Positions 1 to 37,263 of a DNA stretch of 37,263 nucleotides are shown here, piece after piece. The stretch comes from a virus, in IMG/VR virus record IMGVR_UViG_3300044608_002757, positions 1-37,263 of that record, one strand, 5' to 3'. The notes below the pieces were generated by a model, which saw nothing but the letters and a program-made list of their open reading frames with translations, made no database searches and was not told the DNA's origin. The translations under genes were made by a program, and so were the position numbers. Position 1 is the first letter of the stretch, and each line of letters opens with the position of its first letter.

Positions 1-49
1 CATGATCCTCAACACCTCGGCGGTGATGCTGCGGCAGATGATCATCTGA
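1..49 (+). CDS. 3' end of an unidentified upstream gene (partial)
   Basis: Only the last 16 codons (in-frame from base 2) are visible; they read MILNTSAVMLRQMII and end in TGA at 47-49. This is too little to name a product. It lies 22 bases before the start of the repetitive tail protein and on the same strand, so it is probably the preceding tail gene in the same late operon. Confidence 0.5.
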   Translation, partial: MILNTSAVMLRQMII

Positions 50-71
50 GCGAAGAGGGGAGAGCGCCTAA

Positions 72-2246
72 ATGTTTCTGACGCTGCTCGGCGCGCCCCC
101 TTGGCCTGGGACGTGGGTGCCAAACTCCACCGGACGCCCGTGGGTGGGGGCCAACGGGCGCGAGCTTGCCGAGGGGACAAACCCCGGCACGACTGGCACG
201 CCGAAGAACGGTTACACGCCGTTGTTGCTCGATGGCACCAACGATCTCCTCTCGACCGGCGTCTCGTTCTCGACGCCGTACTACCAAGAGGACTTCTTTG
301 GGTTCGACGGGTGGACGGCGCGGTTCGTCATCAAGTTCCTTTCGCTTGATGCCGACACCAACTTCTACGACGAGCCGGCGTTGGTGGCGCAGGACACCGC
401 CAGCGTCGTCGGCATCACTGCCAGCGTCAGCGGCGTTCGGGCGCACCAGTACGGCACGGGCTACCCCGACGTCACGCCGTACGTTGCCGTTGGCACGAGT
501 GACTACCACGTCGTGCAGGCGCGCTGGAGTAGCGCGAGCGGGCTGCTCGAGATCTGCGTCGACGACGGCGCGTTCTATAGCGTCGCGATGCCAGACATGT
601 TCGTCGCCACCGACCGCGCATTGCGTGTCGGCACGAACTACAACGGCACGGCGTTCCTTCACGCTGAGATCCTCGAAATCCGGTTCCGCAAGCACACGTC
701 GACGGACGCCGAGATCGACGCTTACTACGACTATGCCGTCGCCAAGTATGGCCTCGGCGGTGCACCCCAGACGCTGAACCCGTCCGCCATTGCATCCGCA
801 GAGGCTTTTGGCACGGCAATCGTCAGCCCGCAGCCGGTCAACGTCGCGCCGTCTGCCATCGCCTCGCTCGAGGCGTTCGGCACCCATACGCTGACCACGG
901 GCGCGGTCGCCCTGAGCCCCTCGGGCATCGCCACCGGAGAGGCCATCGGCTCGCACACCGTCACGCGTGGCGCCGTCTCCCTGTCCCCTGGTGGCATCGC
1001 AAGCGGAGAGGCCTTCGGCGGTCCGTCTCTCGCGCTCTTCCTGCTCCCCTCGGCCATTGCCTCCCTCGAGGCCTTCGGCTCGCAGACGGTCACTCGCGGC
1101 GCGGTCAACATCATCCCCACGGGCATCGCGTCTGGCGAGGCCTTCGGCACGCCCACGATCACCGTGGGGGCCGTCTCGCTGTCTCCCTCGGCCATTGCGT
1201 CCGGAGAGCTCTTCGGCTCGCCCACGCTGACGGTGGGCGCCGTGTCGCTCTCCCCCACTGGCATCGCATCCGCGGAGACCTTCGGGGCCCACGTTGTGAA
1301 TCAGGGCGGCGTGACGCTGGCGCCGTCGAGCATCGCCTCGGCGGAAGCCTTGGGCGCCCCCACGGTCACGGTGGGGGCGGTAACGCTCTCGCCCACCGGG
1401 ATCTCCAGCGCCGAAGCCTTCGGCTTGCCCGCGCTCTCGCTTCAAATCGCCCCGTCTGCCATCCTGAGCGCCGAAGCGCTTGGCACACCCACGGTCACCC
1501 GCGGAGCTGTCTCCCTGTCGCCTGGGGGCATTGCTGGCGCAGAGGCCTTTGGCGCCCACACACTGACCGTGGGGGCCGTCTCGCTGTCTCCCTCGGCCAT
1601 CGCCGGGGCCGAGGCGTTCGGCACGGCCCTGGTGAGCGGTGTGGGCGTCTCGCTTGCCCCTACGGGCATCGCCTCTCTCGAGGCCTTTGGCGGCCACACG
1701 CTGACCACTGGCCCCGTCACCCTAACGGTGGCGGGCATCGCATCCTCCGAGCTCGTCGGCACTGCCAGCGTGCTCCGAGGGGCTGTCACGCTCGCCCCTT
1801 CGGGCATCTCGACGGGCGAGCTGTTCGGCTCCCCCTCGCTCTCCCCGGTCATCTCCCCGTCGGGCATCTCGAGCGCTGGCGCCTTTGGCACTCCAGTGCT
1901 GTCGACTTTCGTCAGCATCACGCTCACGGGCATCGCGTCGCTCGAGGCGTTCGGCAGTCACACGCTCACCACCGGCGCTGTCACGGTGCTGCCGGCAAGC
2001 ATTGCGAGTGCCGAGGCCGTCGGTGCCCACAACGTCATCGCCAGCTCGACGACCACCCTCACCACGTCGGGCATCGTCTCCGCGGAGGCCTTCGGCACGG
2101 CAATCGTCTGGTTTGGCGTCGTGCTCCTGCCTGGGCCCGGCGTAGCTCGGCTGGCAGTAGGCCTCTCGACGCGCTCTCGCCTCGCTGTCGAGAGCAAGAG
2201 CCAGGCGCGACCCGCATCACCATCTACCGCACGCACACGACGCTGA
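72..2246 (+). CDS. Repetitive tail fibre/adhesin-like protein with LamG-like N-terminus
   Basis: A 724-residue protein starting at ATG 72 after a purine-rich GAGGGGAGAG ribosome site. Residues about 45-230 are rich in aromatic beta-strand segments and resemble a concanavalin A/LamG-type jelly roll (inference from pattern). From about residue 236 to 690 there are 20 imperfect tandem repeats of 20-24 residues with a core like SP(S/T)(A/G)IASAEAFG followed by a (T/S)xTVxxGAVxL strand. The last 30 residues are basic. The repeat array suggests an elongated beta-rich fibre that projects from the virion and carries or spaces a carbohydrate-binding head. Position beside baseplate and lysis genes fits a tail or host-recognition role. 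The exact target is unknown. The long opposite-strand reading frame here is an artefact of biased codons. Confidence 0.8.
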   Translation: MFLTLLGAPPWPGTWVPNSTGRPWVGANGRELAEGTNPGTTGTPKNGYTPLLLDGTNDLLSTGVSFSTPYYQEDFFGFDGWTARFVIKFLSLDADTNFYDEPALVAQDTASVVGITASVSGVRAHQYGTGYPDVTPYVAVGTSDYHVVQARWSSASGLLEICVDDGAFYSVAMPDMFVATDRALRVGTNYNGTAFLHAEILEIRFRKHTSTDAEIDAYYDYAVAKYGLGGAPQTLNPSAIASAEAFGTAIVSPQPVNVAPSAIASLEAFGTHTLTTGAVALSPSGIATGEAIGSHTVTRGAVSLSPGGIASGEAFGGPSLALFLLPSAIASLEAFGSQTVTRGAVNIIPTGIASGEAFGTPTITVGAVSLSPSAIASGELFGSPTLTVGAVSLSPTGIASAETFGAHVVNQGGVTLAPSSIASAEALGAPTVTVGAVTLSPTGISSAEAFGLPALSLQIAPSAILSAEALGTPTVTRGAVSLSPGGIAGAEAFGAHTLTVGAVSLSPSAIAGAEAFGTALVSGVGVSLAPTGIASLEAFGGHTLTTGPVTLTVAGIASSELVGTASVLRGAVTLAPSGISTGELFGSPSLSPVISPSGISSAGAFGTPVLSTFVSITLTGIASLEAFGSHTLTTGAVTVLPASIASAEAVGAHNVIASSTTTLTTSGIVSAEAFGTAIVWFGVVLLPGPGVARLAVGLSTRSRLAVESKSQARPASPSTARTRR
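775..2130 (+). repeat. About 20 tandem 60-70 bp coding repeats in the tail protein gene
   Basis: The DNA encoding residues about 236-690 of the tail protein is a tandem array of about 20 diverged units of 60-72 bp. Each carries a variant of gg(c/g)atcgc(a/g)tc..gaggccttcgg. Unit sequences differ at many synonymous positions, so the array is old or diversifying rather than a recent slippage product. Such arrays allow copy-number change by recombination and so a change of fibre length. Confidence 0.85.
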
Positions 2247-2253
2247 GGGCATC

Positions 2254-2580
2254 ATGCAAGTGAACATCAAGCGTGGGAGCCGCATGCCGGCTCTTACCGT
2301 GTACCTCGAGCTCGGCGGCAAGCCAGTGCCCGGGCTCGAACTTGCCACCGTGACCTTCCGCATGCGGCTTCCCACGAGCGGCAGCTACAAGGTTAATGCC
2401 GCTGTCACCATCGACGACGCGGCCGCGGGCAAGGTGACGCACGCGTGGGGGGCAACGGACACCGACACGCCTGGGACGTACCAGGCCGAATGGGTCGTCA
2501 CGTACCCCGACACCAAGCAGCTCGTCATCCCCGAGAAAGGGTTCGACACGGTCGTTGTTGAGCCCAACCTGCAGCCCTGA
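2254..2580 (+). CDS. BppU-N-like baseplate/tail accessory protein
   Basis: 108 residues starting at ATG 2254, eight bases after the tail protein. The sequence VTFRMRLPTSG, a GKVTHAW segment and DTDTPGTYQAEW fit the immunoglobulin-like N-terminal domain of phage upper-baseplate proteins (BppU_N type), where a DxDTxGxYxaef motif is typical. A role as a small beta-sandwich that links fibre to baseplate is inferred from this resemblance and from the neighbouring tail protein. No catalytic motif is visible. Confidence in the gene is high and in the family moderate. Confidence 0.75.
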   Translation: MQVNIKRGSRMPALTVYLELGGKPVPGLELATVTFRMRLPTSGSYKVNAAVTIDDAAAGKVTHAWGATDTDTPGTYQAEWVVTYPDTKQLVIPEKGFDTVVVEPNLQP

Positions 2581-2625
2581 TCAACCTTGATCACCCATGC
2601 TCATCGACCCGCCGAGAGAGGTGCC

Positions 2626-3201
2626 ATGAACCGAAGCATCACACCCGCGTCGCCCGTTGAGCCGTCGGGCGACATGGTCAACATGACGCCGAACGAGAAG
2701 CTCGACTATCTCGGTAGCATCAGCTCCAAAACGCTGAATCTCGTCGAGGCCCTCGGGGTGGCGCACGAGTCGCTCGGCACACGCGTCAGACGGCTCGAGG
2801 ACGAGAGCAAAGAGCAGAAAGACATCCTTCGAAAGCTCACCGACCTGTCGCTCGAGAACGCGAAGCGCCTTCAAGACCACGCCAAAGCGCTGCAGGAACA
2901 CGGAGACCAGATCGCGTCTGCCCGCACGCAGGCGAATGAGGCAAAGGTGGCATCGTCGGAAGCTCAGGTGAACAACGAGACCTTCCAGAAGGCTGTCACG
3001 CAGGCCTTCGACAACTCCTCGAAGGGTCTCGACGAGCGTATCGAGGTGAAGCTGCAGAGCATGCAGCAAGCCATCGTCGGTGCCGCTGACGAGCGAGACC
3101 GCAAGCGCCGCACGTCGGTCGCGTTGCGCGTGGTTGTGCAACTACTCATCGTGCTGGGCGTCGCAGGGCAGCTGCTCTTGCAGATCCTCAAGCAGCACTG
3201 A
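2626..3201 (+). CDS. Coiled-coil protein with C-terminal membrane anchor
   Basis: I chose ATG 2626 (191 residues) because a GAGAGAGG ribosome site sits just before it; an upstream in-frame extension to 2587 is possible. Residues about 25-160 are heptad-rich and charged (for example LGTRVRRLEDESKEQKDILR), predicting a long coiled coil. After a basic DERDRKRR stretch, the last 25 residues form one hydrophobic helix (VVVQLLIVLGVAGQLLLQIL). This tail-anchored topology, next to a holin-like gene and an endolysin, fits a lysis or membrane accessory protein. No family was recognised. Confidence 0.75.
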   Translation: MNRSITPASPVEPSGDMVNMTPNEKLDYLGSISSKTLNLVEALGVAHESLGTRVRRLEDESKEQKDILRKLTDLSLENAKRLQDHAKALQEHGDQIASARTQANEAKVASSEAQVNNETFQKAVTQAFDNSSKGLDERIEVKLQSMQQAIVGAADERDRKRRTSVALRVVVQLLIVLGVAGQLLLQILKQH

Positions 3202-3203
3202 CG

Positions 3204-3338
3204 ATGCGTCGCGCGCTGCTCGACACCGTTCGCGGCGTGTGCGGGCTGCTGTTGTTCGTGGCGCTGTCTTGCGTCGCGCTGGAACGTTGCGGGCTGCTGA
3301 GCCTGGGCTCATCGGAGAAGACTTCGGAGAAACCATGA
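3204..3338 (+). CDS. Small membrane or exported peptide, 44 aa
   Basis: ATG 3204 lies two bases after the previous stop. The product begins MRRALLDTVRG and has one hydrophobic stretch (GVCGLLLFVALSCVAL, residues 11-26), then a short polar tail. Its TGA overlaps the next ATG in an ATGA junction. The stretch could be an anchor or a lipoprotein signal with LSC as the lipobox. The compact overlap and lysis-cassette position suggest a real small lysis-related gene, but no family is recognisable. Confidence 0.6.
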   Translation: MRRALLDTVRGVCGLLLFVALSCVALERCGLLSLGSSEKTSEKP

Positions 3339-3895
3339 AAAGCCTAACTCTCGACCATCTCATTGGCATCGGCTTCCTGCTCGCGATCATCGCGGCCGCG
3401 GTGCTCACGTACACCGGCCAAGCCGATCCCACCTACAGCTTCGGCACCATCCTCGGTGCGTTCCTGCTCTGGGTGCGCAACCGTCCCGCGTTCGCCGACA
3501 AGTACCTCGGCGGCGGGGGCGGTGGCGGCGGCGGTGGCGGCGGGGGCAGCTCGAGCCCTCCGCCACTCCTGGCGCTGGCGCTTTTGCTGCTGACTCTCGT
3601 TGGCTGCAGCGCGGCCGCGCGGAACATCATCGCGCGCACGCTCATCGACCTCGCGCCCTGCATCTTGCTCAAGGCCGAGGAAGGCAAGAGCCCGAAGGCC
3701 ACCATCCTCGAGTGCAACGTGCCAGCTGAACTCGCCGATGACGCGGTGAAACTGCTCGAGGCCCAACACACCGCCAAGGCTCAGTTTGCCGCTGCCCGGC
3801 GCTGCGATGCTGGCGTGTGTGCGGTCGACGGTGGCGCTGCCCTCGACAGCGGCGCTGCCCTCGAGGCGGGTCTCGATGGCGGTCTCATCAAATGA
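3335..3895 (+). CDS. Holin-like membrane protein joined by a poly-glycine linker to a lipoprotein-like domain
   Basis: 186 residues starting in an ATGA overlap. Residues about 8-27 are a membrane helix (HLIGIGFLLAIIAAAVLTY) followed by a second hydrophobic segment (FGTILGAFLLWV) and RNRPAFADKYL, as in small phage holins. A run of 13 glycines and a short Ser/Pro stretch follow. Then comes LLALALLLLTLVGCSAAA, which looks like a complete lipoprotein signal with lipobox LVGC, and a soluble domain. The protein may be a fusion of a holin and a spanin-like lipoprotein, or the Gly-rich GC repeat may hide a frameshift joining two genes. A role in lysis is inferred from position. Confidence 0.65.
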   Translation: MKSLTLDHLIGIGFLLAIIAAAVLTYTGQADPTYSFGTILGAFLLWVRNRPAFADKYLGGGGGGGGGGGGGSSSPPPLLALALLLLTLVGCSAAARNIIARTLIDLAPCILLKAEEGKSPKATILECNVPAELADDAVKLLEAQHTAKAQFAAARRCDAGVCAVDGGAALDSGAALEAGLDGGLIK

Positions 3896-4713
3896 ACATC
3901 CTCGACCCCAAAGAGGTGCGAGACCGCTGGGGGCGTCGGTGCTTTCACTCGGCGAGTCCCGTGCTGCCGGACGATCTCTCGTTCTCGGCGGTCTACGATG
4001 CCCCCACGCCGCTCGACAGCGTGTCGTTCTGGCCGAAGGTGCAGACCCGCGGCATCCGTGACCAGGGGCCGACCAGCGCATGCACGGGCTTCGCAAGCGC
4101 GCGAGCCATCGACATCTGTGCGCAACTCCTTGGCTACACCTTCGCGGCATACCCGAGCGAGATGTGGCTCTACATCCTCGCTCGACTGCTCGAGAACCAG
4201 GGCACCGACCTCGTCGATCTCGGCGCCAAGCTGCGCTTCCTGCTGCAGGGCGCGCGCGACGTGGGCATCGTCGACGAGGTCTGCCAGCCTTTCGACCCGA
4301 GCCTCATCAACCAGGGCACGCCGTTCGACGCGCTGCACGAGGCATCGAGCAACCTCGTGCTCGACCGCAAGGGCCTCGTGTACTCACGCGTCTGGGGCTC
4401 TGTAGAGGCCAAGCGCGCCGTTTCTTCTGGTCGACCTGTCATCATCGGCATGGCCGTCGACGAGGCCTTCATGGGCTACAACGGCGGCACCTACGTGCGC
4501 GGCGGCTCGCTTGTCGGCGGGCATGCTGTGACGATGGTGGGCTACCGACGCGGGCTGGCGGAGATCGTCAACTCCTACGGCCCCGCTTGGGGGGAGGGCG
4601 GGCGCATCTGGGTCCCGCTCGAGTACCTCGACGAGCCGAGCATCGTGTTCGAGCGCCACGCGGTCGACATGGTCCCGGCAATGCTGCGCGGTCCGCGCTT
4701 GGGGGTGATGTGA
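3892..4713 (+). CDS. Papain-like (C1 family) cysteine peptidase
   Basis: 273 residues starting at ATG 3892 in an ATGA overlap. All papain-family landmarks are visible in order: the oxyanion Gln and catalytic Cys in DQGPTSACTGFA (Q58, C64), the catalytic His in GGHAVTMVGY (H211), and the Asn in IVNSYGPAWGEGG (N227), which mirrors the family NSWGxxWGxxG. The enzyme should therefore be an active cysteine peptidase. It has no obvious signal peptide, and only about 55 residues precede the catalytic Cys, so a long inhibitory propeptide is absent. Set between holin-like and lipoprotein genes, it may cleave cell-surface proteins or peptide cross-links during lysis or entry. That role is inference. 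Confidence 0.85.
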   Translation: MNILDPKEVRDRWGRRCFHSASPVLPDDLSFSAVYDAPTPLDSVSFWPKVQTRGIRDQGPTSACTGFASARAIDICAQLLGYTFAAYPSEMWLYILARLLENQGTDLVDLGAKLRFLLQGARDVGIVDEVCQPFDPSLINQGTPFDALHEASSNLVLDRKGLVYSRVWGSVEAKRAVSSGRPVIIGMAVDEAFMGYNGGTYVRGGSLVGGHAVTMVGYRRGLAEIVNSYGPAWGEGGRIWVPLEYLDEPSIVFERHAVDMVPAMLRGPRLGVM

Positions 4714-5039
4714 TGGTTGCTCGTCGCTTGCTATCTGCTGTGGCGCTGCTCCTCGCGCTGCCCTCGTGCCCTGCGCCGGCACCTGTCGAGCCCTCGCACG
4801 TCACGGTGCGCACCGATGGCATCGAGTGCTGCAAAGACATGTGTTCGAGCCTGCGCGAGCTTGGCTGCCCCGAGGGGCAGGACACACGCAGCGGCGAGAC
4901 GTGCGAGGACCTCTGCAAGCGGGTCTACATGATCGGCTTCGAGGTCGGCGCGTGCTGCGTGGCGTCGGCAACGACCAAAGAAGAGGCGCGCTCCTGCAGG
5001 ACGCGCCGGGGCTGGCAAGCGACGCGGTGCGGGCGGTAG
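4713..5039 (+). CDS. Cysteine-rich lipoprotein
   Basis: 108 residues; the ATG at 4713 overlaps the previous stop as TGATG. The N-terminus MVARRLLSAVALLLALPSC is a lipoprotein signal with lipobox LPSC (Cys19). The mature part has about ten cysteines (for example ECCKDMCSS, CEDLCKR, GACCVAS), suggesting a disulfide-bonded periplasmic domain. In the lysis cassette this is a candidate outer-membrane spanin component or surface-modifying lipoprotein. No family was recognised. Confidence 0.7.
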   Translation: MVARRLLSAVALLLALPSCPAPAPVEPSHVTVRTDGIECCKDMCSSLRELGCPEGQDTRSGETCEDLCKRVYMIGFEVGACCVASATTKEEARSCRTRRGWQATRCGR

Positions 5040-5045
5040 CGCGCC

Positions 5046-5324
5046 GTGGCCCGGTCTCCTCGAGCTGCGCCTGGGCCACGTCGAGACACCGAGCCGACCC
5101 TCATCCTCGAGCTTGAGCAGCTGCGGGATGTCGATGAAGGCGACCCACTGGTCGAGCTCGAGCCGTGCCCGCGGTGCCACGGGTTAGGCCGCAAAGAGAG
5201 GCTTGTTGAAACGATGTCGCATCACTTCGTCCTGCGAGAGACGGCCCAATGCTGGCTGTGCGGCGGTGACCGCGTGGCGTCTGCAGCGCAGCTCGAGGAA
5301 TGGGCGAGGCTCACGCACCGATGA
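5046..5324 (+). CDS. Small CxxC zinc-binding protein
   Basis: 92 residues, GTG start at 5046 just after the lipoprotein gene. Two Cys pairs, CPRCHGLG and CWLCGG, about 30 residues apart, resemble a DnaJ-type or rubredoxin-like zinc knuckle. The TGA overlaps the next ATG. The upstream part (LILELEQLRDVDEGDPLVEL) is acidic. Such proteins are common among phage genes of unknown role; I cannot assign one here. Confidence 0.6.
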   Translation: MARSPRAAPGPRRDTEPTLILELEQLRDVDEGDPLVELEPCPRCHGLGRKERLVETMSHHFVLRETAQCWLCGGDRVASAAQLEEWARLTHR

Positions 5325-5491
5325 AAGCGGCATCGCTCGCGTCGTTGCAAATGGTCGTCGAGCGCACCGCCACGGGCTTCGCGGTGCTCGCGCCATGGCT
5401 CGTGGAACCCATCGAGGGGAACACGTTCGAAGATTGTTACTTCGCGGCGCTCAAGGTGCTGCGTTCACGGGGAGAGCATCATGAGCGATGA
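5321..5491 (+). CDS. Hypothetical protein, 56 aa
   Basis: Starts at ATG 5321 in an ATGA overlap with the zinc-knuckle gene and ends 11 bases inside the endolysin gene, so the three are translationally coupled. The protein (MKAASLASLQMVVERTATGF...) has no signal, membrane segment or known motif. It is kept as a gene because of the overlaps on both sides. Confidence 0.5.
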   Translation: MKAASLASLQMVVERTATGFAVLAPWLVEPIEGNTFEDCYFAALKVLRSRGEHHER

Positions 5492-6230
5492 ACTCAGACT
5501 GCCGGCGACGCGCACGCTCGTGTCGGCGCAAGAGATGTCCGATGCCCTCGCCGTGGCGTGGCGTCGCTACTTCGGCCGAGAGCCGGTGTTCCACGCGATT
5601 CGTGTGCTCCTCGCGCAGTGGGCCCTCGAGACCGGCCGCGGCAAGAGCATGATCGCGTTCAACTGCGGGGGCATCAAGGCCACCGAGAACGAGCTGCACT
5701 GCTACTACACGACGCCCGAGCGGCTGCCACGCACGCAAGCCCTGGCCATGCTCGCGCGCTCGACGCCTCGGGCCCCCGTGACGCTCGCGTCGGCGGATGA
5801 CGGCGGTCCGTTCATCAACATCCTGCTGCACCCGTCGCACCCAGGGTGCCGGTTCCGCGCGTACAAGACGCTCGAAGATGGGGCCCTCGACTACCTCGCG
5901 TTGCTGCGCCAGCGTTTCGAGCGTTCGTGGGCTGCAGTCGTCGCCGGCGAGCCGCGCACGTTCGCCCGGATGCTGAAGAGCCAAGGCTACTACACGGGCA
6001 ACGAGAACGACTACGCGGCCGCTCTGGCCTCGCTGTTCGTCGAGTACTCCAAGCTGCGCCCCCCGGTGCCGCCGGCGGAAGTGGTGGCCGAGGACCCGCG
6101 CGAGATGCCCACGGCGCCGGACCTCACGCGCATCGACCACACGAAGCTCGAGGGCATCGTCGATGCGGCGGTCGAGGAGTACTGGCGCTCGGGCAACGTG
6201 GGCGGCAGGGATGGGGAGGGTCAGGCATGA
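5481..6230 (+). CDS. Glucosaminidase/lysozyme-type endolysin
   Basis: 249 residues starting at ATG 5481 after a GGGAG ribosome site. The block LLAQWALETGRGKS followed by FNCGGIKATEN matches the FlgJ/glucosaminidase fold signature (ALETGWGKS...NlfGIKg), with E50 as the likely catalytic acid. A later SQGYYTGNENDYAAA segment is also typical of that family (YATDPxYAxK-like). It should cut the glycan backbone of peptidoglycan in host lysis. The C-terminal 60 residues (PPVPPAEVVAEDP...) look like a flexible extension. No signal peptide is visible, so release through the holin is expected. Confidence 0.8.
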   Translation: MSDELRLPATRTLVSAQEMSDALAVAWRRYFGREPVFHAIRVLLAQWALETGRGKSMIAFNCGGIKATENELHCYYTTPERLPRTQALAMLARSTPRAPVTLASADDGGPFINILLHPSHPGCRFRAYKTLEDGALDYLALLRQRFERSWAAVVAGEPRTFARMLKSQGYYTGNENDYAAALASLFVEYSKLRPPVPPAEVVAEDPREMPTAPDLTRIDHTKLEGIVDAAVEEYWRSGNVGGRDGEGQA

Positions 6231-6553
6231 AGCTCGTCGACCTGAACGCGCAGTTTGTCACCTCGACGGCGAAAGGCTGGCGTGGCGTCGAGACGCTTGC
6301 CGAGGCCCAGGGCGTGCTCTTCGACTGCCCGGCGTGCACGAAGGCCAACGGTGGGCCCCAGGGGACGCACTGCGTGCTCGTGTGGTTCCGCGACCGCGCG
6401 CCGGAGGGCATCGAGCCAGGGCCCGGGCGGTGGACCGTCTCAGAGGCCAGCACGGGCCTCGGTGACCTCACCCTGGGGCCATCGGTGCAGCTGGGCGGCA
6501 AGGGGTGCCGGTGGCACGGGTTCGTGATTCAGGGGGAGGCGAGCACGCTGTAG
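6227..6553 (+). CDS. DUF6527-like small Cys protein
   Basis: 108 residues; ATG 6227 overlaps the endolysin stop (ATGA). The pattern GVLFDCPACTKANGGPQGTHCVLVWF, with a second Cys near GGKGCRWHGFVI, fits small phage proteins grouped as DUF6527, often found beside lysis or tail genes. The Cys and His residues could bind a metal. Last gene before a strong terminator. Function unknown. Confidence 0.65.
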   Translation: MKLVDLNAQFVTSTAKGWRGVETLAEAQGVLFDCPACTKANGGPQGTHCVLVWFRDRAPEGIEPGPGRWTVSEASTGLGDLTLGPSVQLGGKGCRWHGFVIQGEASTL

Positions 6554-6586
6554 GGCTGCCCCTCATTTGTGGTGCCAAAAAGCGAC

Positions 6587-6616
6587 AAAGCCCTCGGCTT
6601 CGGCCGGGGGCTTTTT
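6587..6616. terminator. Strong intrinsic terminator with UUCG tetraloop between convergent operons
   Basis: A 12-bp stem (aaagccctcggc / gccgggggcttt) closes on a TTCG loop and is followed by more T. It lies 33 bases past the last plus-strand late gene and 6 bases from the stop of the minus-strand early operon. The left flank is A-rich, so it can also serve minus-strand transcripts as a bidirectional terminator. Confidence 0.9.
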
Positions 6617-6622
6617 GCGTTG

Positions 6623-7156
6623 TCAGGGTGTTGGTCCCGCGGCAACGACGAGCGATGTGATGTATTCGCTCGTCGTCATCCCCGCTTCGTTGGCCATCGC
6701 CCGCAGACGAGCCTGCACCGTCGGAGTCAGGTAGAGCTGCTCTCGTGCTGTTACGCGCTCTCGACCTCGCGTGCGTGGGGCCTTGGCGGTCGCTGTGGCC
6801 GCGCTTCTCGGGTCGCTCGCCACCCACGCCGACACGGACACGCCAGCGCGTGCGGCGGTCTCACGCAATCGCGCCGCGGCGTCGGGCGTCAAGGCCAGCT
6901 CCACCCGAGCCGTAGGCGTGCGCCGCTGCTCGCGGGGCACGTCGACCCGTGAGCCACTGGGGCTCGGCCTTGTGACGCCATGGGCGCGCAGCCATACCCA
7001 TAACGGGTGCTCCTTGGGGTACTCCCTCGCGAGCCCACGCCATCGATGCACGCAATCGTACCAATGCGGGTTGTCCGGCGGCTGGTATTCGATCTCGCCG
7101 TCGTCGGCGACGCGCAGCTTGGCCCCGAGGCGGGGGCCGTCGGTGAGAGTGATCAC
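6623..7156 (-). CDS. Protein with two ribbon-helix-helix-like segments
   Basis: 177 residues, GTG start at 7156 inside a GTGA overlap. The N-terminal part (residues 1-65) is WYDC/HRW-rich and of unknown fold. Two segments, RVELALTPDAAARLRETAAR and EQLYLTPTVQARLRAMANEA followed by GMTTSEYI, have the beta-helix-helix pattern of RHH/CopG DNA-binding domains, suggesting a tandem RHH regulator. It is the last gene of the early-left operon. The family call is by pattern only. Confidence 0.6.
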   Translation of the reverse strand: MITLTDGPRLGAKLRVADDGEIEYQPPDNPHWYDCVHRWRGLAREYPKEHPLWVWLRAHGVTRPSPSGSRVDVPREQRRTPTARVELALTPDAAARLRETAARAGVSVSAWVASDPRSAATATAKAPRTRGRERVTAREQLYLTPTVQARLRAMANEAGMTTSEYITSLVVAAGPTP

Positions 7157-7344
7157 TGGGACACCTCGCTGAGCACCACAACGCCGGGGAACTTGGCGGC
7201 TAGGCTATCCAGTTCCTTCGACCAGCCGCCGCGCGCCTCAAGCTCCCTCACCCACACGTCAATGTCGGCCTGTTCAGCGCCGCTCGTGTCTGATGCGAGC
7301 TGTTCGATTTTGGCGAGAATGTCCACGCTGTTCAGGCGGCTCAT
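7153..7344 (-). CDS. Hypothetical protein, 63 aa
   Basis: ATG at 7344, overlapping the upstream stop (ATGA), and TGA at 7153 overlapping the next GTG. The product is mostly helical and acidic (SVDILAKIEQLASD) and ends in EVSQ, as do the next two proteins upstream. No known domain. The overlaps and shared junction sequence support it as a real gene. Confidence 0.55.
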   Translation of the reverse strand: MSRLNSVDILAKIEQLASDTSGAEQADIDVWVRELEARGGWSKELDSLAAKFPGVVVLSEVSQ

Positions 7345-7592
7345 TGGGACACCTCTACAGTGCCCAGATACTCCATTTGCTCGGGGTCACCGATCCAATC
7401 GGCATGGTGCGCCCATCGCAGTGCTGCGGACACGCCGCTGTCCGGCCCGGTGCACAGGACCGCCGCGACGGTCTGTAGGTCGCCCACAGCCTCTTGCAGG
7501 TTGCGGCCGGTCCCAATTTGCGGGGCATGCTCCGGCTGCCCGGTCATCACGACGACGTGTTGGGTCCCATCTCGGTAGTGCTCGACGATCAC
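7341..7592 (-). CDS. Hypothetical protein, 83 aa
   Basis: GTG start at 7592 in a GTGA overlap with the upstream gene; the longer frame start is less likely because the GAGGTG ribosome site sits before this GTG. It contains HVVVMTGQPEHAPQ and ALRWAHHADWIG, with no family match I can name, and ends in EVSQ. Part of a block of three small genes with identical junctions. Confidence 0.55.
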   Translation of the reverse strand: MIVEHYRDGTQHVVVMTGQPEHAPQIGTGRNLQEAVGDLQTVAAVLCTGPDSGVSAALRWAHHADWIGDPEQMEYLGTVEVSQ

Positions 7593-7855
7593 TGGGACAC
7601 CTCTTCGTCCGAAATCGTGACGGCCCACGCTCCATTTGCGTCACCGACAGCAACCACCTCGTCGCCGCGGACAAGGACCGCGACCTCGTCGCTTGTGTTG
7701 CGAGCGAAGTGGACAGCGAAGCCCTCCGCCACGAGCGCATCAATTGAGGCATCTACGTCTTCCTCGGCCGGCGCCCACCCGTGCCCTTGTCCGTTGCCTT
7801 GGGCGTAGAGGATGCCTGCGCGGCGTTGCGTGAGGGTGTCGAGGTCGATGGCCAT
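7589..7855 (-). CDS. Hypothetical protein, 88 aa
   Basis: I chose ATG 7855 (MAIDLDTLTQRRAG) because an AGGAG site lies about 10 bases upstream; a longer frame to 7933 lacks such a site. The product is acidic, with LVRGDEVVAVGDANGAW suggesting a small beta-rich C-terminus, and ends in EEVSQ. Function unknown. Confidence 0.55.
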   Translation of the reverse strand: MAIDLDTLTQRRAGILYAQGNGQGHGWAPAEEDVDASIDALVAEGFAVHFARNTSDEVAVLVRGDEVVAVGDANGAWAVTISDEEVSQ

Positions 7856-7955
7856 GGTGTGTCTATCTCCTGGTGGGCCGCGGTCATCGCCGCCCAGTGA
7901 GTAGACCTTACGCTTGTACCGGGACAGGCGCAAGTGCGCCGCCAGGCAACGGGCG

Positions 7956-7970
7956 TTTCCATAATGGAAA
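7956..7970. promoter_or_regulatory. Perfect 15-bp palindrome TTTCCATAATGGAAA
   Basis: An AT-rich palindrome with one central base lies in the 132-bp gap between the genes ending at 7988 and starting at 7855. On the minus strand it contains CATTAT, a plausible -10 element, so it may be an operator/promoter for the small downstream gene block. It is unrelated to the GTTCCC repressor operators. Confidence 0.4.
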
Positions 7971-7987
7971 TCCGCTTGTTTTGGGCC

Positions 7988-8494
7988 TCACTGCTGGGTC
8001 GAAACGCGACCAAGAAAAGCGCGGATGCGCGCAGACAGCCCACGGTGCCGCTCTCCGGCACTCTCGGCGCAGTCTTCGAGATTCTCGGCAGCCTCGCGCA
8101 GCAGCGAGAGCGCCTCAGCTGGGCCAGCCCGGTGCGCATGCGCCTCGCGTTGCACGGGTTCGACGAGCTGGGCGAGGGGCACGCCGTTGACGCAGATCAC
8201 GAGAAGCGCAAAGGCCGCAACAGCCTCGGCTTGCTGCAACGGCACACGGGCATCCTCAGCGAGGCGGCACACCGTGTCGCGCACCGCAGCTCGGGCGCGG
8301 TCCGGGGTCCACGTGGCGGCGTTCCCTGGGTGTTCGCTCCACGATTGGTGCGCCCAAGACTCTTGCAGGTCCTCAAGCTCGGCAAATGCAGCACGAGCAA
8401 AACCATGGTGACCGGCCCTGGCGAGCATGAGGCGATGCCCGCGCTCGGCTTTTGCGGCTTCATCGATGATGACTGTGGTGCTCGGCGGAATCAT
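7988..8494 (-). CDS. Hypothetical alpha-helical protein, 168 aa
   Basis: Start taken at ATG 8494 (MIPPSTTVIIDEAAKAERGH), which follows a GAGAGAGGGAGAG ribosome site; the frame stays open to 8521. The protein is Ala/Glu-rich and almost wholly helical, with a hydrophobic stretch AVAAFALLVICVNG in the middle. It lies between integrase and the small early genes. No family recognised. Confidence 0.55.
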   Translation of the reverse strand: MIPPSTTVIIDEAAKAERGHRLMLARAGHHGFARAAFAELEDLQESWAHQSWSEHPGNAATWTPDRARAAVRDTVCRLAEDARVPLQQAEAVAAFALLVICVNGVPLAQLVEPVQREAHAHRAGPAEALSLLREAAENLEDCAESAGERHRGLSARIRAFLGRVSTQQ

Positions 8495-8604
8495 GCGCTG
8501 CTCTCCCTCTCTCCTCTCCAACTATACCAGCAACCCCCGCACCCTCCCGCCCGATAGGGCCCCATGCGCCCCCTTCCTCGCCCCCTCGTGCTCGCCCTGC
8601 TCCG

Positions 8605-10179
8605 TCACCTGGACGGCCTGCCGCTGCCGCTGACCGACCCCGGCAGGCTCACGCTCGAGGCCGAGCTGCTCGCCGCGCTGTCGGCGTACGCCCCTAGGGC
8701 CAGGTCGAGCGCGACCTCAAGCCCGACAACAGTCTCCCGGGGCACCTGCAGCTCGCCAGAGGCCACCAGCCGCAGGACGTGACAGATTGCTGTCACGGCG
8801 CTGTCATGCCGTGCCGTTTCCTGCGCTAGACTGCTGGAAACTCCGGCCTTCGAAGCCGAATGTCGAAGGTTCGAATCCTTCAGGGTGTACCCAGTCGAAG
8901 TGCTCGGTACTGCTCGCGATTTGGCGGCCCCCCTTCGAGGAGCCTTCGGGGCCGTGACAACGGCATGACAGCCCAAGAAAGCGGCCTGCGCCTTGGCCGC
9001 GGTGGCCTCGACGGCGCTCGGCGAGAGGTGGGCGTAGATCTGCGTCGTGCGGACGTCGGTGTGCCCCATGACGTGCTGCACGTCTTCAAGGCTCCAACGC
9101 ATGCCCCACCAGCCCGACACGAGGGACGAGCCGAACGTGTGCCGGAGCAAGTGCCACCAGATGGGCCGCCCGATGCGCGGGATGGTGCCGAACGCCTCGA
9201 CGACCTTGTCCCAAGTCCGCGGCGGGCGCTCTCGACGGGCCCCGCGTTGCGTGGGAAAGGCGAGTTTGAGGGGGTTCTTGGGCGCGTAGGTGCCGAGCTC
9301 CGCGAGCCAGGCCCGGGCGGCCTCGAGGGCGACGCCAAACAAGGGCACGGTGCGCGGCTTCTTCTCGCCGGCCCGGCCCTTGGGGGCTCGATAGCGCTTT
9401 TTGACGCGGTCCCACGAGCCAAAGCGCACTTCGATGCGGGGGCGGTCGTCGTCGGTGTGCAGATCGTCCAGGTGCAGGCACCACAGTTCGCGCTCGCGAA
9501 GCCCCGTCCCCATGGCCACCTGGGCGATGAAGCGCTCGAGCTTCTGCTCGTGCGTGAACTCGAGGGAGCTGTCGAGCCAGGTCGCGAGGAGCCGCTCTTG
9601 CTCCTTTGCGTCGAGGTACCACTCGCGCTGGTACCCGCCATCCTCGTCGCCGTCCTCGCGGCGCACGGTGACCTCGCTGAACGGGTTGTGCGCGGTGTAC
9701 TGGTGCAGCACGGCCCACTCGAAGAACTTCCGGGCGAGGGTGACGACGTGCTTGCGCGTGCCCCACGAGAGCTTTGCGGCATGGCGCCCCCCTCGCTTGC
9801 GGGGGTTGGCGTTCTCGGTGCGCACGGCGCGTCGAGCCTTGAGCGTGCGCGTCCACGCCAGGGCATCGTGTGCCGTGACCGCCGACAGGGCCAGGCGCGC
9901 CCATGGTGCCGTCGCGACATGGCGGTGCCAGCGGCTCTCATCGTTGCCCACGTCGCGCAGGCCTGCCCGGTCGGCCAAGAACTTGGGGCCCAGGTCCTTG
10001 GCGCTCATGCCCTTGGTGGGGGCCAGCTCGCCGTCGACGATCTGCCGCTTGAACTCGTCGCGCAGGGCAACGGCCAGCTCGAGCGTGGGGGCAGTGCCGG
10101 AGATCATCTCGCCGCGGTGCTGCACGCGTGCCCGGAAGGCACCGCTGCGCAGTTGGTCGACGCCTTGGGGGAGTTTCAT
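8605..10179 (-). CDS. int: Tyrosine-recombinase integrase
   Basis: 524 residues from ATG 10179 (MKLPQGVDQL), which overlaps the upstream stop as ATGA; the frame is open further upstream but in a shadow of that gene. The catalytic set is complete: Arg in TGLRERELW (R228), HLLRH (H343, R346), H373 in MGHTDVRTTQIYAH and Tyr382. Residues 60-170 form the SAM-like core-binding domain. The catalytic domain ends near residue 403. The next 120 residues are a tail whose middle (residues 429-444) is simply the antisense reading of a tRNA-derived attP. It should integrate the phage into a host tRNA-Arg gene. Confidence 0.92.
   Translation of the reverse strand: MKLPQGVDQLRSGAFRARVQHRGEMISGTAPTLELAVALRDEFKRQIVDGELAPTKGMSAKDLGPKFLADRAGLRDVGNDESRWHRHVATAPWARLALSAVTAHDALAWTRTLKARRAVRTENANPRKRGGRHAAKLSWGTRKHVVTLARKFFEWAVLHQYTAHNPFSEVTVRREDGDEDGGYQREWYLDAKEQERLLATWLDSSLEFTHEQKLERFIAQVAMGTGLRERELWCLHLDDLHTDDDRPRIEVRFGSWDRVKKRYRAPKGRAGEKKPRTVPLFGVALEAARAWLAELGTYAPKNPLKLAFPTQRGARRERPPRTWDKVVEAFGTIPRIGRPIWWHLLRHTFGSSLVSGWWGMRWSLEDVQHVMGHTDVRTTQIYAHLSPSAVEATAAKAQAAFLGCHAVVTAPKAPRRGAAKSRAVPSTSTGYTLKDSNLRHSASKAGVSSSLAQETARHDSAVTAICHVLRLVASGELQVPRETVVGLEVALDLALGAYADSAASSSASSVSLPGSVSGSGRPSR
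8778..8797. repeat. Hairpin CGTGACAG-ATTG-CTGTCACG beside attP
   Basis: A perfect 8-bp stem with a 4-base loop sits about 50 bases from the attP core, inside the integrase tail. Its TGACAG/CTGTCA halves recur at 8801-8806 and 8966-8971. It may be an integrase or excisionase arm site or a transcript-stopping hairpin. Confidence 0.5.
8800..8811 (+). repeat. Left copy of 12-bp inverted repeat flanking attP (gctgtcatgccg)
   Basis: This 12-mer recurs in inverted orientation (cggcatgacagc) at 8961-8972. The two copies bracket the tRNA-derived core at distances of 36 and 67 bases, as expected for arm-type binding sites of a tyrosine integrase. The role is inferred from symmetry and position only. 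Confidence 0.5.
8848..8893 (+). other. attP core: 3' half of a tRNA-Arg(UCG) gene
   Basis: The plus strand carries the anticodon loop cttcgaa (anticodon TCG), a 3' anticodon strand, a 5-base variable loop, a T-arm gaagg-ttcgaat-ccttc (8865-8881), a 7-base acceptor strand agggtgt and ccca. A matching 5' acceptor strand is absent upstream, so it is a half tRNA, not a gene. Beginning at an anticodon loop and lying within the 3' end of int, it fits an attP that rebuilds the host tRNA after integration. Confidence 0.8.
8961..8972 (-). repeat. Right copy of 12-bp inverted repeat flanking attP
   Basis: Inverted partner of 8800-8811, preceded by gtgaca at 8954-8959, which also occurs at the left side as part of the 8778-8797 hairpin. 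It lies inside the int coding region. Candidate arm-type recombinase site. Confidence 0.5.
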
Positions 10180-10394
10180 CGCATGCCTCGACCGCGAAGG
10201 ATACGCTCGGCCTGCGCACTCACGGAAGGGGGAGCGGTGCCCTCTGGCCGGGTTGGCATGCGAGGGGTGCGTGTCTTGCGCGTTCTGCGTGGCTCGCTCT
10301 TTGGCGGCGGCGGCAGGGCAGGGGCATCGTCGGCGGCGCCGTCGAACTCGTCGGCGAGCTCGCGCAGCAGTTGGGCAACACGGGCGGGGTTCAT
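10176..10394 (-). CDS. Small protein upstream of integrase, 72 aa
   Basis: ATG 10394 overlaps the upstream stop and its own TGA overlaps the integrase ATG, so all three are coupled. The N-terminus MNPARVAQLLRELADEFDGA is a short amphipathic helix pair; the rest is Pro/Arg/Lys-rich (PPPPKSEPRRTRKTRTP) and probably binds nucleic acid. By position it could be an excisionase-like partner, but no helix-turn-helix is visible. Confidence 0.6.
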   Translation of the reverse strand: MNPARVAQLLRELADEFDGAADDAPALPPPPKSEPRRTRKTRTPRMPTRPEGTAPPSVSAQAERILRGRGMR

Positions 10395-10741
10395 GGTTTC
10401 TTGCCAAGAAAGGCCTGGAGGTCTGCATCCAGAAGGGCATGAAATGCCTTCCGAGAACGTTCCTGGCGACGCTCGATCCGCTCGGCCTCTTCCGGCGGCA
10501 TAGGCGCGTATGTCCGCCCACCGAGGCCAATAAAGACGTGCCCTGACGGTTGTGGCCCAGGCGGTTGGGGATACGGCACACGCCATCGCCGAACGTCGCA
10601 GTTTTCGCAATAGTGCCTGTTCATGCCCATGTCGTCGCGCAGGTCCCACAGCTCAAGCGCGACGTAGCTGTTGGCTCTCTCGGTGATCCTGCAGCGGTCG
10701 CACAAGAATGCCGGCTGGCCAGAACTGTCTTCGATCTTCAC
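10391..10741 (-). CDS. Zinc-ribbon-like protein, 116 aa
   Basis: GTG start at 10741 in a GTGA overlap. It has one Cys pair in LCDRCRITERANSY and a second in HYCENCDVRRW, about 30 residues apart, consistent with a zinc ribbon. The C-terminal half (MPPEEAERIERRQERSRKAF) is helical. A nucleic-acid-binding role is plausible but unproven. Confidence 0.6.
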   Translation of the reverse strand: MKIEDSSGQPAFLCDRCRITERANSYVALELWDLRDDMGMNRHYCENCDVRRWRVPYPQPPGPQPSGHVFIGLGGRTYAPMPPEEAERIERRQERSRKAFHALLDADLQAFLGKKP

Positions 10742-11007
10742 GGCTTCGCCCTCCTGCGCACGGTGACGCGCCTAACCTTGCGGCCATCGGCAAAGCGAAA
10801 GGCCTGCGGACGGTTGGTGATGTCGACAGGGCCAAGCCTGTCCTTTATCCGCCAAAACACCTGCACGATCCGCCGCTCGCGGTCGAGCATGCGGTCGCGG
10901 CAGGCGTACGCATCAAAGCAGCGTTGACGCTCGACTTCGTTCCTGGACAGAAAGTCATTCGTGTTTGCGGGTCCAACTTCTACCCGGCAATACTTGCAGC
11001 GCGTCAC
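10738..11007 (-). CDS. Small Cys-rich protein with conserved basic tail
   Basis: 89 residues; GTG 11007 overlaps the upstream TGA. It begins MTRCKYCRVEVGP (a CxxC) with further Cys in RCFDAYACRDR, possibly a zinc site. The C-terminus KVRRVTVRRRAKP closely resembles the end of the protein at 12752-13225 (TRVVVRRKAKL), and the DNA at the two ends is also similar, which points to a duplicated gene end. Confidence 0.6.
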   Translation of the reverse strand: MTRCKYCRVEVGPANTNDFLSRNEVERQRCFDAYACRDRMLDRERRIVQVFWRIKDRLGPVDITNRPQAFRFADGRKVRRVTVRRRAKP

Positions 11008-11636
11008 GGCTTCACCTCGTCCACCATGACGACGACATCGAGACCTTCGGAGCCACTGCGCCACCATCCGGTGTCGCCGTTCGACATCGTGCAGCCGGGT
11101 ATCTCCGTCTCCACAGTGTCGATCGCGAGCTCCAGCTCACGCTCAGTGCCAACTGTCATGCGGACCTTCGTCTCTGTCGCCCCGTGGTGTGCCGCTAGCT
11201 CTTTTGCAAGCACTGCCATGTCACGCAGCACCTGTTGCAGTGGTCGTTTTGCCTTCTCGCTCGTGCTTGCCTCGTCGAGCTTGGCGAGAGCTTCGCGCAG
11301 GACGGCCGCGAAGGCAGAAGGCGGGCTCGTGACGAGGGACAGGCTGCCTGCAAATGGTCTCGCCGCATCAACCACGGCACGCAGGGCGTCGCGCTCGCGG
11401 CCAACAGCCTCGCCGTGTATCGTGTGCTCGGCTCGGCTTTGCGTGCACGCCTGCTTCCAGTCGTCGCGCTCTTGGGTCGCCCTGCGCACCTCGGCAATGA
11501 GCGCAGGGACTGCTCTCGTGCCCAAGTTGTTGGCGACAAGGATGGTGTTTGGACCTATCCCAAAGCTGTCGATGTCTGCCGCGAGTGCTGCCGATTTGGC
11601 TTCCCACTCCGCCAGTTGCTCTTTGGTGATGCTCAC
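11004..11636 (-). CDS. Ea22-like coiled-coil early protein
   Basis: 210 residues from GTG 11636 in a GTGA overlap (MSITKEQLAEWEAK). The arrangement LAADIDSFGIGPNTILVANN followed by VPALIAEVRRATQERDDW matches a common pattern in Ead/Ea22-type phage early proteins (an ala-rich segment then PALIAEVxRL and a coiled coil). Their function is not established. The C-terminus (GDTGWWRSGSEGLDVVVMVD) is a small beta-like domain. Confidence 0.6.
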   Translation of the reverse strand: MSITKEQLAEWEAKSAALAADIDSFGIGPNTILVANNLGTRAVPALIAEVRRATQERDDWKQACTQSRAEHTIHGEAVGRERDALRAVVDAARPFAGSLSLVTSPPSAFAAVLREALAKLDEASTSEKAKRPLQQVLRDMAVLAKELAAHHGATETKVRMTVGTERELELAIDTVETEIPGCTMSNGDTGWWRSGSEGLDVVVMVDEVKP

Positions 11637-12259
11637 GGCCGCCCCAGCATTCCCGCACCGACGCGATGCGTGACAATCCTGACCACGTCTTCCCAACCGA
11701 CCAGCCGAAGGCCTTCTCGCCTGGCCTCACTGACGTTGTGCGGCATGCGGTAGCAAAGCGCCTCGCCCCACGGCCACGCCTGGGCCCAATTGATGACGTG
11801 CGACGGCTTGTCGTCGACGAGCACATGGCCATGCACCAAATGCTTCTGCGAGGCGTGGATAACGTGGTCCTTCGGGATGCCGAAGTGCTCGCGCACCCAT
11901 GCGGCCCGCTCGTGCATCCACGTGGGCGACGTCTCCCATGGCGAGGTGACCACGTAGACGTCGGCGATCTGACAGAGCTGCCCCACGGCCTCGCGCGCGT
12001 TCTTGACGACGGGGATGCCCGCGCAAAAACCCGGGTCCTCGATGATGTCCCAGACGTCCCGTTTGAGGCTCTTCACTTCTGGGTGAGCCGATCGGTAGAT
12101 GCGCTCGGCATTCATGAACGCTTCTGTTTGATGAATGTGCCACTGGGTGACGTCGCTCTCGTGAAACTCCACCCCCACGAGATGCTCGACCACGTCGAGG
12201 TAGGCGCGGGTGAAGTTGGCCATGGGGCCGTCGCAATCGAGGAGAACTATCGGTCGCAT
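11633..12259 (-). CDS. HAD-type 5'(3')-deoxyribonucleotidase
   Basis: 208 residues from ATG 12259, chosen because GCAGGAG lies eight bases upstream within the previous gene. The start MRPIVLLDCDGPMANF has the HAD nucleophile motif (D8, D10), VVTSPWETSP supplies the motif II Ser/Thr, and VLVDDKPSHV the motif IV acidic pair, matching the NT5C nucleotidase family. It would dephosphorylate deoxynucleoside monophosphates, adjusting nucleotide pools during phage DNA synthesis. The stop overlaps the next GTG. Confidence 0.8.
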   Translation of the reverse strand: MRPIVLLDCDGPMANFTRAYLDVVEHLVGVEFHESDVTQWHIHQTEAFMNAERIYRSAHPEVKSLKRDVWDIIEDPGFCAGIPVVKNAREAVGQLCQIADVYVVTSPWETSPTWMHERAAWVREHFGIPKDHVIHASQKHLVHGHVLVDDKPSHVINWAQAWPWGEALCYRMPHNVSEARREGLRLVGWEDVVRIVTHRVGAGMLGRP

Positions 12260-12477
12260 TTTCTCAGCTCCTGCATCAGTTGCTGCCGACGCTTGTACGC
12301 CTCGGGGCACACGAGGATGGGTGGCTTGCCCTTGGCCGTGCGCGTGAACGCCCAGTAGGCCTTGTTGATGGTTTCGTTGACCTCGGCCAGCTCGGCGCGG
12401 ATGACGTCTCGCGTGCGCTCGGGCTGCAGGTCGGGCAAGGGCAGCGGCACGTGCCTCGGTGACCAGTCGGCTGTCAT
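12247..12477 (-). CDS. Hypothetical protein, 76 aa
   Basis: ATG 12477 overlaps the upstream TGA; its 3' end overlaps the nucleotidase start by 13 bases and carries that gene's ribosome site. The product (ERTRDVIRAELAEVNETINK...) is helical and charged, resembling small phage proteins of unknown function. It ends ELRKCDR. Confidence 0.6.
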   Translation of the reverse strand: MTADWSPRHVPLPLPDLQPERTRDVIRAELAEVNETINKAYWAFTRTAKGKPPILVCPEAYKRRQQLMQELRKCDR

Positions 12478-12755
12478 GGCTCCCTCAGTCGCGCAAGCTC
12501 CGCTTCAAGCTCGCGGATGCGGAGAACCTTGTAGACGCGCCCGGCAAACTCGCTGATTGATTCGCGCGCAGGGATGTCCCGGTAGACGCCTTTGCAGACG
12601 TCCGCGATATCCCTTCTGATAACCGAAATAACCGAAGAGTGGCCCCCGAACTCGACGACAACCTGGCTGCCGCGAATGGCAATGACCTCGCCAGTTTCTG
12701 CGCCGCCGTCAAAGAGAAACGAGACCCGGTCGCCGACATTGATGGTGTCCGTCAC
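12474..12755 (-). CDS. Small SH3/KOW-like protein with C-terminal coiled coil
   Basis: 93 residues from GTG 12755 (GTGA overlap). NVGDRVSFLFDGGAETGEVI followed by QVVVEFGGHSSVI has the strand pattern of small SH3/KOW barrels, and VLRIRELEAELARLREP is a short coiled coil. Function unknown; binding to nucleic acid or protein is inferred from the fold pattern. Confidence 0.55.
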   Translation of the reverse strand: MTDTINVGDRVSFLFDGGAETGEVIAIRGSQVVVEFGGHSSVISVIRRDIADVCKGVYRDIPARESISEFAGRVYKVLRIRELEAELARLREP

Positions 12756-13225
12756 AACTTTGCCTTCCTGCGCACGACAACGCGCGTCATCCGCGGTCGA
12801 TGCCCTGGGGTGGTCTGCTCGTCGCGCAGCTTCACCGCGCTCTTGCGAACGCTGTAGCTGCGCGTGTCGGTGGGCGTGAGGTAGACGCGCCAAAACAGGC
12901 GCTCGATGCGGCGCCAGCGGTCGGCTGCCTCGACGAACCGCATGCCATCGTCGGCAGCTTGCTTTCGCAGCCTGCCGTTCTCCTCGATGCGGGCTTGGTT
13001 CTCGCTGGTAACGACGTCGAAGGCTGCCCTCGTGCGTTCCAGCTCGTGAGCAGCGCCAGCCAGCGAAACCACACCAACATGCTCACCGAGCAGGTGACCG
13101 ATGCCCCGCAGCTCGCGCTGGGCCGCTTCTGGCTCTGCGCTGTTTGCAATGATCACCGCGCCCACGTCGCCGGCAAACTCTTGCAGCGCTGCCCCGTCCA
13201 GATCTCCAACCAGCATCAGCTTCAT
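12752..13225 (-). CDS. Hypothetical protein, 157 aa
   Basis: Start at ATG 13225 (MKLMLVGDLDGAALQEFAGD) with GGAG just upstream; extension to 13297 would read through a tRNA-like segment and is rejected. The N-terminal half has alternating strands and helices; the middle is coiled coil (SENQARIEENGRLRKQAAD); the C-terminal RMTRVVVRRKAKL is shared with the gene at 10738-11007. First gene after the structured gap at 13226-13464. No family recognised. Confidence 0.55.
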   Translation of the reverse strand: MKLMLVGDLDGAALQEFAGDVGAVIIANSAEPEAAQRELRGIGHLLGEHVGVVSLAGAAHELERTRAAFDVVTSENQARIEENGRLRKQAADDGMRFVEAADRWRRIERLFWRVYLTPTDTRSYSVRKSAVKLRDEQTTPGHRPRMTRVVVRRKAKL

Positions 13226-13261
13226 CAGCTCCAACCTCTCTGCACGCCGAAGCGTGCGCAC

Positions 13262-13295
13262 TGCACATAGGTGGACGCGCGGGACTCGAACCCAC
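13262..13295 (-). other. tRNA-like 3' fragment (T-arm and acceptor strand)
   Basis: The minus strand reads gtggg-ttcgagt-cccgc (13279-13295), a canonical T-stem and loop, followed by gcgtccacc, an acceptor-like end. No matching 5' acceptor strand or D-arm is found upstream; a run of ten G (13317-13326 on the plus strand) replaces the expected anticodon region. It looks like a tRNA remnant, not a working tRNA. Confidence 0.5.
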
Positions 13296-13368
13296 ACGAC
13301 AGCCCCAAGAAGCGCAGGGGGGGGGGAATTGCGTCTCGAGGGCGGTCGTCACCATGACGCCCATAAAC

Positions 13369-13434
13369 GGCAGACTCGACGGGCCATCCGTCTGCCAGAG
13401 ATTCCGCACCGCTCGACTCGCGCTCGAGCGGTGC
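13369..13434 (-). other. Structured intergenic segment with two hairpins
   Basis: An 11-bp perfect stem (gcaccgctcga / tcgagcggtgc, loop 13417-13423) and a second dyad ggcagac/gtctgcc (13369-13396), itself containing gacgg/ccgtc, lie just past the SSB-like gene. There is no T run, so it is not a classic terminator. It may be an RNA-processing site, attenuator or small RNA. The rest of the gap 13226-13464 holds the tRNA-like fragment and a G10 run. Confidence 0.45.
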
Positions 13435-13464
13435 ATCGCGGTTACAGCCGCGCCCGTCGAAGTC

Positions 13465-14013
13465 CTACAGCTTGAAGCCGGGCCGTGGCGCTTGCGGCGC
13501 CGGTGCCCCAGGTGCGTCCCAGTTCTGCGGGTAGCCCTTGGGACCAGCCGCAGCGCCAGGAGCACCACCACCGGCGGGCAACTGCGCGCCCACCTGCTTC
13601 ATCATTGCGGCGAACGCGCGGCGATCGTCGGGGCTCGCGGCTTGCTTGAAGATCGTCCGACTCTTCTGCAACCAGACTCGAAGGCCCATCTTCGTCTCGC
13701 CAGAATCCGTCGTGTACTCGCGATGTTTGACCCGCGCCTGAATGACGTTCTTGCTGATGCCCTCGAGCGTCTCGAAGTTGGTGCAGCCCATGGCCTGCAA
13801 GATCTCGTTCGAGGCCTTCATGGGGATGACGCCATACTCGTCGGGCTGATCGCTGAACGACAGGTAGGTCACCTCCTGCAGCCCCAGGTCGAGGATGTTG
13901 ACCAACATGCCGACGCTGAAGCCCTTCTCCTGCGAGAAGGACACCTCCGCGCTCCCCTCGACTGCTTGCACGTTGTAGTAGCCCTCGGCGGGCAGATGGC
14001 TCGTATCGGTCAT
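13465..14013 (-). CDS. SSB-like (OB-fold) partner of the recombinase
   Basis: 182 residues from ATG 14013, two bases after the ATPase stop. The first 125 residues have a strand-rich layout (EVSFSQEKGFSVGMLVNILD, KMGLRVWLQKSRTIF) and the rest is a Gly/Pro/Ala-rich tail (LPAGGGAPGAAAGPKGYP) ending in PRPGFKL, as in many single-stranded-DNA-binding proteins. Phage Sak4-type ATPases are commonly encoded next to such proteins. It probably coats ssDNA in recombination. No single diagnostic motif is present, so the family is inferred from layout and context. Confidence 0.65.
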   Translation of the reverse strand: MTDTSHLPAEGYYNVQAVEGSAEVSFSQEKGFSVGMLVNILDLGLQEVTYLSFSDQPDEYGVIPMKASNEILQAMGCTNFETLEGISKNVIQARVKHREYTTDSGETKMGLRVWLQKSRTIFKQAASPDDRRAFAAMMKQVGAQLPAGGGAPGAAAGPKGYPQNWDAPGAPAPQAPRPGFKL

Positions 14014-14015
14014 GT

Positions 14016-15053
14016 CTATTCTCCCTGCTGTTCTGCTGCTGCGTTGTCGGTGTCGGTGTCGGTGTCGTTGGTTTGCTCGGCGTCGGCTTGTCGCTTCTCT
14101 TCGAGCTTGGCAGAGACGGCGTTTGCGATCTCCGCGATGTCGAACCCTTGCGCCAGGCCCTCACGAACCTTGAGCGCGAGCATCTCGTCGCCCAGCTCGA
14201 CGAGCCCGGCTTCGATCTGCGCCTTGAGCGCGTCGTGCTGGCGGCTGCCGTTGGCGAGTGCTGCTTCGAACTCGTGCCACGACAGCGGCAGACGGGCAGG
14301 AAGGCTTGCGCGGTTGCCCGCGTCGAAAGCCGGGCTGTTCTGCGTGTAGATGTACCGCGCACCGTCGCCAAAGGCCTTGGTGCGCTTGGTCTTCTCGTCG
14401 CTGCGGACGAACACTTCCTGCTTCACGAAGAGGATGTGCTGCACCCATTGCTTGACCGGGCCCACGAGCCGCTTGTCGGCGGCCACCTCGTAGCGCTCGA
14501 ACTCGGGGCCCAACGGGTCGTGGAACATCTTCACCGCCGAGTGCGCGATGAAGAGAATGTTCATGCCACGAAGCCAGCAGCGCTCGACCGCGGCCATGAA
14601 CTGCCGCCATCGCGTCGTCATCTCCTGATAGCCCGCACCGTGGCCACCGCCCCACTTGGCGAGCGAGCCGCCGTTCGGGATGATGCCCCGCACGAGAATG
14701 GCCTCGAACCAGCCGAGCGGGTCGATGACGATGGTTTTGACTCCGTGCGCAGCGCCGTTCTCCTCGAGCTCGGCCAGGGCGTCGAGCACGTCGGCCCACG
14801 TCTCGGGCTCCGGCATGCGGCGGACGTTGAGATGGCCAGTGCCCTTGTCGGCGCCGAGCCAGATCGCCCCCGGCGCACCAGCGGCAAAGGTGCTCTTGCC
14901 AAGCTTCTCTTCGCCGTACAACAGAATGCGGAACGGCTCGACGACGATGCCGCTCGTGGCTGCTGCCAGGCTCATGCGCCGGGCTTTGGGTTTGGGGGTG
15001 GTGGGGGTGAGTCCGGTGGGTTGCGGCTTACCCTGCATCGCCGTGATGTTCAT
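14016..15053 (-). CDS. Sak4-like RecA-type recombination ATPase
   Basis: 345 residues from ATG 15053 (MNITAMQGKPQPT). Walker A is GEEKLGKS (residues 47-54), Walker B is KTIVIDPLG (D111), and a sensor-like MNILFIAHS segment follows, as in phage Sak4/AAA_24 single-strand annealing or recombination ATPases. It ends in an Asp/Thr tail (NDTDTDTDNAAAEQQGE) encoded by short ggtgtc repeats. It is followed at once by the SSB-like gene and preceded by a nuclease upstream in the operon, forming a recombination module. The frame stays open to 15152, but that part is CRISPR spacer and repeat remnant; it creates a false second copy of RILLYGEEKLGKS. Confidence 0.85.
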   Translation of the reverse strand: MNITAMQGKPQPTGLTPTTPKPKARRMSLAAATSGIVVEPFRILLYGEEKLGKSTFAAGAPGAIWLGADKGTGHLNVRRMPEPETWADVLDALAELEENGAAHGVKTIVIDPLGWFEAILVRGIIPNGGSLAKWGGGHGAGYQEMTTRWRQFMAAVERCWLRGMNILFIAHSAVKMFHDPLGPEFERYEVAADKRLVGPVKQWVQHILFVKQEVFVRSDEKTKRTKAFGDGARYIYTQNSPAFDAGNRASLPARLPLSWHEFEAALANGSRQHDALKAQIEAGLVELGDEMLALKVREGLAQGFDIAEIANAVSAKLEEKRQADAEQTNDTDTDTDNAAAEQQGE

Positions 15054-15081
15054 TGATGGTCTCTTCGTGTGGTGGGGAGGG

Positions 15082-15822
15082 GTTGGTTGTTTGCTCTTGC
15101 CGAGCTTCTCTTCGCCGTAGAGCAAGATGCGGTTGCAGTTGACGGGCTGCACCCCGTTGGTTGTTTCGCGGGGCTATGCGCCTGCCCGGTATGGCTCCGG
15201 GCGCCGTTGCAGGTATCGGACTGCACTCCGTTGGTTGTTGGTTCGAAGCTTGAGCTCCGCCTGGGTGGGAACAAAGGGTTGCAGGTGACGGACTGCACTC
15301 CGTTGGTTGTTGGGTCGAGAGCGGCCCAGAGGACTTGTCGATTACCTCGTTGCAGGTGACGGACTGCACTCCGTTGGTTGTTGGTTGGAGCGCTACAAGA
15401 AGAACCCCGTCGTGCTGTGGTTGCAGGTGACGGACTGCACTCCGTTGGTTGTTGGCAGCGTCGCCGCGTGGCTTCTGCGCTCGCACGCCATGTTGCAGGT
15501 GACGGACTGCACTCCGTTGGTTGTTGGGTCGAGAGCGTGATCGATGTGCATGGGCAGCGGCTCCTTGTTGCAGGTGTCGGACTGCACTCCGTTGGTTGTT
15601 GGCACGAGGCTGGGGTAGCCCACGGTAAGCAGCAGTGGGTTGCAGGTGTCGGACTGCACTCCGTTGGTTGCTGGGCCGCGAAAGCGCTGCTCAAGAGGGC
15701 GTTTTGCTCTTCGTTGCAGGTGTCGGACTGCACTCCGTTGGTTGTTGGAAGCAGGGGGCCAGCTGGCCGCGCTTCCGTCAGAATTCGTTGCAGGTGTCGG
15801 ACTGCACTCCGTTGGTTGTTGG
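15082..15822 (-). CRISPR. Type V-like CRISPR array: ten 36-bp repeats, one partial repeat, ten spacers
   Basis: Full repeats start at 15132, 15206, 15278, 15349, 15420, 15492, 15567, 15639, 15713 and 15787 (plus strand begins gttgcaggtg and ends gttggttgttgg). Spacers are 35-39 bp. A further 12-bp remnant (gttggttgtttg, 15082-15093) bounds a tenth spacer at 15094-15131. The repeat at 15132 is degenerate. On the minus strand each repeat ends in tgcaac, like several type V repeats, and degeneracy lies at the low-coordinate end, so transcription is taken as minus, co-directional with the effector. The stems tgcag/ctgca are kept in every full repeat. No Cas1, Cas2 or Cas4-type adaptation operon is in the window. 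Confidence 0.97.
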
Positions 15823-15829
15823 GGCATCG

Positions 15830-17134
15830 CTAGGCCGCTTTTGATATCGATGGTCTGGAAGCGATGTTGCGAGCGGCGTTCACGTCGCGGTCTTCTCGAT
15901 GCCCGCAAGCCGGGCATTCACCGAACCGGCCGTGAGCGTAAGACCACGATTCTTTGGACCTATGCCCACACTGCGAGCAGTCCTGGCTTGTGAAGCGAGG
16001 GTCCACCTCTCGCACGCGGTCGCCGTAGCGCTCCACCAGCATGTTCTTGAGCGTGCGCATGGTCGACACCTTGACCGACCCCATCTGCCCGATGTGAGCC
16101 GGCAGCTTCTCCAGCTTGATGACCTCTGCCGTTGCAACGTGAGGCATGACCCGTGAGTAGTATTCGTGCCGGACTCGACGCGCGGCGCGCCTCTGCATGC
16201 GCCACGTTGTCTGCTCGTACCTGCGCCGATCTTCCGCGCTTTCTATGGTTCGCGAGAACGCCTGCCTGCCGGCGATGCGCTCGGAAAAAGCTTTGCCGCG
16301 ATCGTTCGAGACGCGTAGCCCGTCGCTCGTTGCGACAAGAAAATCTAGGCCAACATCAAGGCCAACTACACGACCGGGCTCCACTGGCGGCAACTCACGC
16401 GCCGCAACTTCGACCTTCAGTGATGCCACCCACTCGCCTGCGGTGTTGGTGATTGTCACCCCTTCCAGCACGCGTCCCGGCGGCACGCGCCCGGGGAGCC
16501 TGGCAGCTATCTTGCCGATAGACGGAAACCCGACTGCGCAGTTGTAGAAGGTCTTGCCGCGGCGTTGGCCGAAGTCCCCCAAGAAGAAGTGAGCGCCTGA
16601 ACGCACCTGCATTGGCATCGAGTCATGCCGTCGACGGTGCTTCTTTCGCCGCGTTGACTTCGTATAGAAGTTCTTCACCAAGGCTTGCAGCTCGTGAGCG
16701 GACAACGTCACGTCTGCGAGCGGCCCCTGGCGGTGGCGAGACATCAGCCACTGGTAATCTTGCTTGAAGCCGAAGTGGGCGCAGTAGTCTTTGACCGTTC
16801 GACGGGAGCACTCCGGGCGACCTCTCGTCACCTCGAAAACAGACTTTGCCCACGCGGACATCGACGACTCGTAGGCTTTCCTCGCGTCGCGAGAGTCGTC
16901 AGGCGAAAGCCCGTCGTAGTCAGGCCGCTTCGGCTTCGGAGTGACCAGGCCCTCGCGGATTGCGAAGGCCTCGATGGCCGCATTGGCGTCGTCTGCCCGA
17001 TGCACAAGTTCGTTCCAGAGCAGCCGTGTGGCGTCCTGCTTTTTGAGCAGGGCCTCTTCCTGTTCTTTCGTCGGGTACAGCTTGACCAGGAATCCGCGCA
17101 ATTCATGGCCTTCTTTCACTTCGAACTTTTTCAC
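15830..17134 (-). CDS. Compact TnpB/Cas12-like RuvC nuclease (putative type V CRISPR effector)
   Basis: 434 residues from ATG 17134, in an ATGA overlap with the 70-aa gene. Residues 13-46 (GFLVKLYPTKEQEEALL...) match the N-terminal OrfB/TnpB helix-turn-helix. RuvC-I is VVGLDVGLDF (D260), RuvC-II is VIKLEKLP (E342), a zinc finger uses C386, C389, C407 and C410, and RuvC-III is DRDVNAARNI (D417). All catalytic acids are present, so DNA cleavage is expected. There is no TnpA and no IS605-type end, and the stop codon lies 7 bases from the first CRISPR repeat. The size fits TnpB and the smallest Cas12 proteins (Cas12f/n range). Most likely a CRISPR-guided nuclease acting on rival phage DNA; a domesticated TnpB with an accidental neighbour is the alternative. 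Confidence 0.88.
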   Translation of the reverse strand: MKKFEVKEGHELRGFLVKLYPTKEQEEALLKKQDATRLLWNELVHRADDANAAIEAFAIREGLVTPKPKRPDYDGLSPDDSRDARKAYESSMSAWAKSVFEVTRGRPECSRRTVKDYCAHFGFKQDYQWLMSRHRQGPLADVTLSAHELQALVKNFYTKSTRRKKHRRRHDSMPMQVRSGAHFFLGDFGQRRGKTFYNCAVGFPSIGKIAARLPGRVPPGRVLEGVTITNTAGEWVASLKVEVAARELPPVEPGRVVGLDVGLDFLVATSDGLRVSNDRGKAFSERIAGRQAFSRTIESAEDRRRYEQTTWRMQRRAARRVRHEYYSRVMPHVATAEVIKLEKLPAHIGQMGSVKVSTMRTLKNMLVERYGDRVREVDPRFTSQDCSQCGHRSKESWSYAHGRFGECPACGHREDRDVNAARNIASRPSISKAA

Positions 17135-17343
17135 CGTTTGCCCCCTTCCTTCCCCGCACGCGGCGGCACCAACCCCAGCGCAATCGCCGCCTTCAAGTCA
17201 TCCGAGATGCGCTGAATGATGGCCTGCGCGACACCAAGCTCGCCGCGCTGCAGCAACTCAGCAGCGAGCACCAGTTGGCCCGACGGGCTCATGGCGTTGA
17301 TGCGCTCGAAGATCTCGACCACCTGCGCGCTGGGCGTGCTCAC
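17131..17343 (-). CDS. Small helical protein coupled to the CRISPR effector, 70 aa
   Basis: GTG start at 17343 in a GTGA overlap with the nuclease gene; TGA at 17131 overlaps the effector ATG. The protein (MSTPSAQVVEIFERINAMSP...) is helical with a basic C-terminus (PPRAGKEGGKR). No family is recognisable. Translational coupling to the effector makes it a candidate accessory subunit, but such overlaps are general in this operon, so the link may be only positional. Confidence 0.6.
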   Translation of the reverse strand: MSTPSAQVVEIFERINAMSPSGQLVLAAELLQRGELGVAQAIIQRISDDLKAAIALGLVPPRAGKEGGKR

Positions 17344-18473
17344 GACGCCCTCGCAATCGCGTCAATCTTGCCGCCCATACGCCACGTCTTCGAAGCTGCC
17401 CCCGTGTCGGGGTTGACCAACGGCGCGTTGAACTCCTGCTCGACGGCGAGCACGCTGTACGGCTCTTGATGCCACCGGCAGTGGTAGCCAATCATCAGCT
17501 CTTCGGCCTTCACCATCTCGACGGCGTCGACCTCGAGCCCAGCGGCCCTCGCACGCATGGCCTCGATGGCCTTGAGCACGTCGACCGTGGACCACCAGAC
17601 CTCGAGCCCGACGTGCACCAAGGTGCCGAAGCGCAGAGCTTCACCGTCGCTGATGGGGCGTCGCCGAAGCTCGTACGCGTAGTAGTACTTGCGCGCGCAG
17701 AGCCGAAAGGTCTTTGCCGACGACGAGGAGAGCACGGGAAGCCGCACCTTCTCAACCGCACCAACCGCACCCGCACCCTCTTCAGGGCTCGGCTTGGCCA
17801 GCTCCTCGTGCGTCGACTCCGCCGTGCGATAGCGGTAGGGGTCGAGGATGTTCGCTTGCCCCGTGCACACGTCGAAGTAGGAGCACAACGAGCCGAACGA
17901 GTCGCACCCATCGGGATTGCGCGGCCAACGGCGCTCGAGCTGCGCCTCGCGGATCTGCCTGCCGATGGCCCACGCATCACGGGCAGCTTCGGCTTCTTCC
18001 TCGGCCATGCGCACGATGATGGCGCGCCCGAAGTACTTGTCGGGGTTCTGACCGATCTCCTCACGCACGCGCAGCCGGAACTCTTCGAGGCTCTCGTCGT
18101 GCTCGCGCAGGTTCGCGTAGAGCTTGCCGCCTGGGTCCGTGAGCACGCGACCGTCGACGCACTGCACCTGCCCGAAGGCGGTCTCGTGCATGTGTGGCAG
18201 CTCCGCCGGCTTCTTCTTCTTGCACTCGGGGCAAGCCTTGTCGCTGGGCTTGGTGTACTTGCGCTCCTCGACAGGCGTCGCAAAGTGCGGCCGCAGCTGC
18301 ACCTTGCGGATCACGTCGTAGAGCATGCCCTGCAGCTCGTGCCCCAGCGTGCGAGCGCCCGCGAAGTACGTGCTCACCTGCGAGTCGAGCGTGAGCCGGC
18401 GCCAGTAGTTCGAGCCCGGCGAGATGTCGAGGCTGGTGGTCTTGTGTTCCACGCCATAGGGTTGACCGCTCAT
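17340..18473 (-). CDS. Cas4/RecB-like PD-(D/E)XK nuclease with apparently permuted domain order
   Basis: 377 residues from ATG 18473 (TGATG overlap). The motifs of an iron-sulfur PD-(D/E)XK nuclease are all present but in rotated order. The N-terminus starts at the catalytic GVEHKTTS (E9, K11), then QVSTY (Q32, Y36; QxxxY motif) and three Cys (C190, C197, C203). After a linker come the usually N-terminal parts: SSSSAKTFRLCARKYYY (C259), FGTLVHVG (H287), LAVEQEF (E345) and finally GGKIDAIA (D371), seven residues before the stop. The standard order would be C-H-E-D-ExK-QxxxY-CCC. It probably resects DNA ends for the Sak4-like ATPase. A broken and re-fused gene is the alternative to a true circular permutation. 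Confidence 0.8.
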   Translation of the reverse strand: MSGQPYGVEHKTTSLDISPGSNYWRRLTLDSQVSTYFAGARTLGHELQGMLYDVIRKVQLRPHFATPVEERKYTKPSDKACPECKKKKPAELPHMHETAFGQVQCVDGRVLTDPGGKLYANLREHDESLEEFRLRVREEIGQNPDKYFGRAIIVRMAEEEAEAARDAWAIGRQIREAQLERRWPRNPDGCDSFGSLCSYFDVCTGQANILDPYRYRTAESTHEELAKPSPEEGAGAVGAVEKVRLPVLSSSSAKTFRLCARKYYYAYELRRRPISDGEALRFGTLVHVGLEVWWSTVDVLKAIEAMRARAAGLEVDAVEMVKAEELMIGYHCRWHQEPYSVLAVEQEFNAPLVNPDTGAASKTWRMGGKIDAIARAS

Positions 18474-18787
18474 CAGTTGGCTCCCTTCTGCTCGGTGACT
18501 TGATGCGTCGCACGCTCAAGCCCCTCGAACTGCTTGGCCTCGGCCTGCAACGCGAGCAGGCGGGCCTCGGCATCCGCGAATGCCAGCCGCGCAGCTCCAA
18601 CCGCCATCACGGTCTCGAAGTGCGCCGCGTCGGCTTCGGTGTGCGCAGCCAATGCGCGCTGTACGGCCGCGAAGGCCTGTCGCTCTGCTACGACCATCGC
18701 GCCCTGGTGCAGGCTCAGCCGTCGGGCCTCGCGTGTTGCCTGGGCAATCTCTTCGGCCGTCGGCGGCTGCTTGATGACGACCTTCAC
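18473..18787 (-). CDS. Helical coiled-coil protein, 104 aa
   Basis: GTG start at 18787 in a GTGA overlap. Almost wholly Ala/Glu/Arg helices (IAQATREARRLSLHQGAM, ADAEARLLALQAEAKQFEGL), predicting a coiled coil. Upstream extension is out of keeping with the overlap and rejected. Function unknown; it precedes the nuclease and may be a structural partner. Confidence 0.6.
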   Translation of the reverse strand: MKVVIKQPPTAEEIAQATREARRLSLHQGAMVVAERQAFAAVQRALAAHTEADAAHFETVMAVGAARLAFADAEARLLALQAEAKQFEGLERATHQVTEQKGAN

Positions 18788-19005
18788 TGGCCGACTCCGG
18801 CGGTGACCGCTTCGTTCATCCCGTCGCAGAGGTCGCAGATCAGCCGACCGCCACGCTGCCAGAGCTTGCACCCGCGGACGCCACAAGCGTCGCAAGTCGC
18901 GCGCACGTAGCGCGTGACAGTCATCTCGGCTTGCTCGGGGGTAAGCGCCATCACTGCACGCACGGGGGTGCCGTGCGATGCGACAAACAAGACCGATGTG
19001 TTCAT
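18784..19005 (-). CDS. Small zinc-finger protein, 73 aa
   Basis: ATG 19005 overlaps the upstream stop as ATGA. CDACGVRGCKLWQRGG followed by ICDLCDG gives two Cys pairs plus one extra Cys, a likely zinc ribbon. Such small proteins are frequent in phage early operons; no specific role can be assigned. Confidence 0.6.
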   Translation of the reverse strand: MNTSVLFVASHGTPVRAVMALTPEQAEMTVTRYVRATCDACGVRGCKLWQRGGRLICDLCDGMNEAVTAGVGQ

Positions 19006-19277
19006 GTGATGATCTCCACAGTGGGCATGCGCTCGGCATGCACGAGTCGAACGCGAGGGACGGCACGAAGTCGTCCGTGGACCAGATCTGAAATCGTCAT
19101 ACTGGCCGGCAGCGACACACCGAGGGCATCGGCCATCCGACGTTCGGCGTCACGACGAGATGCGGACTCCTGGTGCGCCATGCTCACGAGCTGCTCGCCG
19201 TGGACCCAGGTCCCCGGGGCGTCGATCTCGTAGACGTAGCGAATGAGTGGCTGCTGCTGCGGCGCGGGCTGCTGCAT
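19002..19277 (-). CDS. First gene of the early-left operon, 91 aa
   Basis: Start taken at ATG 19277 (MQQPAPQQQPLIRYVYEIDA), because it lies about 7 bases after the predicted transcription start; there is no Shine-Dalgarno sequence, so the mRNA is probably leaderless. The protein has HQESASRRDAERRMADALG and a C-terminal strand segment, with no known domain. As the first product of a repressor-controlled operon it could be an early regulator or antiterminator, but nothing in the sequence proves this. Confidence 0.55.
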   Translation of the reverse strand: MQQPAPQQQPLIRYVYEIDAPGTWVHGEQLVSMAHQESASRRDAERRMADALGVSLPASMTISDLVHGRLRAVPRVRLVHAERMPTVEIIT

Positions 19278-19290
19278 CGAGGTGAAGGGG

Positions 19291-19320
19291 ACTATGTTCC
19301 CAGTTGGGAACGTTGTCAAC
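19291..19320 (-). promoter_or_regulatory. Early-left promoter with repressor operator O1
   Basis: The minus strand has TTGACA (19314-19319), a 17-base spacer and CATAGT (19291-19296). The spacer holds the palindrome GTTCCCAGTTGGGAAC (19296-19311), and the -35 lies in a second palindrome GTTGTCAAC (19312-19320). The same arrangement occurs at 21307-21336 in the other direction. Binding of the repressor here would shut off the whole early-left operon, including the CRISPR locus. Confidence 0.85.
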
Positions 19321-19358
19321 AAAGAACGATGCGAAAGTTTCGCGGGCAAAAGCCGGGG

Positions 19359-19405
19359 TAGAATTTCACCCGTTTGCGCAGTCGCCGACATCGGCCAAAC
19401 TGCGC
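19359..19405 (+). promoter_or_regulatory. Candidate promoter and 5' hairpin of the lipoprotein gene
   Basis: TAGAAT (19359-19364, preceded by GG) is a plausible -10 with a weak -35. The predicted leader contains a perfect 7-bp stem gcgcagt (19376-19382) / actgcgc (19399-19405) that ends three bases before ATG 19408. This promoter is not overlapped by a GTTCCC operator, so it could work in the lysogen. Confidence 0.4.
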
Positions 19406-19407
19406 TT

Positions 19408-20097
19408 ATGCAAGTGCGTTGGTGGGGAACGCTGTTGATGGTGGGCGTGGGATGCGGCGGTGGTGCAGAGCTGCCCCCGCCGCAGCAGCCGCAAGCGCAG
19501 CAGGCCGCCCAGGCGGCACCGGCTGACCAGGGCGCGGAGATGGCCGCAGCCGTTGCTCGGTCAAACTACGACGGCGTGCAAGCGCAGCTCGCGCAAGTGC
19601 AGATGCGGCAGGCCATCGGCAGCGCGGCACTCCAGCGGCAAACCGACCAAGAAGCCGCCGTTGCCGCGCAGCGCGAGAAGGAACGCGAGGACGAATGCGC
19701 GAAGACACGACCGTCGCGGGTTGCCTCAGCGCGTGAGGCCATTCGCGAGTGGGCAGCGATGATGGCGCCCATCGACAAGCATCGAGCTTGGATTGTTGCG
19801 AACTGCACGCAATCAGACACGAGGGCTTTGCTCGTCGACCGCCTGCCCAACGGTTCGCTGCGCATTCGGCGGGATGGCGAGGTTGACGCGATTCGATGCA
19901 AGGGCCAGCGACCTGCCGGCGTCACCGACGACGGGCTTCGGATGCGGTTTGCTATCCAAGACCACCCGGAGATTCTGCAAACACCATTGCAGCCCGCTGG
20001 CACCTGCGAGCCCTTCGACACAAAGGTCGGCCTCAAGCTCGACGTCACCCCATCGGATGAAGCGGGCATGCTCAAAGTGCTTCGGTGGGCACCTTGA
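19408..20097 (+). CDS. Lipoprotein in the immunity region
   Basis: 229 residues from ATG 19408. The N-terminus MQVRWWGTLLMVGVGC has a lipobox-like VGVGC at Cys16, followed by Gly and a Pro/Gln/Ala-rich linker (PPPQQPQAQQAAQAA). Residues about 50-115 are a helical region rich in Gln/Glu/Arg and the last 120 residues a mixed domain with two Cys (C131, C187 region). It is transcribed opposite to the early-left operon and just before the ImmA-like gene, a position where lysogeny-expressed surface proteins are often found. A role in host surface change or superinfection exclusion is inference. Confidence 0.7.
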   Translation: MQVRWWGTLLMVGVGCGGGAELPPPQQPQAQQAAQAAPADQGAEMAAAVARSNYDGVQAQLAQVQMRQAIGSAALQRQTDQEAAVAAQREKEREDECAKTRPSRVASAREAIREWAAMMAPIDKHRAWIVANCTQSDTRALLVDRLPNGSLRIRRDGEVDAIRCKGQRPAGVTDDGLRMRFAIQDHPEILQTPLQPAGTCEPFDTKVGLKLDVTPSDEAGMLKVLRWAP

Positions 20098-20726
20098 GCG
20101 TGGACCCCGCAGACCTCGAGGGCTGCATCGATGCCCTGCACGCGCTTGCCGGCGCAGACGATGACGAGCAGCTAACGTCGCTGGGGCTCGCAAAGCGCCT
20201 GCTTGGCCCTTCGAGCGTGTTGCGCGTGCCGAACTTGCAGGTGCAGGGATGCATCTCGACCGTCGACCACCACACCGTCATCATCGTCCGCAAGGGGCTC
20301 GACAGAGCGCGCGAGCAGCACGTGATCGGGCACGAGCTGGGGCACTGGATCCTTCGGCGCGAGGGCGTGACCGTCGACGACGAAGATGCCCTCGAGTCTG
20401 CGTGTGACTACGTCGGCGCGGGCATCGTCATCCGTCGGCGGCCGTTCGCTCGTGTGCTCCGCGGGGGCTACACGCTGCCCGAGCTTGCCGCGCACTACCG
20501 CACCAGCGAGACGCTCGTCGCCCTTCGCCAGGCCGAGGTGACCGGACAGCCGCGGGCAGTCGTTGCCCCGCATGCGGTGCGTGTCCGTGGGCAGCTCGAG
20601 TTTGTGTGGCCCGAAGAGCGGACGCTACGCCGCTGGGCAACGGGACGCGCTGCCCCCGGCGTCGTCAAGGTGCGGCTCAAGGATGATCCGCGGCGCGTCG
20701 TGCTCGACCCGCAAGAGACGGGCTAG
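20085..20726 (+). CDS. ImmA/IrrE-like metallopeptidase
   Basis: 213 residues; I use GTG 20085, but TTG 20094 (TTGA overlap with the previous stop) and GTG 20100 are also possible. HVIGHELGHW (H83, E84, H87) is the zinc-binding HExxH motif and E104 in DALESACDYVGA is a likely third ligand, as in ImmA/IrrE (COG2856) peptidases. A C-terminal region follows (LEFVWPEERTLRRWATG). In ICEBs1-type systems ImmA cleaves the phage-type repressor to trigger induction. The repressor gene here is convergent and lacks an S24 self-cleavage domain, so it is the likely substrate. The two genes share a CTAG that supplies both stop codons. Confidence 0.8.
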   Translation: MGTLSVDPADLEGCIDALHALAGADDDEQLTSLGLAKRLLGPSSVLRVPNLQVQGCISTVDHHTVIIVRKGLDRAREQHVIGHELGHWILRREGVTVDDEDALESACDYVGAGIVIRRRPFARVLRGGYTLPELAAHYRTSETLVALRQAEVTGQPRAVVAPHAVRVRGQLEFVWPEERTLRRWATGRAAPGVVKVRLKDDPRRVVLDPQETG

Positions 20727-21250
20727 TGCCGCTTGCGGCGCGCAGGCGGGCCCGCAGGCGGCGGATCGTCGTCGGTAGCGTCGAAGACGATGTGCAGGTT
20801 CTTGCCGCGTCGCCTGGAAATGGCGAAGTGGGCCTCGATGGCGTTGGCTATGGCCTCCGCGCTCCTGGCCCCCGAGAACGACATCTCCTCGAGCTTGCTC
20901 GCGAAGGCAACACGCTCCGTCAGCTTCGAGCCCTTCAAGAAAAGCCGAAGGCCTCGCTCGAACGACGTGTCGTCGACACCCTCTGGCGGGTCGAACTGCA
21001 TCTGCCCGTTCTTGCCAATCGAGTCGACACCATGCACCAGCCACGTGGCAGTGACGCCGAGCGCCTCGGCCACTTTGTCGAGGTCCGCTTGTGACTTGTC
21101 GCGCCGCTCCTCTTTGCCCCAGTTCACGATCATGCTCGCCGACACCCCGGCCTCGCTCGCGAGCCTGCGGATAGACCAGTTGAGCGCGCCCAAGCGCTCG
21201 TGAATGCGCTTGCCAATTTCCGTTGTGACGACCGCTTTCGGACCAGGCAC
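20723..21250 (-). CDS. CI-like transcriptional repressor
   Basis: 175 residues from GTG 21250; ATG 21295 (190 residues) is possible but would put operator O2 inside the coding region. After VVTTEIGKRIHERLGALNWS, the segment IRRLASEAGVSASMIVNWGK is a clear XRE-type helix-turn-helix, followed by LDKVAEALGVTATWLVHG, typical of phage repressors. The C-terminal domain is helical and ends in PPARRKRH; no S24 peptidase motif is visible. It probably binds the GTTCCC/GGGAAC operators at 19296, 21271 and 21316, holding both early promoters off. Confidence 0.82.
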   Translation of the reverse strand: MPGPKAVVTTEIGKRIHERLGALNWSIRRLASEAGVSASMIVNWGKEERRDKSQADLDKVAEALGVTATWLVHGVDSIGKNGQMQFDPPEGVDDTSFERGLRLFLKGSKLTERVAFASKLEEMSFSGARSAEAIANAIEAHFAISRRRGKNLHIVFDATDDDPPPAGPPARRKRH

Positions 21251-21270
21251 GCGGGCATCTTGCCGTGACC

Positions 21271-21286
21271 GTTCACAAGTGGGAAC
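21271..21286. promoter_or_regulatory. Operator O2 (gttcacaagtgggaac)
   Basis: One perfect GGGAAC half-site and one imperfect half (GTTCAC), lying just upstream of the chosen repressor start. A weaker site here would fit autoregulation of the repressor. An additional GAACGTTC palindrome lies at 21296-21303. Confidence 0.65.
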
Positions 21287-21306
21287 CGTCAGCATGAACG
21301 TTCTCT

Positions 21307-21336
21307 GTTGACAACGTTCCCGGTTGGGAACATGGT
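21307..21336 (+). promoter_or_regulatory. Early-right promoter with operator O3
   Basis: TTGACA (21308-21313), a 17-base spacer and CATGGT (21331-21336); the spacer carries GTTCCCGGTTGGGAAC (21316-21331). The layout mirrors the early-left promoter base for base over GTTGACAACGTTCCC. Transcription would start near 21343, two bases before the ATG of the Cro-like gene, so this message also appears leaderless. Confidence 0.82.
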
Positions 21337-21344
21337 TGCCAACG

Positions 21345-21599
21345 ATGACACACGCGAAGAGCACCCCCGCGCCCGCTGCGAAGGTCGGCCCCTACTACTC
21401 GCGTGGTGCGCAGGCGCTGCGCAAGACACTCGAGAGGCTTGGCCTGTCGATGTACGGCTGCGCGCGCAAGCTGGGTGTGTCGACCGCGCAGGTGAGCGTG
21501 TGGGCCTCGGGCTCGCGACGACCGTCTCTGCGCTGGGCCCTCGCCCTCGAGAAGACTTACGGCATCCGGCCGCAGCTCTGGCTTGAGAACGCCAACTAA
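21345..21599 (+). CDS. Cro-like helix-turn-helix regulator
   Basis: 84 residues from ATG 21345. LERLGLSMYGCARKLGVSTA followed by QVSVWASGSRRPSLRWAL is a helix-turn-helix of Cro/YdaS type, with QVSVWASG as recognition helix. It is the first gene of the early-right operon and divergent from the repressor, the classic Cro position. It would repress the repressor promoter or early promoters during lytic growth. Stop TAA. Confidence 0.8.
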   Translation: MTHAKSTPAPAAKVGPYYSRGAQALRKTLERLGLSMYGCARKLGVSTAQVSVWASGSRRPSLRWALALEKTYGIRPQLWLENAN

Positions 21600-21622
21600 C
21601 TCGCGACACGGGAGACAGCATC

Positions 21623-21925
21623 ATGGGCAAGGTCATTGTGCTCCGTGCGCCGAGTTGCGCAAACCCGACGCCGTTCAGTGGTTCGTCGCGTCCGCTTTGT
21701 TGCAACCGCACAAAAGCTGAACACGAGGCCATTCGCGCCTCACTGAACGCATCAAAACGATGCGCAAAAAGGCTGCAAAATAGGTCGCACATGCTTGCCC
21801 GCGCAGGTGTGCCCTACCCACTGCTCAGGGGCGCGCTGCATTGGTGCTCGGGTTGCGTGGCGCACGTCTACAGCCCCGGCCGTCGACGCGTCGCATGCCC
21901 GCGATGCCGAGGTGCGTGGTGTTGA
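21623..21925 (+). CDS. Small basic zinc-ribbon protein, 100 aa
   Basis: ATG 21623 follows a GGGAG ribosome site. The C-terminal HWCSGCVAHVYSPGRRR followed by ACPRCRGAW contains two CxxC pairs, a typical zinc ribbon; the N-terminal part is Arg/Lys-rich with scattered Cys. DNA or RNA binding is likely. It ends just where the next small peptide begins. Confidence 0.55.
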   Translation: MGKVIVLRAPSCANPTPFSGSSRPLCCNRTKAEHEAIRASLNASKRCAKRLQNRSHMLARAGVPYPLLRGALHWCSGCVAHVYSPGRRRVACPRCRGAWC

Positions 21926-21999
21926 GCGGTCTTGTCTTGCTTCTCGCGTGCGCCGCCTGCGCTGGCGTGCTGGCCATTGCCACCGGTGCCAACCGATGA
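21916..21999 (+). CDS. Candidate single-span membrane peptide, 27 aa
   Basis: A GTG at 21916 (or 21919, or TTG 21922 overlapping the previous stop) opens a frame reading VVLSGLVLLLACAACAGVLA and ending in a TGA that overlaps the next ATG (ATGA at 21996). A GAGG site precedes it. The hydrophobic core would span a membrane once. The chained overlaps support expression, but the length makes it uncertain. Confidence 0.4.
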   Translation: MVLSGLVLLLACAACAGVLAIATGANR

Positions 22000-23132
22000 C
22001 GCCCGCGCCCCCCAAGTCCGGGCCCCGGCTGGGCGACAACCTCAATGGCATCCGTGGCACCGGTCGCCGCTCAAAGGTCGAGAGCCCGCAGAAGCTTCGC
22101 CGGCACCTGCGTGTGGTCGACGCACTCGACGCCGAGCTGGCCGACCGGCCCCGCACGCGTGCCGACTGCATCGACGGGCCTCGCCCCTGCCCGTGGGTGA
22201 GCTGCAAGCACAACCTCTACCTCGACATCTCCCAAGGCGACGGCATCAAGCTCAACTTCCCGAACCTCGAGCCCGACGAGATGCCCGCAGATCGCTCCTG
22301 CGCTCTCGACGTGGCGGACATGGGCGGCGGCACGCTCGAGGACGTGGCGACGTGCATCAACGTCACCCGGGAGCGGGCACGGCAGATCCAAGACAAGGCG
22401 CGCCTCAAGCTGCACAAGAAGCTGCTCCCTCACGTCGACGGCGACCGCTGGAACACAAAGGACCCACCCGACGAGCGAGCGGGCAAGGCAAACAACGGCG
22501 GCTCTCTCTTCGGCGATGACGCCCGTGTTGCCGACGTGCCGATGCGCGATCCGGATGCCGATGACGATGCCCCCGAGGCTGACGACCACCTGGGGCGTCG
22601 CGTCCGGTTCATCGACGCGTCCGACGACGACATCACCGACAAGGTTTGGCGACTCTACGAGCGTGCGTCTCGTGAACGTGCAGCCGGCCTGCCCATCCCA
22701 CCCTCGACCCCTCCCACGAAAGACCAACCCATGTCAGACCTCCCCCAACACCTCGAAGACACGATGCGCGCCTACAAGCTGCTCGAGCACGCCAACGGCA
22801 CAAGCCCGATGGCGAAGGAGGTCGTGGCGCACCTCGACGACGGCTCGTCCCTCATCGCTGTCGCCAACCGGCTGGTCAAGCTGCGCAAGCTCGGCCTAAT
22901 CAGTCGTGGCACCCCTGGGGCGCGGGGAGCTGGCGGCCGCAAGAAGGCTGACGTGCCGAAGGCACCGCGCAGCAGCAAACCGAGCACCACGGCCAAGGCC
23001 GCACCCGCCAAGGCTGCCGCTCCCACTTCTGACGGCACGTTGCTCATGCGCCTCGAGGCCGAGCGCGACAAGCACCGCGCCATCGCCGACAAGCTCGACG
23101 ACACCATCGAGGCCCTACAGGCGTTCGCGTGA
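21996..23132 (+). CDS. Sigma-region-4-like DNA-binding regulator
   Basis: 378 residues from ATG 21996. RPCPWVSCKHNLYLDI, then IKLNFPNLEP, and SCALDVADMGGGTLEDVATC followed by INVTRERARQIQDKARLKL (HTH about 112-140) match a family of sigma-70 region-4-like proteins that I associate mainly with myxobacteria and their phages. A middle acidic region and a second domain follow (MSDLPQHLEDTMRAYKLLEH..., a winged-helix-like AVANRLVKLRKLGLI), then a Lys/Ala linker and coiled coil. It may redirect host RNA polymerase to phage promoters. The two-domain form could be a fusion. Confidence 0.7.
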   Translation: MTPAPPKSGPRLGDNLNGIRGTGRRSKVESPQKLRRHLRVVDALDAELADRPRTRADCIDGPRPCPWVSCKHNLYLDISQGDGIKLNFPNLEPDEMPADRSCALDVADMGGGTLEDVATCINVTRERARQIQDKARLKLHKKLLPHVDGDRWNTKDPPDERAGKANNGGSLFGDDARVADVPMRDPDADDDAPEADDHLGRRVRFIDASDDDITDKVWRLYERASRERAAGLPIPPSTPPTKDQPMSDLPQHLEDTMRAYKLLEHANGTSPMAKEVVAHLDDGSSLIAVANRLVKLRKLGLISRGTPGARGAGGRKKADVPKAPRSSKPSTTAKAAPAKAAAPTSDGTLLMRLEAERDKHRAIADKLDDTIEALQAFA

Positions 23133-23314
23133 GCCAGTTCGAGGGCATCTCCTCGTCCACGCTCCGCGCCATGCTGCTCGCCCTCGAGCGCTGGCCCCTT
23201 CGACTCGTCGCACACCGCACGCGCGTCGACATCGCCACCGAACTCTACCTGCGCGAGACCCGCGACCGCGGCGAGCTCGCCCTCTGCAGTGCCCGCATCC
23301 CCTCGAGACAATAG
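23129..23314 (+). CDS. Hypothetical protein, 61 aa
   Basis: GTG 23129 in a GTGA overlap with the sigma-like gene. The product (MSQFEGISSSTLRAMLLALE...) is helical with no known motif. Its stop TAG lies two bases before the next ATG. Confidence 0.55.
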   Translation: MSQFEGISSSTLRAMLLALERWPLRLVAHRTRVDIATELYLRETRDRGELALCSARIPSRQ

Positions 23315-23316
23315 GA

Positions 23317-23556
23317 ATGTCCGACCTCTTCGACAGTTTGCCAACGGCTCAGGCGCCGGTGGTCAGGGCGCCTGTCGCCCCGCGACCCGCCTCCGAGCTT
23401 GGCGTGCGGCTCGTGGTGGTGCCTGGGCGTGCGCTGCCGTACGAGGTCCACGTCTATCGCGCGCACTACGCCGGCAGCATGACGTTCTCGCGCGAGGAGA
23501 TCGACCAGCTCGCCACCAAGCTCGACATCCTGCGCACGCTCGAGGGCCGCCCGTGA
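23317..23556 (+). CDS. Hypothetical protein, 79 aa
   Basis: ATG 23317 after GAGACAATAGGA. It has a Pro/Ala-rich start, a strand-rich core (LGVRLVVVPGRALPYEVHVY) and a helical end (EEIDQLATKLDILRTLEG). Its TGA overlaps the helicase GTG. Function unknown, position in the replication operon. Confidence 0.6.
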   Translation: MSDLFDSLPTAQAPVVRAPVAPRPASELGVRLVVVPGRALPYEVHVYRAHYAGSMTFSREEIDQLATKLDILRTLEGRP

Positions 23557-24899
23557 GCCTGCGACCGTACCAAGATGCGCTCGTTGCGCAGGTGGTCGAG
23601 GCCTTCGCGCAAGGTGCGGGCAGCGTGTGCATGCAAGCTGGCACGGGCAGCGGCAAGACCCACACCGCCGCGCACATCATTCAGCGCGCCGTGCGACGTG
23701 GGCATCGCGTGCTGTTCCTGGCGCACCTCGACTCGCTCATCGAGGACACGCACGAGCGTCTCGAGTGCTCCCGCATCCCCACCGGCTTCGTCCAGTCTGG
23801 CCGTGTCGAGCGGCCCGACGCACCCGTGCAGGTCGCCAGTATGGCCACGCTGCACGTGCGTGGGGTGCGTCCGCCCGCTGACCTGATCATCATCGACGAG
23901 TGTCACCGCGTCATGGGGCCGAGCGTGCGGGGCATCATCGGTGCCTACCCCGACGCCGCACTGCTTGGCCTCACCGCGACGCCCCAGCGCGGCGATGGGC
24001 AACCGCTCGGCGACGTCTTCGAGCAGCTCGTGTGCGGGCCCAGCAACCGCGAGCTGACGGCCCTCGGGCACCTGGTCGAGTGCGACGTGCTCTGCCCGGC
24101 AAAGGGTCCGCTCGAGCAGCTCGCCGAACGGCCCGTCGACGCCTACACACGCGAGACGCCAGGCCAGCGCGCCATCGTGTTTGCCGCTGACAAGGCGCAT
24201 GCGACCGAGGTACTCGAGGAGTTTCGCGCGGCGGGCTACTCGGCCGAGCTCGTCGTCGGTGAGACCCCACGGGCCGAGCGGCGGCTGCTGCGAGAGCGGC
24301 TGCGCTCGGGCGATCTCCAGGTGCTCGTGGGCGTCGCCGTCTTCATCGAGGGGTGGGACGTGCCGGAGATCGAATGCGTCATCCTCGCCCGTGGCTTCGG
24401 CGTCACGGGTCCTTTCCTGCAGGCCATCGGCCGGGGGCTTCGACCTGCCGCTGGCAAGGCACGCCTCACGGTCATCGACTTGCGTGGCTCGGTCTACATG
24501 CATGGGTTGCCCGACGAAGACCGCACTTGGTCGATCACTGGCACCGCCGTGCGCCGCGCAGAGAAGCTCCCGGCGGTCATGCGCTGCAAGACGTGCTCGG
24601 CGCTCTTTCGCCCGCAAGCACGATGCCCCCGGTGTGGCTGCGCGTGCAACGCCGGCAGCGTCGACCGCATCAAGCGAGTGCTCAAGCGCGCGGAGAAGCT
24701 CGAGAAGCTCTCAGCCCTCAGTCCCGAAGACCGGGACCGGAAGTACTTCGACGCCCTGCTGCGCATCGCCTACGGCCGCATGCACCTGCCTCACCTGCGC
24801 GCGCAGAAGTGGGCGCTCACGCAGTTCACCAAGCGCTTCACGCGCCCGCCTTGCCATCTGGCCCCCAACGTTGTCACCGCATCGGAGCCCTCGCAATGA
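23553..24899 (+). CDS. RadD-like superfamily 2 helicase
   Basis: 448 residues from GTG 23553. Motif Q/I: RPYQDALV and AGTGSGKT (29-36); motif II: DECH (115-118); motif III: LTATPQRGDG; motif VI: QAIGRGLRPAAG near 290. A C-terminal zinc finger (CKTCSALFRPQARCPRC, about 345-365) and a helical end match the RadD/YejH family. It is an ATP-dependent DNA helicase or branch-remodelling enzyme in phage replication or repair. Its TGA overlaps the next ATG, with the VRR-NUC nuclease as likely partner. Confidence 0.85.
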   Translation: MSLRPYQDALVAQVVEAFAQGAGSVCMQAGTGSGKTHTAAHIIQRAVRRGHRVLFLAHLDSLIEDTHERLECSRIPTGFVQSGRVERPDAPVQVASMATLHVRGVRPPADLIIIDECHRVMGPSVRGIIGAYPDAALLGLTATPQRGDGQPLGDVFEQLVCGPSNRELTALGHLVECDVLCPAKGPLEQLAERPVDAYTRETPGQRAIVFAADKAHATEVLEEFRAAGYSAELVVGETPRAERRLLRERLRSGDLQVLVGVAVFIEGWDVPEIECVILARGFGVTGPFLQAIGRGLRPAAGKARLTVIDLRGSVYMHGLPDEDRTWSITGTAVRRAEKLPAVMRCKTCSALFRPQARCPRCGCACNAGSVDRIKRVLKRAEKLEKLSALSPEDRDRKYFDALLRIAYGRMHLPHLRAQKWALTQFTKRFTRPPCHLAPNVVTASEPSQ

Positions 24900-25273
24900 G
24901 CAAGAAAGACCGTCTCGAGAGCATCGTGCAGCGCGAGATCGAACTCGAACTCGGTGCCGAGCCGGACCTGCTGCTCTTGCGCAACAGCGTCGGCAAGGCC
25001 ACCTACTGCACGGACAGCGGAGACCAGTACCACGTGCCCTATGGGCTCGGCGTGGGCTCGCCCGACCTCGTGGGGATGCGTCGCACCAATCGTGGCAACC
25101 CCATCGCCTCTTGGTTCTGCCTCGAGGTGAAGCGCCCGGGGCAGAAGGCCACCGACGAGCAGCTCGCCGTCCACACCCTCTGGCGCCGCTTCGGTGCCTT
25201 CGTCGCTGTCGTCACGTCCGCCGCTGAAGCTCGCGCTGCCCTCGAGCGCGCACGTCAAGGAGAGTCGCAATGA
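24896..25273 (+). CDS. VRR-NUC family nuclease
   Basis: 125 residues from ATG 24896 (ATGA overlap). GVGSPDLVG (D57), CLEVKRPGQKATDEQ (E77, K79) and the downstream Gln form the PD-(D/E)XK core of stand-alone VRR-NUC proteins, which cut branched or Holliday-type DNA. RNSVGKATYC and the aromatic HTLWRRFGAFVAVV also fit. It lies between two helicases, suggesting structure-specific cleavage during replication or packaging. Confidence 0.88.
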   Translation: MSKKDRLESIVQREIELELGAEPDLLLLRNSVGKATYCTDSGDQYHVPYGLGVGSPDLVGMRRTNRGNPIASWFCLEVKRPGQKATDEQLAVHTLWRRFGAFVAVVTSAAEARAALERARQGESQ

Positions 25274-27249
25274 AGTGCCCGCGCTGTTTCCAGATCATCG
25301 ACACCGGCGACGACGACATGCCCAAGGGGATGCTCTGCGACGAGTGCGTGGTCGAGAAGGCTGCTGTTGTGCCCCCGCTCGATGTCGAGGCGGTGTTCGG
25401 CAAAGGTGGCCCGCTGTCCGCTGGCAACCCGAACTACGAAGCACGAGCCGGGCAGGTTGCGCTCTCGCGAGCCATCTTTGACGCGCTCGCCGGCAAGCAC
25501 CATCTGCTCGCTGAAGGGCCCTGCGGCATCGGCAAGTCGAAGGCCTACGGCGTGCCCGCGGCGTACCTCGCCAGCCAGGGCAAGAAGGTCATCATCGTCA
25601 CCGCGAGCATCGCGCTGCAAGAGCAGCTCATCAAGAAGGACCTCCCAGCGCTGCAGGCCGAGCTGCCGTGGAAATTCTCTTTCGCCCTAATGAAGGGCAA
25701 AGCGAACTACCTATGCCAGGCGCAACACGGCATCGCCGATGCGAGTGGCCTCATGGGCAACGACCTCGAGGACTACAGGACCGTCGAAGAGTGGGCCGAG
25801 GACACCATCACGGGCGACAAGAGCGAGTTGCTCATCAAGCCGAGTGACCTCGTGTGGGGGCGCTTCTCGACCAGCAGCGACGCGTGCCCTGGCAAGAAGT
25901 GCGAGCACTACCGCACGTGCCACGCCATCAAGGCGCGGGACAATGCGGCCCACGCCGGCATCCTTGTCACCAACTACCACCTCTTCTTCCTGAACATGTC
26001 CTACGGGGGCACGCTGCTTCCTGCTGCCGACGTGGTCATCTTCGACGAGGCCCACGAGGCCACGGACATCGCGCGCGATCTGCTCGGCTTCCGCATCACG
26101 TCGGCAACCTTTCGCCGCTACGCCAAGGATGCCGAGAAGCGGAACTGCGCCGACATCGGCGCGAACATCCGAGAGGCTGCAGACGCCTTCTTCGGCAAGC
26201 TCCTGCGGTTCGCAGAGAGCGGGCACTACAACAAGCTCGTTCGCTTCCCGCTGCCCCTCGACCCGAGCAACCTCGTGCAGTGCATCGAGGAGTATGCACG
26301 CGTCTGCGCCAAGTCGCATCTCGTTGACCATGCCCTCGCTGCAGCGCGTCGAGTGAAGGAGACGGTGGCCATTGCCGACGAGAACGTGGTCTACAGCCTC
26401 GAGGTCAAGAGCCATTCCCACCATGGCAAGAGCGTGGCCATCGTGGCGCGCTTCGTCTCGCCGGCGCCGGTGCTCTCGTCGCAACTTTGGGGCGGCTACG
26501 ACTCGGTGGTTGCCGTGTCGGCCACCATCACCACCGACGGGCGGTTCGACTTCCAACGTGGCGAGCTTGGGGCGCCGAAGGACGCGCGCGAGATCATGGT
26601 CGAGACGCCGTTCAACTTCGGCCACCAGGCGCTGCTCGTGGTGCCCCAGCCCGCGTCACTCCCCGAGCCCAACGCGCCCGAGTTTGGCGACGTGGCTGCC
26701 CGCGCTGTCATCGACACCATCGAGGCTTGCGGCGGCCGCACCCTCGCGCTGTTCACGTCGTACAAGGCGCTCAACCACGTCTACGAGCGCGTGGTGCGTG
26801 CCGTGGGCGGGCGCTACACCATCCTGCGCCAGGGCGACGCTCCGCCGTCGGTGCTCGCCGAGCGCTTCAAGAAAGACACCCGGTCCGTCTTGCTTGGCAC
26901 CTCGAGCTTTTGGACGGGCGTCGACGTGCCCGGCGAGGCGCTCACGGGCCTCGTCATCGATCGCTTGCCCTTCGGATCTCCCGACGATCCCGTCAGCGTA
27001 CGGCTCAACGAGAGCAACCCGCGAGCCTTCGCGGAATACACCACGCCTCGCGCCATCCTGACCTTCCGCCAGGGCATCGGTCGTCTCATTCGTTCGCAGC
27101 GCGACGTCGGCTGCATCGTGGTGCTCGACAAGCGCCTGAGCACGAAGGGCTATGGCAAGCGGTTCCTCACGTCGCTGCCCCAGATGTCTCGTGCGTCGTC
27201 CACGGCTGCGATCTCGAGCTTCTTGCGCGCGAAAGGGGTGGCAGCTTGA
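25270..27249 (+). CDS. DinG/XPD-like iron-sulfur helicase
   Basis: 659 residues from ATG 25270 (ATGA overlap). An N-terminal zinc ribbon (C3, C6, C23, C26) is followed by Walker A EGPCGIGKS (82-90), four cysteines at 149, 206, 211 and 217 placed as in the XPD/DinG 4Fe-4S domain, and the DEAH box IFDEAHEATD (259-262). C-terminal motifs include SFWTGVDVPGEAL and RQGIGRLIRS. It should unwind DNA 5'-3' with ATP. The zinc ribbon at the front is an addition to the usual family form. Third helicase-type gene of the replication operon. Confidence 0.9.
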   Translation: MKCPRCFQIIDTGDDDMPKGMLCDECVVEKAAVVPPLDVEAVFGKGGPLSAGNPNYEARAGQVALSRAIFDALAGKHHLLAEGPCGIGKSKAYGVPAAYLASQGKKVIIVTASIALQEQLIKKDLPALQAELPWKFSFALMKGKANYLCQAQHGIADASGLMGNDLEDYRTVEEWAEDTITGDKSELLIKPSDLVWGRFSTSSDACPGKKCEHYRTCHAIKARDNAAHAGILVTNYHLFFLNMSYGGTLLPAADVVIFDEAHEATDIARDLLGFRITSATFRRYAKDAEKRNCADIGANIREAADAFFGKLLRFAESGHYNKLVRFPLPLDPSNLVQCIEEYARVCAKSHLVDHALAAARRVKETVAIADENVVYSLEVKSHSHHGKSVAIVARFVSPAPVLSSQLWGGYDSVVAVSATITTDGRFDFQRGELGAPKDAREIMVETPFNFGHQALLVVPQPASLPEPNAPEFGDVAARAVIDTIEACGGRTLALFTSYKALNHVYERVVRAVGGRYTILRQGDAPPSVLAERFKKDTRSVLLGTSSFWTGVDVPGEALTGLVIDRLPFGSPDDPVSVRLNESNPRAFAEYTTPRAILTFRQGIGRLIRSQRDVGCIVVLDKRLSTKGYGKRFLTSLPQMSRASSTAAISSFLRAKGVAA

Positions 27250-27563
27250 GCCTCGTCGAAAAGGAGAAGGAGCGTGACGGTCTCACCAAGGCGCGCGAGT
27301 TGCTTGTGGCATGCCTCGAGGCCGAGGCGAAGGGGCACCACTACATCCAGATCACCAAGAGCTGGTCACGCTCTCCGTACAACTGGGACGAAGTGCGCGT
27401 GCTGCCAGGGCTCTATGGGCGCATCGTTGGGCAGATCAGCGAAGAGCGGCACCTTGTCGAAGTGAAAGTGTCCGAAATGCGTGAGTGCCTCGAGTCACTC
27501 ATCGCCGCTGCTGAGCGAGCTGCCCAACGTACTGCCGAGCACATCCGAGACATCGACCGATGA
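27246..27563 (+). CDS. Hypothetical protein between helicase and primase, 105 aa
   Basis: TTG start at 27246 in a TTGA overlap; TGA overlaps the primase ATG. The protein (MSLVEKEKERDGLTKARELL...) is helical at both ends with a short aromatic middle (HHYIQITKSWSRSPYNWDEV). Function unknown; coupling suggests a replication accessory. Confidence 0.6.
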   Translation: MSLVEKEKERDGLTKARELLVACLEAEAKGHHYIQITKSWSRSPYNWDEVRVLPGLYGRIVGQISEERHLVEVKVSEMRECLESLIAAAERAAQRTAEHIRDIDR

Positions 27564-30235
27564 CACTCCCCACCGACGACACCCCGCTCACCGAAGCGGC
27601 GGTGCTCTACGCCGAGCTCGGCCTGCGCGTGCTGCCCGTGTGGGGCGTGCGCCAGGGCGGCGGCTGCGCATGTGGCAAGCCCGCATGCACGACGCCCGGC
27701 AAGCACCCCATCGAGCGCGCATGGCAAAAGAAGGCCTCGAGCGACCCCAACGCCGTGCGCGATGCTCGACGTGCTCACCCCGAGGCCAACGTGGGCCTCG
27801 CCATGGGTGGGGCCGAGCGCATCGTCGCGGTCGACATCGACGGCGCGACCGGCCGGGCATCGTGGGAAGCCATCGAGGCTGAGCACGGCCCTGCGCCGGT
27901 CACGCTGACCTCGGTGTCTGGTCGCGCAGATGGCGGCGAGCACCGCCTCTTTCGCGTGCCCTTGCACCTCGACATCAAGCAGCTTGGCAACCGCTCGAGC
28001 TTCCGGCACGCGGGCATCGACACGCGCATCGACAACGGGCAGATCGTCGTAGCGCCCTCGAGGCACGCATCCGGCGCGCGCTACCGCTGGGTGGTCGAGG
28101 CGCCCATCGCCACCATGCCCGACTGGCTGTTCGCTGCCCTGGCGTCGCCGCAAGAGGCCACGCGCCGAGCTCCGCCTGCAGCCCCGCCGTCGGCCCCCTC
28201 GGCACCAGCGCCCACTGCAGCATCGCCCGCCGCTGGTGTCGCGAACTACCTCTCGACGGCGCTGCGCAACGCATGTGACCGCATCCGCACGCAGGCATCG
28301 GGCGGCCGCAACGCGCTGCTCTTCGCCAAGGCCACAACACAGTTCGAGTACTGCATCGGCGAGAACGTCCCGCATCTCGTCGCGTGGAACTCGCTCTACG
28401 AGGCCGGCGTCGCGTGCGGCTTGCCTGCGCAAGAGGTGGGCAGCGTGCTCGCCAAGGCATGGCGACAGGCGCAGGCCAACCCGCGGCGCGTGCCTCCTGC
28501 CCAGCAGTCCGCGCCGACCACCTACCACCAGCCCAACGACGCCAGCTGGGCAGCCCCCGATGGCACCACCACTGCCCCCGATGGCACGACAACGCCAGCA
28601 GCAGAAGACTACGGCTGGCAGCAGACCATGCGCATGACGGGCGAGGGCAAGGTCAAGAACTCCTTTGGCAACGTCTGCAAGATCCTGCGCCACCACCCGC
28701 AGTGGAAAGGTCGCCTGACCTACAACATGATGCGCGTGGTGCCGTGCCTCGACGGCAAGCCGCTCAAGGATTCGGACATCTCGCGCATCCGCGAGGCCAT
28801 CGAGGGCACCTACGAGATCGCCCCCGAGCGCTCGACCGTCATGCAGGCCGTGAGCCTCATCGCGGAAGAGCATTCCTTCCACCCCGTGCAGGACTACCTG
28901 CGCGGGCTCGCTTGGGATGGCACGTCGCGCATCGGCCGCGTGTCCGCTGAAGTGCTCGGCACGCACGTCACCGACCTCGACCGCTGCGACGAGCGCAACT
29001 TGCTCAACAACCGCATGCTCGAGTGCTTCTTCGTGTCGGCCGTCGCGCGCGCTCTCGACCCTGGCTGCAAGGTCGACAGTGCGGTGGTTCTGCACGGTGG
29101 CACCGGCTTCCGCAAGTCGACCTTCTTCCGCATCCTCGGTGGCGAGTGGTTCGGCGACTCCTATGCCGACATCCGCAACAAAGACGGCGTGCTGCAGGTC
29201 CACGCGGCCTGGATCTACGAGTGGGCGGAGATCGACCGCATCACCACGCGCACCAACAGCAGCGACGTGAAGGCCTTCATCACCGTCGCACGTGATGACG
29301 TGCGGCCGCCCTACGGCGCGGGCGTCGTCAACATGCCCCGCTCGGGCGTCATCGTCGGCACCACGAACAGGCCCTTCCTCGACGACGAGACGGGCAACCG
29401 GCGTTTCCACCCGCTCAGCATCAACAAAAAGATTGACGAGAAGCGCCTCACCGAATGGCGCGACCAGCTATGGGCCGAAGCGGTGCACCTGTACCGCAAC
29501 GGCACGACCTGGTGGCTCACTGAGAACGAGGAGCGCCTGCACGAGGAGCTCTCCGACGAGCACACGGTCGAGAACCCGTGGGTGGACAAGATCGCCATGT
29601 ACCTCAACCGACCGGACCTGATGGCCAGCGGCGTGACGATTGCCGAGGTGCTCACGAAGTGCATGGGCATCGACCTGGGCAAGGTGCAGCGCGGCGACGA
29701 GACCAGGGCAGGGAAGGCCCTGCGGTCGCTGGGCTGGGCCGTGAGCCGAGAGCGCAAAGGCGCCGGCGCCAGGGTCCGACTGTACAAGCCCATCGGCAAA
29801 ACCCGCATCGCCGAAGAGCCTGGGCCAACCCTGGGCCAACCATCTTATGAGGTTGGCCCACAGGTTGGCCCACCTTTTGGCAAGCAATCTCAAGGACCTA
29901 CCTTGGTGGGCCAACCTGTCCAACCTGATCAGGGTGAAAATGAAAAGGGAAATGCAGAAAAGCAAATCCCTATGGTTGCCGAGACCCTGTTGGCCCAGCG
30001 GGCAGGTTGGCCCACCCCAACCAACCAACTGGAATCACAAGCGAAAAGGTGGGCCAACCTCGGGCCAACCTCATCCCCTGGTCCAACCTCTGGCGCCCTG
30101 GATGGCCCACCAGCACCCCCTCTCAGCGACTTTGCTGCCTTCCTCGAAGAGCAGGGCATCAACCCGCGACCGCCTGGACCGACGACCACACCCCAGCAGC
30201 AGACCCCCAACGGAGAGCCCCATGACGACCGATAG
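27560..30235 (+). CDS. PrimPol-VapE primase-helicase
   Basis: 891 residues from ATG 27560. Residues 10-190 are a bifunctional primase-polymerase: GKHPIERAW, catalytic VAVDIDG (D92, D94), GGEHRLFR (H128) and QIVVAPSRHASG. A PriCT-like helical region follows. Residues about 350-740 are a VapE-type helicase with Walker A GGTGFRKS (513-520), WIYEWAEID, and GTTNRPFLDDETGNRRF. The last 140 residues are low-complexity Gly/Pro/Gln and contain the iteron DNA. It would prime and unwind phage DNA at the origin, as in other self-replicating phages and islands. Confidence 0.9.
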   Translation: MTLPTDDTPLTEAAVLYAELGLRVLPVWGVRQGGGCACGKPACTTPGKHPIERAWQKKASSDPNAVRDARRAHPEANVGLAMGGAERIVAVDIDGATGRASWEAIEAEHGPAPVTLTSVSGRADGGEHRLFRVPLHLDIKQLGNRSSFRHAGIDTRIDNGQIVVAPSRHASGARYRWVVEAPIATMPDWLFAALASPQEATRRAPPAAPPSAPSAPAPTAASPAAGVANYLSTALRNACDRIRTQASGGRNALLFAKATTQFEYCIGENVPHLVAWNSLYEAGVACGLPAQEVGSVLAKAWRQAQANPRRVPPAQQSAPTTYHQPNDASWAAPDGTTTAPDGTTTPAAEDYGWQQTMRMTGEGKVKNSFGNVCKILRHHPQWKGRLTYNMMRVVPCLDGKPLKDSDISRIREAIEGTYEIAPERSTVMQAVSLIAEEHSFHPVQDYLRGLAWDGTSRIGRVSAEVLGTHVTDLDRCDERNLLNNRMLECFFVSAVARALDPGCKVDSAVVLHGGTGFRKSTFFRILGGEWFGDSYADIRNKDGVLQVHAAWIYEWAEIDRITTRTNSSDVKAFITVARDDVRPPYGAGVVNMPRSGVIVGTTNRPFLDDETGNRRFHPLSINKKIDEKRLTEWRDQLWAEAVHLYRNGTTWWLTENEERLHEELSDEHTVENPWVDKIAMYLNRPDLMASGVTIAEVLTKCMGIDLGKVQRGDETRAGKALRSLGWAVSRERKGAGARVRLYKPIGKTRIAEEPGPTLGQPSYEVGPQVGPPFGKQSQGPTLVGQPVQPDQGENEKGNAEKQIPMVAETLLAQRAGWPTPTNQLESQAKRWANLGPTSSPGPTSGALDGPPAPPLSDFAAFLEEQGINPRPPGPTTTPQQQTPNGEPHDDR
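29822..30088. repeat. Candidate replication origin: 9-bp iterons GGGCCAACC/GGTTGGCCC around an A-rich segment
   Basis: Eight perfect copies start at 29822, 29833, 29851(r), 29863(r), 29908, 30005(r), 30051 and 30062 (r = inverted), with an 8-base copy at 29989(r) and near copies ggtccaacc at 30080 and gtccaacc at 29918. They occur as close same-direction pairs facing each other. Between them, 29926-29972 is unusually A-rich for this genome (agggtgaaaatgaaaaggga). The encoded peptide is low-complexity linker, so selection acts on DNA. Lying inside the primase-helicase gene, as lambda ori lies inside O, this fits an iteron origin with a melting region. Confidence 0.75.
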
Positions 30236-30950
30236 CCCGACCACGCTGACGCCTGCCGCACTGCGCATTGCCGACGCTGAGGTGGCCGAGTACTTCACCG
30301 CGGCCATTGGGGTCCGTGCCCAGTCCTACGAGCCTGCCCAGACCGTCCACGCTGGGGGCGATGCTGACCTCTCCCTGCTCTCCCGTGGCGCCATGCGAGC
30401 CCGAGCTCGGCACGCTGCCATCGACCGCAGCATGCGCGAACTCGACCGCACCTCTCGTGGCGTGCTCGAGCTGGTCTATGGGTACGGTGCTGGCGCCCTC
30501 TCTGCTGATGCTGGGCAGTGCGATGGCTTGGTCAAGGGTCGAGATGGCTCCCAAGACGCCCTGGGCCTCCTACGGGTCGCTCTGGCGCCCAAGTGGGGCC
30601 GTGGGAGCTTCCTTCGCCTCGCCTTGCTTCAACCCAGGGCCATCGAGGCCTACGCCAAGCGGCACGATGGCAAGCAACCGTCTGCCGATGTCCTGCTGAC
30701 CTTCCTATGCGCCGAAGCTGGCCTTGGCCAAGCTCGAACGGGCTTCTTCGTCGCACTGCGCAACGAGTGCGAGCGACCCAGGCGCCGAGCTCTCGCTGCC
30801 TACGAGGGCTTCAGGCTTCAGCGCGTCGAACTCGAGAAACAGGAGGCCAGGGCACGCGAGGCTGACCGCGAACGGGCCTTCGACGCTGCCATGGGCAAGG
30901 TGCACGCAGCGCAACACGCACGGCTGTCTCGCCGCATGGGGTCCGCGTGA
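30222..30950 (+). CDS. Helical protein, possible late-gene regulator, 242 aa
   Basis: ATG 30222 after CGGAGAG, overlapping the primase end by 14 bases. MRARARHAAIDRSMRELDRT followed by SRGVLELVYGYG resembles the sigma-region-4/antiterminator-type helices of phage late regulators (LxxLpxxxrxVLELxYg). The C-terminal third is Arg-rich coiled coil (ELEKQEARAREADRERAF). Its place, last-but-one in the early operon before packaging genes, suits a late activator. The assignment is tentative. Confidence 0.55.
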   Translation: MTTDSPTTLTPAALRIADAEVAEYFTAAIGVRAQSYEPAQTVHAGGDADLSLLSRGAMRARARHAAIDRSMRELDRTSRGVLELVYGYGAGALSADAGQCDGLVKGRDGSQDALGLLRVALAPKWGRGSFLRLALLQPRAIEAYAKRHDGKQPSADVLLTFLCAEAGLGQARTGFFVALRNECERPRRRALAAYEGFRLQRVELEKQEARAREADRERAFDAAMGKVHAAQHARLSRRMGSA

Positions 30951-31339
30951 GCCCCGGTGCCAGCACCAGCAGTGGCACCAAGCTGCGGCACAAGCGCATC
31001 TGGACGGTCTCGGACTTTGCCGCGCACACGGGCCTGTCGCACTGGCAGGCCAAGCAGGTGCTCCTGCGGCTCGACGCCGAGCTGAACGGCATGCTGCTCA
31101 CTCGAGGCAAGGGTACCAATCGGCGCTACACCTTTGCCCGTGCAGCCCTCGCCAAGGCCAAGCCCGACCTCTTTGCCGAGTACTCCAGCCTCGAGGAGCG
31201 CATCGAAGAGCTTGAAACCGAACTCTCGACGCTCAAGGCCGAGCAACGTCGGCACATCCAGCAAACAGGCCAAAACACACGGGACATTGCCAAGATGCGC
31301 GCAGAGCGTTCAAGCTCTCATCGGCAAGCGTCAGCATGA
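30947..31339 (+). CDS. HTH and coiled-coil DNA-binding protein, 130 aa
   Basis: GTG 30947 in a GTGA overlap. RIWTVSDFAAHTGLSHWQAK followed by QVLLRLDAELNGMLL is a winged/MerR-like helix-turn-helix, then RGKGTNRRYTFARAAL as a wing, then a long coiled coil (SLEERIEELETELSTLKAEQ). It likely dimerises and binds DNA, for example as a small transcription factor or a terminase-like recognition protein. Last gene of the operon. Confidence 0.65.
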   Translation: MSPGASTSSGTKLRHKRIWTVSDFAAHTGLSHWQAKQVLLRLDAELNGMLLTRGKGTNRRYTFARAALAKAKPDLFAEYSSLEERIEELETELSTLKAEQRRHIQQTGQNTRDIAKMRAERSSSHRQASA

Positions 31340-31412
31340 GTCGGTAGCAATCGGCAGTAGTGCCCTACCAAGCCCCAAGGGGTAGCGGCCCACCGAGGCC
31401 AGGAGGCGACAC

Positions 31413-31682
31413 ATGGGCAGCGAGCAGATGCAGTCATCTATCGACGGCCCCTACGCTGGCGCCAAGGCCATCACCCCGAGTGACAGCGCCGACCTGCCCG
31501 ATGGCGAGTGCGCTGGCATCCTTTGCACCGGCACGCCGGGCAACGTTGTCGTCGTGCTCAAGAACGGCGACCAGATCACTTTGGCCATCGCGGCCAACTG
31601 GGCGGGCATCCTTCGGGTGCGCGCTCGTCGCGTGCGTTCGACCAGCACCACGGCCACTGGCCTCTTCGCCTTGTACGTGTGA
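31413..31682 (+). CDS. Small spike-base/decoration-like protein, 89 aa
   Basis: ATG 31413 after a good AGGAGG site. The pattern AKAITPSDSADLPDGECAGI, TPGNVVVVLKNGDQITL and ILRVRARRVRSTSTTATGLF matches small beta proteins of the gene-transfer-agent spike-base type (aivPsD..dLp....g...Gt.Gdv.v...dG...), which sit on the capsid or tail. The neighbouring packaging genes support a structural role. The gap 31340-31412 holds only its ribosome site and a short ctacc/ggtag dyad. Confidence 0.6.
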   Translation: MGSEQMQSSIDGPYAGAKAITPSDSADLPDGECAGILCTGTPGNVVVVLKNGDQITLAIAANWAGILRVRARRVRSTSTTATGLFALYV

Positions 31683-31864
31683 TGCCTGGCAAGCACGTCG
31701 AGGTCCGCGTCAAGGACGTCCTCAGCAACGCCGACGCAGCCGCCCACGTGTGGCGCCTCGGTCGCGAGATGCTCTACAAATACGGCGCCGAGTGCGACAT
31801 CTCTTCGTGGGTGCACCTCATCGTCGCGTGGGCCAAGGTCCGCATCGGCTGGTGGCGCAGATGA
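31682..31864 (+). CDS. Hypothetical protein, 60 aa
   Basis: ATG 31682 overlaps the previous stop (TGATG). The product (MPGKHVEVRVKDVLSNADAA...) has a hydrophobic aromatic C-terminal stretch (SSWVHLIVAWAKVRIGWW) ending in RR, perhaps membrane-associated. It precedes a 183-bp gap before the terminase genes. Confidence 0.5.
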   Translation: MPGKHVEVRVKDVLSNADAAAHVWRLGREMLYKYGAECDISSWVHLIVAWAKVRIGWWRR

Positions 31865-31898
31865 AATGCATGTAGGTGGCATGCTTCTTGTCGCCTGA

Positions 31899-32023
31899 GG
31901 GGGTACCCCCCCCCTAAAATTCCACGCACGCGGAAAACGCCACGGCGGCCGCCCTTGGCGCAAAAGTTGACGTATTTTCCAGGGTTTACAAAAAGGCGCA
32001 ACGGCACGACGTGTGCATAATGC
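31899..32023. promoter_or_regulatory. Pre-terminase intergenic region with dyads (possible terminator, promoter or packaging site)
   Basis: The gap 31865-32047 contains the palindrome gggggtaccccc (from 31899), an A/T-richer stretch (31965-31995, with ttgacg and tttacaaaaa) and a dyad gtgcat-a-atgcac including cataat near 32011-32024. Placed just before the small terminase gene, it is a natural position for a late promoter and for the pac or cos recognition site. No single element is decisive. Confidence 0.4.
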
Positions 32024-32047
32024 ACGCTATCTGTTGCGACGTGCACC

Positions 32048-32485
32048 ATGAAGATCCCCCCCGAGCTGCACGAGCCGATTCTCGCGCGCGTGGCCAAGGG
32101 GCAAGCCCTGCAGGCTGTCGCGGATTGGCTCAAGAGTGCGCACGCGATCTCCGTCTCGAAGATGGCGCTGTCGAAGCTCGTGCGAAAGCACCGGGCCGAG
32201 CGCGCGCAGACGTCGAAGCACATCGTTCGCGAGCACATCGAGCAGAAGCTTCCGCAAGACCTCGAGATCCTCGACAAGATTTTCGCCACCAACGTGCGGC
32301 TTTGCAGACGCGCGCAGATCGCCGCGTCGAAAGATCTCACCACGGCGAACGTCGAGAAGGTCGAGAAGCTCACGCGACTCGTCCTCAAGGCCGACGAGTC
32401 GAAGCGCAAGGCCCTCGGTGTCGACCAACCTGACGAGTCTCCGTTCCAAGGGCTCGCGGAGCTCGTGGGCATGGCGCTCAAGTGA
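32048..32485 (+). CDS. Terminase small subunit-like protein
   Basis: 145 residues from ATG 32048. Residues 1-50 (ARVAKGQALQAVADWLKSAH, MALSKLVRKHRAE) form a helix-turn-helix-like DNA-binding region; the middle is coiled coil (LEILDKIFATNVRLCRRAQI). Size, order and position immediately before the large subunit support a small terminase that recognises the packaging site. No signature motif exists for this family. Confidence 0.7.
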   Translation: MKIPPELHEPILARVAKGQALQAVADWLKSAHAISVSKMALSKLVRKHRAERAQTSKHIVREHIEQKLPQDLEILDKIFATNVRLCRRAQIAASKDLTTANVEKVEKLTRLVLKADESKRKALGVDQPDESPFQGLAELVGMALK

Positions 32486-32491
32486 GAACCC

Positions 32492-33904
32492 ATGCTCACG
32501 CGAGACAAGTCCAGCGACCTCGCGTCGCGTCTCGTGCAGCGGTGGCATCCCGATCCCGTCCTTGTCGGGCGCGATCTCTTCAAGCTCAATCTCTGGCGGG
32601 GGCAACGCGAGTTCCTCGGCTCTATCGCCGCGCATGACCGGGTAGCTGTTCGCAGCGGCCACAAGTGCGGCAAGACCACTGGGGCAGCGTTGGCTGCGTG
32701 GTGGTGGCTGCTCACGCGCAAGCGTGCGCGTGTCATTCTCACGGCGCCCAGCTTCACCCAGGTCGACGAGGTGCTCTGGGCTGAGGTCCGGCGCCTCTAC
32801 CGCTCGGCGGTCGTGCCCCTCGGCGGCAAGATGTCCGTCGACCCCGGCACCGGCTACGAGACGGCAGACGGTCGGCAGATCATCGGCTTCTCCACCGACA
32901 AGCCAGAACGCGCGGCCGGCTTCAGCTCGCCGAACATCCTCATCATCGTTGACGAGGCGTCCGGCTACGACCGGAAGATCTTCGAAGCGCTGCTCGGCAA
33001 CATGGCCGGCGGTGCTCGCATCCTGCAGCTCAGCAACCCGACGCAGACGACGGGCTACTTCTACGACTCGTTCCACACCGAGGGCAGCACGTGGGTTACG
33101 CACCACATGTCCTCGATTGATTGTGCGCGCGAGTGGCCCCTCGAGCTTGGCCCCGATGCGATGGGCCTCGCCACCCTGAAGTGGTGCGAGGACCTGCTGC
33201 GAGACTTCGGCCCAGAAGACCCGCGCTACCACGTGCGCGTCTTGGGCAACTTCCCGGCGAACGACGAGAACAGCATGATTGTGCTGTCGCTCGTAACGCC
33301 AGCGCAGAGCCGTTGGACCCGTACGCCGGGCGAAGGCCCGCTGCAGTTCGGCGTCGACACTGCGCGCTTCGGTACCGACTACTCGGCAATCGCCTGGTCG
33401 CGTGGCCTCTGGGTCAGCGAGCCGTTCATGCTCAAGGGCTGCGACAATGTCGAGGTCGCTGGGCACGTGAAGCGCCTCATCCGCGAGCATCGACGCAGCG
33501 AAGACGAGCGCGTCGAAGTGCGCATCGACACTTCGAACAACGGCGGTGTCGCAGACATTCTTCGCGCCGGCGACGACGACAACATCGACGTGGTCGATAT
33601 GGTGGCGTCGGCATCGGCGACAGAAGGCACCGACTTCTCGCGATTGCGTGACGAGGTCTGGGGTGGCCTTCGGGCCTGGCTAAAAGCTGGCGGCTCCTTG
33701 CCACCGTGCAGGCTTCTGCAAGCAGACATCCTCTCGCCGCGGCTTGGCTTCGACGAGCGGGGCAAGCAGAAGGTCGAGAGCAAAAAAGAGATGCGGCGGC
33801 GCATTGGGCGCAGCACGGACCGGGCCGACGCCGTTGCGTTGGCGGTGTACCAAGAGGGTGGGGTTGCCACCGACTCAATCATCTTCGGCGGTCGCGCAGC
33901 GTAA
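32492..33904 (+). CDS. Terminase large subunit
   Basis: 470 residues from ATG 32492. The ATPase has Walker A RSGHKCGKT (54-62), ILTAPSFTQVDEVLWAEV, Walker B ILIIVDEAS (D154, E155) and motif III LSNPTQTTG. The RNase H-like nuclease starts with FGVDTARFGTDYSAIA (D289) and ends with DRADAVALAVY near 445. It packages DNA into the prohead and cuts genome units. Followed by a DUF935-type portal, it belongs with Mu-like or gp28-like terminases. Confidence 0.92.
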   Translation: MLTRDKSSDLASRLVQRWHPDPVLVGRDLFKLNLWRGQREFLGSIAAHDRVAVRSGHKCGKTTGAALAAWWWLLTRKRARVILTAPSFTQVDEVLWAEVRRLYRSAVVPLGGKMSVDPGTGYETADGRQIIGFSTDKPERAAGFSSPNILIIVDEASGYDRKIFEALLGNMAGGARILQLSNPTQTTGYFYDSFHTEGSTWVTHHMSSIDCAREWPLELGPDAMGLATLKWCEDLLRDFGPEDPRYHVRVLGNFPANDENSMIVLSLVTPAQSRWTRTPGEGPLQFGVDTARFGTDYSAIAWSRGLWVSEPFMLKGCDNVEVAGHVKRLIREHRRSEDERVEVRIDTSNNGGVADILRAGDDDNIDVVDMVASASATEGTDFSRLRDEVWGGLRAWLKAGGSLPPCRLLQADILSPRLGFDERGKQKVESKKEMRRRIGRSTDRADAVALAVYQEGGVATDSIIFGGRAA

Positions 33905-33930
33905 AGGCTCGCGTCGCACCGTGAGGCCCC

Positions 33931-35139
33931 TTGGCACTACGACTTCGAAAGGGCGCATACCAGTCCCCGCTGGTTGTGGTGCGCGAGCCCCCGGTCATGC
34001 ACGCGGCAGCGTGGACGGTCGGGATGGTTCGCTCGGCGCTCTATCAGCACGAACGGGGAGACTTTCGCATGTCGGCGCAGCTCGCCGACAGCATGACGCA
34101 AGATGACCGCATCTTCGCGACGCTCGAGACTCGGGTGCTCGCGGTGTTGGGGTTGCCCTTCCGCGTCGAGCAGAGCACGGTCAAAGGGACCGAGGAGCTT
34201 TCGGCGGAGATCGCCGCAGACGTCGACTCTTGGTGGTTCGAGCAGTTCCCCGAGGGGCTCTGGGCGGACGTGATTCGGTGGTCGTTGCAGATGGGCTTCG
34301 CCATTGGGCAGCTCTTTTGGACGACGGCGCATCGGTTGCCGGTGCTCGTGCTGCACCACCCGTACTTCTGCAGCTGGGACGGCGACGAGCAGGCCTACTT
34401 CGTCGAGACGACCGAGGGCGGCAAGAAAGAGCGCGTCACTCCGGGCGACGGAAACTGGGTTCTCTTCGCCCCGCACGGCGTGACGCGGCCGCACATGCGG
34501 GCGATGCTCCGCGCGATCGCGGTGCCGTTCCTGCTGCGCACGTTCGCCCGGCGCGACTGGGCAACACGCTCCGAGATTGAGGGCATCGGCATCCGCAAGG
34601 CTGGCGTGCCCGACCGGGCCAAGCCGGAGATCGTCAAGCAGTTCCTCAAAGAGGTCGACGAGCTCGGCTCCGACAGCACGCTGAAGCTACCCGAGGGGTA
34701 CACCTTCGACATCGCGGCCATCGACGCATCGGCGGCTGACGGCTTCGACAAGCTCATCGCACACTGCGACACGGGCATCACGCTGCCCATCCTTGGGCAG
34801 AACCTCACCACGCAAATCGAGGGTGGGTCGTACGCCGCTGCAACTGCGCACGCGCGGGTGCAGCTCGACCGCACCGAGGCCGACGTGGCCATGCTCGCCA
34901 CCGGCGGGCATCAGCAGATCCTGGTTCCCTGGGTGCTTGCTGAACGCGGCGAAGATGCCGTCAAGGCGACGCCCTGGCCGCTGTTCGACAGTACACCGCC
35001 CGAAGACCTGCAGAAGTACGCCGTGGCGCTGCAGTCACTGGCGCAGGCGTTGCCGGCGCTGGACGCCGCCAAGGTCGACACGCAGCCACTGCTCGAGCGC
35101 TTCCGGCTCAAGCGCCTTTCGCAAGGACAGACGCCATGA
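33931..35139 (+). CDS. Portal protein (DUF935/Mu gp29-like)
   Basis: 402 residues from TTG 33931 with a GTGAGG site upstream. Features typical of DUF935 portals are QDDRIFATLETRVLAVLGLP, LQMGFAIGQLFW, a basic RTFARRDWATRSEIEGIGI segment, and LPILGQNLTTQIEGGSYAAA. It should form the dodecameric portal ring at the capsid vertex through which DNA is pumped. The TGA overlaps the protease ATG. The TTG start is the only one matching the N-terminal conserved length, but a later ATG is possible. Confidence 0.88.
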   Translation: MALRLRKGAYQSPLVVVREPPVMHAAAWTVGMVRSALYQHERGDFRMSAQLADSMTQDDRIFATLETRVLAVLGLPFRVEQSTVKGTEELSAEIAADVDSWWFEQFPEGLWADVIRWSLQMGFAIGQLFWTTAHRLPVLVLHHPYFCSWDGDEQAYFVETTEGGKKERVTPGDGNWVLFAPHGVTRPHMRAMLRAIAVPFLLRTFARRDWATRSEIEGIGIRKAGVPDRAKPEIVKQFLKEVDELGSDSTLKLPEGYTFDIAAIDASAADGFDKLIAHCDTGITLPILGQNLTTQIEGGSYAAATAHARVQLDRTEADVAMLATGGHQQILVPWVLAERGEDAVKATPWPLFDSTPPEDLQKYAVALQSLAQALPALDAAKVDTQPLLERFRLKRLSQGQTP

Positions 35140-36335
35140 CCATCCAGATGTTTCGAGCCCGCTTCAACGGCTCGCTCCAGCGCGCTGCCGGCGAAGACAA
35201 GACCTCGCGGTCCTTCGACTTTGTTTGCTCGACGCCAGACGTTGACTCGTCGGGTCGGATCGTTGTGCAGGACTGGGACCTCGCGCGCTTCAAAAAAAAT
35301 CCGGTGGTTCTCTGGAACCATGGCATGGGGGCGTCGTTCTGGGGCGACAGCGACGACACCGACCTCACGCTGCCCATCGGGTACGCGAGCAACGTTCGCG
35401 TTGAAGACGACAAGCTCAAGGCCACGTTGACCATCGTCGACGAGAAGGCCAACCCCATCGCGGAGAAGGTCTACCAAGGCCTGCTGCAGGGGTCCCTGCG
35501 TTGCACGTCCGTCGGCTGGTGGCCGCGTGACGTCAAGTACGAGAAGCACGATGGCGAGGACGTGGCGGTCATGCGGGGCAACCAGCTCCTCGAGATCTCG
35601 GTCGTCACTATCCCGGCGAATGCCGAAGCAACGAAAGAGGCCGCGAGCTTCGCGGCGCAGCTGAAACAGCTGAGAAAGAACGACGACGACATGAAAAACA
35701 TCGCGAAGCGCCTGGGCCTGCTCGAGACCGCCTCCGAAGAGGAAGTGCTCGCCAAAATCGACGAGCTAACGGCTCGTGTCGACGATTGCGAGATGCGCCT
35801 CGCCGACCTCGAAGGTGGTGGCAGCGCGTCCGATGACTCGACGGACGAGAGCGCCACCGACGAGAGCGCTGCTGCCGCGGACGCGACGGCTCGCCTCGAG
35901 CGCATCCGTGATGCTGCCGAGAAGGCGGGCCGCAAGGGCTTTGCCGCTCGCATCGCGGCGCTCTTCCAGGCCGAGAAGACCCTTTTGCTGCACGTGGCTG
36001 CCGATGCCGAGCGCATCGAGAGCGAGCGTCTGGCGGAGATCGACCGGCTCTGCGCCCGCGCCATCGAGGAGGGCAAGATGACCCCCTCGAGCAAGGTGCA
36101 CGCCTTGGCCGCCCTGGGCGACAAGCCGAGCATTGAGCAGGTCAAGCGGATGATTGCGGGGCTCCTTGTTGCTCGCAACATGGTCGATCCCAAGGCCAAG
36201 CGCTCGAGCGCCGGCGCGCAAGACAAGACCTTCGAGCAGTACTCCTTCAGCGAGCGCGCGTCGCTCATGCAGGAGAACCGCCCCCTGTACGACGAGCTCA
36301 AAGCAGACTTCGAGCGCCGCCGCGGCGGCCGCTGA
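35136..36335 (+). CDS. S78 prohead protease fused to a scaffold domain
   Basis: 399 residues from ATG 35136 (ATGA overlap). Residues 1-170 are an HK97-type prohead protease: CSTPDVDSSGRIV, LARFKKNPVVLWNHG (H62), GSLRCTSVGWWP (S125) and LEISVVTIPANAEA. Residues 180-240 are coiled coil and acidic/Ser-rich, and 250-399 a helical scaffold-like region ending KADFERRRGGR. It cuts scaffold and capsid termini during head maturation. Bases 35280-35314 are the diverged homologue of CRISPR spacer 15385-15419. Confidence 0.9.
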   Translation: MTIQMFRARFNGSLQRAAGEDKTSRSFDFVCSTPDVDSSGRIVVQDWDLARFKKNPVVLWNHGMGASFWGDSDDTDLTLPIGYASNVRVEDDKLKATLTIVDEKANPIAEKVYQGLLQGSLRCTSVGWWPRDVKYEKHDGEDVAVMRGNQLLEISVVTIPANAEATKEAASFAAQLKQLRKNDDDMKNIAKRLGLLETASEEEVLAKIDELTARVDDCEMRLADLEGGGSASDDSTDESATDESAAAADATARLERIRDAAEKAGRKGFAARIAALFQAEKTLLLHVAADAERIESERLAEIDRLCARAIEEGKMTPSSKVHALAALGDKPSIEQVKRMIAGLLVARNMVDPKAKRSSAGAQDKTFEQYSFSERASLMQENRPLYDELKADFERRRGGR

Positions 36336-36355
36336 ACGCAACACACCACCAACGT

Positions 36356-36370
36356 TCGCGGTGACCGCGA
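36356..36370 (+). other. 15-bp perfect palindrome before the capsid gene
   Basis: tcgcggt-g-accgcga lies between protease and capsid genes, 25 bases before the capsid ATG. It has no T run. In mRNA it would make a small stable hairpin that may protect the capsid message or set relative expression. Confidence 0.45.
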
Positions 36371-36394
36371 CATCCCGACCACGGAGAGATCCAC

Positions 36395-37263
36395 ATGCCC
36401 AAGATCACTAAGTCCGACACCATCATCCCGGAGATTTTCGACCAAGCGCTCGAGGGGGCATTCTCTGGCAAGGAAGCCCTCATGGGCAGCGCGCTGGTGA
36501 AGACCGGTGCGGCTATCGCCCAAGGCGACTTTGGCGGTGGCGCGAACGACGTCGGCGACCTCATCAAGGTCCCGTACTTCGGCGTCATCGGCGACTTCGA
36601 GGACATCACCACGGACGGCGACCCGCTGACCCCGAAGAAGCTCGCGCAGGACAAGGAGCAGGCGACGGTTGCGCACGCGGGCATCGCCTTCGAGGTCTCG
36701 CGCTGGGCGCGCAACTCGGCGGGCAAGGACATCTACGAAGAGGCGGCCCGCCAGGTCGTGCTCTCCGCTCAGCGGAAAATGGACTTGGCCCTCATTGCTG
36801 CGGCGACCGCCAGCGGCGGTCTGCTCAAGGACGTCTACAGCGCGAGCTCGCCCGTGCTGATGAACTACGACCTGATGGTCGACGGCAAGATGCTCTGGGG
36901 TGACGAGCAGGACGACATCGTCGCGATGTGCGTGCACTCCAAGGTCTTCGGCGACATGCTGAAGCTCAAGGACGGCACCGGCCGCCCGCTGCTCACGTTG
37001 CCCGAGGATGGCAGCTTGCCGCGGTTCCTGGGCGTGCCCGTTGCCACGGCGGACCGCAACACCGTCGAGACCACGCTCGGCGCGGTCACCTCTGCCGGCA
37101 CCTCGCCTCCAACGCTCACCCTGTCGGGCACGCCGCTGGGCGCGTTCGACCTCCGCTTCCGCATCACCACCGGTGGCGCGTTGGGCACCTCGCGCTTCCA
37201 GTTCTCCACCGACGGTGGCAACAACTGGTCGGCCATCCTCGCCACGGCCGCCAGCGTGCCGCT
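36395..37263 (+). CDS. Major capsid protein (partial, HK97-like)
   Basis: ATG 36395 follows CGGAGAG; the frame is open to the window end (289 codons seen). The start MPKITKSDTIIPEIFDQALE, then GDLIKVPYFGVIGDFEDI, VAHAGIAFEVSRWA and EEAARQVVLSAQRKMD are typical of HK97-fold capsid proteins, with MLWGDEQDDIVAMCVHSKVF in the P-domain. From about residue 228 an inserted beta-rich stretch begins (SGTPLGAFDLRFRITTGG, FSTDGGNNWSAI) that looks like an Ig-like or surface-displayed insertion. Late in the head operon after the protease. Confidence 0.88.
   Translation, partial: MPKITKSDTIIPEIFDQALEGAFSGKEALMGSALVKTGAAIAQGDFGGGANDVGDLIKVPYFGVIGDFEDITTDGDPLTPKKLAQDKEQATVAHAGIAFEVSRWARNSAGKDIYEEAARQVVLSAQRKMDLALIAAATASGGLLKDVYSASSPVLMNYDLMVDGKMLWGDEQDDIVAMCVHSKVFGDMLKLKDGTGRPLLTLPEDGSLPRFLGVPVATADRNTVETTLGAVTSAGTSPPTLTLSGTPLGAFDLRFRITTGGALGTSRFQFSTDGGNNWSAILATAASVP

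Follow-up and report, generated by a model that had tools for sequence, protein, structure and literature searches.

The viral genome described here carries, within the 3′ end of the gene for its own primase-helicase, an array of 9-bp repeats (iterons) that very probably serves as the replication origin of the phage, of the type used by the self-loading initiator-helicases known as Rep in SaPIs and PICIs, as judged from its anatomy and from comparison with related loci. The window, meaning the whole stretch of DNA that was analysed, comprises 37,263 nucleotides (IMG/VR virus record IMGVR_UViG_3300044608_002757), and the terminase, portal and head genes in the record make it a genome of full phage type. 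The best reading is that a SaPI-type initiator-helicase origin was captured by the reading frame of its initiator. An iteron-type origin in the primase-helicase gene had been proposed by the first-pass annotation, and it now stands as a candidate well supported by anatomy, relatives and published satellite origins. The arrangement offers a rule for where VapE-type phages would start replication, namely at iterons of the vapE 3′ end whose inner copies are opposed across an AT-rich spacer, at a distance of about 100 bp. The same anatomy in full-length phages bears on the question of where satellite replicons came from, and in one stretch constraints on DNA and on protein overlap and leave a clear signature at codon positions.

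The initiator gene, its domains and the gene that follows are arranged as below.

27560-30235, plus strand: PrimPol-VapE (SF3/AAA+ helicase) initiator gene, 891 aa, from Pfam, PHROG and fold match
27602-28126, plus strand: Prim-Pol domain, residues 15-189 (Pfam PF09250, E 9e-39)
28898-29566, plus strand: VapE-like AAA+ helicase core, residues 447-669 (Pfam PF05272, E 2e-66; high-confidence model)
29576-29791, plus strand: C-terminal winged-helix-like domain, approximately residues 673-744 (helices and two final strands, pLDDT about 95)
29820-30235, plus strand: disordered C-terminal tail, the ORF segment in which the candidate origin lies (pLDDT mostly below 50; drop in GC3)
30222-30950, plus strand: next gene, no assigned function (ORF list), its first 14 bp shared with the end of the PrimPol-VapE ORF

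The PHROG match of the initiator gene is DNA helicase/primase. Confidence in a structural model of residues 348-891 is high as far as about residue 745, where its folded part closes with the winged-helix-like end, and beyond this pLDDT is mostly below 50, with disorder predicted from about residue 747 onward. The fold match is PriRep1 with dsDNA (7pds; Foldseek E 3e-29; VIA-align Z 32.1 over 384 residues), in an alignment that takes in the C-terminal domain (model 2-399), and the next matches are the primase-helicases of NrS-1 and SaPI5 (Z 12-15). The C-terminal domain of SaPI Rep recognises iterons directly 3′ of its own gene, and the corresponding domain of Cch2, the SCCmec helicase, binds repeats 3′ of the cch2 gene (PMC7581432); by analogy with these two proteins, the winged helix is likely the iteron reader of the phage. 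Covariation across loci, with the helicase core controlled for, was tried as a way of singling out the winged helix in this role and was rejected, since iteron similarity tracks identity in the winged helix about as closely as identity in the helicase core (partial r 0.21 vs 0.18, both significant). Two genes follow the array, and neither has a confident family match: the gene at 30222-30950 has no match in Pfam, PHROG or PADLOC, and the one at 30947-31339 encodes a small winged-helix/coiled-coil protein, with a coiled coil and a weak FaeA-like match (E 0.009, below the cut-off).

The 9-mer GGGCCAACC (in the other orientation GGTTGGCCC) has eight exact copies in the 37,263-bp record, as the first-pass annotation had counted, and all of them fall within the 249 bp of 29822-30070, whereas shuffled sequences hold a mean of 0.37 and a maximum of 3 (100 shuffles). 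An even spread of the 9-mer through the rest of the genome, which that annotation had named as the observation that would speak against an origin, is not what the scan found, with no copy outside the array. Near copies, with one or two mismatches, complete the set.

29822-29830, plus strand: iteron 1, exact GGGCCAACC (this and all other exact copies from an exact-match scan)
29833-29841, plus strand: iteron 2, exact
29851-29859, minus strand: iteron 3, exact
29863-29871, minus strand: iteron 4, exact
29908-29916, plus strand: iteron 5, exact, the inner iteron of the left array
29917-29925, plus strand: degenerate iteron with two mismatches, abutting iteron 5
29988-29996, minus strand: iteron 6, one mismatch, the inner iteron of the right array, opposed to iteron 5
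30005-30013, minus strand: iteron 7, exact
30051-30059, plus strand: iteron 8, exact
30062-30070, plus strand: iteron 9, exact
30080-30088, plus strand: iteron 10, one mismatch
30100-30108, minus strand: iteron 11, one mismatch

The earlier extent of 29822-30088 was thus right at its start and short at its end, which the last one-mismatch copy carries to 30108. Neighbouring copies are in many cases spaced 11-12 bp apart, about one helical turn, and they occupy both strands and all three reading frames.

Between the two halves of the array lies the A-rich stretch that had been noted before, now placed in the record's lowest-GC 60-mer, which starts at 29913 (GC 0.417 vs 0.66 overall).

29930-29972, no strand: A-rich spacer, candidate DNA-unwinding element (49% A; inside the lowest-GC 60-mer region)
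29847-30074, no strand: three nested inverted repeats from an inverted-repeat search, with a common centre at about 29960.5 and arms 29847-29859/30062-30074, 29862-29881/30041-30060 and 29905-29921/30000-30016

The inverted repeats found in the region are iteron pairs, approximately 10-260 bp apart. The two-fold symmetry that they describe is only suggestive in the record, where iteron positions taken alone are not significantly symmetric against randomised positions (p about 0.10), and it reaches significance in some relatives, for example L067 and L088. The cumulative GC-skew minimum at about 32-33 kb falls within 3 kb of the array, is uninformative and is not used here as support.

A close relative of the phage was searched for and none was found, the best protein identity being 43%, and a search of genome contigs for relatives of the PrimPol-VapE gene also returned none. 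In the nearest relatives, L003 and L004 (42-43% identity), the protein ends at the winged helix and repeats follow; those of L003 are of the AGGTCGGGACAG type and begin 43 bp past the stop codon, and those of L004 are of the AGGTCGGATCAG type and begin 41 bp past the stop, with one more copy just inside the gene end. We surveyed 112 non-redundant VapE loci for clusters of exact 8-mers from -500 to +700 relative to the vapE stop codon, a cluster being called significant when its observed value was reached by none of 60 shuffles. Such a cluster, with a sequence specific to each lineage, is present at the vapE 3′ end of 67 of the 112 loci; the strict test, which misses degenerate iterons, finds none in the other 45. 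By place, 57 of the clusters are downstream of the stop, 7 straddle it and 3 (the record, L017 and L080) are wholly intragenic, where two of nine entries in the straddling list start at -1 and, being present in the downstream list too, are counted as downstream. In the first set of loci, the cluster exceeds every other tile of its own locus in 44 of 55. The inner iterons are opposed across the central gap in 59 of 65 loci, the record included (binomial p 2e-12, an optimistic value given that related iterons are non-independent); their median spacing is 103 bp, and the spacer is lower in GC than the locus mean in 56 of 65. As a description only, given the same non-independence, among left-arm inner iterons ACC is present and GGT absent in 37 loci, and the reverse is true of 4. 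A pooled iteron logo was dropped as evidence, since a chosen reference had guided its alignment. Applied to lambda as a control, the same kind of scan recovers the annotated iterons in gene O (as 7-mers), and clusters 3′ of vapE also occur in a streptococcal satellite and in a phage of S. thermophilus.

Several loci of the survey showed further features. Pseudomonas-type loci (L006, L009, L020-L026, L028 and similar) carry GGTGGGACAG-type iterons about 380-650 bp past vapE, with a small gene between vapE and the iterons in L006 and L009. Part of the iteron region of Synechococcus phage S-LBS1 (L007:6160-6530) recurs about 254 bp later, up to near the end of that record, which reflects either duplication of the origin or an artefact of the assembly end. 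L014 has a second dense 8-mer cluster, GCCGTAGA in 11 copies, outside the vapE region of the locus.

The repeats of the record occupy the last 140 or so codons of the PrimPol-VapE ORF, past the last folded domain, and the array ends about 127 bp before the stop. GC3 is 0.87 over residues 1-755 and 0.49 over 29822-30112, the fall starting at about 29810 when followed in 20-codon steps, which indicates that the DNA rather than the protein is constrained. A similar fall is seen in L080, another phage, where different iterons lie inside the vapE ORF (GC3 0.80 to 0.48); L017 changes little (0.55 to 0.47), as would be expected of a gene whose GC3 is low from the outset. The tail is best taken as origin DNA brought into frame, because relatives stop right after the winged helix; that stop codon is missing here, and the frame consequently runs through the candidate origin, which would be translated as well, giving a disordered tail that reaches the next gene's start. 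An earlier suggestion that the tail had grown by iteron expansion yields to this simpler fit, as relatives place their iterons past the stop. Read-through to the following gene may keep the two genes translationally coupled. We regard it as improbable that the intragenic origin is a functional arrangement in its own right, in which coupling of the downstream gene or the tuning of firing by translation or transcription was gained at least three times (in the record, L017 and L080).

It is more improbable still that the intragenic place is an artefact, a sequencing error having removed the stop after the winged helix of an origin that is really intergenic. Such an error would agree with the rarity of the layout, as the origin lies wholly within the ORF in only 3 of the 67 loci and the record is the single sequence of this phage; and the open frame, once considered as coding evidence, is weak as such, being open by chance in about 3-6% of shuffles while a second forward frame is open too. 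Against it, the frame keeps coding-type GC3 until about 29810 and meets no stop until 30233, L017 and L080 have the same layout with different iterons, and in L080 the vapE stop codon overlaps the following ATG just as the ORF end does in the record. A single-protein query for relatives of L017 returned L017 itself only.

Capture of an origin, as preferred here, also has to be weighed against other roles for the repeats. Origin iterons often serve as regulatory sites too, so that the repeats might be transcription operators bound by VapE or by the small protein of 30947-31339, whose sub-threshold FaeA-like match would suit such a role; yet the array sits in the 3′ end of a gene and not at a promoter, and its two sets, with inner copies opposed around the lowest-GC spacer, recur 3′ of vapE in many lineages, which makes this account very unlikely. 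Slightly less credible again is a packaging (pac/cos) site bound by the small terminase subunit. Some packaging sites carry iteron-like repeats, and the gene for the large terminase subunit begins at 32492, some 2.4 kb downstream, but the cluster keeps its place at the vapE 3′ end across relatives, with terS, where it is annotated, away from the iterons (its start lies 2.7 kb past them in L008, a Staphylococcus phage, and 1.6 kb in L006, a Pseudomonas phage), and the same cluster is present in satellite L174, where the stretch examined has no annotated terminase gene. A protein-level repeat or recombination-driven low-complexity tail, whose DNA would have no role, agrees with the disorder of the tail and can practically be dismissed, since copies in three frames and both orientations encode different peptides and GC3 collapses exactly over the iterons.

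An origin captured by its initiator's frame can be compared with several known systems. In PICIs the origin lies 3′ of rep and consists of two iteron sets around an AT-rich region, and their pri-rep-ori segments drive plasmid replication (PMC6092414). The phage shares with SaPIs and PICIs an SF3/AAA+ initiator, there often primase-fused, that combines a primase, a self-loading helicase and a C-terminal DNA-binding domain (predicted in the record), and its candidate origin, at the 3′ end of the initiator gene, is built of the same elements arranged in like order. It differs in iteron sequence, in the genome that carries it, a full phage type rather than a satellite, and in the position of the array, which lies inside the coding sequence and not immediately 3′ of rep; thus, on the strength of this comparison, we call it a variant that would work like the SaPI/PICI Rep-ori and not a standard member. 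Among phages with VapE/PrimPol, Marinobacter phage PS3, Pseudomonas phage vB_Pae_U5, Synechococcus phage S-LBS1 and Staphylococcus phage SA137ruMSSAST121PVL have a helicase of the same family (about 30-33% protein identity) and an iteron cluster at the vapE 3′ end, whereas their iterons differ in sequence and lie past the stop or past one small gene. The layout had been likened to lambda, and the likeness holds for the intragenic position, both arrays being inside the initiator gene, and for nothing else. Lambda's iterons, four in number and 18 bp long, lie mid-way in gene O and have an AT-rich region beside them, in contrast to the 9-bp sets of the phage, which occupy the 3′ end of a PrimPol/SF3 helicase gene and have their inner copies opposed. 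Lambda O is an unrelated initiator without helicase or primase domain; Pfam and PHROGs assign Prim-Pol and VapE to the phage protein and list no O family. The pRN1 protein orf904 likewise joins PrimPol, SF3 helicase and winged helix, with an origin just downstream of its gene, which is however a stem-loop of about 100 nt without iterons; stem-loops were also proposed by those authors for PrimPol phages such as BIP-1 (PMC4234260). SCCmec Cch2 is a D5-type initiator helicase whose C-terminal domain, as noted above, binds repeats 3′ of its gene, and it differs in having only three 5-nt iterons, which are intergenic, and a primase on separate proteins (PMC7581432). We found no report of the origin of a vapE phage or of an intragenic vapE origin in the open literature, which does not prove absence.

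By the model that we infer from these systems, the C-terminal winged helix of PrimPol-VapE would read the 9-bp iterons, and helicase rings would assemble on both opposed arrays flanking the A-rich spacer. The spacer would then melt and the rings be loaded, and priming by the Prim-Pol domain would be followed by takeover by the host replisome.

Elsewhere in the record, 10 copies of a repeat of about 36 bp (GTTGCAGGTG[A/T]CGGACTGCACTCCGTTGGTTGTTGG) recur every 71-75 bp at 15125-15829 as a CRISPR-like array. Adjoining it, at 15830-17134, is a gene for a 434-aa protein with Cas12f1-like TNB and OrfB_IS605 domains (PADLOC Cas12f, E 3e-23; PHROG transposase, E 3e-36), and the sequence of 15125-17134 is possibly that of a phage-borne miniature type V system, for which a search for relatives returned only distant phage loci. 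A 30-bp near-duplicate (87%) links 14902-14931 in a neighbouring ORF with 15103-15132 at the edge of the repeat array. The protein encoded at 20723-21364 is repressor-like, and PADLOC gives it a CapH-like match (E 5e-8).
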